Assembly: GCA_029860345.1 (NCBI GenBank)
Contig: JAOUBJ010000001.1
Location: 124,001-188,000, forward strand
Length of the DNA: 64,000 bases
From: Candidatus Zixiibacteriota bacterium
GTDB taxonomy: Bacteria > Zixibacteria > MSB-5A5 > GN15 > FEB-12
Direction of reading: 5' to 3'
The notes under the pieces were generated by a model, which made no database searches, was not told the origin of the DNA, and worked only from the letters and a program-made list of their open reading frames with translations. The position numbers and the translations under genes were made by a program. Shown piece after piece: positions 1-64,000 of this stretch. Each line of letters opens with the position of its first letter. Position 1 is the stretch's first letter.

Positions 1-126
1 TATATCATAAGTGTCGATGTCAGTTACTCCTAAAACTCTCCGGGCTTTCTTCGGACGCCCAAATTAGCACGCTTCGATCATATTGGCAAGAGACAAACAA
101 CGAATTATCGATAACTGTTCCTCAGC

Positions 127-1035
127 TTACTGACAGGGAGGCGGCAACGGGCCGGCGAGGAACATGTAATCGATCAGGTACACCAGGTCCCCGATGTCGA
201 TAGTCGGTAGACCGTCGCCGTTGACGTCAGCCTCCACCAGACAGACCGGTTCGGCGCCGCCGGTAAACATATAATCGACCAGCGCCACCAGGTCGCCGAT
301 ATCCAGCGGCAAAGCGCCGGAGTGGTCGATGTCGCCGCGCAGGTTACAGCAGTTTCCCTCAAAACTCACTGTTACAATATCCGAATGTCGGCTAAGCTGG
401 GCGGCGGCATCTTCGGCAATCAGCAAGTACTGGTAGCTCATCGCAGTGTCCACACTTGCATCGGCAAACCTATCCCCTGCCACTCCGGGGTTGGCCAATG
501 AGCCCACTGGATCGTCAAGACGGAAAAACGATCCTTCGGACGGCAGAGTCCGTCGATATACATGCACAGTTGTAACGGGGTCGTCATCCCAGACGATTTC
601 GACACTTTCCCCTGAGATGAACTCGTGAGAAAGTATTGTCGGTGGCTCCGGCCAGTTCACACTGCCGAGGGTGACGTTTTCCTGGTGAAATGAGTTGTTG
701 GGGATCAAACCGGAAAGCACGAATCCCTCGCCCTGACCAAGATCGAAAAAGTGAAAGTCATACGGATTGCCGGCTGCTTCAGTCTGGTAATTCTGAAAAT
801 CATCAAACCAGTTGCCGGCGTCATAACCTGCGCCTACCGACGTTTCGACTCGAATCTCCTCGTCGGTGTCGTCGAGATACCCGAAGAAGCTGACCTGGCC
901 GTTGTCAGGGACACTGCCCCCGCCGCGATTTACCGACCCGAAGATCGAACCCTGGGCCAAAGCCACAACGGGCAAAGCCTGAACCAGGGCAACGACCAGG
1001 GCAACGACAATTAGTATCAGGATGGCGGTTCGCAT
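127..1035 (-). CDS. Secreted FN3-like protein with C-terminal dockerin repeats
   Basis: About 302 residues. A hydrophobic N-terminal segment (MRTAILILIVV onward, ending near ALAQ) looks like a signal peptide. The middle (about 130-225) resembles a fibronectin type III fold, with a VEIVWDDD strand and a YQYLLIAED strand. The last 70 residues form a two-half dockerin-like calcium module, GDIDHSG..DIGDLVALVDYMF and ADVNGDG..DIGDLVYLIDYMF. ATG at 1035 is preferred over an upstream TTG at 1047. No cohesin partner is visible in the window. Secretion and the dockerin module are clear; the cargo role is unknown. The gene stands alone, convergent to nothing, at the window start. Confidence 0.8.
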   Translation of the reverse strand: MRTAILILIVVALVVALVQALPVVALAQGSIFGSVNRGGGSVPDNGQVSFFGYLDDTDEEIRVETSVGAGYDAGNWFDDFQNYQTEAAGNPYDFHFFDLGQGEGFVLSGLIPNNSFHQENVTLGSVNWPEPPTILSHEFISGESVEIVWDDDPVTTVHVYRRTLPSEGSFFRLDDPVGSLANPGVAGDRFADASVDTAMSYQYLLIAEDAAAQLSRHSDIVTVSFEGNCCNLRGDIDHSGALPLDIGDLVALVDYMFTGGAEPVCLVEADVNGDGLPTIDIGDLVYLIDYMFLAGPLPPPCQ

Positions 1036-1281
1036 GACAATCTTCAAATTCAGGGTTTGTAACTAGTCCTTCTTACAATTATAACGTCGAGGATCGGAAA
1101 CAGCGTACACTATTGTGAGATAATCGACAGTTTTCGAATCCGGCTGAATAACGGCTTGAGTTGGCCGGTCCCGATTGTGGCGGCAAACAGACTTGCCTTA
1201 GGCGGAATCCGTATGTAACTTGAAAGGTCGCCGGGCGATTGTCCGCTCGGTAGTGAGGTGGAAACTCGTTTGAGGTATTGC

Positions 1282-2037
1282 ATGGTTCAAAGGTTGTCGG
1301 CGCTTGTCTTGTTGGTACCGCTGCTTTTCTTGTTGTCGTGCGGCAGCACTGAGTTGCCGTTGACGTACAATTCCATTCGCGGGTCGGGGAATCTGATAAC
1401 GGTTCTCGTTGAAGATTTGGATCTGTTTCATTCGGTGACGCTGAAGACTACAGGGGATGTTATGCTGGTTTTTGACACTGAACCAGCGGTAGCGGTCAGT
1501 GTTGACCACAATCTGCAAAGATTCATCACTACCGAAGTGGTCAACGACGTCCTTATGATCGGATTGAAAACGCCGAAAGAGGTGAAAGTTTCCGGCATGA
1601 AGCTCACGGTCTGGGTTACAATGCCGGTGTTGCAGCAGTTGACTCTGGACGTGGACGGCATTGGGTCATTCCAGACCGACAGCAGCCTGTTCCAGGTGCC
1701 GGAAGTAGACCTTGTCCTGGCCGGCGTCGGCAACATGGAATTGGACCTGGAAGTATCTCAACGATTGAGTTCGACCCTGACCGGGGTTGGGAATTTGGTC
1801 CTGACCGGGTCGGCCCGCAGACACGACCTCACGCATGAAGCAACCGGCGGTGTGCATGCTTTCGAGTTCGAAACTGATAGTTGCACGATTATATCCAACA
1901 GCGTCGGTGATATCGAAGTGGATGTCCGGGAGTACCTCAACGCCACGATAAGCAACATCGGTAGTATCTATTACCATGGCTTCCCTGCCATTGAAGTAGT
2001 CGACACTGGTCTCGGAGAACTCATCGACGACAATTAG
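1282..2037 (+). CDS. GIN-domain (DUF2807-like) lipoprotein
   Basis: About 251 residues. The N-terminus has a hydrophobic stretch ending in LLSCGS, a lipobox for lipoprotein signal peptidase. The rest is a repetitive beta-strand sequence with recurring GxG turns (GIGSFQTD, GVGNMELD, GVGNLVLTG, SVGDIEVD, NIGSIYYHG). This pattern is typical of the head-GIN/DUF2807 family of putative cell-surface adhesin-like proteins. ATG 1282 is chosen because TGAGG lies 6 nt upstream (1271-1275); a GTG at 1258 has no such site. It is probably anchored at the outer or inner membrane facing the periplasm. Its molecular role is not known. Confidence 0.75.
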   Translation: MVQRLSALVLLVPLLFLLSCGSTELPLTYNSIRGSGNLITVLVEDLDLFHSVTLKTTGDVMLVFDTEPAVAVSVDHNLQRFITTEVVNDVLMIGLKTPKEVKVSGMKLTVWVTMPVLQQLTLDVDGIGSFQTDSSLFQVPEVDLVLAGVGNMELDLEVSQRLSSTLTGVGNLVLTGSARRHDLTHEATGGVHAFEFETDSCTIISNSVGDIEVDVREYLNATISNIGSIYYHGFPAIEVVDTGLGELIDDN

Positions 2038-2112
2038 CAACAAGTTGCTTTTTCGCGCTTCGCGCGCCCCTTCTGCCAGGCCGGACCTGAGTCGGCATCC
2101 ATCTGCACAGTT

Positions 2113-2160
2113 GCGGCAGGTCTTGCGCATCTGCTTTGGCGGATGTGTGTGACCTGCCGC
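2113..2160. repeat. GGCAGGTC hairpin, REP-like
   Basis: GCGGCAGGTC at 2113-2122 is a perfect inverted repeat of GACCTGCCGC at 2151-2160, with further partial pairing inside (GCATC/GGATG). The same GGCAGGTC arm forms another hairpin at 24292-24315 behind clpX, so this is probably a dispersed palindromic element. No T-run follows, so a terminator role is weak. Confidence 0.5.
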
Positions 2161-2294
2161 TCTTATTGTGCGCGGCGGATGTCCAAACCTGCCGGGCACA
2201 GAAACAAGCCACCCGGGATTGGGCCTTTCGCTTTGAGCTACTCACACGACACTGACTAAAATCGCATATTTGATCCATTTATCCATTGCTCCCC

Positions 2295-2325
2295 ATTCCA
2301 GAGATAGCTATCTTAATACTGGAAT
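2295..2325. promoter_or_regulatory. Nested palindromes upstream of haem protein gene
   Basis: ATTCCAG (2295-2301) and CTGGAAT (2319-2325) are inverted arms around a perfect 12-bp palindrome, AGATAGCTATCT (2302-2313). It sits about 40 bp before the GTG start of the next gene. It could be an operator or a leader structure; no regulator is identified. Confidence 0.3.
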
Positions 2326-2366
2326 ACACCAAACTGTGATGTGAACTCCAAACTAGGAGGAAACCT

Positions 2367-2963
2367 GTGCTCACACGCAAGATGTCCGTCAAATGGATAG
2401 TGGCAGCGCTTGCCCTGGTTATACCGGCGGCCTTGATACTGGCCGGACCGGGGATTAGTTCAAAGCCGCAGAGTAACGATGAAGAACTGGCCTATCTGCT
2501 GGTCAAACTGGAGAAGCAAACCCGAGCCGTGATTGCAGGACATTACGGACGCATGCAGGACGGTGGTCCGGATGAAACGCTCGAGTACAAAGAGATGCTT
2601 ATCCGCAATCGTATCCTGCCGGCGGCCGTGGCCGATCCGATCTTTGCCGAGATAGTACCCAAAGCCACCGGTGGCCGCGCCTGGGTCAAAATGGTCGTAC
2701 CCGAGCCAAGGAACCCGAACAACAAGGGTGACCATGTAGCCCTGTCGATGTTAGCCGAGCTGGAAGAGGGCGCCGAATCGGTTTGGCTCAACATGGACGG
2801 CGCTGTGTACTATGGCGAACCGATCACGACCAAGCCGGGATGTTTCACCTGTCATGGCGCCCCGGCGGGTGAACCGGACCCTTACTTTCCGCAGTACAAG
2901 AAAAACGGGTGGGAACCGGGCCAGGTTGTCGGGGCCGTGATCGCGCGGGTGGCAGCGCAGTAA
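2367..2963 (+). CDS. Tll0287-like (DUF3365) haem-binding secreted protein
   Basis: 198 residues. It begins with a signal anchor (about 9-27, WIVAALALVIPAALILAGPG). The body matches the DUF3365/Tll0287-like haem sensor or cytochrome fold, with a single c-type haem motif CFTCH near residue 160 preceded by ITTKPG. Family members often occur alone or as the sensory part of kinases. This one has no output domain, so it is probably a periplasmic monohaem protein. The GTG start at 2367 has an AGGAGG site 6 nt upstream (2355-2360). Its 3' end is partly duplicated in the downstream spacer (see repeat 2937-3034). The function is inferred from family only. Confidence 0.75.
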   Translation: MLTRKMSVKWIVAALALVIPAALILAGPGISSKPQSNDEELAYLLVKLEKQTRAVIAGHYGRMQDGGPDETLEYKEMLIRNRILPAAVADPIFAEIVPKATGGRAWVKMVVPEPRNPNNKGDHVALSMLAELEEGAESVWLNMDGAVYYGEPITTKPGCFTCHGAPAGEPDPYFPQYKKNGWEPGQVVGAVIARVAAQ

Positions 2964-3034
2964 ACAGGCGTCTTGTAGGGTGGCGCTGTGATCGCTCGGG
3001 TGGCCCCGAAGGAGAAGCGACTCTTGTAGGGTGG
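2937..3034. repeat. Imperfect 51-bp tandem duplication at gene 3' end
   Basis: GTGATCGCGCGGGTGGC at 2937 recurs with one change at 2988, and CTTGTAGGGTGG at 2972 recurs at 3023. Both pairs are offset by exactly 51 bp. The first copy covers the last codons and stop of the haem protein gene; the second lies wholly in the spacer. The period is a multiple of three. Confidence 0.6.
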
Positions 3035-3084
3035 GTCCTTCTTCGCCTGCGCGCCGCGGCGTGAACCCGCCTATTGCAATCAAT

Positions 3085-3118
3085 CCCACCCGCCGCAAAG
3101 CCTCTGGGTGGGGTACCG
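3085..3118 (-). repeat. Dispersed 34-bp intergenic repeat, copy 1 (inverted)
   Basis: The reverse complement of 3085-3118 is identical over 34 bp to 25537-25570 and matches 24346-24379 at 32 positions. It lies in a non-coding mosaic (2964-3192) that also holds a hairpin CACCCT/AGGGTG at 3127-3150. No ORF is supported in this spacer. Confidence 0.7.
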
Positions 3119-3192
3119 TACCGTTTCACCCTTCGACTCCGCTCAGGGTGAGGTTGCAGGTGCGCGAAGCGCAAGAGGGCGATTTATCGCCC

Positions 3193-3957
3193 CTACAACT
3201 CCCTGTCGTCGGGGCCGTCGTAGTCGGAGGCGGGCGGGCCGAGCTTGCGCATAGGACGTTCGCGGGTCATCTCTTCATAGGCATGAGCCAGCAATCCGGG
3301 CACACGCGAGATAATAAAGAAACCTTTGCCCAACCGCCAGTCGAAACCCATATCGGAAATGACCGCAGCAATAGCCCCATCGACATTGATCGGCAAGGTG
3401 CGGCCGGTCTTCTCAGCCAGGGCTGTCTCGATGGCGCGGCAGAGTTGGATGTGTCGCCCATGGTAGCCATGACGTTCGGCAATCTCGAACAGTTTGCCGG
3501 TGCGCGGATCGACCGTGTGCAAACGATGCCCAAAACCAGGCATGCGCTTCTTGCTTGCTTTGAGCCAGTCGACAATGTCGTTGGCCAGCGCGGCGACATC
3601 ACCCTCTTTGGCCGCCCACTCCTGCATAATCTGCGCCGACTGTTCGATGGCACCACCGTGCGAATCACCGATTACCAGCACACCACCGGCAATAGCTGCA
3701 TTGAGCGAGTTACCGCCGGACATGACAGTGCGCGTACCCAACACCGAAGGCGGCGAGGCGCCGTGGTCAATCGACGAAACGAGGATGGCGTTCATCAGTT
3801 CCGCCTCAGCCTGGCCGGGCCGCTCACCTTTGAGAATGAGATAGACAGTCTCGGCGTAGGAGAGGTTTTCCATAATGTCGGTGATGTTGTAACCACGCAC
3901 GCGAATCTTACCGGCGCCGATATCGGTGATGCCGGTCTTCCACTTTTCATCGCTCAT
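3193..3957 (-). CDS. Citryl-CoA lyase / citrate synthase-family protein
   Basis: 254 residues from ATG 3957, which has GAGGG about 5 nt upstream. It matches the small citrate synthase-superfamily proteins annotated as citryl-CoA lyase, which split citryl-CoA into acetyl-CoA and oxaloacetate. That is the second step of two-enzyme citrate cleavage in some reverse TCA cycles. Visible family motifs are the N-terminal RGYNITDIMENLSYAETVYL, GDSHGGA in the middle, and the catalytic-type block MPGFGHRLHTVDPR. At about 254 residues it is far shorter than true citrate synthases (about 370-430), which fits lyase or ATP-citrate lyase C-terminal relatives. It directly follows a lipoprotein gene (stop 3959), so the two share a transcript. 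No citryl-CoA synthetase is in the window. Confidence 0.75.
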   Translation of the reverse strand: MSDEKWKTGITDIGAGKIRVRGYNITDIMENLSYAETVYLILKGERPGQAEAELMNAILVSSIDHGASPPSVLGTRTVMSGGNSLNAAIAGGVLVIGDSHGGAIEQSAQIMQEWAAKEGDVAALANDIVDWLKASKKRMPGFGHRLHTVDPRTGKLFEIAERHGYHGRHIQLCRAIETALAEKTGRTLPINVDGAIAAVISDMGFDWRLGKGFFIISRVPGLLAHAYEEMTRERPMRKLGPPASDYDGPDDREL

Positions 3958-3958
3958 G

Positions 3959-4789
3959 TCAGCCCTCGCTTTCCGGATCGAATTGCAGTTTCCCGCCGGT
4001 GGCGCTGTCCGGTCGCTGAGGCGGCCACTCCCCTTTGACCACTTGCTCGACAAAAGTCAGCCATTGGGCTTGCAGTGTATCGGAAGGTGCGTGAAGGATT
4101 CCGTGGGTGGCCAGGCTCCAATCGGTCTCGGCGCGATACATGAGACGCAACCCCTCCATACCATAATGGATCACCAGGAAATCCACAAACGAGGCACTCA
4201 GAGCCGACCGCCACCGTTCTTTGTCCGAGTCGACTGTTGTGTCCACGGCCAACTCGGTCAACGGGACGAGACTGTCGTTCTGGTAGTAGCGCCATGTAAG
4301 GTCGTGGTAGTTGTTTCCCGAGTAATCCAAAAGCGTGATCATACCGTGTTTGAGAAACTGGTACTGCGGTTGTTTGTCCAGCCAATACGGCAGGAGAAAC
4401 TGCATCAGGGTTGGACCTTTGTGGCTGGGTAGCCAGAAATGGATGAGATTACTGTCCGCCCAGGGATAATAGTGACCGGTCAGTTCGTTCCCTTGCCCAT
4501 GACCGGTGTACCAGAAAACGACCAGGGTGTCGACTGGGATACGCATTTGCAGGAACTGGCAGTCCTGCCTCAGCGCCCAGTTGTACCACACCGCGAAGTC
4601 ATGCATAGTGCCGGCATGGAGATGATTCGGTGGATAAACCAGTTTGATGTTTTCATAACTGTAGCTAAGCCAACCGGTCGGTGTTTGATATCGAGGAGTC
4701 AGACCCTCCTGTTTTTCGGAACCACAGCCCGTAATTAATGTGAGAGCCAACAGCAAGATCGACAAGAAAAAGGCTGGAGATTTCTTCAT
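3959..4789 (-). CDS. Lipoprotein of unknown function, peptidase-MA-like C-terminus
   Basis: 276 residues from ATG 4789 (an upstream TTG at 4795 is less likely). LLLALTLITGCGS is a clear lipoprotein signal with lipobox. The rest is soluble and rich in Trp and Tyr. Segments such as LVYPPNHLHAGTM and SASFVDFLVIHYGMEGLRLMYRAE resemble the non-catalytic parts of gluzincin (peptidase MA-like) domains, but no HExxH zinc motif is present, so catalytic activity is not supported. It is followed 1 nt later by the citryl-CoA lyase start and preceded by a strong promoter (4869-4897). The function is unknown. Confidence 0.6.
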   Translation of the reverse strand: MKKSPAFFLSILLLALTLITGCGSEKQEGLTPRYQTPTGWLSYSYENIKLVYPPNHLHAGTMHDFAVWYNWALRQDCQFLQMRIPVDTLVVFWYTGHGQGNELTGHYYPWADSNLIHFWLPSHKGPTLMQFLLPYWLDKQPQYQFLKHGMITLLDYSGNNYHDLTWRYYQNDSLVPLTELAVDTTVDSDKERWRSALSASFVDFLVIHYGMEGLRLMYRAETDWSLATHGILHAPSDTLQAQWLTFVEQVVKGEWPPQRPDSATGGKLQFDPESEG

Positions 4790-4868
4790 GAGCAAAACAC
4801 CTGATTCTTCGAGGTTACGTATTCACTCGGCCCGGCTTGGTTTCTTCGCTAAGCCGATAAGATTCGGC

Positions 4869-4897
4869 AATATAGTCGCACCCCAGGATCAAGTCAA
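4869..4897 (-). promoter_or_regulatory. Sigma-70-like promoter for lipoprotein/citryl-CoA lyase pair
   Basis: Reading the minus strand, TTGACT (4897-4892), 17-nt spacer, TATATT (4874-4869). The predicted start of transcription is near 4862, leaving a leader of about 70 nt. Confidence 0.6.
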
Positions 4898-4931
4898 ATC
4901 GATTATATTGTTATCGTTTTCACAACATGGC

Positions 4932-4960
4932 TTGACTTCGGTGGCCCGCGATATGATATT
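4932..4960 (+). promoter_or_regulatory. Possible promoter for the ATPase-oxidoreductase operon
   Basis: TTGACT (4932-4937), 17 nt, GATATT (4955-4960), about 50 bp before the ATPase start. It is diverged from the promoter at 4869-4897. Confidence 0.4.
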
Positions 4961-5009
4961 GGACCTGTCCGGGCGGTGACAATTGTGGTGTTAGTGAATC
5001 CATGTTTTG

Positions 5010-5792
5010 ATGCCGCCCGGCTTTTGGAAGTGCAACGAGTATCGGATTCAGGCAGAGTTTGACAGAGTGTTGGTGTCCAGTCCAGTGAATAAGCATGAGC
5101 GCCCCAGCTTCATAGAGCGGATACTGATTATTGTCGGCGGCTACGGCAGCGGCAAGACAGAAGTGGCCGTGAACCTGAGCCGTTACCTGGCTCAGACGAC
5201 TGCCGACAAGGTGGCCATAGCCGATCTGGACATTGTCAATCCGTACTTTCGTTCGCGCGAAACCAACAGCGCCCTGGAAGCACTCGGCGTGCGATGCATC
5301 AACCCGACCGGAGGTGAGTTCTACGCCGACCTGCCGATTATCCTCCCGGAAATCAAAGGCGCCATTGAACGCCGCGACGAACTGTTGGTGCTGGATGTGG
5401 GCGGTGACGATGCCGGAGCCAGGGTGCTGAGTTCGTTGGCCGGTTCTTTTGAAGCCGGAAGCTATGAAATGATGTTGGTGCTGAACGGTAATCGTCCCTT
5501 CACGGCCGATGTCGAAGGATGCCTGAAGATGATCGGTGAGATTGAGGAGTCATCCCGATTGAAATTCACCGGTATAATATCGAACACGCACCTGCTTGAT
5601 GAGACGACTGCCACCACCGTGCTCGACGGTCTCAGACTGGCTCGGGAGGTCGGCAAACGAAGCGGCCTGGCGGTGAAGTTTTTGGCCGGCTTAAGGACAC
5701 TACTTGGAGCCACTGAGTTCGATGATGTCGACTTACCGGTGTTGCCGTTGGAACGGCTGCTGTTGAAACCTTGGGAGAGCGGCGCGCAGTGA
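5010..5792 (+). CDS. P-loop ATPase linked to 2-oxoacid oxidoreductase operon
   Basis: About 260 residues from ATG 5010 (a TTG lies one codon earlier). The conserved part starts only near residue 37, and no good ribosome site supports the first ATG, so a GTG near 5070 is possible. Visible motifs are a deviant Walker A IIVGGYGSGKTE, a switch-like IADLDIVNPYFRSRE (the Mrp/MinD-type DxDxxNP) and a Walker B-like LLVLDVGGDDAG. It resembles CobQ/CobB/MinD/ParA (SIMIBI) nucleotide hydrolases. It is the first gene of a run into a ferredoxin and the oxidoreductase subunits (30-nt gap). A maturation or regulatory role for that complex is an inference from position. Confidence 0.65.
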   Translation: MPPGFWKCNEYRIQAEFDRVLVSSPVNKHERPSFIERILIIVGGYGSGKTEVAVNLSRYLAQTTADKVAIADLDIVNPYFRSRETNSALEALGVRCINPTGGEFYADLPIILPEIKGAIERRDELLVLDVGGDDAGARVLSSLAGSFEAGSYEMMLVLNGNRPFTADVEGCLKMIGEIEESSRLKFTGIISNTHLLDETTATTVLDGLRLAREVGKRSGLAVKFLAGLRTLLGATEFDDVDLPVLPLERLLLKPWESGAQ

Positions 5793-5822
5793 ATTCGGAC
5801 GCGAGAAGGAAATAAAGTAACC

Positions 5823-6056
5823 ATGCCCGGCATCACGATAGACAAGGACCACTGCAAAGGATGCGAACTCTGTGTGCGTGTCTGCCCTCAGAAGATCATC
5901 TCGATGTCCAAAGAGATAACAGTGCGCGGATATTACTACGCCCAATTGCATGATCCATCACGATGTATCGGCTGCCGTATATGCGCCCTGACCTGCCCCG
6001 ACGTGGCCATCGAAGTACACTCGCATGGATTGATGTTTGAACTTTTTGAATATTAA
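5823..6056 (+). CDS. 2x[4Fe-4S] ferredoxin, delta subunit of 2-oxoacid oxidoreductase
   Basis: 77 residues with two ferredoxin motifs: CKGCELCVRVCP (about 11-22) and CIGCRICALTCP (about 49-60). This is the classic arrangement of the KorD/VorD-type electron-carrying subunit. It accepts electrons from the thiamine-diphosphate subunit and passes them on through two cubane clusters. It lies 22 nt before the alpha subunit gene. A GAAGGAAAT site (about 5809-5817) precedes the ATG. Confidence 0.85.
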   Translation: MPGITIDKDHCKGCELCVRVCPQKIISMSKEITVRGYYYAQLHDPSRCIGCRICALTCPDVAIEVHSHGLMFELFEY

Positions 6057-6078
6057 CGAAGATCGATAGCAGATACGC

Positions 6079-7173
6079 ATGGCAAAAGTATTGATGAAAG
6101 GTAACGAAGCGATAGCCGAGGCGGCCTTACGAGCGGGCGCCGAAGGATACTTTTGTTACCCCATTACACCCCAGACCGAGGTGGCCGAGTATCTGGCCAA
6201 GCGAATGCCCGAAGTTGGCGGTGTGTACTTGCAGGGTGAAAGCGAACTGGCTGTCGGCAATATGTTGTTCGGCGCCGCCTCGACCGGCAAGCGTGTGTTT
6301 ACGACCTCGTCCAGCCCCGGTATCAGCTTGATGCAGGAAGCTATCTCATACATGGCCGGCGCGGAACTACCGGCGGTGATCATAAATATCATGCGCGGCG
6401 GTCCCGGCTTAGGTGGTATCCTGCCGGCCCAGGCCGATTACTTTCAGGCGGTCAAAGGCGGCGGCCATGGCGACTACCGAACCTTGGTCCTGGCCCCATC
6501 GACGGTGCAGGAAGCAGTCGACCTGACCATGCTGGCATTCTATCTGGCCGATAAATACCGCAACCCGGTGATGCTGATCGGTGACGGCATGATTGGCCAG
6601 ATGATGGAAGCGGTCGAGTTTCCCGAAGACTACAAAGAACCGGAGTTGCCCTCAAGCAGTGAATGGGCGGCCACCGGCGCCGAGGATCGCAAGGCCCGAA
6701 TACTGAAGTCACTATTTCTGGATCCGGTGGGGCTTGAAAACAACGCCTTGAAACTGGACGTCAAATACAAACAGATGATTCGGGAAGAGGTGCGCTGTGA
6801 ATCCTACAAGATAGACAGTGCCAACCAAATCCTGATAATCGCCTACGGCACGATGGCTCGCATTTGTCAGACGGCCATCGACGAACTCGAAGAAGAGGGC
6901 ATTTCGGTGGGGCTGTTCAGGCCGATCTCCCTTTATCCATTCCCCGAGCAGCAGATACTTGACGCAGCCACGCGGCCAAATGTCAAGTCGGTCCTGACTA
7001 TCGAGATGAGCACCGGCCAGATGGTTGAGGATGTTCAAAAAGTCGTCCAGGGCCAGAAGCCGGTGGAGTTTTTCGGACGTACCGGCGGAATCGTACCGAC
7101 GCCCGAGGAAGTCAAAGAGCAGGTGAGGCGAATCCTGAGCGCAAAGAAATCATCCGGCAACAAGAAGGCCTGA
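6079..7173 (+). CDS. 2-oxoacid:acceptor oxidoreductase alpha subunit (VorB/KorA type)
   Basis: 364 residues. The N-terminal pyruvate:ferredoxin oxidoreductase core domain starts with LMKGNEAIAEAALRAGAEGY and CYPITPQTEV, which is diagnostic of the VorB/KorA family. GGPGLGG and GDGMIGQMMEA follow, then a transketolase C-terminal-like domain II (about 245-350). The length fits VorB (about 350). The substrate could be branched-chain 2-oxoacids or 2-oxoglutarate; sequence reading alone cannot decide. It works with the next two genes and the preceding ferredoxin to make acyl-CoA, CO2 and reduced carrier in the cytoplasm. It is followed within a few bases by the beta subunit. Confidence 0.88.
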   Translation: MAKVLMKGNEAIAEAALRAGAEGYFCYPITPQTEVAEYLAKRMPEVGGVYLQGESELAVGNMLFGAASTGKRVFTTSSSPGISLMQEAISYMAGAELPAVIINIMRGGPGLGGILPAQADYFQAVKGGGHGDYRTLVLAPSTVQEAVDLTMLAFYLADKYRNPVMLIGDGMIGQMMEAVEFPEDYKEPELPSSSEWAATGAEDRKARILKSLFLDPVGLENNALKLDVKYKQMIREEVRCESYKIDSANQILIIAYGTMARICQTAIDELEEEGISVGLFRPISLYPFPEQQILDAATRPNVKSVLTIEMSTGQMVEDVQKVVQGQKPVEFFGRTGGIVPTPEEVKEQVRRILSAKKSSGNKKA

Positions 7174-7180
7174 GGTGGAC

Positions 7181-7942
7181 ATGACAACTGATAACAAGAC
7201 AGTTTTTGACCGACCGGTAGCGCTGCGCGATGTCGTGACCCATTACTGTCCCGGTTGTACCCACGGCATCATTCACCGTATGGTGTCGGAAATTCTTGAC
7301 GAGTTGGGATTGCGAGAGAGAACCTGCGGCGTGGCCCCGGTTGGCTGTTCTGTGTTGTGCTACAATTACTACGACACTGATTTCATGGAGGCGCCGCACG
7401 GACGGGCGCCGGCGCTGGCCACAGGATTCAAACGGATGCGTCCCGACATGATTGTCTTCACCTATCAAGGTGACGGCGACCTGGCCTCGATCGGCATGGG
7501 TGAGATCGTTCACGCCGCCAACCGGGGTGAGAAATTTACCACGATTTTTGTCAACAACGCTATCTACGGTATGACCGGCGGACAGATGGCGCCGACTACA
7601 CTGTCCGGTCAGATCACGACGACTTGCCCGGTGGGGCGAGACACGGCCCAGACAGGGCAGCCAATCCGCGTGGCGGAACTGTTATCAGCGTTAGCCACGC
7701 CGGGCTACATCGAGCGAGTGGCGGTGCACCAACCTAAGTACATCCTTCAGGCCAAGAAAGCCATCCGCAAAGCGTTCGAACTGCAACGCGACGGCAAGTG
7801 CTACACCCTTATCGAAGTGTTGTCGACCTGTCCGACCAACTGGGGAAACACCCCGGGCGAAGCCACCGAGTGGCTTGACGAAAACATGATGAAGTACTTC
7901 CCGCTGGGATGCTACAAGGACTTTGTTGAGGAAGAAACCTGA
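7181..7942 (+). CDS. 2-oxoacid:acceptor oxidoreductase beta (ThDP) subunit
   Basis: About 253 residues from ATG 7181; an alternative GTG at 7175 sits inside the GAGGTGG ribosome site. It carries the family's YCPGCTHGIIHR motif (Fe-S or thiamine-proximal cysteines), GDGDLASIGMGEIVHAANRGE for Mg-thiamine diphosphate binding (the GDG...N motif), NNAIYGMTGGQMAPTT, and a late CPTNWG. It is the catalytic partner of the alpha subunit. The start is 7 nt after the alpha stop. Confidence 0.88.
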   Translation: MTTDNKTVFDRPVALRDVVTHYCPGCTHGIIHRMVSEILDELGLRERTCGVAPVGCSVLCYNYYDTDFMEAPHGRAPALATGFKRMRPDMIVFTYQGDGDLASIGMGEIVHAANRGEKFTTIFVNNAIYGMTGGQMAPTTLSGQITTTCPVGRDTAQTGQPIRVAELLSALATPGYIERVAVHQPKYILQAKKAIRKAFELQRDGKCYTLIEVLSTCPTNWGNTPGEATEWLDENMMKYFPLGCYKDFVEEET

Positions 7943-7944
7943 GA

Positions 7945-8508
7945 ATGAGCCAGTTCGAAGTCACATTTGCAGGTTTTGGCGGTCAAGGGATCATGACGGC
8001 CGGACAGCTACTCGCCTACGCCGGGATTGAGGAAGAGAAGCAGGTGGCTTGGATACCATCGTATGGACCGGAGATGCGCGGTGGCACGGCTTACTGCACG
8101 GTGGTGATTTCGGACATTCGTATAGGTTCACCGATTATTAGCAATCCGCAATGCGCTTGCGTTTTTAATCGGCCATCGTTCGACAAGTTTACACCGCGTA
8201 TCAAGCCGGGCGGTCTGGTGATCGTGAACAGCACACTGATTAATGTCACTACCGACCGCACAGACATCGACCAGATACTTGTGCCGGCCAACGAAATCGC
8301 GGCCACAGCAGGCAACCCCAAAGCAGCCAACATGGTGGTGTTGGGAGCTTTCATCGGCGCAACCAACGTCGTTTCATACGACACGATCAAGCAGGTCATC
8401 AAAGGGAAGATGGCGCACAAACAATCCGTGCTGGAGGTCAATTACCGCGTACTTGATGAAGGTCGGGCGCTGGCAGTGGATCAACTGGGCAAGAAAGTAA
8501 AGACATGA
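7945..8508 (+). CDS. 2-oxoacid:acceptor oxidoreductase gamma subunit
   Basis: 187 residues of the KorC/PorG catalytic domain family. It has the N-terminal FAGFGGQGIMTAGQLLA loop, WIPSYGPEMRGGTAYCTVVIS (the diagnostic 'YGPEmRGG' signature) and PKAANMVVLGA in the C-terminal half. It overlaps the next gene by 4 nt (ATGA at 8505), so translation is coupled to the NuoE-like subunit. That coupling is the best sequence hint that oxidoreductase and diaphorase form one complex. Confidence 0.88.
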   Translation: MSQFEVTFAGFGGQGIMTAGQLLAYAGIEEEKQVAWIPSYGPEMRGGTAYCTVVISDIRIGSPIISNPQCACVFNRPSFDKFTPRIKPGGLVIVNSTLINVTTDRTDIDQILVPANEIAATAGNPKAANMVVLGAFIGATNVVSYDTIKQVIKGKMAHKQSVLEVNYRVLDEGRALAVDQLGKKVKT

Positions 8509-8969
8509 ACCACGATTTAAGCAAGCTGTCCGAGATTTATGATCGCTACCCGCGCACGCCGCAATCGTTGATCGCTGTCTTGCAGGATATCCAAAAGGAA
8601 TTTCACTTTCTGCCGTGCGAAGCGCTCAAGCAAACAGCCGAAGAGTTGAGTGTCCCACTGTCAAAAGTGTTTTCGGTATCCACGTTTTATAATGCCTTCA
8701 GTCTCGTCCCCAAGGGTGAGCGAATCGTGCGGATATGTGTCGGCACTACTTGTCACATTCGGGGCGCCAAGCAGATTCAGGAGCAGTTGGAAGATCATCT
8801 GAAAATCAAAGCGGGAGAGACGACGGAGGATCTCAAATTCACATTGGAAGTCGTCGCTTGCGTAGGCGCTTGCGCCATGGCGCCGGTAGTGGCGGTCAAT
8901 GAAAGATATCACGGCAGCGTTTCGGTAGCCAGTTGCAAGAAGCTGCTTAAACCGAGTAAGAAGACCTGA
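8505..8969 (+). CDS. nuoE: NuoE/HndA-like thioredoxin-fold [2Fe-2S] subunit
   Basis: 154 residues. It contains the helical N-terminal part of the 24-kDa subunit family (LIAVLQDIQKEFHFLP) and a thioredoxin-like domain. Four cysteines for a [2Fe-2S] cluster are visible: CVGTTC around residue 78 and CVGAC around residue 120. Relatives are NuoE of complex I, HoxE and HndA of NAD(P)-linked hydrogenases and formate dehydrogenases. In this operon it probably links the oxidoreductase to the flavin subunit. The symbol marks family membership; there is no complex I here. Confidence 0.85.
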   Translation: MNHDLSKLSEIYDRYPRTPQSLIAVLQDIQKEFHFLPCEALKQTAEELSVPLSKVFSVSTFYNAFSLVPKGERIVRICVGTTCHIRGAKQIQEQLEDHLKIKAGETTEDLKFTLEVVACVGACAMAPVVAVNERYHGSVSVASCKKLLKPSKKT

Positions 8970-8970
8970 C

Positions 8971-10827
8971 ATGCGTATTGAGAACCCGCAACAGCTTGAA
9001 AAACTGCGCGAAAGCTGCCAGACCCAATTGGGCAAACAGACTCGCAAATTGCTGGTCTGCTGTGGACCCGGCTGTTTGGCCAACGGGTCTCAAGCGGTGA
9101 GTGATGCTTTCAAGGCGGCCATTGAGAAAAACAAAATCAAGGATTTCACCGTCGAGGCCCTCAAGGAAACCGGCTGTCATGGCTTTTGTGAGCAGGGACC
9201 TTTGGTGGTCGTGGAACCGGCAGGGACCTTTTATACCAAGGTCAGACCGAAAGATGCTGAGAAGATTCTGGAAAAGACCATCGGACAAGGTGAGTTAATC
9301 GAAGAACTCCTCTTCCAGGACCACTCAAGCCGGCAACGTATTCCGTGCTACCGCGACATACCTTTCTATTCCAAACAACAGCGGATCGCTCTGCGCAATA
9401 TCGGACAGATCAACCAGTGCGACATTGCCGAGTACATCGCCGCCGGCGGATACACCGCTTTGGTGAAGGCGTTGGCTGAGATGACACCTCAGCAGGTTAT
9501 CGACGAGATGTCCACTTCCGGTCTGCGCGGTCGAGGCGGGGCCGGGTTTCCGGCAGGTCGCAAGTGGTCGACCTGCGCCAACGCGGACGACCTGCCGCAC
9601 TACGTCATTTGCAACGGCGACGAAGGTGACCCCGGCGCCTTCATGGATCGTGCTATCATGGAAGGTGACCCCCACTCGGTGATCGAAGGCATGACCATTG
9701 CAGCCTACGCGGTCAACGCTCATGAAGGATACGTCTATGTACGCGAAGAGTACCCGCTGGCCGTGGTCAACTTGCAGCGTGCAATCGAACAGGCGCAAGA
9801 ACATGGATTGCTCGGCGAGGCCATCGCCGGAACAGATTTTTCGTTTGAGCTGAATATAAGCCGAGGCGGCGGCGCTTTTGTCTGCGGCGAATCTTCGGCT
9901 TTGATGAAGTCGGTGGCAGGAGAAGTCGGTGAACCCCGGGCCAAGTATGTGCGGTCGGTACTGAAAGGGCTTTTCGACAAACCGACCGTGCTGAACAATG
10001 TCGAAAGCTACGCCTGCGTCCCGGCAATTCTCTACAAAGGGGGCAAGTGGTTCAGCGCAATAGGTACCAAAAAGAGTACCGGCACCAAGGCATTTTCGCT
10101 GGTCGGAAAAGTGCGCAACACCGGTTTGATCGAAGTGCCGATGGGCACCACCCTTCGTGAGATCATCTATGACATCGGCGGCGGTATTCAAAATGACCGA
10201 CCGTTCAAGGCGGTGCAGACCGGCGGTCCGTCCGGCGGCTGCCTGCCTGAGTCGAAACTCGATCTTCCGGTTGATTTCGATACGCTCACCGAGGCCGGTT
10301 CGATGATGGGTTCGGGTGGGATGATCGTGCTGGATGACCAGACATGCGTGGTCGATTTGGCCAAGTATTTCCTATCGTTCTTAGTCGATGAATCGTGCGG
10401 CAAGTGCGTACCCTGCCGCGAGGGACTTCACCAATTGTACGGCATGGCCGTGGCCATCTCAGAAGGCCGTGCCACCGAAGACGACTTGGACAAGATGGAG
10501 CGGTTGTCGGACACGATCGTGATCAGTTCGTTGTGTGGCCTGGGCAAGTCCGGACCCAATCCGTTCTTAAGTACCATACAGTACTTCCGCGATGAGTACC
10601 TGGCTCACATAAAAGACAAAAAGTGTCCGGCCGGAATCTGCCGCGAATTGATTCGGTATGAAGTCATCGCCGACAAGTGCGACGGTTGCATGGCCTGCAT
10701 TGCCGCCTGCACTCCCGATGCGATTTCAGGCCAGAAGAAAGAAGTGCACGTGATCGACCAGGAGTTGTGCACCAAGTGCGGCGCATGCAAAGCCGTATGC
10801 AAACGGGATGCTATCCTGGTGCTGTAG
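8971..10827 (+). CDS. nuoF: NuoF/HndC-like NAD(P)-binding flavoprotein with extra Fe-S domains
   Basis: 618 residues. The order is an N-terminal thioredoxin-like [2Fe-2S] domain (CCGPGC near 30, CHGFC near 70), then the NuoF core with GRGGAGFPAGRKW and CNGDEGDPGAFMDR for NADH and FMN binding. The N3-type [4Fe-4S] motif ESCGKCVPCREG follows, then a C-terminal 2x[4Fe-4S] ferredoxin (CDGCMACIAACTP, CTKCGACKAVCKR). This composite architecture is that of HndC and related bifurcating hydrogenases, not of plain complex I. It should exchange hydride with NAD(P) and pass single electrons along the clusters. It starts 1 nt after the NuoE-like stop. Confidence 0.88.
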   Translation: MRIENPQQLEKLRESCQTQLGKQTRKLLVCCGPGCLANGSQAVSDAFKAAIEKNKIKDFTVEALKETGCHGFCEQGPLVVVEPAGTFYTKVRPKDAEKILEKTIGQGELIEELLFQDHSSRQRIPCYRDIPFYSKQQRIALRNIGQINQCDIAEYIAAGGYTALVKALAEMTPQQVIDEMSTSGLRGRGGAGFPAGRKWSTCANADDLPHYVICNGDEGDPGAFMDRAIMEGDPHSVIEGMTIAAYAVNAHEGYVYVREEYPLAVVNLQRAIEQAQEHGLLGEAIAGTDFSFELNISRGGGAFVCGESSALMKSVAGEVGEPRAKYVRSVLKGLFDKPTVLNNVESYACVPAILYKGGKWFSAIGTKKSTGTKAFSLVGKVRNTGLIEVPMGTTLREIIYDIGGGIQNDRPFKAVQTGGPSGGCLPESKLDLPVDFDTLTEAGSMMGSGGMIVLDDQTCVVDLAKYFLSFLVDESCGKCVPCREGLHQLYGMAVAISEGRATEDDLDKMERLSDTIVISSLCGLGKSGPNPFLSTIQYFRDEYLAHIKDKKCPAGICRELIRYEVIADKCDGCMACIAACTPDAISGQKKEVHVIDQELCTKCGACKAVCKRDAILVL

Positions 10828-10836
10828 GAGATAACA

Positions 10837-11613
10837 GTGGTATCGTTGACTATAAATGGAAAAGTCGTAACCGCCCGGGAAGGTGAGATGCTGCTGACCG
10901 TAACGCGGCGTGAGAACATCGACATACCAGCGCTGTGTCATCACGATGCCGTGGAACCTTTCGGTGGCTGTCGCCTATGCACGGTGGAGATCACCAAAGC
11001 CGAATGGGACGGCTGGACCAACTATGTCACTGCCTGTCTGTACCCTGTCGAGGACGGCTTGATCGTCCAGACGCACTCCTCCAAAGTGAACGAACTTCGC
11101 AGGACGAATCTGGACCTCTTGTCGGCGCGCTGTCCCAACTCACCGGAGATCCGACAACTGGCATCCGAGTACGGCGTCACTCAGACATCTTTTGAAGAAG
11201 TTCCAGACGCCGACAATTGCATCCTCTGCGGCCTGTGCACCCGAGTCTGTGAACAACTCGGCTTCAAAGCGATTTCCACAGTTGGACGGGGTCACAGCAA
11301 ACAAGTTGCGGCGCCATTGAAAGAGGCGCCGCCGGACTGTGTCGGCTGCCTGAGTTGTGCCCAGGTCTGCCCCACCAATGTCATCGAGTACACGGATACC
11401 GATGGCATGCGCACCATCTGGAACAAGCCGTTCGACCTTATCGCATGCAGTGAATGCGGCAAGCATACGATCACAGCAGCCTTCGCCGACGCCTTGAGCA
11501 CGCTACGTGAGATACCTCGCGACTACTTCGACGTGTGCGATGAGTGTCGGCGCAAAGAACTCTCGCTGAAAATGGGTTCTATCGTCGCCTGGTCACAGGA
11601 GGAGGCGTCATGA
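10837..11613 (+). CDS. NuoG/HndD-like N-terminal Fe-S protein without H-cluster domain
   Basis: 258 residues. The N-terminus is a plant-type [2Fe-2S] ferredoxin (CHHDAVEPFGGCRLC then C about 14 later). A 2x[4Fe-4S] region follows: CILCGLCTRVCEQ and CVGCLSCAQVCPTN. The C-terminal 50 residues add two more CxxC pairs (CSECG, CDECR), possibly for zinc or another cluster. It equals the N-terminal electron-wire part of NuoG or HndD but stops before the molybdopterin-like or hydrogenase domain. So it is an electron-transfer subunit, not a hydrogenase. It begins 9 nt after the NuoF-like stop and overlaps the next gene (ATGA at 11610). Confidence 0.82.
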   Translation: MVSLTINGKVVTAREGEMLLTVTRRENIDIPALCHHDAVEPFGGCRLCTVEITKAEWDGWTNYVTACLYPVEDGLIVQTHSSKVNELRRTNLDLLSARCPNSPEIRQLASEYGVTQTSFEEVPDADNCILCGLCTRVCEQLGFKAISTVGRGHSKQVAAPLKEAPPDCVGCLSCAQVCPTNVIEYTDTDGMRTIWNKPFDLIACSECGKHTITAAFADALSTLREIPRDYFDVCDECRRKELSLKMGSIVAWSQEEAS

Positions 11614-12056
11614 AGTCGCGACTGATAGTGACGCCCAATTTGTGCACTGGTTGTCGCACCTGCGAATTGGCCTGCTCGTTTTCGCACATGGTCGACGGCA
11701 AACCAAGCCGCAGTCGCATCTATCCTCTGCCGGACGGACATGCCGACAGTTACGTACCTGTGGTCTGTTTACACTGCGATGTCCCGGCCTGCGCCATGGC
11801 CTGTCTGGTTGACGCCATCGCGCGCGATGAAGAAACCGGCGCGATGATACTCGACAACGACAGATGCGTCAAGTGCATGGGCTGTATTGCCGCCTGTCCG
11901 TTTGGTTGTTCTTTGTTGGATTCCGAGCACGACATGATTGTCAAGTGTGACTTGTGCGATGGTGATCCGATCTGCGCCAAGTTCTGCCCCACCAAAGCTC
12001 TCACAAGCCGTCCCGTCGAGTTAACGCCGCGTAAGAAGCTGGTCGAGTCGGGATGA
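11610..12056 (+). CDS. 16-cysteine ferredoxin subunit (HycB/CooF/DmsB-like)
   Basis: 148 residues from ATG 11610, which overlaps the preceding stop and has AGGAGGAGG upstream (11597-11605). Four ferredoxin-like cysteine groups are visible: CTGCRTCELACS, CLHCDVPACAMACLV, CVKCMGCIAACPFGC and CDLCDGDPICAKFCP. This is the pattern of four-cluster subunits such as HycB, CooF and DmsB. As the last gene of the operon it probably docks to the NuoG-like protein and gives an exit or entry point for electrons. Its partner enzyme outside this operon, if any, is unknown. Confidence 0.82.
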   Translation: MKSRLIVTPNLCTGCRTCELACSFSHMVDGKPSRSRIYPLPDGHADSYVPVVCLHCDVPACAMACLVDAIARDEETGAMILDNDRCVKCMGCIAACPFGCSLLDSEHDMIVKCDLCDGDPICAKFCPTKALTSRPVELTPRKKLVESG

Positions 12057-12123
12057 CGATGATTCCGGCTTTGTCAACAAACCGTAAAGTCCGGGCCATC
12101 CAAGCCGGCAACTTGCCGTCCAG

Positions 12124-14799
12124 TTACCAACCCATGATCTGTTCGAGGTTCTTGTTGAGCTTCTCGATCCGCTCGCGATAGTCTTCCTTCTTGAGTTCCT
12201 CACGTTCGATAATCTCGTCGGGAGCGTTGGCCCGAAAGTCGGCGTTGGCAAGTTTCTTGGCCGTCTTCTCAAGCTGGATGCCTAAGTTTTTGAGTTCCTT
12301 CTCCAGCCGCGCCTTCTCGACATCGATGTCGATGAGTCCTTCCAGCGGCACGAACAGCTCCGCCCCGGAAATAACGGTCGAAGCAGACAACGGCGGTTTC
12401 TTAACATCGACGCCTGCGTGGAGATTCTCAACGCGGATCAAAGAGCGGAAGTATCCAATATGATTCTCAAGCAGTTTGCCGAACTCCTCGTTGTTGACGC
12501 GGATGTGGAGATCGGATTTTTTACCCGGTGGAACGTTCAGTTCCGCGCGCACCGCACGCACCGCCGTGACGACGTTTTGAATCTGCTCCAGACTCTGCTC
12601 CAGAGCATCGTCGATATGACCACCCTTTGTTTGTGGCCAGGGGCCAAAACTAAGCGTACTCTCGCTTGAGTAATCCTGCTCGAGCAAGTCAAGATAGATA
12701 CGTTCGGTGACGAACGGCATAAACGGATGAAGCAGTTTGAGAATGTTGTGCAGCACGCACGTCGCGACGTTTAAGGAACCCTCTCTGATGGGAGCTCCCG
12801 GTTGATCCGGCTTTATCAGTTCGACATACCACGAACAGTAATCGTTCCAGACGAAGTTGTAGAGAACTTTGGCCGCCGCCGACAAACGATACTCGCCGAA
12901 GGACTTCTCCACCGTCTTGATCGTCCGTTCCATGCGTGACAATATCCAACGGTCGAATATAACCAGGTCATTTTCATCAATGGCGTCCAGTACCGGCGCC
13001 CGGCCGTCGAGCCGCATCTTGATAAATCTTGACACTTGATGCAACTTGTTGACGAAATTGCGTCCGATCTCAAAAGTGTTTTTGGTCACACATGGGTCCT
13101 GGCCGTCAGGCGTGGCCAGAACCAGTGAGACACGGAGGGCATCCGCCCCGTACTTGTCGATAATCTCCAGCGGATCGATACCGTTGCCGAGCGATTTAGA
13201 CATCTTGATGCCCTTGGAGTCACGCACCGTGCCGTGAATGTAGACATCCGAGAACGGTAGTGCGTCCATGAACTCGCAGCCGGCCATGACCATGCGGGCC
13301 ACCCACAGGAAGATGATTTCCGAGGCGGTGCTAAGCACTTTGGTGGGGTAGAACTTTTTGAGCTCGGCCGTTTGATCCGGCCAGCCCATGGTGGAAATCG
13401 GCCAGAGCCACGAAGAGAACCAGGTGTCGAGAACATCTTCGTCCTGGGTCAATGTGGCGGGATCATAACCGGGACATTCCTCGGCTGTTGGACGTTCGGC
13501 TGAGGCGAAGATGGTTCCATCGTCGGCATACCAAATCGGTATACGATGTCCCCACCAGAGTTGACGGGAGATGCACCAGTCGCGGATGTTCTCCATCCAG
13601 TGCAGATAAGTCTTGGACCAGTACTCGGGATGAAACTTGAGTTTCCCGGATTTAGCGGCCTCAATGGCCGGTTTGGCCATCTCTTCCATTTTGACGAACC
13701 ATTGATCCGACAGGTACGGCTCGATGACACTGTGACACCGATAACAGGTACCGGCAGCCAGTTCGTATTTCTCGATCTTTTCGAGGTATCCCTTCTTTTT
13801 GAGTTCGTCGACAAGTTGCTCGCGGCCTTCGTATCTGTCGAGACCTTTGAACTTACCGGCCTTCTCATTGAGGGTACCGTCGGTGTTGAGGACATTGATT
13901 TCCTCAAGATCGTGACGTCGCCCGATGTCAAAGTCATTTGGATCGTGGGCCGGAGTGACTTTCACAACGCCGGTACCGAACTCCGGGTCGACATAGTTGT
14001 CGGCCACGATGGGAATCTCTCGTTCGAGAATGGGCAGGATGACGGTTTTGCCGACAAATTTCTTGTAACGGCTGTCCTTGGGCGCTACGGCCAGCGCCGT
14101 GTCACCCAACATAGTCTCGGGACGGGTGGTGGCCACAGCCAGGAATTCATCGGATCCTTTGAGCTTGTATTTTATGTACCACAGATGGCTTTCGATGCTG
14201 TCGCGCTCGACTTCATCGTCCGACAACGAAGTTTGACACGAGGTGCACCAGTTGACGATTCGGTGGCCGCGGTAGATCCATCCTTTCTTGTACAGGTGCA
14301 GGAAAGTCTCATTGACGGCTGTGACAAGGCCATCGTCCAGCGTAAAACGTGTTCGCTCCCAGTCGCAACTACAGCCCATCTTCCTGAGTTGTCCCAGGAT
14401 AATCTCTTTGTTGCGATTGGCCCAGTCGGCGGTGCGACGGTGAAACTTGTCACGGCCCATTTCGCGCCGGGTGGTCCCTTCGTTGACCAGCTGTTTTTCG
14501 ACCACAACCTGGGTGGCTATTCCAGCGTGATCGGCTCCGGGTATCCACACCGCCTCGTACCCATCCATCCGGTGCTTACGGATCAATACGTCCTGTATGG
14601 TGTTGTTCAGGGCATGACCCAAATGCAAAACATCGGTGCAATTGGGAGGCGGTATGACAATGGAGTAAGTTTCCTTGTCCGAATCGACACAGCCATGAAA
14701 ATAGCCGGCCTTCAGCCATCGATCAAGCATTCGATCTTCGACCTCAGCCGGAGAGTAGGCCTTTGATTTACTGGTGTTTTCCGCTGTCTTTTCGTTCAT
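12124..14799 (-). CDS. valS: Valyl-tRNA synthetase
   Basis: 891 residues, the normal ValS length. It charges tRNA-Val with valine. Visible motifs are the class I HIGH-type HLGHALN near residue 60, the editing (CP1) domain including ATTRPETMLGDTA, and KMSKSLGNGIDP near residue 540. The C-terminal coiled coil is typical of ValS (LEKELKNLGIQLEKTAKKLANADF, here split). It has the N-terminal PPPNCTDVLHLGH signature. ATG 14799 starts the gene. A perfect consensus promoter lies at 14861-14889. It is convergent with the Fe-S operon (67-nt gap). Confidence 0.97.
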   Translation of the reverse strand: MNEKTAENTSKSKAYSPAEVEDRMLDRWLKAGYFHGCVDSDKETYSIVIPPPNCTDVLHLGHALNNTIQDVLIRKHRMDGYEAVWIPGADHAGIATQVVVEKQLVNEGTTRREMGRDKFHRRTADWANRNKEIILGQLRKMGCSCDWERTRFTLDDGLVTAVNETFLHLYKKGWIYRGHRIVNWCTSCQTSLSDDEVERDSIESHLWYIKYKLKGSDEFLAVATTRPETMLGDTALAVAPKDSRYKKFVGKTVILPILEREIPIVADNYVDPEFGTGVVKVTPAHDPNDFDIGRRHDLEEINVLNTDGTLNEKAGKFKGLDRYEGREQLVDELKKKGYLEKIEKYELAAGTCYRCHSVIEPYLSDQWFVKMEEMAKPAIEAAKSGKLKFHPEYWSKTYLHWMENIRDWCISRQLWWGHRIPIWYADDGTIFASAERPTAEECPGYDPATLTQDEDVLDTWFSSWLWPISTMGWPDQTAELKKFYPTKVLSTASEIIFLWVARMVMAGCEFMDALPFSDVYIHGTVRDSKGIKMSKSLGNGIDPLEIIDKYGADALRVSLVLATPDGQDPCVTKNTFEIGRNFVNKLHQVSRFIKMRLDGRAPVLDAIDENDLVIFDRWILSRMERTIKTVEKSFGEYRLSAAAKVLYNFVWNDYCSWYVELIKPDQPGAPIREGSLNVATCVLHNILKLLHPFMPFVTERIYLDLLEQDYSSESTLSFGPWPQTKGGHIDDALEQSLEQIQNVVTAVRAVRAELNVPPGKKSDLHIRVNNEEFGKLLENHIGYFRSLIRVENLHAGVDVKKPPLSASTVISGAELFVPLEGLIDIDVEKARLEKELKNLGIQLEKTAKKLANADFRANAPDEIIEREELKKEDYRERIEKLNKNLEQIMGW

Positions 14800-14860
14800 A
14801 CTTATTCACATACTTTCCAGTCTAATGCTCTGTCCCGGGGCACTCGAACTCAAGCCGCCA

Positions 14861-14889
14861 ATTATAGTTCGACCGGGTTGATTTGTCAA
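14861..14889 (-). promoter_or_regulatory. Perfect consensus sigma-70 promoter of valS
   Basis: On the minus strand TTGACA (14889-14884), 17-nt spacer, TATAAT (14866-14861). The leader would be about 55 nt. No T-box-like structure is evident. Confidence 0.8.
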
Positions 14890-14907
14890 GGCACAAGGAA
14901 AAAGCGG

Positions 14908-14936
14908 TTGGCAACCCCGGATACAGGTTGTATTAT
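14908..14936 (+). promoter_or_regulatory. Promoter of mazG, implying leaderless transcript
   Basis: TTGGCA (14908-14913), 17 nt, TATTAT (14931-14936). The ATG of mazG begins 9 nt after the -10 box, so transcription should start at or within about 2 nt of the start codon. It is back-to-back with the valS promoter. Confidence 0.6.
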
Positions 14937-14944
14937 CGACATCT

Positions 14945-15781
14945 ATGAGTGAATTAAAGAGCCGAGTTACAGACCCAAACCTGCCGCCCTGGGAGCGGCT
15001 CAAGCTGGTTATGTCTATCCTTCGTTCCTCTGATGGTTGTGCCTGGGACCAAAAGCAAACACACCACAGTCTCATACCCTACCTGATTGAGGAGTCGTAT
15101 GAAGTCGTGGAAGCCATCGAGGCTGATAACGCCGATGAACTCCGCGAAGAATTGGGCGATCTGCTTTGCCAGATTGTTTTTCACGCGCAGATAGCCGACG
15201 AAAAGGGGAAATTCGACGCCGACGATGCAGTCGAGGGAATTGTTCAAAAACTGATCACCCGACACCCTCATGTCTTTGAAAAACGGGCCGAACTGGCCCC
15301 CCAGCAGGTACGGGATCAATGGGAACGCTTGAAGATAGCCAATGGAGAAAAACCATCGGTTCTGTCCGGACTGCCAAAATCGATGCCGGCCCTCACGATG
15401 GCCTACCGGATCGGTGAGAAGGCCGGCGGTGTGGGGTTTGACTGGCCGGATGCCGATCGCGTGTTCGATAAACTCACCGAGGAGATGGATGAGATCAGAC
15501 GTGCCATCAAGTCAGCTGATTCGTCAAATCTGGAAGAAGAGATCGGAGATTTTCTGTTCGCGGCGTCGTCACTGGCTCGCAAGCTGATGGTGGAACCGGA
15601 AACTGCTCTAAAAAGAGCGCTCACCAAATTCCGACTGAGATTCTCTGGTCTCGAAGAGGAGGTTCGGCACAGCCAACGAGATTTCGATCAGTTCAGTCTG
15701 GAAGAACTGGAAGCTATCTGGCAACGACTGAAGTCCCAAAGCACAGGGGACCGTCCGGGAACCGACCCCTCCGACCTGTAG
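14945..15781 (+). CDS. mazG: Nucleoside triphosphate pyrophosphohydrolase MazG
   Basis: 278 residues, the two-domain length of bacterial MazG (about 260-280). The enzyme removes pyrophosphate from (d)NTPs, acting in nucleotide pool cleaning and ppGpp-linked stress. Visible are GCAWDQKQTHHSLIPYLIEE, the EExxE-like metal site EESYEVVEAIEADNADELREELGD, and a second MazG fold with VGFDWPDADRVFDKLTEEMDE. No ribosome site lies before the ATG, which agrees with the leaderless promoter. It is divergent from valS. Confidence 0.92.
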   Translation: MSELKSRVTDPNLPPWERLKLVMSILRSSDGCAWDQKQTHHSLIPYLIEESYEVVEAIEADNADELREELGDLLCQIVFHAQIADEKGKFDADDAVEGIVQKLITRHPHVFEKRAELAPQQVRDQWERLKIANGEKPSVLSGLPKSMPALTMAYRIGEKAGGVGFDWPDADRVFDKLTEEMDEIRRAIKSADSSNLEEEIGDFLFAASSLARKLMVEPETALKRALTKFRLRFSGLEEEVRHSQRDFDQFSLEELEAIWQRLKSQSTGDRPGTDPSDL

Positions 15782-15972
15782 CACAATCTGCTTACATACG
15801 TTTCCCACCCTAAAACTTCCGAACCGGGCACAGTGGCGGGTGTTCTCATACGGACCTAACAACCGCTTTTTTTATGTTGATCCGGTAGGAGCCGTCAACA
15901 ATTTTACGCCCAACTTGGGTATCGCGAGTTTCGTGGTGCCGTGGTGCGATTATGTGTTGCAAGGGTATTACA
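15782..15972. other. Spacer after mazG, no gene seen
   Basis: About 190 nt between mazG and a possible small ORF, with a T-rich stretch (about 15866-15873) and a short GTGCCGTGGTGCG direct repetition (about 15935-15948). No supported gene, and no strong terminator hairpin. Confidence 0.5.
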
Positions 15973-16140
15973 ATGAGTAACATAGAAACCAGGCTGAACA
16001 ACCTGTTCATTACTGAATCGAAAGGAGGCCTACCTGGATCGACAGTCGGCACAAGGATTGTGCCGCTCACGAAACAAACAAACAACCATCCGTCTCAAAT
16101 CGAGTTACTGATGGGACTCTTCAAAAGGAATGTGCTATGA
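15973..16140 (+). CDS. Possible 55-residue small protein coupled to downstream gene
   Basis: ATG 15973 has AAGGG (15961-15965) upstream, and its TGA overlaps the ATG of the following outer-membrane gene (ATGA at 16137). It begins MSNIETRLNNLF and ends FKRNVL, with no signal or membrane segment and no recognised family. The evidence is only the ribosome site and the coupling geometry. It could instead be a non-coding leader. Confidence 0.35.
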   Translation: MSNIETRLNNLFITESKGGLPGSTVGTRIVPLTKQTNNHPSQIELLMGLFKRNVL

Positions 16141-17390
16141 AGACGACACTGATTATACTGGTGGCGGCGATTGTGCTGGCAAGCTCTGCCGTCCTGGCTA
16201 CCGATACACGCGTTTTGACAATGGGCGACAACAACATGATTCTGTTGGACGATGCCAATGTGCACTTGTTCCCATCGCGCGTGCTGGAATACCCCAACCT
16301 GGCCGTTGGCGAGTTTGGCGGCGATAGTTTTCATCGGTTAGGTATCCATTGGAAATTCGGGTCCACTAATCCCTGGGTGATGGCTACCTACTTCTCGACC
16401 TCGGCTATCGGCGGACCGACCGGCTATTACAACAGTTCGCCGTTTGGCTACTTCACTGAAGGATTAAGTTCCACCGATGAACGGATCGATCTGTATTACG
16501 GGCGCGGGAATATGATAGGCGGTCATAACTTTGGATTTCATTTCGGCTACTCACGGGCATCCTATGATATTGATGAGGCCAATACAGATGGCGATTATCA
16601 AGAGAAAATAACCTACTACGACTTCGGATTTGGCCTTACCGATACGGCCGGCAGTTACGACGCCTCTTTGCATCTCGGCTTTGGCGGCTGGGATGACGAG
16701 GGCCTCGACGGCGCCGGTGACGGCGTGGTACAGAGCGAACCGGATGGATTTATGGATGTTACGGCCATGTTCCGGAAGTTCAGGCAGATAAATCCAGAGT
16801 GGACGGCCATCGGCCATGCCACTCTGTTTTTCGGCAAGCGTGGCGAGAAGGACCACGGAGCGGATGCTTTCGGCCCAGACTGGACAACAACGGATGACAT
16901 TATCACCAAAGATGGAAGGTTCTTTTTCGACATCGGTCTCGGCACCAACTGGATGCCGGCGGGCAATGTGTTGGTAGTCGGCGATGTCGGGATCGCCTAC
17001 GATAAGGTGAAGCGAGAGTTCACGACATCAGCCAACCACCCGGCTGGAGCAGGCAGCGCCGAATGGACCACCACCGATGTGGTCTTCCCGTATTGGAGCA
17101 TTGGTTTTGACGCCGACGTGTTCAAGTGGATGGATGTACGCATGGGTGCAACCTCCGACTGGATATCCCAGAAAAGCGAAACCGGTTCGGTCATTGCCCT
17201 CACTGAGACCGAGAAGACGAAATGGGCTGAGAATATGACCTATCTCGGGTTCGGTTTTCACTGGGGCAGGCTTCATGTCGACACAGAGACTGACCCCGAC
17301 CTGTTCCTGCGTGGCTTTGACTTCATCACAGGTAACGGTGGTGGCAGCGACATGAACGGTCGCATCTCCGTGGTTTACGAACTGATGTAA
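16137..17390 (+). CDS. Outer-membrane beta-barrel-like secreted protein
   Basis: 417 residues. The N-terminal signal peptide (about 1-21, TTLIILVAAIVLASSAVLA) is followed by alternating strands rich in aromatic residues and Gly, such as NFGFHFGYSRASY, YDFGFGLTDTAG, FFFDIGLGTNW and YLGFGFHWGRLHV. It ends in a strand with a terminal hydrophobic residue (ISVVYELM). This is typical of outer-membrane barrels, but no family is recognised. The ATG has AAAGGA 7 nt upstream. A good terminator follows at 17446-17483. Confidence 0.65.
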   Translation: MKTTLIILVAAIVLASSAVLATDTRVLTMGDNNMILLDDANVHLFPSRVLEYPNLAVGEFGGDSFHRLGIHWKFGSTNPWVMATYFSTSAIGGPTGYYNSSPFGYFTEGLSSTDERIDLYYGRGNMIGGHNFGFHFGYSRASYDIDEANTDGDYQEKITYYDFGFGLTDTAGSYDASLHLGFGGWDDEGLDGAGDGVVQSEPDGFMDVTAMFRKFRQINPEWTAIGHATLFFGKRGEKDHGADAFGPDWTTTDDIITKDGRFFFDIGLGTNWMPAGNVLVVGDVGIAYDKVKREFTTSANHPAGAGSAEWTTTDVVFPYWSIGFDADVFKWMDVRMGATSDWISQKSETGSVIALTETEKTKWAENMTYLGFGFHWGRLHVDTETDPDLFLRGFDFITGNGGGSDMNGRISVVYELM

Positions 17391-17445
17391 TGACTGAGTC
17401 TTTTTAGGTGCAACCTGACCGCGAGTCGGTGGCACCACCAGTTCC

Positions 17446-17483
17446 AAGGGTGGTAAGCACAATGATGCTTGCCACCCTTTCCT
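17446..17483 (+). terminator. Rho-independent terminator
   Basis: Stem AAGGGTGGTAAGC / GCTTGCCACCCTT (one G-T pair), loop of about 8 nt, followed by a T-rich tail (TTCCTTTT). It lies between the convergent barrel gene and speE. Confidence 0.8.
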
Positions 17484-17512
17484 TTTGGCTATTCTTGGCT
17501 ATTAAGGAGTGG

Positions 17513-18409
17513 CTAGGCTAACAGGTCTTTGACAAACTGTGGCAGGCAAAAAGCCCCACGGTGGACATCGGCGTTGTAGTACTTGGTCGCCAAGCCCCTC
17601 TCCAAGCAGCGCGCCTCATCGAAGTCGGCCAAGGGATCGTACTTGTTGCTGCAAAAACCGAACGACCAAAAACCGGACGGGTAGATGGGCATAAAACAAG
17701 TATACATCCTGACCAGCGGAAATATCTGAGTGAGATTTGAGTAAATGCTCTTCACCGTGTCCTGATTGTAGAATGGTGATTCGGTCTGGGCAACCAGGAT
17801 GCCGTCATGGTTCAGTCGGTCGTGCACGCTTTGATGGAACTCTTTCTGGAATAGATCGGCAGCCGGGCCGACCGGATCTGAAAGATCAAGAATAATGATA
17901 TCGAACTTGTCCCTGGTGGTTTCCAAAAACTTCTTGCCGTCCTGAAAAATCAACCTGGACCTGGAGTCTTCAAGACCTGTGCAGAGTTCGGGGAAGTGTC
18001 GGCGGGCCACTTGGACGACTTTCTCGTCGAGTTCACACATGGTACAGCTTTCAACTTCCGGATGCTTCATTACTTCGGTTAAGGCGCCACAGTCCCCCCC
18101 CCCGATAATCAGCACCCGCTTTGGCGACGGATGACAGAACAAGGGAACGTGTACGATCATCTCGTTGTAGGCATTGTTATCGTTGTCGCACACCATAAGT
18201 GAGCCGTACAGAACCAGCATCTTGCCGAAGTCGTGTGTTTGAAGGACATCGATCCGTTGGAACTCAGATTGCACCGACTCGATGATACGATCCACCTTGA
18301 TCGTCAATCCGGACTGACCATTATGGAGCTCTGAGTACCAGACATTCCAGAGATCGGTCATTCCTTCTTCGGCAATGTAGGTTTTTTCTATGCGATCACG
18401 ATCGGTCAT
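17513..18409 (-). CDS. speE: Spermidine synthase
   Basis: 298 residues from ATG 18409 (a TTG six codons earlier is less likely). It transfers aminopropyl from decarboxylated S-adenosylmethionine to putrescine. Family motifs are YGSLMVCDNDNNAYNEMIVH (substrate gatekeeping region), VLIIGGGDCGALTEVMKH (nucleotide loop), CELDEKVVQVARRHFP, and DLSDPVGPAADLF with the catalytic-type Asp. It is the last gene of a polyamine operon with the decarboxylase 7 nt upstream and speD before that. Confidence 0.93.
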   Translation of the reverse strand: MTDRDRIEKTYIAEEGMTDLWNVWYSELHNGQSGLTIKVDRIIESVQSEFQRIDVLQTHDFGKMLVLYGSLMVCDNDNNAYNEMIVHVPLFCHPSPKRVLIIGGGDCGALTEVMKHPEVESCTMCELDEKVVQVARRHFPELCTGLEDSRSRLIFQDGKKFLETTRDKFDIIILDLSDPVGPAADLFQKEFHQSVHDRLNHDGILVAQTESPFYNQDTVKSIYSNLTQIFPLVRMYTCFMPIYPSGFWSFGFCSNKYDPLADFDEARCLERGLATKYYNADVHRGAFCLPQFVKDLLA

Positions 18410-18416
18410 TGGTATC

Positions 18417-19586
18417 TCAGGGAACAATATTGTAGGTCGGCCGGCGCAGGGTATTGAAATCCGATCCCGAGACTGCGCAATAGGCCCCGGTAGCCAGAAA
18501 CAAAATGCGGTCCCCTACCTCGTGCTCCGGTATCATGAGCCCGTCGTACATCACATCGAATGAGTCGCAGGTTGGACCGGCCAGAACCGATAGCCTTGGC
18601 TTATCTTCTTTCAAAGTAACAACCGGGTATTGACATTGGTCATAGACGATTCCTGAAAAAGTCGAATAGAGACCATCGTCGAGATAGTACCACATTTTCC
18701 CATCGCGAAGAGATTTTCCCAGAACGGTAGTCACCAGTGTGACACTGGAGGCGACCATAGCCCGCCCAGGTTCCGAGATGATCCGGATGCCGGGCCGGAT
18801 ATGTTCATTAAGAGCGTCGGCGATGGGTGCGCAGAAGGTCTCCAGCGACGGCACCGGCTCAACGTATTCAACCGGGAAACCACCGCCGATATCCAACAGT
18901 TGGGTGTGAAGTCCGTGCGTATCCAAGCTATGGATGAGACTGCGGGCGGTTTCAATCGCAGTGACAAAGTTTTCGGGATAGATACATTGGGAGCCGATGT
19001 GGAAACAGAGGCCATGAAACTCGTGGCCTGCCTCTTCGATCAAGTGAGCCAGGGGCAGAACTTCCTCAGGTGTACAGCCGAACTTGTATTGCAGGTTCAC
19101 CACCGCCTGAAGATTGCCGGCTATGCGATAGCGAATCAGGAGTTTCAAGCGCTTGTGCGTGTATCGCGCCAGTTTCTTGATCTCTTCCGGGTTGTCGACC
19201 ACAAAAATTTCCAGACCCCGCTCAACAGCGTTGTCGAACTCCACGGTAGATTTGATCGGATGCGAGTGGACCAACTTGGCCGGGTCCAGGGCGGTCCGGA
19301 GCACGATGTCGATTTCACCCGCGGAACAGACATCAAAGCTGCCGCCGCAACGATGCACTTCTTCGATTATTGTCGGTTCGTTATTCGGCTTTACGGCGTA
19401 GTGGATGTCCACGCGCGGCAAGGCCGCTTTAAGCCTGAGGTAGTTGCGACTGACTTCACCGCGTGAGAGCATCATCAGAGGACTGCTGGTGGCTGGATCG
19501 TCGAGAAGTTCTCTCAAAACCACGACATCCGGTCCGGTCCCGGAATTCCTTTGGGCCGCCGCTGTAAGTGTCAGACTGTGTGTCAT
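18417..19586 (-). CDS. Ornithine/lysine decarboxylase-like PLP enzyme (fold III)
   Basis: 389 residues from ATG 19586. It is a group IV (alanine racemase-fold) decarboxylase. Visible are the PLP lysine motif HYAVKPNNE, CFHIGSQ, LDIGGGFPVEY, SEPGRAMV and the C-terminal GPTCDSFDVM, the active-site cysteine block typical of ornithine/lysine decarboxylases. The likely product is putrescine, used by the speD and speE products encoded beside it. The length matches ODC of bacteria such as Vibrio and Selenomonas (about 390). Arginine or carboxynorspermidine chemistry is less likely but not excluded. Confidence 0.85.
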   Translation of the reverse strand: MTHSLTLTAAAQRNSGTGPDVVVLRELLDDPATSSPLMMLSRGEVSRNYLRLKAALPRVDIHYAVKPNNEPTIIEEVHRCGGSFDVCSAGEIDIVLRTALDPAKLVHSHPIKSTVEFDNAVERGLEIFVVDNPEEIKKLARYTHKRLKLLIRYRIAGNLQAVVNLQYKFGCTPEEVLPLAHLIEEAGHEFHGLCFHIGSQCIYPENFVTAIETARSLIHSLDTHGLHTQLLDIGGGFPVEYVEPVPSLETFCAPIADALNEHIRPGIRIISEPGRAMVASSVTLVTTVLGKSLRDGKMWYYLDDGLYSTFSGIVYDQCQYPVVTLKEDKPRLSVLAGPTCDSFDVMYDGLMIPEHEVGDRILFLATGAYCAVSGSDFNTLRRPTYNIVP

Positions 19587-19599
19587 AGGACTTCTCTTG

Positions 19600-20010
19600 T
19601 CAGCCGGCAGTTGCCGCCTGCGATATCCCGGCCGGTTTGTGGTTGAGAGTTTCATCGGTTGGCGAAGGAATCCCTCGTTTGAGTTCGCGAACCTGTGTAG
19701 ACTGCGCACGCAGTTTCTCCCGCAAGTAATCGTGGGCTTTGTATGGGTCTACCCGGTCGCCGCATGTGAAAAAGTCAACCGCGGCATAGCCGTATTCGGG
19801 CCAGGTGTGTAACGAAACATGGGACTCCGCAATTACCACCACGCCGGAGACACCTTGCGGATTGTAGCGATGAAAGACAGATTGTACAATAGTGGCGCCG
19901 GAGATTCGCGCTGCCTCGTTGAGGTGTTGCTCCATTGCCGAGATATCGTCCAGAATAACCCGATCACAGTCGGACAATTCCACTATCAGATGTTTACCGA
20001 GTATTTTCAT
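19600..20010 (-). CDS. speD: S-adenosylmethionine decarboxylase proenzyme
   Basis: 136 residues, class 1b (SpeH-like) size. The self-cleavage site is in ESHVSLHTWPEYGYAAVDFF, where the Ser after Glu becomes the pyruvoyl group, and FTCGD supplies the catalytic cysteine. It makes decarboxylated AdoMet for spermidine synthase. A GGAGAG ribosome site lies 6 nt before the ATG. It is followed 13 nt later by the decarboxylase gene. Confidence 0.94.
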   Translation of the reverse strand: MKILGKHLIVELSDCDRVILDDISAMEQHLNEAARISGATIVQSVFHRYNPQGVSGVVVIAESHVSLHTWPEYGYAAVDFFTCGDRVDPYKAHDYLREKLRAQSTQVRELKRGIPSPTDETLNHKPAGISQAATAG

Positions 20011-20046
20011 CTTTGTCTCTCCAACGCAGCCGGTGCCGGCCGGCGG

Positions 20047-20589
20047 TTACATTTGCGGCGGCGTCGTGACCCACAAAAGGGTGACCAGTCGCCCACTATT
20101 GTTAGATATCTGATGCTCACGATCAGATGTGAAATAAAAGCAGTGATTCCGAGCAACACTGAGAGCCTTATTGTCGATGCTCAGGGTCGCCGTTCCCTGA
20201 ATCACGTATCCGAACTGTTCACCGGGATGGGGGGTACGCTTCTCCAGACTCTCCCCCGGCCTCAACTGCACGTATATCGGGTCCATCAGACTATTGGTCG
20301 ATCCCGGCACCAATAGCTCAAACTTCTCGGCGCCCGTGCCTTCGACAGCGACTCGATCCGAGGGTGCGAACACTTCCTTTGTACCCTGGTCGTCTGCGAA
20401 GAACTCAGACAAACCAACGCCGAGCGCTTCCAAAATGTCGGAAAGTGAATCGATCTGTATAGAGGTTTGGTCGTTCTCCAGTTGCGAGATAAACCCCTTG
20501 CTTAAACGCGCCCGGTTGGCCAACTCTTCCTGAGTAAGATCGGAGGCAAGTCTGAGCGCTTTGATTTTTTCGCCGATCCGCAGTTCCAT
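20047..20589 (-). CDS. XRE-cupin transcription regulator (PuuR-like)
   Basis: 180 residues. An N-terminal helix-turn-helix of the XRE type (IGEKIKALRLASDLTQEELANRARLSKGFISQLEN, given here as residues 5-39) is joined to a C-terminal cupin_2 domain (about 105-178, with HPGEQFGYVIQGTATLSI). This is the architecture of PuuR and other polyamine or amino-acid responsive repressors. As first gene of the polyamine operon, with two palindromes at its own promoter, it most likely autoregulates the operon, sensing a polyamine in the cupin. Confidence 0.88.
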   Translation of the reverse strand: MELRIGEKIKALRLASDLTQEELANRARLSKGFISQLENDQTSIQIDSLSDILEALGVGLSEFFADDQGTKEVFAPSDRVAVEGTGAEKFELLVPGSTNSLMDPIYVQLRPGESLEKRTPHPGEQFGYVIQGTATLSIDNKALSVARNHCFYFTSDREHQISNNSGRLVTLLWVTTPPQM

Positions 20590-20614
20590 TGTCGTCTCCG
20601 GCGCCGGAGCGCCT

Positions 20615-20647
20615 GTTTAGCAAACACGATCAAATAGTTTAACAAAC
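20615..20647. promoter_or_regulatory. Twin GTTT-N3-AAAC operator-like sites
   Basis: GTTTAGCAAAC (20615-20625) and GTTTAACAAAC (20637-20647) have perfect palindromic half-sites and are spaced 22 bp centre to centre, two helical turns. They lie just downstream of the -10 box of the XRE-cupin gene, the position expected for autorepression. Confidence 0.65.
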
Positions 20648-20655
20648 AGCGACCT

Positions 20656-20683
20656 ATAATACACGGCGACCAGAAGATGTCAA
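20656..20683 (-). promoter_or_regulatory. Promoter of the polyamine operon
   Basis: Minus strand: TTGACA (20683-20678), 16-nt spacer, TATTAT (20661-20656). Transcription would start about 20649, directly on the operator-like sites. Confidence 0.7.
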
Positions 20684-20798
20684 GCGGATTCTGGCAAGAT
20701 TTCTCGTGGATTCCGCTCGACTGAAACGAACTCTGCGGAGTGATAGTACAGAGCTCGCCCGACCCAGCACCCAGCCTTGGACCGCCCACGCCTTTTGA

Positions 20799-20826
20799 TT
20801 GACTTGACTTTCAAAACCAGTATATT
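20799..20826 (+). promoter_or_regulatory. Promoter of tRNA-Leu (and possibly tig-clpPX)
   Basis: TTGACT (20799-20804), 16 nt, TATATT (20821-20826). The tRNA begins 14 nt after the -10 box. Confidence 0.6.
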
Positions 20827-20840
20827 CTCTGCGCTAGCTT

Positions 20841-20922
20841 GCGAAAGTGGTGGAATTGGTAGACACGCTGGATTTAGGATCCAGTTCCGAGAGGAATGGG
20901 GGTTCGAGTCCCCCCTTTCGCA
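20841..20922 (+). tRNA. tRNA-Leu (anticodon UAG)
   Basis: Acceptor GCGAAAG pairs with CTTTCGC (20915-20921) and A is the discriminator. The D-arm region GGTGGAATTGGTAGACAC is present. The anticodon stem CTGGA/TCCAG encloses the loop TTTAGGA with anticodon TAG. The T-arm is GGGGG TTCGAGT CCCCC. CCA is not encoded. The variable arm is compact for a leucine tRNA. Confidence 0.92.
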
Positions 20923-20990
20923 TTGTAATGAGATTGCAACGGATTAAGCTTGAGCCAAGGTAGTCGGCTTCGAGACTGGAGTGAAATCGG

Positions 20991-22271
20991 GTGAAGGTTG
21001 AGATTAAAGAACTAGATGGATTGAAGCGCCAGGTCAGCGTACAGATACCTTCAGAAGAGGTTGAAAGCGAAATGACCAAGAAATTCGCCGAGGTCAGGGC
21101 GCAAGCCAAAATCGACGGCTACCGTCCGGGCAAAGCGCCTATGGATCGAATCAAGTCTATGTTCGGCGATGAGGTGCGCAGCGATGTAGCCGAGGAACTT
21201 ATCCGCATAAGTTATCCCGAGGTGATACGGCAACAATCGCTGAAGGTCGCATCGTATCCCACCGTCACCGAGGCTGATTACATCGAGGAAGGAGGCTTCG
21301 GTTATACTGCCGTAGTTGAGGTCTACCCGGAGATCGGCAAGGTAGCGTATGACAACCTGGAAGTCACCGTGCAAGAGGTCGAAGTCAGTGATGCGGATGT
21401 CGATGAGTTCGTTGAAGGTCTGCTAAAACGGTTTGCAGAGTACCGTGTTTTGGAACGTGAAGCCGGTCAAGAGGACGTGGTAGTGGCAGACCTGAAGAAA
21501 CTGCACGATCCCTCATTGGTACTGCCCGGCGACAGCTTCGAGGATCAGGAGATCGATCTGGGCAACCCGGTTACGGTCCGAGAATTTCGCGAGCAACTCA
21601 TAGGCGCCAAGGCATCAGATGAACTCGACATCGAGGTAAACTACCCCAAAGACTACCCCGATGCTGCCTTCGCGGGCGCTACGGTGAAGTATAATTGCCG
21701 GGTGAAAGCGGTGAAAGAGCGCATCCTGCCCGAGTTCGACGACGCCTTCGCCAAACGGACCGGTCAGGCCGAGACGGCGCTGGAACTGAGGCTGCAAATC
21801 CGCGAACAGCTCAAGCTGAGACTGGTCGATGCTCAAAACCGTTCCAAGCGTAATCAATTGATCGGACAGGTCAGCCAACAAAATGAGTTGCCGATTCCCG
21901 AAGGTCTTGTTGATGAATACCTCACCAACGTTATAGAGGATTTCAAGAAACGGCAAGGCGAAGACAAAGTTGATGAAACGGAGATTCGCAAGTCCTACCA
22001 TGATATGGGTATCAGGACAATCCGCTGGAACCTGTTGTATAACCAATTGGTTGATCAGGAAAATATCGAAGTTTTGCCGGCAGATATCGAAGAGCGAATT
22101 CAGAAATTTGCCGACAACTATAAGATGAGCATGGAGAAAGCCAAAGAGGCGCTCAACAGCTCGGGATCGATCGCGGACATTCAGTCCTCGATCCTGGAAG
22201 AGAAAGTGCTTGATTTCCTCGTCGACAAAGCCAAGGTTATCACGCAAGAAAAACAGACAACGAAGGCTTAA
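20991..22271 (+). CDS. tig: Trigger factor (ribosome-associated chaperone, PPIase)
   Basis: 426 residues, the usual length. It binds nascent chains at the ribosome exit. The N-terminal ribosome-binding domain begins [20 protein letters not shown] and contains the variant of the family signature GYRPGKAP. A PPIase-like middle domain (about 150-240) and a helical C-terminal domain (about 260-420) follow. The GTG start at 20991 has GGAGTGA upstream. It heads the conserved tig-clpP-clpX cluster and lies 68 nt after tRNA-Leu, possibly on the same transcript. Confidence 0.95.
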
Positions 22272-22296
22272 TACTGTTAGATTTAGGGAAGAACTG

Positions 22297-22911
22297 ATGG
22301 GCCAAAGTATGAACGCGAGCTATTTAGTACCGATGGTGGTGGAGCAAACGGGACGGGGCGAACGCGCCTATGATATATTCTCACGGTTGCTCAAAGACAG
22401 GATTATCTTTATCGGCACGCCGATAGAGGACCAGATAGCCAGTGTGATAATCGCACAGATGCTGTTTCTGGAGGCCGAAGATCCGGAGAAAGACATCTTC
22501 GTCTACATCAATTCACCGGGTGGTTCGGTCACGGCCGGGATGGCCATATATGACACCATGCAATTCATCAAACCCGATGTGGCTACCACCTGCATGGGGA
22601 TCGCAGCATCGATGGGCGCTTTCTTATTGGCTGCCGGGACTCCGGGCAAGAGGGCGGCCCTGCCCAACAGTCGCGTGATGATCCATCAGCCACTGGCCGG
22701 TACCCAGGGCCAGGTCTCTGATATCGTGATCATGACCGAAGAATTCAATCGGACCAAGAAACGTCTGAACGACCTGTTGGTGAAACACACCGGCCAACCT
22801 CTCGACGTTGTTGAGAAAGATACCGACCGCAACTTCTTCATGTCTCCGGAAGAAGCCAGGGAATACGGATTGATCGACAAGGTTTACGAGTTTGATCGTG
22901 AGAAAAAATAG
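22297..22911 (+). CDS. clpP: ATP-dependent Clp protease proteolytic subunit
   Basis: 204 residues from ATG 22297 with AGGGAAG just upstream. A longer upstream ORF overlapping tig is not needed. The catalytic triad is visible: Ser105 in GIAASMGAF, His130 in MIHQPL and Asp175 in EKDTDR. It forms the barrel protease that works with ClpX encoded 69 nt downstream. Confidence 0.97.
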
Positions 22912-22980
22912 TTGATCGTCGACCCGACTGACGTCGGTCGCACAGATCACGCTGGAATAAAAAAACAGCCATAGGAAATC

Positions 22981-24255
22981 ATGGCCAAGAAAAACGACCA
23001 GACCAGAGTCCCCAGGCGATGTTCATTCTGCGGCAAACCGGCCGGCCAAGTGCGGCGTTTGTTTTCGGGGTATGAGTCATTCATTTGTGATGAGTGCGTC
23101 GAGCTTTGCTCAGACCTCCTGCAAAGCGCTCCTGAAACCGGTGTCCAGCAGGAAATCGCCAAGATCCCCCCGCCGGCGGAGATCAAGAACTTCCTCGACC
23201 AGTATGTCATTGGTCAAGAGCAGGCCAAAAAGACGGTCTCAGTAGCCGTCTACAATCATTACAAGCGAATAAACGCCCAGGCCAAAGCGCACTTAATCGA
23301 TGACGACGTTAAGGCCGATGTTGAGTTGGAGAAATCCAATATATTACTGCTGGGACCAACGGGAACCGGCAAGACGTTGTTGGCGCGTACGCTGGCTCGT
23401 TTTCTCAAAGTGCCGTTTACTATCGCCGATGCTACCGTCTTAACCGAGGCCGGTTATGTCGGCGAAGATGTCGAGAACATTCTGGTACGGCTGTATCAGG
23501 CCGCGCATTTCAATCAGTTGCAGACCGAACGAGGCATCATCTATATCGATGAGTTGGACAAAATATCCCGCAAGGAAGGCAATCCGTCGATCACGCGCGA
23601 TGTCTCAGGCGAGGGTGTCCAGCAGGGTCTGTTGAAGATACTCGAAGGTACCGTGGCCAACATTCCCCCAAAAGGTGGTCGCAAACATCCCGAGCAGGCG
23701 TTCGTGCAGATCAACACCTCAAACATTCTGTTCATCTGTGGCGGGGCATTTGACGGCCTGGAACAGGTGGTAGGCCGTCGCATTGGCAAGAAGACGATGG
23801 GCTTTGAAGCCGAGCAACGTTATGTCAAAACCGATTCGGCGGAAATCCTGGAGCATGTCCTGCCGGTGGATCTTATCAGCTACGGCTTGATACCGGAACT
23901 GGTAGGGAGGCTGCCGGTGGCGGCGCCGCTGATAGACCTGGATGAAGCGGCCCTCATGAACATCCTGACCCAGCCCAAAAACGCCCTGACCAAACAGTAC
24001 GCTAAGTTGTTCGAGATGGAAGGGGTCAAGCTTCGGTTTGATCAGAAGGCTCTGAAAGCAGCCGTCAAGATCGCTATGGAACGCAAGACCGGCGCTCGTG
24101 CATTGCGCTCGATTCTCGAAAAGGCCATGATGGACATTATGTACGAGGTGCCATCGAATCCCGAGGTGGCTGAAGTGGTTATCAACGCCAAGACGATTAC
24201 CGACGGCGCCAAACCGAAGATCATCACTCACGCCAAAAAGAAAAAAGCCGGCTGA
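22981..24255 (+). CDS. clpX: ClpX ATPase, substrate-unfolding subunit of ClpXP
   Basis: 424 residues. It has an N-terminal zinc-binding domain (CSFCGK ... CDECVELC), Walker A GPTGTGKT, Walker [10 protein letters not shown], sensor regions and the ClpP-contact type loop following the VGRRIGKK region. The C-terminal AAA small domain contains [11 protein letters not shown]. It is a normal full-length ClpX. The 3' end GCCGGCTGAGCCGGC forms a small palindrome over the stop codon, probably by chance. Confidence 0.97.
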
Positions 24256-24291
24256 GCCGGCGGTCTCTTCCCTCCCAATTCAAGCTTGTAG

Positions 24292-24315
24292 GGCAGGTCT
24301 CTCCGCAGACCTGCC
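24292..24315. repeat. GGCAGGTC hairpin behind clpX
   Basis: GGCAGGTCT (24292-24300) and AGACCTGCC (24307-24315) form a perfect 9-bp stem with a 6-nt loop. The same arm occurs in the hairpin at 2113-2160. No T-run follows, so it is more like a REP element than a terminator. Confidence 0.5.
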
Positions 24316-24345
24316 ACTAATGTCAGGCCCACAAGTGACATGACG

Positions 24346-24379
24346 CGGTACCCCACCCAGAGGCTTTGCGGTGGGTCGG
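24346..24379 (+). repeat. Dispersed 34-bp repeat, copy 2 (left flank of Fic gene)
   Basis: It matches 25537-25570 at 32 of 34 positions in direct orientation, and 3085-3118 in inverse orientation. It lies 45 nt before the Fic gene start. Confidence 0.65.
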
Positions 24380-24423
24380 CGGATGTCTTGACAAGCGAGA
24401 GCAGTAGCCCCTTATTGGTGACC

Positions 24424-25527
24424 ATGGGAACGTTTTGGTACAAGAAATATGACGAATTGTCAGTCGCCGTGAAAGAAAGAAAATCCGAGTATGTCGCCCG
24501 GTGCAAGTTGCTTGGAGCAGATCCGAATGATGTGTTCAAAGAGGTATTTCAAGAACTCGTAGCGCGGGCTGTAAAAGAGAGCAACTGGCAGGAGGGTCTG
24601 AGGCTAAGTGAAGGAAAGACGCAAGCTTTTGCCACCGCAGCATTTCAGGACCAGCCAGATATCAGGGGACTCAGGTTAGATACTGGACGAATACTTGCTA
24701 CTCACCGTCGGAACATCACCCGATTAGTCCGTGATGCTCGGAGCGAAGAAGAAATCGGTGCCTACAACCTGTCTTTGGCGTACTTCGTGTTACCGCTCAT
24801 CGCTAGTGAACTCCAGAGTCGGCAAACCGCGAGCCTGGCCAAGGCTCTTTTGGAAGCTTACACAGCCTTGCAAAAGTCACCCAAAATGCCACCCGAGGCC
24901 GATAAGGCCATCAAGAAAGGGATGCAGGTTGTCGAAGAGTTGAAGGCATCGCAAGCTAGAGCCATGAGCCCTCTCACAGAGAATGTTGCGACTCAAGGCG
25001 AACAATTCAGTCACTTGCTCTCGGAGGAGTTCTCCACGCTTGTGAATCCTATGACGGCCAAGTATCTGCATTTCCTTCACAGAATCACACTCGCCGGACT
25101 TCAACCGCCGTCCGTCTGTGGCCGTTATCGGAAGACCCCGGTAAACGTAGGTTTGGAGGATGTCTATTTCCCTGCGCCATCGCTTGTGCCTGGCTTAACA
25201 AAAGAGTATTGTGAGTGGTTTCCATCACTCCTCTCCAATGTTACCAAGTACGATCCACTGCTCATGGCTGCAAGAGTCTCGTATCGGTTTGTGGCCATCC
25301 ACCCCTATGGTGATGGGAATGGACGCGTCTCGCGACTACTTATGAACCTGGTTCTTTGGTCCTTCAATCACCCTCCTGTTTATTTGAAGGCGGATAAGAA
25401 AGGCCGACACCGTTATGGGTGGGCCTTACGCAAAGCAAATCGAGGCAATCTTGAACCGCTAGCTTGCTTAATAGCAATCTCACTTGAAGAGATCTACAGC
25501 AAACTGATCTCCACTGTCCGATCTTGA
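24424..25527 (+). CDS. Fic-family AMP-transferase-like protein
   Basis: 367 residues from ATG 24424. Fic proteins modify target hydroxyls, usually by transferring AMP. The catalytic motif HPYGDGNGRVSRLLMN near residue 297 contains the His and the GNGR phosphate-binding residues, so it is likely active. The N-terminal 200 residues are helical and not recognised, and I see no clear inhibitory (S/T)xxxE(G/N) helix in them. The gene sits alone between two direct copies of a 34-bp repeat and separates the clp cluster from an unrelated gene, suggesting insertion as a cassette. It could be a toxin-like or housekeeping Fic; no antitoxin gene is adjacent. Confidence 0.8.
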   Translation: MGTFWYKKYDELSVAVKERKSEYVARCKLLGADPNDVFKEVFQELVARAVKESNWQEGLRLSEGKTQAFATAAFQDQPDIRGLRLDTGRILATHRRNITRLVRDARSEEEIGAYNLSLAYFVLPLIASELQSRQTASLAKALLEAYTALQKSPKMPPEADKAIKKGMQVVEELKASQARAMSPLTENVATQGEQFSHLLSEEFSTLVNPMTAKYLHFLHRITLAGLQPPSVCGRYRKTPVNVGLEDVYFPAPSLVPGLTKEYCEWFPSLLSNVTKYDPLLMAARVSYRFVAIHPYGDGNGRVSRLLMNLVLWSFNHPPVYLKADKKGRHRYGWALRKANRGNLEPLACLIAISLEEIYSKLISTVRS

Positions 25528-25536
25528 TCGCCAACT

Positions 25537-25570
25537 CGGTACCCCACCCAGAGGCTTTGCGGCGGGTGGG
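25537..25570 (+). repeat. Dispersed 34-bp repeat, copy 3 (right flank of Fic gene)
   Basis: It starts 10 nt after the Fic stop. It is identical over 34 bp to the reverse complement of 3085-3118 and near-identical to 24346-24379. Confidence 0.65.
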
Positions 25571-25913
25571 CGCATTCTTGGCGCGCAGCCATGCCCCTTT
25601 GCAAGGGGATTTCTCTGCCTACATACTTCACAACATAACTCAATCAATCCACTATGACAACAACCGCCTGTCGCGGGTCCGAAGACGGACCCATCCTACG
25701 GGTCTGCGATAGAGATCCCAGACAAGTCAAAAGGCGTATCTTTTTTCAGAACAACTTAACCAAATCCCCGTAGAGTTATGCAGGCGTACCCCGCACGCCT
25801 TTTGGTCTCTGTTGTTTCCAACTTGCAGGGTTGGAAGGGGTCAGGGCACAACGAGAAATCGTGGTGTATAGGTGTGTTGAATTGTGAGTTTTTTTGCAGA
25901 AAGGGTATGTGTC
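25571..25913. other. Intergenic repeat mosaic, no gene
   Basis: It includes a hairpin GGGTCCG-AAGA-CGGACCC (25675-25692) followed by ACCC...GGGT. Its CCATCCTAC segment resembles the inverse of GTAGGGTGGGTCC at 3026-3038. No ORF with a ribosome site is supported. Confidence 0.5.
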
Positions 25914-28184
25914 GTGACAAAGAATCTTTCATGTATCTTATTGGGCTGTCTGGGCTTGGCAGGAATGGGATTAGTCCTGACCGACGGGTCCGCCATGGCA
26001 TCAACCGAATTCAAGCCGGTCTTCAATCCTAAACTGACGATTGAACGATCCGCGGCTCCGATCAAGATCGACGGTATACTGGATGACGCCGGTTGGCAAT
26101 CGGCCGGTCAGACCAGAAATTTCGTGGAGCGCTCACCCGGCGACATGACGGAGCCGGAAGTAAGGACAGATGCCTTTATCACCTACGATGAAGATAATCT
26201 GTATGTAGGCTTCTTTTGTTATGACGACCCCGCTACCATCCGTGCAACCATGTGCCAACGCGATGAGTTTGGCGGCGATGACGCCGTCGTGCTATTGGTC
26301 GACCCCTATGGGGATGCCACGTGGGCCTATGAGTTTTTCGTAAATCCGTATGGAATCCAGAAGGACCGCATGTGGACGAGCATTGGTGGTGAGGATGCCG
26401 GCTACGATCTCATTTGGGAATCAGCCGCTCAGATCACCGACTCGGGCTACCAGGTAGAGATAGCTGTCCCTTTTTCCAGTATGCGCTTTCCGGGCGGCGA
26501 CGTGCAGACATGGAAAGTCGATCTGTGGCGCAATCGCCCGCGCGAAAGTTTCAACCAGTACTCCTGGGCCGCCTATGATCGCAATGAACAGTGCTGGGTG
26601 TGTCAATGGGGCACGGTTGAAGGAATTGCCAATGTCCAGCCGGGCAAAGGTCTGGAAATACTGCCTACACTGGTGGCCAATCAGTCCGGCCGGATTTCTG
26701 AAACTGGAGAAGGCTTCGATAACAGCAAAGTGGATGGCGAAGCCTCGCTGGCAGCCAAGTACTCGGTGTCATCGGATGTGACCGTCGAAGCAGCCTACAA
26801 TCCGGATTTCAGTCAGATCGAAGCCGACGCCGGTCAGATCGATGTCAACAGCACGATCTCCCTTATGTATCCGGAGCGACGTCCCTTCTTCCAGGAAGGC
26901 TCGGATATTTTCCGAACGTTGTTCATGTCGTTCTATACGCGATCGGTCAACGACCCTCAATTCACGGCCAAACTGACCGGTCGGGGGGATCGCAGCAATA
27001 TCGGTTTCCTCACTGCAGTGGATGAGAACACGCCATACATGATCCCGATGCCGCTACGCAGTATTGTGCTCAACTCGGGCCGTAGCGTGGTCAATGTTCT
27101 GCGTGGAAATCGATCCCTGGGTACCAGTTCCCAGCTTGGTTTCATGGTGACCGACCGACGTTTCGAGAACGACGGTTCCGGTACCATAATGGCTCTCGAC
27201 GGTAACATTCGGCTATCGCAAAACTATCGGGTCGACGGACAGTTTGTTTTTTCGCACACGCAAGAGCCGGACGACTCCGCCATGACGGCAGGTCTGGAAA
27301 GCTTTACCTTTGACAAAGGCACCAAGACTGCGGCCTTCGATGGTGAATCATATACCGGTGGCGCTTTTATCACTCGGTTTATTCGCGAGGCGCGGGCGTT
27401 CAATTTCACCGTTGACTTCAACCAGGTAGATCGGACCTATCGAACGCAGACCGGTTATGACCCCTGGAACGATTACCGAAATCTCACTTTCCGTGGATAC
27501 TACAATATATTCATGGAGTCCGGACTGTTCGAACGTATCTCCCCCAACGGTTTTGTCTTTCATCGCTGGAACTTCGACGGCGACCGGCGCAACCGCCAAT
27601 TTGGTGGCGGTCTCAACGGAGAGCTCAGGCTGGCCCAAACCTACTTCGGTCTGAACTTTGAAAGCGGTTCGGAGCTTTGGCTCGATGTGCAGTACGACGA
27701 TCTTTGGTCGGCCAGTATGGATCTTGGCAGTCGGCTGAACGATCAGCTCGGCTTTAACTTCCGCATTCGACATGGTCGCGGTATCGCCTATCGTACTGGC
27801 GGCAAAGGAGAGGAATGGTCGATCACCGCCGGTTTGAACCTCAAGCCGCTCGACCGACTGACTATTGCACCCAATTACCGTTTCAGCAAGAGTACCCATG
27901 TCGATACCGATGAGGAACTATACCGCCAGTACATCGCCCGCACCCGGTTCGGTTTTCAGGCAACGCGAGAGCTGTCCGTTCGCTTGGTGGTACAGTACGA
28001 CGATTTCTATCGTCATTGGGACATAGACCCACTTTTGACGTACCGGCTAAGTCCGTTTTCGGTCTTCTATCTCGGCTCGACCTTTGATTACAGTGAATTC
28101 TCAAACGTGAACGACGACAGGACACAGTGGAAGCAATCGCAGAGGCAGTTCTTCATGAAACTGCAGTATCTGTTCCAAACGTAA
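25914..28184 (+). CDS. CBM9-like domain protein with DUF5916-type outer-membrane barrel
   Basis: About 756 residues. GTG 25914 has AAGGG 8 nt upstream; an in-frame GTG at 25884 lacks one. The signal peptide runs to about residue 29 (GSAMA). Residues about 38-240 match the carbohydrate-binding family 9-like fold: PIKIDGILDDAGWQSA, ITYDEDNLYVGFFCYD, DDAVVLLVDPYGD, and YQVEIAVPFSSMRF. The remaining 480 residues are strand-rich with FNPDFSQIEADAGQID and MYPERRPFFQEGSDIF, the hallmark of DUF5916, ending in FFMKLQYLFQT with a C-terminal aromatic-like barrel signal. It is probably an outer-membrane protein that binds a glycan or peptide. A strong terminator follows. Confidence 0.8.
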   Translation: MTKNLSCILLGCLGLAGMGLVLTDGSAMASTEFKPVFNPKLTIERSAAPIKIDGILDDAGWQSAGQTRNFVERSPGDMTEPEVRTDAFITYDEDNLYVGFFCYDDPATIRATMCQRDEFGGDDAVVLLVDPYGDATWAYEFFVNPYGIQKDRMWTSIGGEDAGYDLIWESAAQITDSGYQVEIAVPFSSMRFPGGDVQTWKVDLWRNRPRESFNQYSWAAYDRNEQCWVCQWGTVEGIANVQPGKGLEILPTLVANQSGRISETGEGFDNSKVDGEASLAAKYSVSSDVTVEAAYNPDFSQIEADAGQIDVNSTISLMYPERRPFFQEGSDIFRTLFMSFYTRSVNDPQFTAKLTGRGDRSNIGFLTAVDENTPYMIPMPLRSIVLNSGRSVVNVLRGNRSLGTSSQLGFMVTDRRFENDGSGTIMALDGNIRLSQNYRVDGQFVFSHTQEPDDSAMTAGLESFTFDKGTKTAAFDGESYTGGAFITRFIREARAFNFTVDFNQVDRTYRTQTGYDPWNDYRNLTFRGYYNIFMESGLFERISPNGFVFHRWNFDGDRRNRQFGGGLNGELRLAQTYFGLNFESGSELWLDVQYDDLWSASMDLGSRLNDQLGFNFRIRHGRGIAYRTGGKGEEWSITAGLNLKPLDRLTIAPNYRFSKSTHVDTDEELYRQYIARTRFGFQATRELSVRLVVQYDDFYRHWDIDPLLTYRLSPFSVFYLGSTFDYSEFSNVNDDRTQWKQSQRQFFMKLQYLFQT

Positions 28185-28233
28185 GGTAGCTGTCGTAAAC
28201 CTGAGCGTTCAACACGCGACACCAAACAAAGAA

Positions 28234-28269
28234 GCTCGCCGTGGACACCATGCCACGGCGAGCCTTTTT
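28234..28269 (+). terminator. Rho-independent terminator between convergent genes
   Basis: GCTCGCCGTGG / CCACGGCGAGC forms a perfect 11-bp stem with an 8-nt loop, followed by TTTTTA. It serves the plus-strand gene and may act weakly in reverse (TTCTTT). Confidence 0.9.
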
Positions 28270-28289
28270 ACTATATGGTTAGGATTGTG

Positions 28290-29756
28290 TTATCTAAGGT
28301 CATTGCGACGGAACGACACGAAGGCTCCGACAAAACTGAACATGATCCCGAATGCCAGCAGACCAACATCGGTCACGACCGGTTGGACGACCTCGGACAA
28401 GGGCTGGGCGGGTGGCGTGAAGGTCGGTCGGCCGGACAGGTCGAGGCCGTCGTTTTCGCGAGAAGTGCCGACCTTGACCCCTTCCTCACAACCGATCTGA
28501 ATCATGACTCCCCCGACCTGGCCGGACTCCGATTGATTCTCTTCGACGTAGCTATTGAACTCGTTGCGGTATTGGTTCAGGGCGCTCTCGTAACGGGGTT
28601 TCATCGATATATCAGTTCCGGCCAGAGTCATAGCAGCTAGCTGATAAGCCGAGGCCGGTGAAAACCGAGAGAGCGACAGGCCCAGCTTCTGCTGTGTTTC
28701 CTTCCTGTGCCGCCAGTCTTCCAACAGACGAGCCTCGTATTCTTCGATCTCAGTCTGAACGAGCTTTCGAGCCGCATCTTCCTCCTTCATCCGCGCCCAC
28801 ATCGCCTCTTCATCGAATTCATCATCACCTATCGTCGCCTGATCTTCATCTATCCTGGCGTTATCCAGGAGTCGCTTTTCCATATCGGCGTAGAACTGGG
28901 TCCATCGATCCTGGGCATAACCGTCTCGCTGACCTTCGATCTCCGCCCGTTGCGGCACATGGACGACTTGCCCGGCCGCCATCACCGAGGCCCGAGGGAT
29001 GATCAGCACCAGGACGACCCACACGACCAACGATAACAGGAACGAAGAACTGGAACGCCTGGTCAGCGAAGAGATGAAAACACCCATCACGATGAACAGT
29101 GAGATGTACAAGATTGAGATGCCGACCAACAGGACGACCTTACTCCAATCGGCGCCGGTCAGAGGTATCTTGAACATCATGACCAGGAGCAGGCTCAGCA
29201 ATATCGGAATGCATACCGGCACGACCAAGCCCAACCAGGTGCCGACACACTTGGCTACCAGATACTGGGTGCGTGGAACGGCGTTGGCGAAAACCATCCG
29301 AAGGGTTCCCTGTTCACGCTCGCCGTTGACGGCGTCGTAGGTAAACAGGATTGCGAACAGCGCAAATACGACTTGCACGATGAAGGCAAAGTCGACGAAT
29401 CTGAAGACCGCAAACACCGGGTCGTCCGAGTAGGCCGAGTTGCGCAGTTTGACCGAATTGTCGGCGCTTACTTCCGACCAGCGACCGACGTCGTAGCCCA
29501 GCCCGGAGACAAACACCTGCATCGGGTCCACGGAGCGGTAGCCCTTGTCGTACAGATTGTGCCACGATGTCTGTTCCAGAATCCGTTGATCCGAAAGATT
29601 GGTGGCTGTTTCATATTGCTTGACCCCCTCCCGATATTCCTGGATGCCGATGTAGACACTCAGCAAGAGCAGCACCGACAATACGGCAAAGGTAGCAGCG
29701 AACTTGGGACTCAGTATCACGGCGCGCAGTTCTTTTCGAACCAAAGTTGTAAACAT
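28290..29756 (-). CDS. ABC-2 type transporter permease (paralogue B)
   Basis: 488 residues from ATG 29756, with AAGGGAAG upstream (a GTG at 29774 is possible). About six membrane segments: one near 13-33, then a 150-residue extracytoplasmic region, then a cluster (about 110-260) including VVFALFAILFTYDAVNGEREQGTLRMVF. The motif ExGTLRmvfAnavpRtqylvaK is shared with ABC-2 permeases that have large outer loops. A second long outer region (about 265-450) is acidic. It is paralogous to the gene immediately upstream. The last gene of a five-gene exporter operon; the two permeases probably pair with the ATPase. The substrate is unknown. Confidence 0.82.
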   Translation of the reverse strand: MFTTLVRKELRAVILSPKFAATFAVLSVLLLLSVYIGIQEYREGVKQYETATNLSDQRILEQTSWHNLYDKGYRSVDPMQVFVSGLGYDVGRWSEVSADNSVKLRNSAYSDDPVFAVFRFVDFAFIVQVVFALFAILFTYDAVNGEREQGTLRMVFANAVPRTQYLVAKCVGTWLGLVVPVCIPILLSLLLVMMFKIPLTGADWSKVVLLVGISILYISLFIVMGVFISSLTRRSSSSFLLSLVVWVVLVLIIPRASVMAAGQVVHVPQRAEIEGQRDGYAQDRWTQFYADMEKRLLDNARIDEDQATIGDDEFDEEAMWARMKEEDAARKLVQTEIEEYEARLLEDWRHRKETQQKLGLSLSRFSPASAYQLAAMTLAGTDISMKPRYESALNQYRNEFNSYVEENQSESGQVGGVMIQIGCEEGVKVGTSRENDGLDLSGRPTFTPPAQPLSEVVQPVVTDVGLLAFGIMFSFVGAFVSFRRNDLR

Positions 29757-29777
29757 GTTTTGTCTTCCCTTCACTGG

Positions 29778-31196
29778 TTATCTGGCGTCGTACCGTCTGA
29801 AGGCAACAAAGGAGGCGGCAAAGAACAGAATGTTCAGCAAACCCAACAGTCCCATGTCACCGGTGGCTGCTTGCAGGCTGTCCGGTACCGACGGCGGCTC
29901 GTAGACAAAGGCAGGGAGCTCGTTTGGATCTATCGGCTCTTCCTCCTCCTCTTCACCGTCCATTTTCACTTTGAACACCATCATGCGGCCGCCGACATTC
30001 ATTCCTGTTTTTTCTTTGAGAAAGGCCGCATAGATTTTCTGATAGGCCATCGCCTGATCGTAGTACCTGTTCTTTAGCCCAAGCGATGTACCTGACAACT
30101 CTTCGGTGGCCAACGTTAACGACGCGACCGGCGACAGCCGAGCCAGGTTGAAGGCAACCGCCTGCTGCACTTTTTGCCGGTTGTAACGTTCTTCGTTGAG
30201 TTGAGCCGTGTACAGGTTCATTTTTTCATCACGGATGGCGGTCAGGCTGTCCATGTACTTATTGAACACATTCATCATCTGCTCAACATCCTGCGTTTCC
30301 GGACCTTTGAAAGAAGCCATGCCGTGCCGGAAATCCTTCCACAACTGCGATGCATACGACGCTTTTTTGGCGCCTACCTCATCGACTGAGGGAACGTCAA
30401 CGGCCCGACCGGCCAGCAACACCGAGGCGCGCGGAATTATCAACACGCCGACTATCCACACCACCAGCAGGAGTAAGAACGAGCTGGATGTACGTTGGGT
30501 AGTTGTCGAGATAAACATCGATATGGTCAAAAAGACACCAAAGTAGAGCATACCGGTCAGAATGATCAACCCCAGACGCCACCAGTCGGCCGCCGCCATC
30601 GGCACGCCCATCAGCGGCAGCAGCAGGCAGCCGATGCCGAGCGCAACCAGTAACGACACCGAGAGGGCGGCAAACGAGCCGAGCAGTTTACCCATTATCA
30701 ATGTAGAGCGTGGCACGGCGTTGGCCAGCGCCAGTTTTAGGGTCCCTCGTTCCTTCTCGCCGCTTATCGCATCGTAGCCCAACAAGATCGCGAACAACGA
30801 CAATACAACGGTGAATATGAAACTTAGATCGAGAAAACGGAAGACGGCGAAGATAGGTTCTTCGTTGAAACGACTGTCGTGCGACGCCAACTCTCCCCTG
30901 GCCTCTACCTCGGTGGTTCGCCCGATGTCATTGGATACTCCCGTGACTAAGGCGGCCAATGGTTGCGGCGGCAGGAAAATTCTGTTTTGGCGCACCATCA
31001 GCCAATCGGTGACGCCCTCCAACTGTTGCAGATTCTCCGCCTTGGCCGCCTGGTAATGGTCGACTGAAACTTTGTAGTTGGCCGCTCCTATGTAGAACGA
31101 CAACACAATCAGGATGGCACAAACGGCGAAGGTCAGGGCGAACTTAGTTGAGCCGATCATTTCGCGCATCTCTTTGTCAATAATTACTCGTAACAT
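29778..31196 (-). CDS. ABC-2 type transporter permease (paralogue A)
   Basis: 472 residues. It has the same layout as the next gene: an N-terminal segment near 19-39, an outer loop, a block of five segments (about 125-265), and a long outer domain (about 270-440). It shares FAILLGYDAISGEKERGTLKLALANAVPRSTLI (residues about 137-170) with its paralogue, and a C-terminal membrane helix. The two genes are separated by about 20 nt, consistent with tandem duplication and later specialisation into a heterodimer. The ATPase gene lies 14 nt upstream. Confidence 0.82.
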   Translation of the reverse strand: MLRVIIDKEMREMIGSTKFALTFAVCAILIVLSFYIGAANYKVSVDHYQAAKAENLQQLEGVTDWLMVRQNRIFLPPQPLAALVTGVSNDIGRTTEVEARGELASHDSRFNEEPIFAVFRFLDLSFIFTVVLSLFAILLGYDAISGEKERGTLKLALANAVPRSTLIMGKLLGSFAALSVSLLVALGIGCLLLPLMGVPMAAADWWRLGLIILTGMLYFGVFLTISMFISTTTQRTSSSFLLLLVVWIVGVLIIPRASVLLAGRAVDVPSVDEVGAKKASYASQLWKDFRHGMASFKGPETQDVEQMMNVFNKYMDSLTAIRDEKMNLYTAQLNEERYNRQKVQQAVAFNLARLSPVASLTLATEELSGTSLGLKNRYYDQAMAYQKIYAAFLKEKTGMNVGGRMMVFKVKMDGEEEEEEPIDPNELPAFVYEPPSVPDSLQAATGDMGLLGLLNILFFAASFVAFRRYDAR

Positions 31197-31210
31197 AGCT
31201 GACCTCCACC

Positions 31211-31999
31211 TCAGTTTTGCAACTGGGCTTGTCGACCGGCGATGTATTGCATGTATACATCTTCCAGGTTATGCCCGACCATGGCAGCGGCGGCCTCCTG
31301 CATGATGAGGCGACCCTCGTTCATGATTGCAATAACATCGGCGATCTCTTTGGCGCGAAAAATGTCGTGCGTCGACATCAGGATTGCTTTGCCTTCATCG
31401 CGGAGATTCTCCAGAAGACGTATGAAATCGTGCCCGGCTTTGGGGTCCAGTCCGGATGTGGGCTCGTCCAGCAATATGGCCGGTGCGTCCTTGAGAATGG
31501 CGATAGCGATTCCGCACTTCTGACGCATCCCCTTGGAGAACCCTTTCAACCTTTTGTCGTGCACGGATTCATCCAAACCTACGCGACGCAACACGTCGCG
31601 GTAATCGTCCCTGGTATACTCGGTCTTACCACCCAGTTGGGCGAAGAAATCCAGATTCTGCAGAGCAGTGAAATTGGGATAGAGCATGACGTTTTCGCTG
31701 ACGAAGGCGACCTGCTCCTTGGCCCGCAGTGGTTCCTGGTGAGACACCACGCCGTTGATGCGCGCCTCGCCGGAAGTGGGTTCTATCAGGTTGAGGAACA
31801 GGTTTATGGTGGTCGTCTTGCCGGCTCCGTTGCCGCCCAACATGGCAAACACCTGGCCCGGTTGCACGCTGAAGCTGACATGATCGAGGGCCAGCAAGCC
31901 GTCCTCATATCGCTTGGTCAGGTTCACCGCCTCAAGACGAGGTTGCGGGTTTATGGGAAGTTTATCACTCATGGGAATCATCTCTATGTTTAGGTTCAT
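31211..31999 (-). CDS. ABC transporter ATP-binding protein
   Basis: 262 residues. Walker A GGNGAGKTT, Q-loop region, signature FSKGMRQK (a variant of LSGGQ), Walker B AILLDEPTSGLDP and the H-loop STHD are visible. The variant signature and GLDPK are typical of ABC-2 exporter ATPases. Its ATG at 31999 overlaps the stop of the upstream gene (TAATG), so translation is coupled. An internal ATG at about 31972 (MSDK) is an alternative start. Confidence 0.9.
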   Translation of the reverse strand: MNLNIEMIPMSDKLPINPQPRLEAVNLTKRYEDGLLALDHVSFSVQPGQVFAMLGGNGAGKTTTINLFLNLIEPTSGEARINGVVSHQEPLRAKEQVAFVSENVMLYPNFTALQNLDFFAQLGGKTEYTRDDYRDVLRRVGLDESVHDKRLKGFSKGMRQKCGIAIAILKDAPAILLDEPTSGLDPKAGHDFIRLLENLRDEGKAILMSTHDIFRAKEIADVIAIMNEGRLIMQEAAAAMVGHNLEDVYMQYIAGRQAQLQN

Positions 32000-33501
32000 T
32001 ATTTTTTGGATAGGCGCGTTCCATACACTACGATTCCACCGACCAGGGTCAAAAGCAGTGTCACGATGGCCACGGTACCGATGACGTTGGTTTCGGCACG
32101 CACTTCAACGATTATGATCTTATCTTCAGAAGAGATAGGTTGACCGTTGGACATACCGCTGGTGCGCAACCTCACTTCATACTTGCCGGGTGCGATGTCG
32201 GCCGGCGGTGTGAAGGTCAACTCGACCGGCGCATCACGGCCGATTTCCAGGGATGACACGCTGGACGGTTCGATTGATTTGGTCCAGTTCAACGGCAGGT
32301 CGACCTTGAATTCAATGTTGTTGATGCTATGACTGCCTTCGTTGAACACCTCTAGTTTCATTTGTGCAGTTTCATCTGGGTCGATAGCGTGATAGAGTTG
32401 AGGCAAACGTACCATTAGTTCACCCACCCCCCGGGTCACCAGATCGAGCCTTACGTAACCGACATCCAGCGCCTTGATCTCGTCCTCGGTCCATCGTCGT
32501 GATTGCAGGTCGCCTATGTCGCGCGCATGGTCCCTCGGCAATATCAATACAAAGAAGGGTATAGGCGTGTCCATGGGCACGTTGGCGCTGGGACGGTCGG
32601 GCAGCTCCACTTTCAGTGCGGCTCGTTTGGTGCGTGCGCTCTCAGTAAACTTCACCTGGCTGAGACGCACGGAACCGGTCGGCGCCTTAAAGTAGCGTCC
32701 GATCTCGCGCGGAAGATTGACCACCTCCAGGCTAAAGGTATTACTGCTACCGGAGAACGACTCCAGTGTCAGATCGAACGATGAGGAGCTCCCAAGCTCC
32801 ACCTCTTGTGAAAACTGTTCCGACTGCACCAAGACGCGGTCGACCGACGCATCCTTCTGAAGATATATTTTCATTTCACGCATGGCGCCGTTGGCATAGA
32901 TCATTGATACCGTAACGGCGTCGAGGTCCTCAAGCAATGCGAAATCCAATTCGGTCGGCTGACCGTGCACGAGTTGGTCGATCTTCGCTTCATAGGGTTG
33001 ACTGATTATGGCGCCCACTCCGTTGAGGATGGACACGTAAACATTGTTAACGACATCCGGCTGCAGCGAGCGAAATAGAGCGTCGTCGACACTGAGAAGT
33101 TTCTCGAACTCAGCTGATCCGCCGGAAGCATTGGCCAGCGTCAACCGCACATGCTTGGAACCGTCGGACGCCTGGTACTTTACCGCTCCCTTAACGGTCA
33201 CGTACTGTTTCTCAAACAGAACGGCCAGCAGTGACTGTTGATAATTCACCTCGGCATCGGTGAAGACGGCTCGGGCCCTATCGAATTCGAGTTGTGTGAT
33301 GAGACCTTTTTGGAACAACTGTTGCTGCCGCTCAAACTCGGTGCTGGCTGTCTCGAAGGCCTGCCGCGAACGCTTCAAACCCAGCAAGCGATAGGTATCA
33401 TCACGTTGGTTGAAGGGATTGGAAGACTGAGCGGCCACCGACCCAACACAGATCAGGACCAGCCAACCGGCGAGCAGCATGTATGACTTTAGCGTCTTCA
33501 T
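31999..33501 (-). CDS. Secreted NEW3-domain protein with C-terminal membrane anchor
   Basis: 500 residues. The signal peptide ends near VAAQ (residue 25). A charged helical segment (about 35-90, with QQQLFQKGLITQLEFDRARAVF) is like the hairpins of outer-membrane efflux proteins. Beta-rich domains follow, then an NPCBM-associated NEW3-type domain (about 370-465, containing MKLEVFNEGSHSINNIEF and VELTFTPPADIAPGKYEVRL). A terminal membrane helix (about 473-494) is followed by RLSKK. The order signal-extracytoplasmic-helix implies a periplasmic protein anchored in the inner membrane. NEW3 proteins often accompany ABC-2 exporters; it may present the substrate to the transporter. Confidence 0.75.
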   Translation of the reverse strand: MKTLKSYMLLAGWLVLICVGSVAAQSSNPFNQRDDTYRLLGLKRSRQAFETASTEFERQQQLFQKGLITQLEFDRARAVFTDAEVNYQQSLLAVLFEKQYVTVKGAVKYQASDGSKHVRLTLANASGGSAEFEKLLSVDDALFRSLQPDVVNNVYVSILNGVGAIISQPYEAKIDQLVHGQPTELDFALLEDLDAVTVSMIYANGAMREMKIYLQKDASVDRVLVQSEQFSQEVELGSSSSFDLTLESFSGSSNTFSLEVVNLPREIGRYFKAPTGSVRLSQVKFTESARTKRAALKVELPDRPSANVPMDTPIPFFVLILPRDHARDIGDLQSRRWTEDEIKALDVGYVRLDLVTRGVGELMVRLPQLYHAIDPDETAQMKLEVFNEGSHSINNIEFKVDLPLNWTKSIEPSSVSSLEIGRDAPVELTFTPPADIAPGKYEVRLRTSGMSNGQPISSEDKIIIVEVRAETNVIGTVAIVTLLLTLVGGIVVYGTRLSKK

Positions 33502-33508
33502 AATAACA

Positions 33509-34363
33509 CTACCCGGACTTCTTCATCATCATGGGCTGGTTTTTTGCCTTGGCAAACGACACCGTATGCTCACCTCCATCGCGCATGTATACGAGCGTCA
33601 CCTTGGTCCCGACTTTGATTGATTCAAACTGTTTGCGGAATGCTTCGCCATCGGACACCGCTTCACCCTGGCAGGATACCAGTCGATCCCCTTCCTTGAG
33701 CGGGTCGCCGGTCAGCTCCGTCTGAGCATTGCCGATAACCATCATCACATCGACACCACCGTCCTTCTCAATGAAAAGGACTCCGGCTTCCATAGCCAGG
33801 ATCGGGTCCGGCCCATCGCCGGAGTTAATCGTTTCCACTTTTGTAATCTGGGGACCCTTTTCGTCACCGTTCATTGTCATAGTCTTGGTAAAGCTGCCAC
33901 CTTCGCCTTTACCTTCCGGCGGAGTTCCGTCGGACGTCATCATCATAACCCGATGCCCACCTCCCTGCTGTTGATCTTCCGGTTTAGGGAATGAGACGAT
34001 CTGCATGTCCTTGCCTCGCTTGATTCCGAACTCCACTGTTTCTCCGGCCTTGAGTGCATCGTAATTGGTGCGCAGGTCGGCAATGGCCTTCAGCCGCTTG
34101 CCGTTCATCATCAGTATTCGGTCTCCCTCTTTCAGGTCAACCTTGCGAAACTCTTTCGGAATATTCTCGCCTGTTGGCATCATATCGATCTTGAGGTTTT
34201 TGCCGTCGGTCATAATCACGGCCCCCAGACCCGGCAGAAAAAAGGCGTCATCGGCGCTGAACGAGACTGATTTGGTTTGACTGTTCGCAGTCGGGGCACC
34301 GAAAAACCCCATGCACAAACACAGGGTGGCGGCGATCAGCAGTGGCAGAGCGCGAACTCTCAT
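33509..34363 (-). CDS. Secreted protein with two PDZ-like domains
   Basis: 284 residues from ATG 34363 with AGGAG 6 nt upstream. The signal peptide ends near ANSQ. A first PDZ-like unit (about 45-120: GLGAVIM, FRKVDLKEGDRILMMNGKRL) is followed by a Met- and Gly-rich linker with GGGHRVMMMTSDG. A second unit (about 180-265) has LFIEKDGG, GDPLKEGDRLVSCQGEAV and GTKVTLVYMRDG. No protease domain. It ends NQPMMMKKSG; the Met-rich patches could bind metal. It is the first gene of the exporter operon, divergent from the kinase. Confidence 0.75.
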   Translation of the reverse strand: MRVRALPLLIAATLCLCMGFFGAPTANSQTKSVSFSADDAFFLPGLGAVIMTDGKNLKIDMMPTGENIPKEFRKVDLKEGDRILMMNGKRLKAIADLRTNYDALKAGETVEFGIKRGKDMQIVSFPKPEDQQQGGGHRVMMMTSDGTPPEGKGEGGSFTKTMTMNGDEKGPQITKVETINSGDGPDPILAMEAGVLFIEKDGGVDVMMVIGNAQTELTGDPLKEGDRLVSCQGEAVSDGEAFRKQFESIKVGTKVTLVYMRDGGEHTVSFAKAKNQPMMMKKSG

Positions 34364-34441
34364 TGAAAACTCCTTTGGTAACACTTGTTGCAAACTTCTT
34401 TGATCTGGCTCTAACTTACGGTAGTCAGGCTAACCGGTGTA

Positions 34442-34485
34442 GTTAATCACTGTTAGCGAAAGTTAAGAAATGTTAATGGCTGTTG
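34442..34485. promoter_or_regulatory. Helically phased GTTA box array
   Basis: GTTA occurs at 34442, 34452, 34462 and 34472, with GTTG at 34482: every 10 bp exactly. OmpR-family response regulators bind direct repeats of about 10-11 bp on one DNA face. The last box overlaps the -35 of the kinase promoter. Two inverse TAAC motifs lie at 34412 and 34431. The neighbouring response regulator is the obvious candidate ligand. Confidence 0.6.
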
Positions 34486-34510
34486 GCAGATAACCACACC
34501 TGCGTATATT
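34483..34510 (+). promoter_or_regulatory. Promoter of histidine kinase, leaderless geometry
   Basis: TTGGCA (34483-34488), 16 nt, TATATT (34505-34510). The kinase ATG starts 7 nt after the -10 box, so the transcript should start at the ATG. Confidence 0.55.
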
Positions 34511-34516
34511 AGACAC

Positions 34517-36220
34517 ATGGCACTGAAGAAAAAAACAGTGAGTTTGATTGTAGTCACAATCGTGGCGGCTCTGTCGGGGCTGGTTACGGTGCAGGCCTAT
34601 CTGCTCAAGAGCGCCTTCGACTCCAAGGAGCAGGCTTTTCATCGCAACGTTATGGCCGCCTTGAGCGACGCCTCGCAAAGACTGACCGCGAACGAGATGA
34701 TGGCTATCGCCCTGATATCCGATCAGGAGAAGCACATCGACGCTACCGCATCCATACTGTCGATTGGCATCAAAGACTCACTGTGCGACTCGATTGAGAT
34801 CGGTACGGAGATCTTTACCGCCCGGACTGATTCCGCCGATCCGATCCTCTGGTTCGAAAACGAAGCTATCCGATATCGCGTCCCCCGCCCCCAGCATGTC
34901 AAACTACAAATGATCGATCCCTCCACCGGTGAGGCCCGTGTTCTGGTCGATACTTTTCGCGAGGTAGGTAGTTACGATGTGCCTTTGATAAGTGATGAGG
35001 AAGCGTTCACCAACTATAATTGGCAATACGTAGGTGATTCCGGCACAACCGTCATGTACATGCATGAAAACCTCGTTGGTGGCGAGTTCTTCAAACGCAA
35101 GAACGACAGCACACGCGTGCGCATGGTGATGTCGGTACTGGATGGGTTGGATATTGCCGAACGGAAACCTATAAAGGAACGGCTGAACGAGTCGGAGCTT
35201 GATTCGGTGCTGGCTTTGAGTCTCAAAGAGGCAGGGCTGGACCTTGAGGTGGCCTACGGCGTCTTGACTCGCGCCGATTCACTGGCCATGGCAAAGTCGA
35301 CCGAATACCGCGATCAACTCATAGCCTCGACACTCAGATCACCTCTTTTCCCCCACGATCCTTTCGGGGAGCCGGCCGACCTGGTGGTTTACTTCCCGCA
35401 GCGCACTGCATACTTGTATCAACAAATGGTTCCGATGGTTCTTCCCACGACGCTGTTGATGCTGATCGTGGTAGGCTGTTTTGCCTATACTATCCGAACG
35501 ATTCTGTCACAGCGTCGCTTCGCAACCCTTCTGGTGGACTTCATCAACAACATGACGCATGAGTTCAAAACTCCCATAGCCACCATCCGGCTGGCAGCCG
35601 AAGCGGTGGCCCGTCATGACGTCATCGAAAACAAGGACCGCGTGCGGCAGTTTAACGACATGATTCTCGGCGAAACACAACGTATGAGGAATCAGACAGA
35701 CAAGATCCTGCAAATGGCGGTACTCGAAGAGGGCGACTATGAGCTCAAACTCGAGTCCGTCGATCTTCATGAATTGATCAAAAACGCTGTCGACACTGTG
35801 GCACTACACATTGAGAATCGGCAGGGCACGGTCGAGTGTGATCTCAGAGCCGAACAACACACCCTGACGGCCGACCCTGTCCATCTGGGCAACGTGGTCC
35901 ACAACCTTCTCGACAACGCATCCAAGTATACGCCGGAGTCACCGCGGATTCGCGTGAGCACCAGTGACGACAACGGCGTCCTGGCGATGGCCGTGACCGA
36001 TAACGGTATCGGCATGCATCAGGACGATTGCCGTCGGGCCTTCGATAAGTACTTTCGCGTCTCTCATGGCAACGTTCACGACGTAAAGGGATTCGGACTT
36101 GGCCTTAGCTATGTCAAAATGATGGTTGAAGCGCACGGCGGTACGGTGTCGATACACAGTCGACCCGGCGAAGGAACCAGAGTGGAGGCGACCTTTCAAG
36201 CGTCGAGCCTGACCGGATAG
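34517..36220 (+). CDS. Sensor histidine kinase
   Basis: 567 residues. An N-terminal membrane helix (about 8-30), a periplasmic sensor region of about 270 residues with no recognised fold, and a second helix (about 305-328). No HAMP domain is evident. HisKA has the phosphorylated His348 in NNMTHEFKTPIATIRL. The ATPase domain shows the N box VVHNLLDNASKYTP, the G1 box VTDNGIGM and the G2 box GFGLGLSY. It pairs with the response regulator starting 9 nt after its stop. It is probably leaderless (no ribosome site). Confidence 0.93.
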   Translation: MALKKKTVSLIVVTIVAALSGLVTVQAYLLKSAFDSKEQAFHRNVMAALSDASQRLTANEMMAIALISDQEKHIDATASILSIGIKDSLCDSIEIGTEIFTARTDSADPILWFENEAIRYRVPRPQHVKLQMIDPSTGEARVLVDTFREVGSYDVPLISDEEAFTNYNWQYVGDSGTTVMYMHENLVGGEFFKRKNDSTRVRMVMSVLDGLDIAERKPIKERLNESELDSVLALSLKEAGLDLEVAYGVLTRADSLAMAKSTEYRDQLIASTLRSPLFPHDPFGEPADLVVYFPQRTAYLYQQMVPMVLPTTLLMLIVVGCFAYTIRTILSQRRFATLLVDFINNMTHEFKTPIATIRLAAEAVARHDVIENKDRVRQFNDMILGETQRMRNQTDKILQMAVLEEGDYELKLESVDLHELIKNAVDTVALHIENRQGTVECDLRAEQHTLTADPVHLGNVVHNLLDNASKYTPESPRIRVSTSDDNGVLAMAVTDNGIGMHQDDCRRAFDKYFRVSHGNVHDVKGFGLGLSYVKMMVEAHGGTVSIHSRPGEGTRVEATFQASSLTG

Positions 36221-36229
36221 GGAATCAGT

Positions 36230-36919
36230 ATGAGCGGACACAGAGTTCTCCTACTTGAGGATGACGCCAGCCTGGGTGCGGTGCTGCAGGAGCATTTGCA
36301 GATGCAGGGTTTCACGGTTACCCTCTGTACCGATGGCGTCCAGGGTTCCCAGGCATTCAAGGCGAACGAGTTTGATATTTGTCTTGTCGATATCATGATG
36401 CCCCGCAAAGACGGCTTTTCATTCGCCGAGGATGTTCGTAGGACCGACTCCGAGATTCCGCTGATTTTTCTGACAGCCAAGGCCATGAAAGAAGACAAGA
36501 TTCAAGGATTCAAAGCCGGATGCGACGATTACGTCACCAAGCCGTTCAGTATCGAGGAACTTATGCTGCGTATTCAGGCGGTGATGCGACGCAGGCGGAA
36601 ACCGACCGAGGCCGAATCACCGACCAGTTTCGAAATCGGCAGCTACTCGTTTGACTACCCACGACAATTGTTGACGCGCAACGAGCAGCAGCGTAAGCTG
36701 ACGCCACGCGAAGCCGACCTGCTCCGCCTATTGTGTCAAAGCGTCAACCGCACGGTTCGCCGCGAGGATGCACTAAAACAGATTTGGAACGATGACGGCT
36801 ACTTTGCCGGGCGTTCTATGGATGTCTTTATCTCGAAGCTGCGCAAGCATCTCAAAGACGACCCCAGAGTGGAGATACTGGGTATCCACGGCAAGGGTGT
36901 TCGGCTCGTGGTGGGATAA
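36230..36919 (+). CDS. OmpR-family response regulator
   Basis: 229 residues. The receiver domain (1-120) has acidic pocket LLLEDDAS, phospho-acceptor Asp54 in CLVDIMMPRKDG, and the conserved Lys in YVTKPFS. A C-terminal winged helix (about 130-229, LTPREADLLRLLCQSVNRTVRREDAL) binds DNA. It likely acts on the phased GTTA array between the kinase and the exporter operon, giving signal-dependent control of both. Confidence 0.94.
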   Translation: MSGHRVLLLEDDASLGAVLQEHLQMQGFTVTLCTDGVQGSQAFKANEFDICLVDIMMPRKDGFSFAEDVRRTDSEIPLIFLTAKAMKEDKIQGFKAGCDDYVTKPFSIEELMLRIQAVMRRRRKPTEAESPTSFEIGSYSFDYPRQLLTRNEQQRKLTPREADLLRLLCQSVNRTVRREDALKQIWNDDGYFAGRSMDVFISKLRKHLKDDPRVEILGIHGKGVRLVVG

Positions 36920-37423
36920 TCGATGACAGCCGTCAGCTGCCTTACTCCAAGACTCATAATCGATGATAGGCCATCACCACCGTGCTTGTTGAAAAGTCTC
37001 TCCAGCCCGTTGCAGTGGGTCTTGCCTATCCCGCGGAACGCGGGATTGGTGTGGCCCGCCACTGCCGACCAACATGGAGTTAGGGGCTTGTTGAAAGAGG
37101 CCTGGCTCACAGGTGGTGTTGGGCGACCCCACCCGGTACCTGCCGTCCAAACCAATGGCTGTCAGGCGAGTCACCTGACAGCACCTTCATCGCGTGGCAC
37201 TTCACCTTGTGGTATTGAGGGTTTATCAACAAGCCCTTAGGTGCCGGATCACAACCACGCCTTGGGCAAGTCCAGTACCCGACACCACAGAACAAGAGTA
37301 TGCCACCAGGGTCTACGGTGCCGAGCGCTCACAAAATCACCCGGCAACAACATGGACAGGACAGTATAAAGGCAATCCCGGGGGGCAAACGGTAAGGGAC
37401 TCCGGTTGTGTTAATGTGCATTA
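36920..37423. other. Non-coding region with repeat element, no gene supported
   Basis: Short ORFs here lack ribosome sites and known motifs. It contains the inverted-repeat element described at 36984-37240 and ends in a TTAATG-TG-CATTAA palindrome (37411-37424) that overlaps the next start codon. Confidence 0.5.
36984..37240. repeat. Inverted-repeat bounded element (possible MITE-like)
   Basis: GCTTGTTGAAA appears at 36984 and again at 37086. The inverse, TCAACAAGCCCT, appears at 37226-37237. The segment 37083-37237 is thus bounded by about 12-bp inverted repeats and contains an internal perfect stem GCTGTCAGG/CCTGACAGC (about 37159-37183). No transposase is encoded. It could be a small non-autonomous element or a structured RNA. 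Confidence 0.4.
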
Positions 37424-39265
37424 ATGTTTGACATTTTCGCTCTTGTTAACCATACTGGCGCTGTGAAAGATCCAAAGAAGAGCCCGCACCTGTTCCACAT
37501 ACCGGTGATGGGTACCGGTTTCAGTATTGACACTCCCCTCAAAGTTGCGAAATACGGTATCTCGTCTGTGGTTTCGCTGGTCGATGATGTTCTCATCGAG
37601 CAGATGCGGCAATTCCATTGTAAAAGGCTGGGCCTGCCTTATGTGGCCATACCTGACAGTAACGAAGATGCTCGCGCCAACCGTATCACCGCCTACCTGG
37701 AGCTACTGGGTGAGGTGGTTTGTGGTCAGGTTAAGGCCTTGCAGTCCTCGCCTTTTGAGCCCGGCAGCGAGATTACCCGTTACTTTGAGATGCTGCCTGA
37801 CGCGCCGCTGAAGCGATCCTACCAGAACATGCTCACCGTGTCGAACCCGGCGGCGAAAACCAAACTGCAGAATGCTCTGCGCAGCCAGGCGGTTCCGGGC
37901 AGTATCGATGTGAATATTATGACCAAGTTGGACCGCGATATATACTACGGCGGGAAAAAACTACCGCCTGAGTCTGCCGATGCCATGGCCGCTCTCAGAG
38001 GTTACGCCAGGAGTAACTTGCAGTCATCTATAGTATTCTCAGCCGGAATAAACCGACGTCTCTATAGTTATCTGGCCAAATTCGACGATTTCCTCCCGGA
38101 TCACCACGGCATGCTTCGCAAAAGAATCGTTCTGAAGGTGAGCGATTTCCGCTCGGCCATAGTTCAAGGTCGCTATCTGGCCAAGAGAGGACTGTGGGTC
38201 TCTGAGTTCAGAATCGAATCTGGTCTCAATTGTGGCGGTCACGCCTTTCCCACCGAAGGACACCTGTTGGGACCCATTCTGGATGAGTTCAGGCGCCAGA
38301 GGACAGAACTGATCAACGATCATCACGAAGTATACAACCGGGCGCTGGCCGCGATAGGACGACCCCAGATTCAAGCGCCCCACCAGGTTCGTGTCACGGT
38401 GCAGGGCGGCATTGGCACCGCCGATGAAAACAGTTTCCTCCTTGGACACCTACAGGTCGACGGTACCGGCTGGGGAACACCCTTCTTGTTGGTCCCGGAA
38501 GTAACAAATGTAGACGATGTTCACCTGGGAAAACTGTCGTCAGCCGACAAAAACGATGTGTACCTGAGTGACCGCTCACCGCTTGGCGTACCCTTCTGGA
38601 TATTGCGCAACTGTGGCAGTGAAGAGTTTCACCAAGAGCGGATTGATACCGGCAAACCCGGTAGTATGTGTCCGAAAGGCTATCTGGCTGCCGATACCGA
38701 ATTCAACGATGTCCCGATCTGCCGGGCATCCAGGCTCTATCAGCTTAGGAAGCTGCGGCAGCTTTCAGGGACCATCCAATCGGCCGAGCAATTGAACACC
38801 ATGAGGGAAAAGGTACTGGTCAAATCCTGCATCTGTCATGACGTTGGCGGCGGCGTGGCTTTGAAACTTGGGATAGACCCCAAAGCCAGCCCGGCTGTCT
38901 GCAGCGGCCCCAACATTGCGCACTTCTCCAAAGTCGCATCCCTGGACGAGATGGTCAGCCATATCTACGGACGCTTATCCATACTCAACAACTCCGACCG
39001 CCCCCACATGTTCATCAACGAACTGACAATCTACGTTGATTACCTCCGCCGGGAAGCTCAGAAAACATCAGAGGAATTGGCCGACAAAACGGTCAAGTGC
39101 TTCAAGGAGTTCAAACGGAACCTAGTTACCGGGATAGACTACTACCGCACTCTTGCCCAGCAATTCAGTGAAGAGCAGAGAGAACGATTCCTGTCGGAAC
39201 TCGATACTTTGTTCAGTGAGTTAGAAGACGTTCTTCCGGCATCATCCACCGTTGTCCCTGCCTAA
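37424..39265 (+). CDS. Nitronate monooxygenase-like TIM-barrel protein with extra Cys region
   Basis: 613 residues, not recognised as a named family. The N-terminus HIPVMGTGFSIDTPLKVAKYG resembles the 'PxxxxxM..s..LA.AV...GG' opening of nitronate monooxygenase/FabK-type flavin barrels. The middle has GLNCGGHAF (compare GxEAGGH), QGGIGTADENSFLLG (compare AAGGI) and TGWGTPFLLVPE (compare GTxFL..E), in the correct order. The last 200 residues are unlike those enzymes and hold Cys motifs (MCPKGYL, PICRAS, SCICHDVGGG, AVCSGPN) that could bind a metal cluster. The C-terminus is helical. There is no ribosome site before the ATG. It stands alone. The flavin role is inferred. Confidence 0.5.
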   Translation: MFDIFALVNHTGAVKDPKKSPHLFHIPVMGTGFSIDTPLKVAKYGISSVVSLVDDVLIEQMRQFHCKRLGLPYVAIPDSNEDARANRITAYLELLGEVVCGQVKALQSSPFEPGSEITRYFEMLPDAPLKRSYQNMLTVSNPAAKTKLQNALRSQAVPGSIDVNIMTKLDRDIYYGGKKLPPESADAMAALRGYARSNLQSSIVFSAGINRRLYSYLAKFDDFLPDHHGMLRKRIVLKVSDFRSAIVQGRYLAKRGLWVSEFRIESGLNCGGHAFPTEGHLLGPILDEFRRQRTELINDHHEVYNRALAAIGRPQIQAPHQVRVTVQGGIGTADENSFLLGHLQVDGTGWGTPFLLVPEVTNVDDVHLGKLSSADKNDVYLSDRSPLGVPFWILRNCGSEEFHQERIDTGKPGSMCPKGYLAADTEFNDVPICRASRLYQLRKLRQLSGTIQSAEQLNTMREKVLVKSCICHDVGGGVALKLGIDPKASPAVCSGPNIAHFSKVASLDEMVSHIYGRLSILNNSDRPHMFINELTIYVDYLRREAQKTSEELADKTVKCFKEFKRNLVTGIDYYRTLAQQFSEEQRERFLSELDTLFSELEDVLPASSTVVPA

Positions 39266-39297
39266 AGCTCCACCCAGCCCTTGAATCGGGGCTCTCA

Positions 39298-39367
39298 AAC
39301 GCCCGCTGCCGGCCAGCGTACCATCTTTGCGCGTAACAGGGGCGATGTCCCGATTGGAGCGGGCGTT
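39298..39367. repeat. 10-bp inverted repeat upstream of the lectin-dockerin gene
   Basis: AACGCCCGCT (39298-39307) and AGCGGGCGTT (39358-39367) are perfect inverses around 50 nt, ending 14 nt before the ribosome site GGAGGT (39382-39387) of the next gene. A leader structure or operator; nothing more can be said. Confidence 0.35.
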
Positions 39368-39396
39368 GCAAAACCATCACCGGAGGTCTTAGCCTC

Positions 39397-40749
39397 ATGA
39401 GCTCAAGACAAGACACCAGCGCGCAGGGCATTCTGTTTCTTGTTCTTCTTGCAGGCATCCTTGTATTCTCGAACGCGGACTTAAACGCAGAGTCGATTAA
39501 TCCACGATTCGAAGTTTTCGGTACGGACGAACCGATAAGTTGGTTCGCGGCGCGGGACTCGGCTGAAAATCACGGAGGTTATCTGGCCATTATCACCAGT
39601 GCCGCTGAGCAGGCCGAAGTGGCCGCGCTCCTTTCCGAGAGCGACACGGCCTGGATGGGCGGGTTTGATGTACTGATTGAAGGAAAATGGGTCTGGCTTA
39701 ACGGCGAGGCCTGGTCCTACGATAACTGGAATGTACCCCACCCGTGGCCGTCAGGATCTTATGACTACTTGCAGATTGTGGGGTCGGCAGGCGGCAAATG
39801 GGAATCAGCGGCCAGCCACACCGATGCTTACGTGGTCGAGTACGAGTGCTGTATTGAGAGCACAGGCAATGTTGATAGTGACCCTTCAGAAGCTGTCGAT
39901 ATATCCGATCTCGTCTACCTGGTCGACTTCATGTTCACCGGCGGACCGGCTCCTTTGTGCACCGACGAGGCCGATATGCAATTGTCGGGGGACATAGACA
40001 TCTCCGACCTGGTTTTCCTGGTCGACTTCATGTTCACCGCAGGACCGGCGCCGCCGGATTGTCCGCCGTTGATCGTACCACCCGGCGACACCGTCATTTT
40101 GACCGACATCACCGGGAAGCAGTGGGACATAAGTTATGCCGTGCACTTTTATGGTTTCGAACGTACCCACTTTAATTTCGGCTTGGGACCGCATTCCATT
40201 CGGCCGATAATCAACCCGGAGTTCCTCACCGCTGCCGACAGTGGATTCCCCAACGCAGACGACACCTTCATGGTTCTGGGAACTACCATCAACGGCGATA
40301 CGCGGGCTTATCCCTGGCACTCCCTGATCGGGATTGAAGTGGTCGATGATTCCTTTGACTCGGTGTACGTCGCGGCAACCTACTGACCACTCCAAGAAGA
40401 GGCTGTCGTGTACAGCCGCGAAATCGACGGTCAGGTCCTCACTTTTTCGGCCAGTGGATGGACTTACGACTTCCTGTTCGTGCTCTACGATTATGAGACC
40501 GAGACTATATGGTATCCATCTAATATCGGTGAAGCCGGTTTCGGGTGCTCCTGCGTGTTGTGGGGTGTGGCCGGTCAATTCGCCGGACGCATGATTCTCT
40601 CCGAGCAGTTTTTTAATGCGCCCTGGGACATCTGGCTGGCCGGACACCCGGATACCAAGATACTCGAAGGTGGCTTTGACGGTTGGTTCGGTGATACCCT
40701 TGACGCTGCCTATTACAAGCGCGGTCGGAGTCAAAATTCTCGGGAGTAG
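39397..40749 (+). CDS. C-type lectin/dockerin/DUF3179 protein, candidate selenoprotein (TGA 40384)
   Basis: 450 codons if the in-frame TGA at 40384-40386 is read through. A signal segment (about 10-28) is followed by a C-type lectin-like domain (about 35-150: FAARDSAENHGGYLAIITS, AWMGG, WVWLNG, WESAASH) and two dockerin halves (DISDLVYLVDFMFTGGP, DISDLVFLVDFMFTAGP). A DUF3179 domain runs from about 235 to the end: TTINGDTRAYPW, VAATY-TGA-PL, YSREIDGQVLTFSASGW, LAGHPDTKIL. The family normally reads TYCPL at this point, so the TGA replaces the one conserved Cys. The frame continues unbroken for 121 codons after it. A 17-nt stem-loop lies 14 nt downstream. Alternatives are a nonsense mutation or a sequencing error. 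Without readthrough the protein stops at 329 residues. Confidence 0.75.
40401..40417 (+). promoter_or_regulatory. Putative bacterial SECIS stem-loop
   Basis: GGCTGT-CGTGT-ACAGCC: six perfect pairs and a 5-nt loop with G as the second base, beginning 14 nt and looping 20 nt after the TGA. These values fit published requirements for bacterial SECIS elements (apical loop roughly 16-37 nt from UGA, G in the first two loop bases). The E. coli fdhF minihelix is also 17 nt. Confidence 0.6.
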
Positions 40750-40809
40750 GCTTGAACATCTTCAGACCTGTCGGCTTCATAGGCTGAACATTCTCAAACC
40801 GGCCGAAGC

Positions 40810-43443
40810 CTACCAGCTTTCTCTGCCGTGACATCCGGTGTTGGTGCACTCACCGTTGGCCCAGACGCCCTGACCGGATGAAAAGCTGATCGTATTCTCA
40901 CCATCGACATGCACCCATTTTTCAACGAGGTTGAGAGAGGCATCTACTGTGGTCGAGTGACACTGGTAACATTCGACATCCTTGTCCACAACGTGCTTTT
41001 CGTGTCGTCCGGATAAACGTGCCGGATGGGCTCCGAAGTCATGACAACTGCCGCATAGGTCTATGCCGGACTCGGTCCAGGGAGGAGACTGGCTGTTGTT
41101 GCCGCCCGGGAAATCTCCATGGCAGTAAGTGTCGGCGCAGCTTGAATCGTCGCGGCTCCACGTAGCGTTCGGCCCGGCGAGAGGTCCGAAAGTAACCTCG
41201 GCGATGCCGTCCGGTCCGAAATGCTCGGGATCGTCCCATGCAAGCGGCGTGACATGACACTCGGTACAACTAAATCCAACAGCCATAGGACCACCATCCA
41301 AATGAATCGTGTGGGCACCGACGGCCAATTGAGAGGTTGCTGTTTCGCCACTTATGCCCAACGGCGGAGCGCCCGTTTGGTTATCAGCGCCGCCGTGGCA
41401 CAAAGTGCAAGTACCGGAACCACCACCGTGGCAACTACTACAGACTACCACGTCTCGCGTCAAGGTATCGATGATACCGTTCACATGCAGAGATGGATCG
41501 GTGATATTCAGCAGTGTGTCCACGACGGATGCATGGCAATCGCCGCATTTTAGCGAAGCAACCTCGACATGGAACTGGTGTTTCCAGCGCAAGTCGGAAG
41601 GTTGCGCACCGACATCGTGGCACGAACCGCAGGAGGCCGGGTCGGACGATGTCCAGACAGGCACATTGCCAACAATACCGCCGTTGAAGTTGCCATGACA
41701 ATAGGTCTGCTCACAGGTCGCATTTACCCGGTCCCATATCGACTGATCACCGGCCGTGGCGCCCCAAGTGATCTCGGCCACCGAGTCGATTCCAAAATGA
41801 TCCGGATCGACCGCCGCGGCCGGTGTCACATGACACTCATCGCATTCGATGGCACCGGCCAGCGTGCTGCTCTCGACGTGCGCGGTATGCGCCCCCACTG
41901 CAAGATCGGTCGTGGCCGTTTCCCCCTCGATACCCGAAGGTGGCGCGCCGGTTTGGTTGTCGTCGCCGCCGTGGCAATCTGTGCAATGGGCGGTGCCCTG
42001 TTCGTGGCATACGTTGCAGGCGTCGTGATCGAGTGTCAGCAGGTCGACCTCCCCGTTGACGTGCAGAGTAATATCGATAATGTTGCCCAGTCTGTCGGCC
42101 ACGCGGGCATGGCAATCACCGCAGGTGAAACCGGCTGATGTAATATGAAACTCATGGATACCGCCGATCTTCCCTGGATCGACGCCGACGTCATGACATG
42201 AACCGCAGTCGGCCTGACCACCGGACGTCCAGACGGGAGCGTTGGAAGGGTCACCGCCTGAGAAACTACCATGGCAGTACGTTTGCTCGCAGGTGGCCGC
42301 AGCCCGACCCCACACCGATTGCCCGCCGGCGATTCCGCCGAAATTGATCTCGGCCACCGAATCAGCACCGAGATGGCCCAAATCCTGAACGTTGGTCGGA
42401 ACGTTATGGCAGCTTCCACACTCGAATGCCGCCGCAATCTCACCGTCTTCGAGATGCGCGGTGTGCGCACCCACGGCCAGGTCGGTTGTCGCACTCTCTC
42501 CTTCAAGTCCGGTGGGCGGCGCGCCGGTGGCATTATCAACACCTCCATGACAGGCGGTACACGCATCAACACCGGCACCATGGCAAACATTGCAAACGGT
42601 GGTGTCCCTTGTCAGCGTATCGACGACTCCGTTGACATGCAGATTTAGATTCGTGATCTGTAGCGCGGTATCAATTACGGTGGCATGACACTCAACGCAA
42701 CCAAGCCCAACCGTTCCGACATGAAAAGCGTGTTTCCAACCGAGGCGCTGCGGATTCGCGCCGTCATCGTGGCAACTTCCACACTCGGCCTGTCCGGTAG
42801 CTGTCCATAGCGGCGCGTTGCCGGCGTTGCCGCCTGAAAAATCACCATGGCAATAGGTGTTCCGGCAGGTCCGGCTCTCACGGTCCCACACGGCCGTCCC
42901 GGCATCGCTGATGCCGTGCCAGATTATTTCGGCGATCGAGTCAATCCCGAGATGTCCACTGTCGGATGCCACCACCGGCACCAGGTGGCAGGCGTCACAA
43001 CTCACGGCGGTCGCAATATCCGACGCCGTCAGGTGCTCGGTGTGGGCGCCGACGGCAATCGTTGTGTCGTATATCTCCCCGTGCAGACCCGTCGGTGGCG
43101 CCCCGGTAGCGTTGTCTCGGCCTCCGTGACAGGTAACGCAGGCACCTTTCTCGATATGACAATCGATGCACGACACCTGCACCTCGCCACCGTCAAAGTC
43201 GGCACCATGACATTCTCGACAACTCTCTGAACTGCCGGCTGTCACTACGCGACCGTGAAAGTCAGACGAACTCTTGTCCATCCAGGCACCGGGATGGGTG
43301 CCGGGCAGTGTAGACGTGGTTTTTTGATCACTGCAACCGCACAAAAGTGTGATGCACACCATCAGCCAAAGGCCAAGTACCCAGGCTACATTCTTGCGGT
43401 AGTGGCCGGTTCTGAGCGAACGATGGAAAACCATATCAGTCAT
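40810..43443 (-). CDS. Outer-membrane lipoprotein multihaem cytochrome c (about 26 haems)
   Basis: About 877 residues from ATG 43443 (ATG 43434 also possible; the long upstream extension lies antisense-like inside the previous gene and is rejected). The hydrophobic stretch ends in LLCGCSDQ, a lipobox. I count 21 CxxCH and 5 CxxxxCH haem motifs (CRNTYCH, CEQTYCH twice, CADTYCH, CTNTGCH). The alternation is that of the CxxxxCH/CxxCH domain family known from Geobacter. The protein is built of about four repeats of 190 residues, each with GAHTxHL and a TYCHGxFxGG block. It is the third gene after a porin and a 14-haem cytochrome, with start overlapping the previous stop by 8 nt. It is probably displayed at the outer surface for electron transfer. 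Confidence 0.85.
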   Translation of the reverse strand: MTDMVFHRSLRTGHYRKNVAWVLGLWLMVCITLLCGCSDQKTTSTLPGTHPGAWMDKSSSDFHGRVVTAGSSESCRECHGADFDGGEVQVSCIDCHIEKGACVTCHGGRDNATGAPPTGLHGEIYDTTIAVGAHTEHLTASDIATAVSCDACHLVPVVASDSGHLGIDSIAEIIWHGISDAGTAVWDRESRTCRNTYCHGDFSGGNAGNAPLWTATGQAECGSCHDDGANPQRLGWKHAFHVGTVGLGCVECHATVIDTALQITNLNLHVNGVVDTLTRDTTVCNVCHGAGVDACTACHGGVDNATGAPPTGLEGESATTDLAVGAHTAHLEDGEIAAAFECGSCHNVPTNVQDLGHLGADSVAEINFGGIAGGQSVWGRAAATCEQTYCHGSFSGGDPSNAPVWTSGGQADCGSCHDVGVDPGKIGGIHEFHITSAGFTCGDCHARVADRLGNIIDITLHVNGEVDLLTLDHDACNVCHEQGTAHCTDCHGGDDNQTGAPPSGIEGETATTDLAVGAHTAHVESSTLAGAIECDECHVTPAAAVDPDHFGIDSVAEITWGATAGDQSIWDRVNATCEQTYCHGNFNGGIVGNVPVWTSSDPASCGSCHDVGAQPSDLRWKHQFHVEVASLKCGDCHASVVDTLLNITDPSLHVNGIIDTLTRDVVVCSSCHGGGSGTCTLCHGGADNQTGAPPLGISGETATSQLAVGAHTIHLDGGPMAVGFSCTECHVTPLAWDDPEHFGPDGIAEVTFGPLAGPNATWSRDDSSCADTYCHGDFPGGNNSQSPPWTESGIDLCGSCHDFGAHPARLSGRHEKHVVDKDVECYQCHSTTVDASLNLVEKWVHVDGENTISFSSGQGVWANGECTNTGCHGRESW

Positions 43444-44491
43444 GGCAGTACCCACAGAAGCCAAGTCCGCGTTCGTCGGTGCTGGTGTGGCATTGATAGC
43501 AGAAATATCCGCGGTCATCATGCCACGGACCGTGTTCATCATCGAAGCGAGCCGATCCCGGATCGTGAATGGCCGCATCGGTTCCGCGCACACCATCGAA
43601 ATCCGAATGACAACCGCCGCGAGCGCAGGTTGGGTCGTTCGAGTCGTGACAGGCGGCGCAGTTTTCAACATCGGCTCGGGCCGCTGCGCCATGTTCCATC
43701 GTCCACGACAACGTCGAATGTCTCAGCGGCATGCGACGTTCGCTTTCGTGGCAGCCGTTGCAGAAACTTCGTGTGTTGTGACATCGTCCGCACTCGGTCT
43801 GTCGGCTTTGCGCATCCAATCCGTGAGTAAAAAAGTAATTCAGATCGTGAATATGGCCGGTGAGGTTGTCACCACGGTGGCATTGCAAACAGGCCGTCTC
43901 ATGCTGGTGACAGCCAACGCACCAACTGGTTTCGAGAGCGGCTCGATCACCGTGCCGGTGTCGCCAGTCGTCGGGATGTATGTCGGCCAAAGTGATTAGA
44001 GCGCCATGGCAGAGGGCGCAATCGTCGTCCGCCTTGGTGCCATTATGACATTCCATGCAGAGAGCCATCTTCGGCAGGTGGGCCTGGCTGGATCGCTCAC
44101 TGGTTGAGACTCCGGCGTGACAGTAGGCACATGCCGTCCCGGCGCCGATATGCTTTGCATGATTAAACAGTATTGGACGTTCCGGGTTGACCAATTCCTC
44201 AGGCTCGTCCGGGTGTCGATGACATTGATAACAGTTTTCCTCGTCCTCAACATCGTGACAGGCGCTGCATTCGTCCATCGTGGGCAGGTTTTTGTCGCCG
44301 GCTTGTTGGCTGGATTCTATGTCTATGTGGCAGTCAGCGCACTCGATCTCCTGGTCGGTCACATGAAGATCGTGGGAGAACAACAGATCACTTTCCGGCA
44401 CCACCAATCGCGCTTCGGGCACAATCCCCGCCGCCCAGACGATTCCGCAGGTTGTCGCAAGAGCCGCAAGAAAAATGTATACGTGTCTCAT
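43436..44491 (-). CDS. Periplasmic multihaem cytochrome c (about 14 haems)
   Basis: 351 residues from ATG 44491. A signal peptide (about 4-21, ending AWAAG-like) directs it to the periplasm. Thirteen CxxCH and one CxxxxCH (CARGGCH) motifs are visible, with scattered distal His (FNHAKH, FSHDLHV) of cytochrome c3/c7 style. Its start is 4 nt after the barrel gene stop and its end overlaps the next cytochrome gene, so the three are co-translated. The likely role is to carry electrons between the inner membrane pool and the barrel-embedded conduit. Confidence 0.85.
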   Translation of the reverse strand: MRHVYIFLAALATTCGIVWAAGIVPEARLVVPESDLLFSHDLHVTDQEIECADCHIDIESSQQAGDKNLPTMDECSACHDVEDEENCYQCHRHPDEPEELVNPERPILFNHAKHIGAGTACAYCHAGVSTSERSSQAHLPKMALCMECHNGTKADDDCALCHGALITLADIHPDDWRHRHGDRAALETSWCVGCHQHETACLQCHRGDNLTGHIHDLNYFFTHGLDAQSRQTECGRCHNTRSFCNGCHESERRMPLRHSTLSWTMEHGAAARADVENCAACHDSNDPTCARGGCHSDFDGVRGTDAAIHDPGSARFDDEHGPWHDDRGYFCYQCHTSTDERGLGFCGYCHD

Positions 44492-44495
44492 CAGA

Positions 44496-45776
44496 TCAGT
44501 TTCCCCCTTCGGCACCAACGGCAAAGCCGCGGCTGAGGCGCAGGTATAGTCTGGTATCGTTGCTTTGAACCGCGTTGCGAAGAAGTTGCGCCTCTACCCT
44601 CAAATCGTAGCACCCCGCTACACGCCGCGATGCTCCGACACTGATGGCGTGGGCGTCACTGTGATCCTGCTGTTGCTCCTGAACACGATAGCGACCCAGT
44701 GAAGCGCTGCCGTATAGCGTCCAGCCGTGGACAGGATTGGACCTGATGGACCCACGCAATGAATTGTTGTCGCCACCTCGTCCGCTTTGATGAAACCAAT
44801 CGACCCGCCAGACAGCGGTGGATAGCCCGACACCAAACCGCCAGGTCTCCGAGTCTTCAAACAGCCCGACCTGAAGTTGACTGTTCAGCCTCAGACGCCG
44901 GGGCAGCGACCGTTGTCCCGTCAGACGCAACTGACGCCACGAGCGCGCCTCTATCAGACTGAAAACCGAATTGGCTGACACCGATGGTTCGCGATAGAGA
45001 TACTCCGCCGAGAACTGCCAGGGACGATTGCGATAGCCGGTGCGAAACAGGACGGTGGCGAAGCTCTCGTCGATCATGTTGCGAGCTAAGCGTCCATACA
45101 TGCGAAATTGTCGCCATGAATAACTGCCGTCCAGGCCGAGGCGATGAAAGGATAACACTCCGTCGTTCTCACGCCGGTGCCAACTTAATCCCAGCGGCAA
45201 GGCAGCGATAGGTTTGTACGAGAGCCGCCCACCCATCACCAAGAAGTCTGCAAGTGAGCGAACGGTCTCCGGATCGAGCCGATCCACCGAACTACCAGCC
45301 AACAGTTCCAGCTTTGCCTTTCGATAGGGCCCTATTCGCAGCCGGACGCCGTCCAGCAAGTCACTTCCTGCACCGCTGAAGACAAACTGCCGTCCTACCG
45401 ACAGCTCCGCGACTCTGCGCGGGGTCTGATAGCGTAAGTATGCATCATATACAAAGAACTGCGGATCATCGGGACCGGCATCAAGGATATCGGTCGTCCA
45501 GCGTGAGTATGTTTTGAACGCAATACTCCCATGGCGGCTGTCGTGTAAGCGCATCTGAGCCCGGAGCGACTGATACGGTCTGAAATGTTCACTACCGGCG
45601 GTTGTGCGTCCATAAAACTCAGTGGTAAGCGTTCCCTTCAGGCTGACCGCCGCCGTACTTTCTACCGGAAAGATAGCCGGAAGAATCGGCAGCAGCAGAA
45701 GACAAACCCACCTGGCGCCGTGCCGCCTACATGAACGTGTGACCTTCAGTTTCAACAACACCTCTCTTGTCACCAC
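44496..45776 (-). CDS. Outer-membrane beta-barrel of putative porin-cytochrome conduit
   Basis: About 426 residues. The start is uncertain: GTG 45776, or a TTG at about 45755 that follows AGAGAGG. The signal peptide covers WVCLLLLPILPAIFPVESTAA. The rest is amphipathic strands with Arg and aromatic residues (LTTEFYGRTTAG, SIAFKTYSRWTTD, VAELSVGRQFVFSGAG, WRFGVGLSTAVWRVDWFHQSG), ending LYLRLSRGFAVG. No match to MtrB is claimed and no N-terminal CXXC is seen. Its place before two cytochrome genes suggests a barrel sheath, as in Geobacter porin-cytochrome gene clusters. A non-cytochrome porin role cannot be excluded. Confidence 0.6.
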   Translation of the reverse strand: MVTREVLLKLKVTRSCRRHGARWVCLLLLPILPAIFPVESTAAVSLKGTLTTEFYGRTTAGSEHFRPYQSLRAQMRLHDSRHGSIAFKTYSRWTTDILDAGPDDPQFFVYDAYLRYQTPRRVAELSVGRQFVFSGAGSDLLDGVRLRIGPYRKAKLELLAGSSVDRLDPETVRSLADFLVMGGRLSYKPIAALPLGLSWHRRENDGVLSFHRLGLDGSYSWRQFRMYGRLARNMIDESFATVLFRTGYRNRPWQFSAEYLYREPSVSANSVFSLIEARSWRQLRLTGQRSLPRRLRLNSQLQVGLFEDSETWRFGVGLSTAVWRVDWFHQSGRGGDNNSLRGSIRSNPVHGWTLYGSASLGRYRVQEQQQDHSDAHAISVGASRRVAGCYDLRVEAQLLRNAVQSNDTRLYLRLSRGFAVGAEGGN

Positions 45777-45921
45777 ACAACATATCGATGCTACTCAGCT
45801 AACCTGCTATGAGATGCAACCGTGAGGTACTCGTTGTCAAGTTTTACTTGCATGGAACGCTGTCATGCGCATAGATCGTGGATCGTGCTCGATGAGCTAT
45901 GGGTGCATGTGCGGATGTGGA

Positions 45922-48900
45922 TTAGCTTCCCAGTCTGGACCGGCACTCCCGCAGATCGTCCGCAACTCGTTGGTCGTTCGGACGAATCCGCGCGGCTTGT
46001 TCAAGATTCTCCAAAGCAATCTTGAAATCACCCTTATTCATGTAAGCGACACCCAGGGTGTGTTGAGGCAGTGGGACAAACAAATAATCGGTGGCCCATC
46101 GATCGAACGGATCATTGAGAGGTGGGTTGGCGACGGCGTAGTTGGCCAGATCGATGGCGCGCTCGTTGTCCATATCACCGGCGGCTAAGACCCAGCCAAG
46201 AAGATTGTGGCTGTAGAACGAACTATCCCTGGCCAAGGCGCTTTCTGCGTAATCAATTGCCTGCCCGAACTCGCCCTGATAACTGTAAAGGTAACCAAGG
46301 TTGCGCCCGACAGTGACCGTGACGCTGTCCTGCCGGTAGGCCGCCTGTGCCCAGGGTAGAGCATCGTTGAATCTCCCTTGCAGATAGAACACTCTGGACA
46401 AATACAGTTTGGAGAACAACCGTGTCGAATCCTGCTGCAAAGCGCCACGAAGTGTCTGTTCGGCCGCATCGTAGTCATTCAAGTACGTCTGCATCCGGCC
46501 TATGCGGTCCAGGATCCAGAGCTTGTGAGGACTGTGGTTATTTGCTCGTTGGTAGTGCTTCAGGGCAAGATCGTATTGGCCTGTTTGACTAAAGTAATAG
46601 CTGACATTATTCAACAACTCAAATTGAGCATTTAGCGACGGACAACTGTCCAGAGCTGTTTGCAGCAATTCGCCCACCTGGTCGAACCGTTCGGAATAAA
46701 CAAGAAGTTGCAATTGCTGCGAATATCGATTCTTGTCGCTGCCCACCATTGGTTCGTTTGCATAAACTTCTTCCGCCTGCGCCCAATCGCCGCGATAGAT
46801 GGCGGCATCAAAAACGACGGCTCTGGCCCAATCGCTGATTGTCCGCTGTGCATCAGCCTCGATAGCCTCAAGCGCCAGTTGTTCGGCGCTGTCATAGAGC
46901 CTGGCGTTGAGACAGACCTGGGCATCGACCACCAGTAGTTTCGCCTTGGTGTTGGATGTTACTATGGGATAGCCACGTTTGATCACTTCGGCGGCCCGAT
47001 GGCGACGACGGTCCGAACTTGCATACAATTGCGCCACATCGGCGATCAGGTTGATCTTGCCGGCCGCAGTGGAGATAGTACGCCACCCCTCCTCGAAAGC
47101 GGAATCGGCCTCAGCAGATCGGTGCGCCCTCTCGCACATGTGGATCAAGAACCGCCATGAATTTGGAGAGCCTGCGCCCAGTCGGCACTCCTTGCGGGCA
47201 TATTTTATGGCATTGGCGAAGTCTCTCCGATTGTAAGCCAGATTAGCCAGACCATCCCAGGCACGACGATAGGTGCTGTCACTTCGCACCGATTGCAGAT
47301 AGGCCAGGTTCGCTTCATCGTAACGTCTGAGTCCAAACAAGGTCCGACCGTAGCTGCACCAAGCGGTGGCATCGCTACTGTCGGTATCCAATGCGATTGC
47401 CCGCAGAACATAGCTTTCAGCTTTTTCATACTGACCAACAGTATTACAGCCATCGGCGACGGCCGAGAATAATCGTCGTCTGTCTGCGTCGGATGGATGA
47501 CGCCTTAGCGCCTCGCTGAGAGCTTGATCCACAATTGTAGAGTCCCCAACGGCTATTGCGGCCTGGGACAGGTACCGATACCCGGCCGGAGCGTGGGGGG
47601 CGGCGGCGATCAACTTTCGCGCGGCCTCGCTATAGCGCTCGTAATCCTGCCTCTGTTCGTAAACATCAAAAACGTGGCGATAAGCCAACACAAAACCGGC
47701 GTCTAACCCGATCGCTGTTTCAAATGCGGCCAGGGCTTCAGCACGTTTTGAGTTGCTCGTGTGGTACAACGCCTCGCCCAGTCCATACCAGCATTCTTTG
47801 TCGTCCGCGTACTGATCGGTCAATTGATCATACACTGTCTCGGCGTCGGCATAACGTTGCTCGATAAGAAGGGTCGCCGCCTCCAGGAGACTCTTCTCCC
47901 GTGGGGATGAGTATTGTCCCTGGGCGAGCAGCGTGCGAATCGACTCAAGTCCGCGTCCGGATGCGACATCCTCCTGCCACCACTGGGCGATAGCCATCTT
48001 GTAATACGCCTGGTTGAACTGGGGATCGATTTTGACGGCCAACTGGAATTCGGAGATGGCCTTGGTATATTCAGTTTCACCCAGAAAGTCAATCCCGGCC
48101 AGATAATGCCGGTAGGCCTGTATCGATGAACTGGTTTTGTCGCGTATAGATAGATCGACGGCCGCGCTCTCAGCTTCAGTAAACACCAGATACTGCCGCA
48201 CCCGCCCGGTAAGGTCATCAACCATTGCATACAAGTCATTGCCATCAATCTTGTGCGACTTGATGATCGTGCCGTCTGACAAGTCGATCAACTGACAAGT
48301 CACCACCCACTGATCTTTCATCCGCATCAGGTTTCCCGTCAACATGGTTCGGGCACCGGCTTTGGTCGCGACTTCACTGGCGGCGGCAGGATCGATTCGG
48401 TTGCGGTCGCGAAAACCGAGCTGCTTTTGCACGTCGAACAGGCGCTGGCTACTGATCAGTTTTATCGAACCCAGACCTGAGAGATCGGTGATGACTAACT
48501 CCTGAAGGATTTGCCCCAACCGCTCCTCATCCTCGATATCGGATAGGTTTTCAAAATGCAATACAGCCAGAGCGTTTTCGGCTGCATTGACGCCCCCGGA
48601 ACCGCCCAACTGCAGGTTGAACGGATTAAGCACCAAGACCAGGATGGCAGCCGCCACCACGGCGAACGACATAACGTACAGTCGCTGCCGCTTCCGCTTC
48701 TGGGTTTGATACCGCTGGGTGACTCCGGACAACGAGTAGCTGCCCGAACTCAAGTCCCGTTGAAGCAGTTTCAGGTCGGACACAACCCCGGCCGCACTCT
48801 GGTAGCGCATCTGGGGGTCTTTCTCCATCAGTTTGGCCACGATCCGTTGCAGGTCTTCGGTGATATCAGAGCGATAACGGGCCAGCGGGTCAGGAAGTTC

Positions 48901-49611
48901 GGTAACAATGGCCTGCATGGTAGCCGCATGGTTGTCCCGACGAAACGGCGCCTGGCCGGTGATCAATTCGTAGAGAGTGACCCCGAGTGAGTACAAGTCG
49001 GATCGCTCGTCAACCGTTTCTCCCTGGACCTGTTCCGGCGACATGTAGGCGGCGGTACCGATTGTCGAACCCCGCTCGGTAATACTCTGGCTGCCGCGAA
49101 GAGTGGCCAGACCGAAATCCAGCAGTCGGGGACGGAGGTCTGAGTCCAAAACGATATTGGACGGTTTGATATCACGATGGACCACGCCGGCATCGTGCGC
49201 CTTGCCCAATCCGTCGCATATCTGAATAGCCAGATCAATAATCCTGTCGGTAGACAGCTTTTCGTCGGCCGTTACCGCAGACAGGGGCCTGCCCTCGACA
49301 TATTCCATAGCCATGAACGGCCGTCCCCGATGCTCTGAGACTTCATGAACAGTGACTATGCTGGGATGGTTCAACTTGGCGGCGGCCTGAGCTTCCCGTT
49401 TGAAACGAGCCGCAAAGTCATCATCGGCGGTTAGGTGGGCCGGCAGGAATTTCAACGCGACTTTGCGATCAAGTTCGGTATCCTCGGCAAGGAACACCTC
49501 GCCCATACCACCGGCGCCGATTTTCTCTACGATCCGATAGTGGGCTACCAGCGCACCGGATACCGGCACGAAATGAGTTCGCGTATTGTCATCATGTTTT
49601 TCGTCAGACAT
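45922..49611 (-). CDS. Membrane Ser/Thr protein kinase with TPR repeats
   Basis: 1229 residues from ATG 49611 (AGGAC 7 nt upstream). Kinase domain about 25-290: glycine loop IGAGGMGEVF, Lys in VALKFLP, catalytic HRDIKPSN and DFGLA, with PEQVQGE of the activation segment. One membrane helix (about 310-330, VMSFAVVAAAILVLVLNPF). A FlgO/TolB-like domain (about 345-480: LAVLHFENLSD) is followed by some 15 tetratricopeptide-like units to the C-terminus, ending ALENLEQAARIRPNDQRVADD. This kinase-TolB-TPR layout is common in Acidobacteria, Zixibacteria and relatives. It probably senses or scaffolds at the membrane. It precedes the porin-cytochrome genes by about 145 nt, with no clear promoter between. 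Confidence 0.9.
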   Translation of the reverse strand: MSDEKHDDNTRTHFVPVSGALVAHYRIVEKIGAGGMGEVFLAEDTELDRKVALKFLPAHLTADDDFAARFKREAQAAAKLNHPSIVTVHEVSEHRGRPFMAMEYVEGRPLSAVTADEKLSTDRIIDLAIQICDGLGKAHDAGVVHRDIKPSNIVLDSDLRPRLLDFGLATLRGSQSITERGSTIGTAAYMSPEQVQGETVDERSDLYSLGVTLYELITGQAPFRRDNHAATMQAIVTELPDPLARYRSDITEDLQRIVAKLMEKDPQMRYQSAAGVVSDLKLLQRDLSSGSYSLSGVTQRYQTQKRKRQRLYVMSFAVVAAAILVLVLNPFNLQLGGSGGVNAAENALAVLHFENLSDIEDEERLGQILQELVITDLSGLGSIKLISSQRLFDVQKQLGFRDRNRIDPAAASEVATKAGARTMLTGNLMRMKDQWVVTCQLIDLSDGTIIKSHKIDGNDLYAMVDDLTGRVRQYLVFTEAESAAVDLSIRDKTSSSIQAYRHYLAGIDFLGETEYTKAISEFQLAVKIDPQFNQAYYKMAIAQWWQEDVASGRGLESIRTLLAQGQYSSPREKSLLEAATLLIEQRYADAETVYDQLTDQYADDKECWYGLGEALYHTSNSKRAEALAAFETAIGLDAGFVLAYRHVFDVYEQRQDYERYSEAARKLIAAAPHAPAGYRYLSQAAIAVGDSTIVDQALSEALRRHPSDADRRRLFSAVADGCNTVGQYEKAESYVLRAIALDTDSSDATAWCSYGRTLFGLRRYDEANLAYLQSVRSDSTYRRAWDGLANLAYNRRDFANAIKYARKECRLGAGSPNSWRFLIHMCERAHRSAEADSAFEEGWRTISTAAGKINLIADVAQLYASSDRRRHRAAEVIKRGYPIVTSNTKAKLLVVDAQVCLNARLYDSAEQLALEAIEADAQRTISDWARAVVFDAAIYRGDWAQAEEVYANEPMVGSDKNRYSQQLQLLVYSERFDQVGELLQTALDSCPSLNAQFELLNNVSYYFSQTGQYDLALKHYQRANNHSPHKLWILDRIGRMQTYLNDYDAAEQTLRGALQQDSTRLFSKLYLSRVFYLQGRFNDALPWAQAAYRQDSVTVTVGRNLGYLYSYQGEFGQAIDYAESALARDSSFYSHNLLGWVLAAGDMDNERAIDLANYAVANPPLNDPFDRWATDYLFVPLPQHTLGVAYMNKGDFKIALENLEQAARIRPNDQRVADDLRECRSRLGS

Positions 49612-49825
49612 ACATAGTCCTGTACAAACATTGCGGGGTCCGTCGTGGGCGCACGGCCACAGGATACGCATCTATCGATTCGATTGGCAAGACCAAAAGT
49701 TCGCACAATCATATCGACGACTGCCGACATCCTGAGGCGCTCGGCCTTGGCGCCTGCGTTTAATTGTAGATACGAATGAGGACGGCCAAGGTTCGGCGGG
49801 AATTTTCAAGCCAGAGTTCCGGCCA

Positions 49826-49859
49826 CAAAAAAAGCCCGGCGGGGCGAACCCACCGGGCT
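49826..49859 (-). terminator. Terminator of 403-residue dockerin gene (family copy 1)
   Basis: Minus strand: AAGCCCGGTGGG-TTCG-CCCCGCCGGGCTT type hairpin followed by TTTTTTT. The core is nearly identical to the terminators at 51308, 56936 and 62838. Confidence 0.9.
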
Positions 49860-49885
49860 TGAATTTTACGAGAGTGTATCCACTA

Positions 49886-51097
49886 CTATGGACATGGCGC
49901 CGGGGCCGGACCGGAATTGAACATCCAGTCCACCAGGTATACGAGATCGGCAATGTCGATATCACACTCGGCTTCACAATCCACCATACAACCGTAACTG
50001 CCGTTGATATTCCACTCTTCCACGCAACACGGACCGGGACCACTGTTGAACATCCAGTCCACAAAGGCGACCAGATCAGAAATATCGATCACGTCATCAC
50101 CGTCACAGGCGAAATCGCCGCGCCCGGCACCCTTACAGCATACTTGCGACTCACCGGTGACAACGAATGACAGATCGAGCGAGTCACCGAAGAAACGTGA
50201 TGGATATAGGTAACATCCCATTGTGTATCCCCCTCCATCGAACATCAATTGAATAAACTCCAAATCCGCGCCGTCTACCTCACAGTCGCTGTTGGCGTCT
50301 GCACCGGCATAGAACGGCGGATCGACCCCTGGTACAGTGTAGGGCGGCGGCGGGCCGCCGGTGGACAGAAAGTCAGACAGGTACACAAGATCGGACATAT
50401 CGACCCAGCCTGAGCCGTCTGCATTGCCGGGGATGTAATCGTAAACAGCCGGCGGCACAGCCAGGCGCAACCAGTTGAACGGTGTATTTTCGGCCGCCAT
50501 TGAAGCATCACCGGCTTGCAGGGCTGTGGACAGCCATCCCCACTGAGGGTCACCATCGCCGCTCACATAGGCCGACACCGACAGCCAGTATTCTACGCCA
50601 CAGCCGACTTCGAACCACTGCTCCTGGGCCAACTGAACAATGTATTGAAAGTACTGCGAGTAGTCATCATCGGTGTAGGATTCCTGATATGGCTGGTGCC
50701 AGCCGTGTATTGCCGTAGGGTCAATCGTCAAGACTGCCACATTCGCAATTGGAATCACTGTCTCCCACAGTAGGGCGCTGGGCCAATCGTGCAACGACCC
50801 GGGATTGTTGCTGAACATACGCAAATGAAACGAGTCAATCTGCCCGGCCGTACCGTTCATCCATGATCCCCAAAACTGGAGTCCTTTGAGATTGCCGTTG
50901 ACCTGGCTGGTCCAGTCGTCGGTCAGTATGAACGGATGAGTGCCGTTTATGCACCATCCGCTGTCGTCCGGTGTTTGTGGAGTGGCCATAATAGGATCAT
51001 CCCAAGCCGCTCCACCAGCCAGACAAGAATTGGCTAGTGACAAGCAAATGACTGCTAACGTGGAAATCCTGTTGGAGCCGAGCACTCTGTTCAGCAT
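49886..51097 (-). CDS. Secreted protein with internal and C-terminal dockerin repeats
   Basis: 403 residues. The ATG follows GGAGGAG. The signal peptide ends near SCLAGG. An N-terminal beta-rich domain of about 200 residues (ILTDDWTSQVNGNLKGLQFWGSW) has no assigned function. Dockerin-like halves then appear in two sets: GNADGSGWVDMSDLVYLSDFL and GADANSDCEVDGADLEF at about 225-285, and ACDGDDVIDISDLVAFVDWMF with ECDIDIADLVYLVDWMF at the C-terminus. Promoter at 51214-51242, terminator at 49826-49859, so a monocistronic gene. Confidence 0.8.
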   Translation of the reverse strand: MLNRVLGSNRISTLAVICLSLANSCLAGGAAWDDPIMATPQTPDDSGWCINGTHPFILTDDWTSQVNGNLKGLQFWGSWMNGTAGQIDSFHLRMFSNNPGSLHDWPSALLWETVIPIANVAVLTIDPTAIHGWHQPYQESYTDDDYSQYFQYIVQLAQEQWFEVGCGVEYWLSVSAYVSGDGDPQWGWLSTALQAGDASMAAENTPFNWLRLAVPPAVYDYIPGNADGSGWVDMSDLVYLSDFLSTGGPPPPYTVPGVDPPFYAGADANSDCEVDGADLEFIQLMFDGGGYTMGCYLYPSRFFGDSLDLSFVVTGESQVCCKGAGRGDFACDGDDVIDISDLVAFVDWMFNSGPGPCCVEEWNINGSYGCMVDCEAECDIDIADLVYLVDWMFNSGPAPAPCP

Positions 51098-51213
51098 GTC
51101 TCCTCCTCATGGTGACACTTCGTGGTTGCAAATCTCAAGGCGGCAAAGCGACTGCTCCGGATCAACAAAACGCAGAAACGAGAAATCGTGAGAATCACTT
51201 CTGCGTACGAAGA

Positions 51214-51242
51214 AATATACTTGCTAATCCACGATGTGTCAA
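51214..51242 (-). promoter_or_regulatory. Promoter of 403-residue dockerin gene
   Basis: Minus strand: TTGACA (51242-51237), 17 nt, TATATT (51219-51214). The leader is about 110 nt. Confidence 0.7.
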
Positions 51243-51307
51243 TAAAAACTCAGGGCCCAAGCGAGTCCTCGATAGGATGTCGGAGGTAAGTTTGTCCAGG
51301 CCCACAC

Positions 51308-51340
51308 AAAAGAAGCCCGGCGGGGCGAACCCACCGGGCT
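51308..51340 (-). terminator. Terminator of 1526-residue dockerin gene (family copy 2)
   Basis: AGCCCGGTGGG / CCCGCCGGGCTT hairpin on the minus strand followed by CTTTTGTG. Nearly identical to copy 1. Confidence 0.85.
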
Positions 51341-51363
51341 GTTACTATCGATCTAATTGCTGA

Positions 51364-54300
51364 CTAGCGAGCAGCACCCGTTCGACAGCCGGTCGCAGCA
51401 ACCGCAGGAACGGCGTGTGAAGACCACTTGCGAACAGTCTCCTTGCCGATCTCTGAGGCGTCACTCGACTTACCACAATCCAGGCAATCACAGCGACATG
51501 GCTGCGGACCACCGGTGAACATATAGTCAACAACGTAAACGAGATCACTAATGTCGATTGATCCGTCACAGTTGACATCGACGTCCTCGAAGCAGCATGG
51601 CTGCGGGCCACCGGTAAACATGTAGTCTACCAGGTACACGAGGTCGGATATGTCGATACCGAGGAATCCGTCACAGTTGATGTCGCCGCGAATTCTATCC
51701 GGAGGCTGGCAGCAGCCACCCGGAGGAATCGGGGTGTGCTGTTTGCGAGTTTGTCCGATTACCGTACCGTTGTGGTCGAAGATCGGCACGATGCGCGGGT
51801 CAAAGTATGGGATATCGAACGGCGGGGTGAAGGCACCACCGGAGAACGGATCCCAGTTACCCGCACAGGACAGATGCATCTGGGCCGGATCGCCGAACAA
51901 CGAGTCCATCGGGAACGGTAGAGTAGTCGTTATGACATAGAAGATGTCAAAGAAACTCTCCGCCCAGTTGTCGTTACAACTGTCGCACATCTGGATGTAA
52001 CCACCCGATATCAGATTCGGATTGAGATGGATTTCGAACGGTCCACCTAATACCGGATCACTGCCGGCGCCGCTGAACTCGACTACCTGAGTACCCATAC
52101 GGTAGAATCCAGGTGAGACCAGGAACGGCGCTGTACGCACCACCACCATGTTGTTACCTGTGGCCATCAGGGTAGTCAACAGGATAGTACCGGTGTTGTC
52201 GTACAGTTCGATCTCGAAGTCGTGTGTCGGGATCGTATCGACACCCGGTGTCCATCCGGTACCGCATCCGGTGTCACACGGATTCGGGACACAGACCGTG
52301 CCGTCACCGTTGTAGACGCCGCCGATAGCTTCACACTCAGCAGCCGTGGCGATAAAGCAGAGGATACCGCCCTGGGGTTCACAACAGGCACCCATCGGGT
52401 CTTTATCGACCCGGTGCTTCTTCCAGGTGTAACCGATGAGATTGCCGTCGGCGTCGTAGATCGGCACCTTGCGCGGATCAACATATTGGTGACCGTTCGG
52501 AGGTGTGAAGACACCACCAGGGAACGGATCCCACTGTTCCTCGCACGGCAGACGCATCTGGGCGTTGCCCTTCAGGATGTTCTCCGGAGGCGGCAGCGAT
52601 GTCAGTATCCGGTAGTTGATATCGAAGAAGCTCTCAGCCCAGTTGTCGTTACAACTGTCGCACATCTGGATGAAGCCACCCGAAATCAGATCCGGATCGA
52701 GTTGTAAGGTGAAGGCGCCACCTGTAAGCGGACTGATACCATTACCACCGAATTGGAGAATATCGGTGTCCATACGCCATATACCAGAGCCAGGGACCGG
52801 CTCATAAGGCACTCCGCGCTGGACGATCATGTTGACTCCAAACGCGGTAAGCGTCCCGAGCGAGACGGTGCTGTCGGTCGGATCAAACAACTCGACCTCG
52901 AAGGTTGAGTACAGAATGGTATCGATTCCCGGCGTCCAGCCTGTGCAGATGCACGGGTTGGGGAAGCAGGTCGTGTTGGCGCCCTGCCAGGCTTCGGTTG
53001 CGGGATCGCAATCGGCTGCCGTGGTCATACGGCATGCACCGGTAGCCAGGTCACAACATGCGCCTAACTCATCGTCGGCTACATGGTGACGCTTCATGGT
53101 GTATCCGATGATCTCGCCGGCCGCGTTCAAGATCGGCACCTTGCGCGGATCATTATAGGTGTGACCGTGCGGAGGCGCGGACGGATCCCATCCTTCGGAG
53201 CAAGGCAGCTCCATCTGAGCGTTGCCGAAGAGCAGGTTATTCGGAGGAGCTTGAGTAGTCGAGAGCTGGTAATCGATATCGAAGAAGCTCTCGGCCCAGT
53301 TGTCGTTACAACTGTCGCACATCCGAATGTATCCACCCGCGTTCCCGTTGGGATCGAGTCCCACAGTAAACGCACCACTCAGAAGCGGGCTGTTGCCGGA
53401 GCCACTGAATTGAAGGATGTCGGTATCCATACGCCAGATACCCGGTGTCTCCAAATACGGGGCGTTGCGCTGGACGATCATCTCGGCGCCAAAGGCGTAA
53501 GCGGTACCGAGGTAGATAGTGTTGTCGTTGGGATCGAAGACATCAATCTCGAAGGCCGAGAATAGTATCGTATCGATACCCGGTGTCCAGCCAGTGGGAC
53601 AGTCGTCGTCACACGGATTAGGAACGCAGGATGTTCCGTCGCCCTGATAGGTACCCTGCGCATCGGCACACTGTTGAGCAGTGGTGATAAAGCATAAACC
53701 GGTGCCCTGCTCACAACAAGCGCCCGTCGGTGTAGGCGGATTCACCCAGTGAATCGGCCGGGTCCATCCAAGGGTGTCACCGGCAGGATCTGAGGGATCG
53801 ACCAAGGGATGCCAGTCGGGGGTAGTCAACTGGTTGTCGACCGGCGGAATCTCATTGATCACCGAAGCCATGCGAATAGGAGCCGGCGAGACTACATGAT
53901 GTCCCAAACCGACCACCTCGACATCGAAGAAGACATCGAAGAAGGCGTCAGCCGGGAAGTCTGAACTCGGCGACTGAGACCTGATCTCGCCCGGAGACGG
54001 CAATGGCAGACTCAGAATGAGGTCACCTAACGATGGGCTGCTGCCGGAAAGGTCCATCGACAGCATCTCGGTCTGCACGGTGCGCTGACCGGTAGCCGGG
54101 TCAGTTTGCGGCGCCTGACGCTGGATTATCGCCTGGCCTGTCAATTCAACAGTCTCGTCCGGCGGTTGCGAAGGAGAAGGTTGGACCGGACCCATGATTA
54201 GCGGCATAATGCCAATAGTCGGAATTGTATCCGGTGGCGGTGGCGGGTCCGGCGGCGGTGGCAGTACCCAGTGAATAGGTATCACCCATCCGATAATCAC

Positions 54301-55944
54301 GCCTGGACTCTGAGGGTCCTCGACCGGATGCGGTTCACCGTTGGTGGTCAACTGCGTGTTCGGCGGAGGAATTGCCTCAATTTGAGCCTGCATAACCGGT
54401 GGCTGCATGGGGATGATCGAATGCCCGAGTTCAGGGAAGAACACTTCATAGTCGACATCGAAGAAGACATCAGCCGGGAACATCTGAGGGCTTGGCAACT
54501 GTCCTCTTATCTCACCAGGAGCGGGCTGTGGCAGTTGCAGAATGGTCTGGCCAAACATGGGGCTCTGACCAACCAGATCCATCGAGAGAATCTCGGTCTG
54601 AATCGTGCGTTGACCGCTGGCCGGGTCAGTTTGCGGCGGATCGCGCTTAATTATGGCCTGACCTTCAAGCTCAATTACATCGTCGGCAGGCTGACCGGGG
54701 ACAGGAGGATTAGGGCCAACCCAGACGTTCATTATTCCGGTAGTCGGAACGGTATCATTGGCCGAGTCGGGCGGGTTGACGTTATGTCGGTGCCAAACCC
54801 AACCGAGTGTGTCGCCGGTAACGGGATCGATAACCGGGCGTCTCCTCGGGTCCTTATAGACACGACCGTGCGGCGGAATCTGCCAGATCGTATCCACCAG
54901 GCGCGGCGGCTCGTCGGGTCTATAGTCTAAAGGAGTGCACTCAAGGGCAAACCAGTACTCATGGTTCTGACCGCAGTTGACCCCAGTGCCGGTATTCGGC
55001 GCGGCGAACACCCAGTAGGTGCCCGGTCCGGCTACGCGTGAAGTCGAGATGACATCGCACGCGGCACCGGCCACAGCCGGATCAACCGAGCTGGCCAGAG
55101 CGCAATCGGCAGTGTCGACAAAGCCGAGCACAAAATCGAAATCGGCTTGACCGGTAACGGTGATAAACACGGGTCCGGTAAGGGTGAATTCATACCAATC
55201 GGTATCACGTGATCCTCCATCGGCCCAGGCCGTGCCACAAATCGTGTCACCACAATCGATCGGTTCAAAAGTGGGTACCGGCATGTTACAGCCGCCGTTA
55301 TCATCGCCTCCACACGGCTCGAGCTCCGGCTTCCACGATGACGAGCAATCGACGCAGAACGCAGAGCCATCCTTATTGGCTTCATAGGTCCCTGAATGCT
55401 CAGTCGAAAAACCGACCGACGTTGCCTTTGACAGCACCGCGGACTGACTCACTGGATCGTATTCCAAACTGCCGCGATACGTTGCTCCATCGTTGGGCCC
55501 CTGCCCTGGGCTGGGCGGATTTGGCGCCGAACCGAAAGTGAGCTTGTAATAGACATCAAAAAAGCTCTCGGCCGGGAAATCGACATGGGCCGTGATCTGA
55601 TGTATCTGCCCGGTCGACAAGGGACCGCTCCGGTCCAGGGTGGCGAATATCGAATCACCCTGAGTGAGACTGAATCCGGCCAGCAACAGCGTATCCATGC
55701 GCGTGTCGATGGTCAGAATATCCCCGGCCGCGGTGTATGGATTGCCGCGGAAAATCACCGCGCGACCTTCCATTGCCACGACCTCGACCAAAACATTGGA
55801 GTCGGCCGGGTCGTAGATTGACACATCGGCTGTCGTGTTCACGACGTCGAAACCGGACGGCGGGTAGGCATCCTGCGCTACCGCTACCGATCCGACCATG
55901 GTACAGACGGCCAGTATCAAGATTGTTAGTTTTGTTTTTGACAT
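51364..55944 (-). CDS. Giant secreted modular protein with C-terminal dockerin
   Basis: 1526 residues. The signal peptide ends at VAVAQ; the ATG follows AGAGGAAA. Order: an N-terminal beta module (YPPSGFDVVNTTADVSIYDP), a pre-peptidase C-terminal-like domain (about 210-330, DTDWYEFTLTGPVFITV), two or three repeats opening IMPLIMGP and including DETVELTGQAIIQR, then three Cys-bearing repeats each with GACC..TGxC, TGWTPGIDTI, IVQRxAPY and MCDSCNDNWAESFFDI. The end is a dockerin pair (DISDLVYLVDYMFTGGPQPC twice) and a conserved tail KWSSH...CRTGAAR. It is a close paralogue of the gene at 56990-61819. Probably a surface or matrix protein; no enzyme motif is seen. Confidence 0.85.
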   Translation of the reverse strand: MSKTKLTILILAVCTMVGSVAVAQDAYPPSGFDVVNTTADVSIYDPADSNVLVEVVAMEGRAVIFRGNPYTAAGDILTIDTRMDTLLLAGFSLTQGDSIFATLDRSGPLSTGQIHQITAHVDFPAESFFDVYYKLTFGSAPNPPSPGQGPNDGATYRGSLEYDPVSQSAVLSKATSVGFSTEHSGTYEANKDGSAFCVDCSSSWKPELEPCGGDDNGGCNMPVPTFEPIDCGDTICGTAWADGGSRDTDWYEFTLTGPVFITVTGQADFDFVLGFVDTADCALASSVDPAVAGAACDVISTSRVAGPGTYWVFAAPNTGTGVNCGQNHEYWFALECTPLDYRPDEPPRLVDTIWQIPPHGRVYKDPRRRPVIDPVTGDTLGWVWHRHNVNPPDSANDTVPTTGIMNVWVGPNPPVPGQPADDVIELEGQAIIKRDPPQTDPASGQRTIQTEILSMDLVGQSPMFGQTILQLPQPAPGEIRGQLPSPQMFPADVFFDVDYEVFFPELGHSIIPMQPPVMQAQIEAIPPPNTQLTTNGEPHPVEDPQSPGVIIGWVIPIHWVLPPPPDPPPPPDTIPTIGIMPLIMGPVQPSPSQPPDETVELTGQAIIQRQAPQTDPATGQRTVQTEMLSMDLSGSSPSLGDLILSLPLPSPGEIRSQSPSSDFPADAFFDVFFDVEVVGLGHHVVSPAPIRMASVINEIPPVDNQLTTPDWHPLVDPSDPAGDTLGWTRPIHWVNPPTPTGACCEQGTGLCFITTAQQCADAQGTYQGDGTSCVPNPCDDDCPTGWTPGIDTILFSAFEIDVFDPNDNTIYLGTAYAFGAEMIVQRNAPYLETPGIWRMDTDILQFSGSGNSPLLSGAFTVGLDPNGNAGGYIRMCDSCNDNWAESFFDIDYQLSTTQAPPNNLLFGNAQMELPCSEGWDPSAPPHGHTYNDPRKVPILNAAGEIIGYTMKRHHVADDELGACCDLATGACRMTTAADCDPATEAWQGANTTCFPNPCICTGWTPGIDTILYSTFEVELFDPTDSTVSLGTLTAFGVNMIVQRGVPYEPVPGSGIWRMDTDILQFGGNGISPLTGGAFTLQLDPDLISGGFIQMCDSCNDNWAESFFDINYRILTSLPPPENILKGNAQMRLPCEEQWDPFPGGVFTPPNGHQYVDPRKVPIYDADGNLIGYTWKKHRVDKDPMGACCEPQGGILCFIATAAECEAIGGVYNGDGTVCVPNPCDTGCGTGWTPGVDTIPTHDFEIELYDNTGTILLTTLMATGNNMVVVRTAPFLVSPGFYRMGTQVVEFSGAGSDPVLGGPFEIHLNPNLISGGYIQMCDSCNDNWAESFFDIFYVITTTLPFPMDSLFGDPAQMHLSCAGNWDPFSGGAFTPPFDIPYFDPRIVPIFDHNGTVIGQTRKQHTPIPPGGCCQPPDRIRGDINCDGFLGIDISDLVYLVDYMFTGGPQPCCFEDVDVNCDGSIDISDLVYVVDYMFTGGPQPCRCDCLDCGKSSDASEIGKETVRKWSSHAVPAVAATGCRTGAAR

Positions 55945-55972
55945 TGTTTCCTCTAAATGAAAACTGAGAATT

Positions 55973-55995
55973 CCGACTTGTATTTTATAAGTCGG
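55973..55995 (-). promoter_or_regulatory. Leader hairpin before the 1526-residue gene
   Basis: CCGACTT / AAGTCGG with a 9-nt AT-rich loop, about 30 nt before the start codon in the transcript. The paralogous gene has an unrelated-sequence hairpin at the same place (61851-61874). Confidence 0.4.
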
Positions 55996-56091
55996 TCGAG
56001 ACCTTGCCGATCCACATAGTCTATTTTGAAATCAGAGAATCGGCTCGGTTCTCGCTGTCTTACTTCCGGCTCAGGCGGAAGTTGTCAGGTT

Positions 56092-56751
56092 CTAATGGAG
56101 GATAGGCGGGGCTCGCCGGCTGGGTATTGTGGCCCAGCGTGGAGTTATCGGCAATACTTGATCGAAAATATTGACACGGCCCAACTCGGCGCGACGCACC
56201 GAACTGCGCCTTAGCAGGCGGCGCTGTATGAAGTGAGCCAGCAGGATAACCAAACCGTTGGCCATCAGGATTAAGGCGGACCCTAACAAAACGCCCATAA
56301 GCGAACCGAAACCGACCATCAACTCTCCCCCGGTCTGGCCGATCAACAGAGATTCGGACGGTCCGCCAAGTCCGGCCAACAAGAAGCCCAGCGGGAACCA
56401 AACCAGGGCGATCACCAGTGGATTGAATCCCATGCGCTTGCTAAGTTGGTTTATAGCCAGGCCGAAGAGGCCAAAGATCAGATTTATAGCCGCCAGTTTG
56501 TACACGAAAGCCAACGGCGCTACAGATAGTTCCCCGGCATTGGCCGCGACCATATAAACTGTCGCCAGCATCATACCCAGAAGCGGAGATTGCCCTCGGT
56601 TGAGCGACGGCAGCCGCCACAGGAAAGGGACCAGCGCAAACAAGGCCACAAACCATAAATGCGCATGGACATGAGCAAAAGTCAGCATTATGGCCGAACT
56701 TCCGGCACAAAGTAGGTTGGTACGAAGTTGGTTGTTGAGGCGCGAATTCAT
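56092..56751 (-). CDS. Lnt-like membrane protein lacking the nitrilase domain (copy B)
   Basis: 219 residues with about five membrane helices. The N-terminal segments FAHVHAHLWFVALFALVPFLWRL and LVIALVWFPLGFLLA resemble the membrane part of apolipoprotein N-acyltransferase. The catalytic nitrilase-like domain of Lnt (about 500 residues in total) is absent. The C-terminus is basic and ends RRAPPILH. It is paralogous to the gene at 61967-62626, which has the same RWAxIPSRRAPP tail. Each is followed by a giant dockerin gene. Any acyltransferase activity would need another protein; a helper or targeting role is open. Confidence 0.6.
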   Translation of the reverse strand: MNSRLNNQLRTNLLCAGSSAIMLTFAHVHAHLWFVALFALVPFLWRLPSLNRGQSPLLGMMLATVYMVAANAGELSVAPLAFVYKLAAINLIFGLFGLAINQLSKRMGFNPLVIALVWFPLGFLLAGLGGPSESLLIGQTGGELMVGFGSLMGVLLGSALILMANGLVILLAHFIQRRLLRRSSVRRAELGRVNIFDQVLPITPRWATIPSRRAPPILH

Positions 56752-56857
56752 TTATGAACTTCCAAATGTCCTCAAACTGATGCAAAACTGACGGCACAGA
56801 CAGACCAGTTGTGGTCTGCGTCTATTCCTGTCAATTGTTATCCTGTTGGTCAGCTTG

Positions 56858-56887
56858 AATATAGCCTACATGGGCCTTTGATGTCAA
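56858..56887 (-). promoter_or_regulatory. Promoter of Lnt-like copy B
   Basis: Minus strand: TTGACA (56887-56882), 18 nt, TATATT (56863-56858). Confidence 0.6.
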
Positions 56888-56935
56888 GGAAAAAATGGGA
56901 CCGCGCACGTCTTTTTTCGGCTGGTGGCGGGCACA

Positions 56936-56966
56936 GAAAAGCCCGGTGGGGCGAACCCACCGGGCT
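56936..56966 (-). terminator. Terminator of 1609-residue dockerin gene (family copy 3)
   Basis: AAGCCCGGTGGG / CCCACCGGGCTT perfect stem on the minus strand followed by TTCTG; core shared with copies 1, 2 and 4. Confidence 0.8.
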
Positions 56967-56989
56967 TGGATTATCGGACTAAGTTAAGT

Positions 56990-59900
56990 CTAACGAGCGG
57001 CGCCCGTTCGACAGCTTGGCGGTACACTTCGCGGCGTGGTGTGTGAAGACCACTTGCGCAGGGTTTCCAGACCGACCTCGCTGGGGGTCTGGCCTCTCAA
57101 GCAGTCAAGACAGTCACAGCGGCATGGCTGCGGCCCACCCGTGAACATGTAATCAACCACGTAGACAAGATCGCTGATATCAATCGAGCCGTCGCAGTTA
57201 ACATCCGCATCCTCAAAGCAGCATGGCTCTGGACCACCGGTAAACATGTAGTCTACCAGATACACGAGGTCGGAGATATCCATGCCGGGCACTCCATCGC
57301 AATTGATGTCGCCACGCATCCTCTCCGGCGGCTGGCAGCAGCCGTCATCCGGACGCGGGGTGTGCAACTTCATGGTAAAGCCGATGAGTTGGCCGTTGTT
57401 GTCGAATATCTCCACAAGTCGTGGATCATCGTAAGGCAGATCATACGGCGGCCTGAAGACGCCACCCGGGAACGGATTCCACTGGTGCCCACAGTTCAAG
57501 TGCATCTGTGCGGGCAGTCCGTGCAACACATCCATAGGCCAAGGCATCGATGTGGTTATGACCCAGTGTACATCGAAGAAACTCTCGGCCCAGTTGTCGT
57601 TGCAGGAATCGCACATCCGAATCCAACCACCCGAAGGTTGCGAAGGATCGAGTTGGATGACAAACGGTCCCAGCAGCACCGGATCATCTCCGGAGCCGTC
57701 CAGCTGAAGGATATCGGTATCCATCCGGAATATACCCGGCGACTCCTGGTACGGCGCATTGCGCTGGACAACCATGTTGTTACCGGTAGCGTGAAGCGTC
57801 GTTATCAACACACCGGTCGGATCGAACAGGTCGATTTGGAAGTCGTGCAACGGGATTATATCCTGACCCGGCAACCAACCGGTTTCGCAGGTATCACACG
57901 GATTCGGATCGCAACCCACATTGTCGCCCTGGTACGTACCACCAGAGGCTTCACAATCGGCCTGAGTCATGATGAAGCAGAGCTCGGTCTGCGCTTCACA
58001 ACAAGCGCCCATCGGTTCCCTATCGACCTGGTGACGCTTCATGGTGTAGCCGATCACTTCACCGTTCTCGTTAAGTATGGGCACCTTGCGCGGATCAACA
58101 TAGGTGTGTCCGTTGGGTGGATCGAAGTCTCCGGTACCACCCGAGTACGGATTCCATTGCTGGTCACAATTCAGGTCCATCAGAGCGTTGCCGTAGTAGA
58201 AGTTGTTCGGGAACGGCAACGAGGTGAGTATCCGATACTTGATATCGAAGTGACTCTCCGCCCAGAAGTCGTTACAGGAATCGCACATCTGGATATAGCC
58301 GGTAGAAGTCTCATTCGGGTCGAGGTCGATACTGAAGGCTCCACCCAAGAGCGGACTGTTGCCGGAGCCGGAGAAGGCCAGGATATCGGTATCCATCCGC
58401 CAGATGCCCGGCGAGACCTCGTAAGGCGCATTGCGCTGCACAACCATACCCACACCGAAGGCGTAAGCCGTACCGAGTAAGATAGTGTTGTTGTTCGGAT
58501 CGTAGATGTCGACCTGGAACGACGTGTACGCAACATTGGAGATTCCTGGCAGCCAGCCGGTACACGGCTGCTCGCATGGGTTGGGCACACAGGTCGTTAA
58601 GTCGCCTTGGTATTCACGATTGGACGCTTCACAGTCGGTCTGGGTCGTGATGGCACAGAATCCTGTGTTAGTATCACAGCAGGCGCCCGTCGGAGGCGGC
58701 TGCACCCAGTGGACCGGCTGTATCCAACCGATAATACCACCAGTACCCTGCACATCCACTATGGGATGCCAGTCATCGGGCTGGTACTGGTTGTCCGTAG
58801 GCGGAATCTCGTTGATCTCAGTCTGCATACGAACCGGGTCTTCCGGCTGGATCACCTGGCCCTGATCGGGCAGTTCGACCTCGTAGTAGACGTCGAAGAA
58901 CGACTCGGCCGGGAAGTCCGACCCTGGATTGACGGAAGTTATCAGACCAGGCGCGGCCTGCGGCAGCGAGAGAATGACACCACCGAACAGACTGCTTTCA
59001 CCGGTCAGATCCATCTGGACCATCTCAGTCTGAATCTCGGTCTGGCCCTGATTATTGGTATACGGTGAACCACGCTGAATAACCGCGTCACCGCCCAGGA
59101 AGATAGTCTCATCCGGAGTCTGCCCGACAGCGGGCGGATCAGGTCCAACAATAACCGGCATAATACCGATAGTCGGAATCGGATCAGGCGGTGGTGGCGG
59201 TGGAGGCTGTACCCAGTGGATAGGCCAGACCCAACCTATGATGACGCCCGGATTCTGAATCTCGTACACCGGCTGCCAACCATCGGTCTCGTACTGCACG
59301 TTATTCGGCGGCACTTCGTTGATCTGCGCGTGCATGTGCGGCGGATCACCGTCAGGAGCAATCGTCTGCCCCTGATCGGGCAGTTCGACCTCGTAGTAGA
59401 CGTCGAAGAACGACTCAGCCGGGAACAGAGGATCGCCGATCTGAGTGGTTATCTGACCCGGCGCCGGGAATGGCAGCGACAGAATTGTCGGGCCGAACAG
59501 TGAGCTTTCACCGGTCAGATCCATCTGGAGAATCTCGACTTCGACAATGTGCTGACCACTCGGCGGGTCGTCATATCCAACGCCGCGCTGGAGGATAACA
59601 TCACCGGACAAATGAATAGTCTCATCCGGCTTCTGATCAGGCGCCGGCTGTGCCGGACCGATAATGACCGGCATAATTCCGATAGTCGGAATCGTATCCG
59701 GGTCAGGTGTTGGGTCAGGAGGATCCGGTGGTGGCTGTACCCAGTGAATCGGCAGTACCCAGCCAATAGGCACGCCCGGATTCTGGATATCGTGTATCGG
59801 ATGCGGTTCGCCGCCCAGGTCGTTATACTGATTGTCGACCGGCGGCAACGCCTCGACTTGTGTTTGCATTCTCGGCGGCTGAATCGGTTCGATTGTTTGA

Positions 59901-61819
59901 CCCTGCGCCGGGAGTTCGACTTGATAGTAAACATCAAAGAACGACTCAGCCGGGAAGTACGGACCGCCCGTATCCACCCCTGTCACCAGACCTGGTGCCG
60001 GGAAGGGCAGCGACAGAATCATGGGACCGAGCAGCGAAGACTCACCGGTCAGGTCCATCGAGAGTATCTCTGTCTGGATCGTGTGTCCGTTCTCCCCCTG
60101 TTCGACTGGTCCGCGATTGATGATCGCTTCACCGACCAACTCAACGGTCTCATCCGGCGGCTGAGTGCCACCCGGAGGATTGGGACCGACCCAGTAATTC
60201 ATGATACCGATAGTCGGAACGGTATCCTCACCCGGATCGGGCGGATCAACAATATGCTCATGCCAGACCCAGGCGATAGTGTCGCCGGTAGCAGGATCGA
60301 TTAATGGCGTCTTCCGAGGGTCGACATAGACACGACCATGTGGCGGAATCTGCCAGATAGTGTCGATCATGTGCGGCGGGTCCTCCGGAGTCGGGTCGCC
60401 GCCGAAACAACGAAGCTGGAAGAAATAATCGTTGTTGTCGGCACAGGGATAGTTGTTGTAGTCATTGACGGCCATAAAGACATAGTAGGTCCCTGGTCCC
60501 GCGACACGTGACACTGTCTGAGTGTCACAGGCCAGGCCGACCGCCACGGGGTCGACACTCGCTGCCAGAGCACAGTCGGAGGTGTCGACAAAGCCCAACA
60601 CATACGGGAACTCGGCCGATCCCGTCAGCTCTATTGTCATCGTTGACGCGAGGGTAAACGAGTACCAGTCGGTGTCACGAGAACCACCGTCGGCCCAGGC
60701 CGTGCCGCAAACATCCATCCCGCATTGAATCGGCTCAAACTGATTGGGCGTCGAGTTACAACCGCCGTTGTCATCGTTGCCGCACGGTTCCGCCTCTTGA
60801 TAGGCAGCAGCATCGCAATCGATGACACAGGGCACGCAGTTCTCGGCGTATTCCACCGACAGTTCGTAATCGCCGCAATCGGCGCCATAACCGTCAACGA
60901 CAATGTAGTAAGTGGCGTTGGCCAAAACCGGCATGCAACTGATTATCGAGGTATAATCCGGACAGGCGTCGTCGTTGCAGGCGTAGGGCGCGCCGGGCGT
61001 GTACGTGTTTTCATACACATAGAGTTTGGTGTCAAACCCCCCGGGGAAACAGGTCGACAGGGTTATGAACGTGTCCAACGGCGGGTCGATTACGTAGACC
61101 ACGTCGGGCGCGGTGCTCCCGGTGTAGGGACAAACCTCATCGTAATCGTTTGTATACCCGCAGGTGGTACCGACAGTCACAGTCGGAATCGTTGGCAGGA
61201 ACACCGCCGAACCTATGTCCTCTCCCCCCTGGCGGGCGCCTTTGTCAGACGTCTCCTGAGCCGGGCGGGGCGCGGGTAGTTTATTCGTCAGCGGTGCAGC
61301 TTTGCCTGAGACTATAGAACCTGATTGGCTCTTTAGATCATAGTTGAAGCTGCCGTGACGAGTAGCATCGTCGTCGGGGCCATCACCCGGACTGGGATTG
61401 GCCGGTTCCGAACCGAAGTGCAATTTGTAATATACGTCGAAAAAGCTCTCGGCCGGGAAATCGGTTCCGGCTGTGAGTTGCCAAATCTGACCGGTCGACA
61501 ACGGGCCGCTACGGTCCAGAACGGCAAATACCGAGTCGCCGAAATTCAGGCTGAAGCCACGTAGCAACAGCGTGTCCATACGGGTGTCGATGGTCATCAC
61601 GCCGCCACCGGCATCGTAGGGATCACCCCGATAGATAACCGCGCGCCCATCCATTGATACAACCTCCAACAGCACGTTGGGATCAAGCGGATCATAGATG
61701 GATATGTTGGCGCTCGTGTTCACCACGTCGTAGCCGGCAGGTGGGTAGGCAAAAGCTACCACCGAACACAACAAGGTTGCCATCGCCGTCATTAGGATTA
61801 TTGTTTTCACTCTTTGCAT
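56990..61819 (-). CDS. Giant secreted modular protein with C-terminal dockerin (paralogue)
   Basis: 1609 residues from ATG 61819 (GAGAGGAC 5 nt upstream; an alternative start six codons earlier). The signal peptide ends at VVAFA. It has the same N-terminal module as its paralogue (YPPAGYDVVNTSANISIYDP). It also has a PPC-like domain pair, including one at about 230-330 (VYVIDPPLDTFITLSTC, YELSVEY) that the paralogue lacks. At least four IGIM..GP/DET(V/I)xLxG modules and three GACC/CDSCNDNWAESFFD modules follow, ending in the dockerin pair and the KWSSH...CRTGAAR tail. It is longer than its paralogue by extra internal modules, as expected from unequal recombination. Confidence 0.85.
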   Translation of the reverse strand: MQRVKTIILMTAMATLLCSVVAFAYPPAGYDVVNTSANISIYDPLDPNVLLEVVSMDGRAVIYRGDPYDAGGGVMTIDTRMDTLLLRGFSLNFGDSVFAVLDRSGPLSTGQIWQLTAGTDFPAESFFDVYYKLHFGSEPANPSPGDGPDDDATRHGSFNYDLKSQSGSIVSGKAAPLTNKLPAPRPAQETSDKGARQGGEDIGSAVFLPTIPTVTVGTTCGYTNDYDEVCPYTGSTAPDVVYVIDPPLDTFITLSTCFPGGFDTKLYVYENTYTPGAPYACNDDACPDYTSIISCMPVLANATYYIVVDGYGADCGDYELSVEYAENCVPCVIDCDAAAYQEAEPCGNDDNGGCNSTPNQFEPIQCGMDVCGTAWADGGSRDTDWYSFTLASTMTIELTGSAEFPYVLGFVDTSDCALAASVDPVAVGLACDTQTVSRVAGPGTYYVFMAVNDYNNYPCADNNDYFFQLRCFGGDPTPEDPPHMIDTIWQIPPHGRVYVDPRKTPLIDPATGDTIAWVWHEHIVDPPDPGEDTVPTIGIMNYWVGPNPPGGTQPPDETVELVGEAIINRGPVEQGENGHTIQTEILSMDLTGESSLLGPMILSLPFPAPGLVTGVDTGGPYFPAESFFDVYYQVELPAQGQTIEPIQPPRMQTQVEALPPVDNQYNDLGGEPHPIHDIQNPGVPIGWVLPIHWVQPPPDPPDPTPDPDTIPTIGIMPVIIGPAQPAPDQKPDETIHLSGDVILQRGVGYDDPPSGQHIVEVEILQMDLTGESSLFGPTILSLPFPAPGQITTQIGDPLFPAESFFDVYYEVELPDQGQTIAPDGDPPHMHAQINEVPPNNVQYETDGWQPVYEIQNPGVIIGWVWPIHWVQPPPPPPPDPIPTIGIMPVIVGPDPPAVGQTPDETIFLGGDAVIQRGSPYTNNQGQTEIQTEMVQMDLTGESSLFGGVILSLPQAAPGLITSVNPGSDFPAESFFDVYYEVELPDQGQVIQPEDPVRMQTEINEIPPTDNQYQPDDWHPIVDVQGTGGIIGWIQPVHWVQPPPTGACCDTNTGFCAITTQTDCEASNREYQGDLTTCVPNPCEQPCTGWLPGISNVAYTSFQVDIYDPNNNTILLGTAYAFGVGMVVQRNAPYEVSPGIWRMDTDILAFSGSGNSPLLGGAFSIDLDPNETSTGYIQMCDSCNDFWAESHFDIKYRILTSLPFPNNFYYGNALMDLNCDQQWNPYSGGTGDFDPPNGHTYVDPRKVPILNENGEVIGYTMKRHQVDREPMGACCEAQTELCFIMTQADCEASGGTYQGDNVGCDPNPCDTCETGWLPGQDIIPLHDFQIDLFDPTGVLITTLHATGNNMVVQRNAPYQESPGIFRMDTDILQLDGSGDDPVLLGPFVIQLDPSQPSGGWIRMCDSCNDNWAESFFDVHWVITTSMPWPMDVLHGLPAQMHLNCGHQWNPFPGGVFRPPYDLPYDDPRLVEIFDNNGQLIGFTMKLHTPRPDDGCCQPPERMRGDINCDGVPGMDISDLVYLVDYMFTGGPEPCCFEDADVNCDGSIDISDLVYVVDYMFTGGPQPCRCDCLDCLRGQTPSEVGLETLRKWSSHTTPRSVPPSCRTGAAR

Positions 61820-61850
61820 TTTTGTCCTCTCAATCAAAAATCTGAGAATA

Positions 61851-61874
61851 CCAATCCATACAGTATGGAATCGG
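61851..61874 (-). promoter_or_regulatory. Leader hairpin before the 1609-residue gene
   Basis: CCATAC-A-GTATGG core extended by imperfect outer pairs (CCAAT/ATCGG), about 30-55 nt before the start codon. It occupies the same place as the hairpin at 55973-55995 and, like it, is flanked by CTGAGAAT. Confidence 0.4.
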
Positions 61875-61966
61875 TAAAAATCGACTTAAGAGTAGTAGTT
61901 CTGGCCCAAGCTGTTCGGAGCCCTAAAGGCGCTCGATCAGTCAATCTCGGGCAGAGAACATCTTCT

Positions 61967-62626
61967 CTATGAGAGGCTGGGAGGGGCGCGTCGGCTGGGG
62001 ATTATGGCCCAGCGCACCGAAAGAGGAAGAACCTGGGCCGGTATATATATCCGCCGAAGGACAGCCCTGCGCACCGAAGGACGGCGGAACAGTTGACGTT
62101 TGAAATATCGCGCCAGCAGCAGAATCAGGCCATTGAACAGAACAAATATCGAAGACCACAGCAGAATTCCGGCCAGCGATCCAAATCCGAGCAGGAGTTC
62201 AGGTCCAGCCTGCTCAATCAGGAGTAGATCGCCGAGATTGACTACCTGAGCCAATAGCAAACCCAGTGGGAACCAGATCAGAGCAATCAGAACAGGGTTG
62301 AAACCCATCCGCACGCTGAGACGATTGATAGCAAAGCCGAAAACTGCAAAAGCAGTATTGAGAGCCGCCAACTCAGACAAGAAAACCAGCGGAGCAACAG
62401 GCAGCCGACCGGCCGAAGTAGCGACCAAATAGATTGTAGCCAGCATCATCCCCAGGAGCGGGGCCTGGCGCCGGTCGATGGAACCGAGTCGCCACAAAAA
62501 CGGGACCAAGGCAAAAAGGGCCAAAAACCACAACTCAGCATGGACGTGGGCAAAGGCCAACATCAAGGCCGAACTGCCGGCACAAAGCAGATTCTTGCGA
62601 AGATCGCCACTTAAACTTGTTCTCAT
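61967..62626 (-). CDS. Lnt-like membrane protein lacking the nitrilase domain (copy A)
   Basis: About 219 residues from ATG 62626 (MRTSLSG); a longer 250-residue reading has no better start. It has the same helices as copy B: FAHVHAELWFLALFALVPFLWRL, LLGMMLATIYLVATSAG and VLIALIWFPLGLLLA. The C-terminus ends RRAPPSLS. No acyltransferase active-site Glu/Lys/Cys triad is present. It precedes the 1609-residue dockerin gene by 147 nt, just as copy B precedes the 1526-residue gene. Confidence 0.6.
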   Translation of the reverse strand: MRTSLSGDLRKNLLCAGSSALMLAFAHVHAELWFLALFALVPFLWRLGSIDRRQAPLLGMMLATIYLVATSAGRLPVAPLVFLSELAALNTAFAVFGFAINRLSVRMGFNPVLIALIWFPLGLLLAQVVNLGDLLLIEQAGPELLLGFGSLAGILLWSSIFVLFNGLILLLARYFKRQLFRRPSVRRAVLRRIYIPAQVLPLSVRWAIIPSRRAPPSLS

Positions 62627-62757
62627 CCTGCGTCCCGGATAAGTTTTTGATTTCCTCACTGTCCGGCCGCTTCCCCGAGCAGACCAACGAAGTACCGACC
62701 GGGGTAATGGATTACACATTCCATATATCGGTCGGGAGCACAGTCTTTACCACCTCA

Positions 62758-62786
62758 ATAATAATCTGTTTAATCCATATTGTCAA
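62758..62786 (-). promoter_or_regulatory. Promoter of Lnt-like copy A
   Basis: Minus strand: TTGACA (62786-62781), 17 nt, TATTAT (62763-62758). The leader is about 125 nt. Confidence 0.65.
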
Positions 62787-62837
62787 GGCCAATTTACAGG
62801 GGAATGCGTTGTAGTAGAACGGTTTTCGTTGATTACA

Positions 62838-62872
62838 CACAAATCCCGGCGGGAACGAATCCCACCGGGGTT
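62838..62872 (-). terminator. Terminator of the truncated dockerin gene (family copy 4)
   Basis: AACCCCGGTGGG / CCCGCCGGGATTT hairpin on the minus strand followed by TTGTGTG; same core as copies 1-3 but more diverged. Confidence 0.7.
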
Positions 62873-62898
62873 GTATTCGAGACAGAAGAGCCCTCAGG

Positions 62899-64000
62899 TT
62901 ATCGTTTGCAGGGCGCTGACACTTCCTTGGGAATGACCAGGGCCGACCATTTCATCAGCTCCGGGCCGAACGACCTGGCGCCAAACTTTGGCGGCGTGCA
63001 CAAAGGTGGGTCGTCACAATCGCACGGACAAGGCGGGGGACTGTCAGGGATAAACATATAATCGACCAGCAAGACAAGGTCGCCGATAGTGACTACCCCA
63101 TCGCAGTCCACATCCGCTTCCGCCTCGCAAGGCAGGAAGATCGTATCGCCGTTCTCGAACATATATTCAACTAAGAAGATCAGATCGGAAATAGACAATT
63201 CATCAGCGAAATCCCAGTCCACATTACCGCGTATCGTGTCTATGCAACAACAGGGGTCCGGCGTACAGGGCTCGTTGTCGCCCTGGTAGACATCGTTGGG
63301 ACCTGAGCAAAATGCCTCAAGTGTAATCCGGCACGAGTGGGCAATAGTATCGCAACAGGCTCCCGGCACCGCCGGTGGCTGCGCCCAGTGGGTCGGGCGC
63401 ACCCAGCCGATCACCGCGAGCGGGTCCGACCGTTCGACTATCGCATGCCAAAGGGAGTCTTTGTAGACCACATTGAACGGCGGTAGAGAGTTGATGCCAC
63501 CCTCTGCCACCATGTGTGGTGGTGCTGCCTCGGGTATAATCTGCCAACCCGAATCGGGGAATTCCACCTGATAGTAGACATCGAGATAACTCTCCATCGG
63601 GAATACATCACCCTCGACCGTGCCGGTGCTCACCCCTATCGACTGACCCGGAAGAGGGTCCACCGTGAGAATCGCAGGACCCCAGGGACTGTCGCCGGTC
63701 AGGTCCATTTCGACGAGTTGGCTCTGGGACTCAAAGAATCCCTGAGGGTCTTCCACGGGTTCGCTCCACGAGACAACAGCGTCACCGCTCAGGACGATTA
63801 CTTCGTCGGGCAAGTCACTCGGTCCCGGTGGGACCGGACCTTTGAAGACATCCATAGAGCCCCAGGTCGGGATTGTATCAACGCCGGGGCCCGGAGGTTC
63901 CGGACGGTGCTTGTGCCAGATAAAGGCAATGGTATCGCCGGTGAGCGGGTCGATAATAGGAGTCTTGCGCGGGTCCACATAGGAGCCACCCAACGGTGGA
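62899..64000 (-). CDS. Dockerin protein of the giant family, 5' end beyond window
   Basis: At least 366 residues; the frame is open to the window edge. Its first visible residues (PPLGGSYVDPRKTPIID) align with internal repeats PPHGRVYVDPRKTP of the paralogues, so the true start lies outside. It contains one IxxxMDVFKGP/DEVIVLSGDAVVSW module with FPMESYLDVYYQVEFPDSG, one GACCDT..C/YQGDNEPCTPDPC module, a dockerin pair (LSISDLIFLVEYMFENG, VTIGDLVLLVDYMFI) and a short tail MKWSALVIPKEVSAPCKR. Probably a third member of the array. Confidence 0.8.
   Translation of the reverse strand, partial: PPLGGSYVDPRKTPIIDPLTGDTIAFIWHKHRPEPPGPGVDTIPTWGSMDVFKGPVPPGPSDLPDEVIVLSGDAVVSWSEPVEDPQGFFESQSQLVEMDLTGDSPWGPAILTVDPLPGQSIGVSTGTVEGDVFPMESYLDVYYQVEFPDSGWQIIPEAAPPHMVAEGGINSLPPFNVVYKDSLWHAIVERSDPLAVIGWVRPTHWAQPPAVPGACCDTIAHSCRITLEAFCSGPNDVYQGDNEPCTPDPCCCIDTIRGNVDWDFADELSISDLIFLVEYMFENGDTIFLPCEAEADVDCDGVVTIGDLVLLVDYMFIPDSPPPCPCDCDDPPLCTPPKFGARSFGPELMKWSALVIPKEVSAPCKR

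Follow-up and report, generated by a model that had tools for sequence, protein, structure and literature searches.

An in-frame TGA within a DUF3179 domain

Does the in-frame TGA at this locus end a gene or is it read as selenocysteine (Sec), and what might such a residue do? Within the window (the whole 64,000-nucleotide stretch that was analysed), the frame at 39397-40749 (+) encodes 450 residues when TGA is taken as a residue. As the preliminary description had stated, it contains a single internal TGA, codon 330 (40384-40386, +); it terminates at TAG, and under translation table 11 it ends at residue 329. Elsewhere TGA behaves as an ordinary stop, ending 12 of the 37 long open reading frames (ORFs) of the window, and genome-wide recoding of TGA was rejected on this ground. 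Our sequence analysis indicates, with a probability of about 0.96, that the UGA at 40384-40386 is read as Sec330 and that the window gene is a selenoprotein gene.

Several domains precede the TGA. A hydrophobic N-terminal helix (residues 8-26; 39418-39474, +), recognised in the sequence and also helical at residues 8-26 of a structural model, is probably an export signal or anchor. It is followed by a C-type lectin domain with putative sugar binding (residues 46-147; 39532-39837, +; Pfam Lectin_C, E 2.6e-7), which scored 31.8 bits against a gathering score of 22.6. Between the lectin domain and the DUF3179 part sit repeats of the DISDLVYLVDFMFTGGPAP form, two dockerin-like units (DISDLVYLVDFMFTGGPAP and DISDLVFLVDFMFTAGPAP; 39865-40062, +) that were found in the sequence and whose counterparts in paralogue tails match NF045500. 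The Pfam dockerin type I model had no match in the window protein at E 0.001, and the label "dockerin-like" is used here solely on the basis of inspection by eye and the NF045500 tail. These repeats resemble ones associated with the candidate phylum Zixibacteria.

The TGA itself lies inside the DUF3179 domain. Pfam PF11376 matched residues 270-424 (40204-40668, +; E 5.4e-24; 85.6 bits against a cut-off of 27), and the match runs across codon 330, so both sides of the TGA belong to DUF3179, as had been proposed. Because the match covers only profile positions 6-148 of 292, the window protein carries about half of a DUF3179 domain, the first half, and is not a full-length member. The TGA codon falls at the cysteine of the family's TYCPL motif. 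Farther downstream, the alignment of the short class described below marks Cys384-Ser-Cys386 (40546-40554, +) as a candidate redox partner.

Selenocysteine machinery and DUF3179 paralogues in the genome

The genome that holds the window (4.76 Mb in 35 contigs, 99.3% complete) encodes every part of the Sec machinery that the preliminary description had named. selA (E 1.1e-151) and selB (E 2.1e-91) are adjacent on contig C6, and a tRNA-Sec with anticodon TCA scored 69.4 bits. selD (E 4.6e-113) has its own in-frame TGA (CAG-U-ASK), at a position typical of Sec-containing SelD. Directed by a hairpin 14 nt downstream, SelB and Sec-tRNA-Sec would decode the UGA at 40384-40386 as Sec330.

Five DUF3179 genes were found in this genome, four of them with TGA at the shared column. 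L019 (ATYUPIAG) and L018 (ATYUPLQ) resemble the window gene in architecture, with TGA at the column and 54-56% identity to it; L017 is a full-length DUF3179 gene with TGA (VTWUPLC) and L016 a full-length gene with Cys (VTYCPLTG). The half-length multidomain form, the three further TGA-containing DUF3179 genes and the Gln three residues after Sec (position +3) lay beyond what the author of the preliminary description could see.

A covarying hairpin downstream of the TGA

A hairpin with a 6-bp stem and the loop CGTGT lies at 40401-40417 (+), composed of GGCTGT (40401-40406), the loop (40407-40411) and ACAGCC (40412-40417). It starts 14 nt after the TGA, its loop starts 20 nt after the TGA, and G occupies loop position 2, in agreement with the SECIS-like stem first pointed out at this site. 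Bacterial SECIS elements are described as having a loop of 3-9 nt, an upper stem of 4-16 bp, a distance of 16-37 nt between UGA and loop, a G within the first two loop bases and a minimum free energy of -7.5 or lower (PMC13188914), and the window hairpin lies within every one of these published constraints. Folding of the 19-nt hairpin gave -8.8 kcal/mol, and none of 200 shuffled sequences was as good. Adding 60 nt of upstream sequence favoured a different fold in silico; a ribosome stalled on the UGA would mask part of those nucleotides. Among codons of the long ORFs of the window, 5.8% are followed by a 6-bp hairpin under loose SECIS rules and 0.36% by one with the exact spacing and loop geometry. 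Because loose-rule hairpins are this frequent, the single hairpin is modest evidence, and it is the comparative sequence evidence, rather than the lone hairpin, that settles the Sec reading. A role as a terminator was rejected, the only terminator-like match being this stem read on the opposite strand (1 found against 1.6 expected).

For the comparison, 36 TGA genes of the phylum were placed in register without gaps. They share a 6-bp stem 14 nt past the TGA and a 5-nt loop that keeps G at position 2; all six pairs form in 34 of the 36, with one mismatch each in L018 and L039. A six-pair stem is absent from all 11 Cys homologues, the best of which forms four of six pairs. As a control that keeps the protein constraint, codons were permuted among sequences sharing the same amino acid at a column, and 2000 such synonymous permutations gave at most 26 perfect stems compared to the 34 observed. 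Protein conservation as the sole cause of the hairpin was rejected by this result. Pair counting showed 99.1% of cells paired and 34 double-change cells compared to 7.4 (sd 2.1) after shuffling. Compensatory changes occur in five of the six stem pairs; the window stem GGCUGU/ACAGCC, for example, corresponds to GGCCGU/ACGGCC in L019. When the partners were slid by one to three bases, pairing fell to 19-54%. These counts are not independent because the 36 sequences include close relatives; kinship alone would not make the codon and sliding controls favour the stem.

These results also bear on whether the UGA could be read through as Cys or Trp, or act as a regulated stop that yields mainly a 329-residue lectin protein. 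Sec insertion efficiency cannot be computed, and Sec-dependent genes often yield some truncated product, both of which leave room for such an outcome. It is nevertheless very improbable, since TGA is an ordinary stop elsewhere, homologues have Cys at the column, tRNA-Sec, SelA, SelB and SelD are all encoded, and the hairpin occurs only alongside TGA.

TGA, Cys and Ser codons across the phylum

Among the 133 genomes of the phylum, PF11376 was detected in 34 and selA in 120. A candidate selA frame interrupted by a single TGA was reported for one relative (G059 C64:9741-11075). In the DUF3179 frames that were read, the column codon was TGA in 36, TGC or TGT (Cys) in 11 and TCG (Ser) in one. This distribution bears out the assignment of the TGA to the TYCPL cysteine and provides the TGA/Cys pairs among homologues to which the preliminary description had looked. 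In a tree, the TGA members fell into two groups, 29 full-length (WUPLC) and 7 short, and the 11 Cys members formed one group; the tree requires at least two label changes. The Ser member, L067 (G099 C270:1188-2075), is a full-length DUF3179 gene on a long branch (TWSPFSFSS), possibly a non-redox descendant.

The short class, to which the window gene belongs, has TGA in 7 of 7 members from five genomes and three families, and Cys at the column in none of the seven. A lectin-like N-terminus was recognised by alignment in five of the seven; in L054 part of such a terminus lies next to a run of N, and the N-terminus of L057 is of another kind. After Sec, the window protein reads UPLQ and its six short-class relatives read UPLQ, UPIA, UPLK or UPLR, so that position +3 holds Gln, Ala, Lys or Arg and in none of the seven Cys or Thr. 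Cys384, about 54 residues past Sec330, is invariant in all seven proteins, and the second Cys of the Cys-x-Cys (Cys386 in the window protein) is present in six. The full-length class lacks such a Cys-x-Cys and retains Sec-Pro-Leu-Cys.

Standard annotation would close the ORF at residue 329, as would fit a true stop in a pseudogene or a sequencing error with the downstream frame a relic, and a loosely fitting hairpin is not rare by itself, as the 5.8% of codons above illustrates. This explanation was rejected on the evidence of paralogues and relatives and is highly improbable. TGA stands at the same column in the two diverged paralogues and in four other short-class genomes, the domain runs on in frame past it, and the hairpin covaries. 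Error and decay are both untenable because the identical TGA recurs in separately assembled genomes with no other frame breaks. The decay of relatives by stops or frameshifts, raised in the preliminary description as a reason for doubt, was not seen: apart from the TGA, the frames of the short-class paralogues and of the relatives in the four other genomes are intact.

At three loci (G035 C2:152276-154269, L061; G034 C7, L062; G033 C194, L059), we also observed full-length Sec-coded and Cys-coded DUF3179 genes as direct neighbours in the same orientation, approximately 260 bases apart. This arrangement implies that both forms are maintained together.

Relation to known selenoprotein families

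The preliminary description was right about Sec at the TYCPL cysteine, the SECIS element and the machinery, but not about the novelty of the family, of which it knew no described selenoprotein. DUF3179 (pfam11376) is listed as a selenoprotein family with the motif UxxC/T in Table 1 of a 2022 review (PMC9312934) and again in a table of a 2026 review (PMC13188914). Both credit it to the work of Zhang & Gladyshev 2007 on the Olavius algarvensis delta symbiont (reference 63 in PMC9312934, reference 60 in PMC13188914). The window gene shares with the listed proteins the Pfam domain and Sec as the presumed redox residue, and L017 (UPLC) fits UxxC/T. Compared by the listed motif, the window gene differs in its +3 Gln (UPLQ), which places it outside UxxC/T, and in its extra Cys-x-Cys; it also differs in that half a domain is fused to lectin-like and dockerin-like parts. 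A DUF3179 form with such parts was not found in the literature that was searched, although the sequences of Zhang & Gladyshev 2007 could include one. The short, lectin-carrying half-domain class (n = 7), with Sec in all members, appears to be previously undescribed.

Within the genome, the Cys form L016 (TYCPLTG) has the column and the domain in common with the window gene, but it has a Cys codon, is full-length, and lacks both a hairpin at the SECIS site and the lectin-like and dockerin-like parts. The Omp28-related selenoprotein model NF045500 (NCBIfam) matches, with its end, the dockerin-like tail of paralogues P0002 and P0003; its main domain has no match. Genome G000, which holds the window, gave 137 NF045500 matches, all confined to the tail and none over the cut-off, spread over many large ORFs of up to 1956 residues. 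The dockerin-like repeat thus recurs widely as a module in the large proteins of this organism, and Omp28_seleno was rejected as a family of this genome. A search of the genome contigs with the whole protein brought up a lectin-repeat protein and nothing else, and a search of a plasmid collection found no close DNA match.

Possible function of the short class

The hydrophobic N-terminal stretch and the extracellular-type domains suggest that the window protein is exported, and its lectin-like and dockerin-like parts would probably hold it on the cell surface or on a glycan. The most likely role for Sec330 is as the attacking selenol in a redox centre, and the protein would be active outside the cytoplasm as a selenol-disulfide oxidoreductase or as a peroxide or thiol reductase. 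That the protein is an exported selenol-disulfide oxidoreductase has, on the sequence features described, close to an even chance. In the full-length class, the partner of Sec would be the Cys at +3 (Sec-Pro-Leu-Cys). In the short class, which lacks this Cys, the conserved Cys384-x-Cys386 may act as the resolving pair, and an economical reading would be that the Sec partner changed place. We regard the assignment of Cys-x-Cys as the partner of Sec330 as tentative. The broader proposal is similarly doubtful: that the short class comprises distinct exported, lectin-carrying, Sec-only oxidoreductases whose resolving Cys moved from +3 to the downstream Cys-x-Cys, and which have no Cys-coded orthologue in the phylum.

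The main rival to the oxidoreductase reading is that Sec330, together with Cys384-x-Cys386 and conserved acidic residues, serves in metal binding or structure rather than in redox catalysis. The loss of the UxxC pair in the short class, the conservation of the Cys-x-Cys and of the E314/D318 region, and the calcium normally bound by lectin and dockerin-like domains would fit such a role. It is rather unlikely, given that Sec residues of bacteria are mostly redox centres (PMC9312934) and that UxxC, the usual redox pair, is retained in the sister class.

The three-dimensional models give no clue to the reaction. The AlphaFold model of the full protein had a mean pLDDT of 61, mostly 84-96 over residues 261-370 and poor outside the DUF3179 part, and a domain-only model was poor (52). 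Foldseek against the PDB gave no match below E 0.4, and a profile search of solved structures gave none below E 0.5.

Neighbouring genes and implications

No conserved neighbourhood was found among the three paralogues examined. The adjoining genes differ and are unrelated, so they offer no operon clue to function, and an operon-based assignment was rejected. Convergent with the selenoprotein gene, three consecutive genes lie at 40810-45776 (-). Their products are a multihaem cytochrome of 960 residues (Cytochrome_C7, GSu_C4xC__C2xCH), another multihaem cytochrome with 362 residues, and a protein of 426 residues that has no Pfam match and a sequence like an outer-membrane barrel. The trio is similar to the porin-cytochrome conduits that serve extracellular electron transfer.

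Standard gene calling would truncate all 36 genes at the TGA, so that the presumed redox half of each protein would be missing from annotation. Since DUF3179 in this phylum is Sec-coded more often than Cys-coded, and selA is so widespread, the phylum is suited to the study of coexisting Sec and Cys forms. The short class poses a testable question: what substitutes for the +3 Cys as the partner of Sec outside the cytoplasm.
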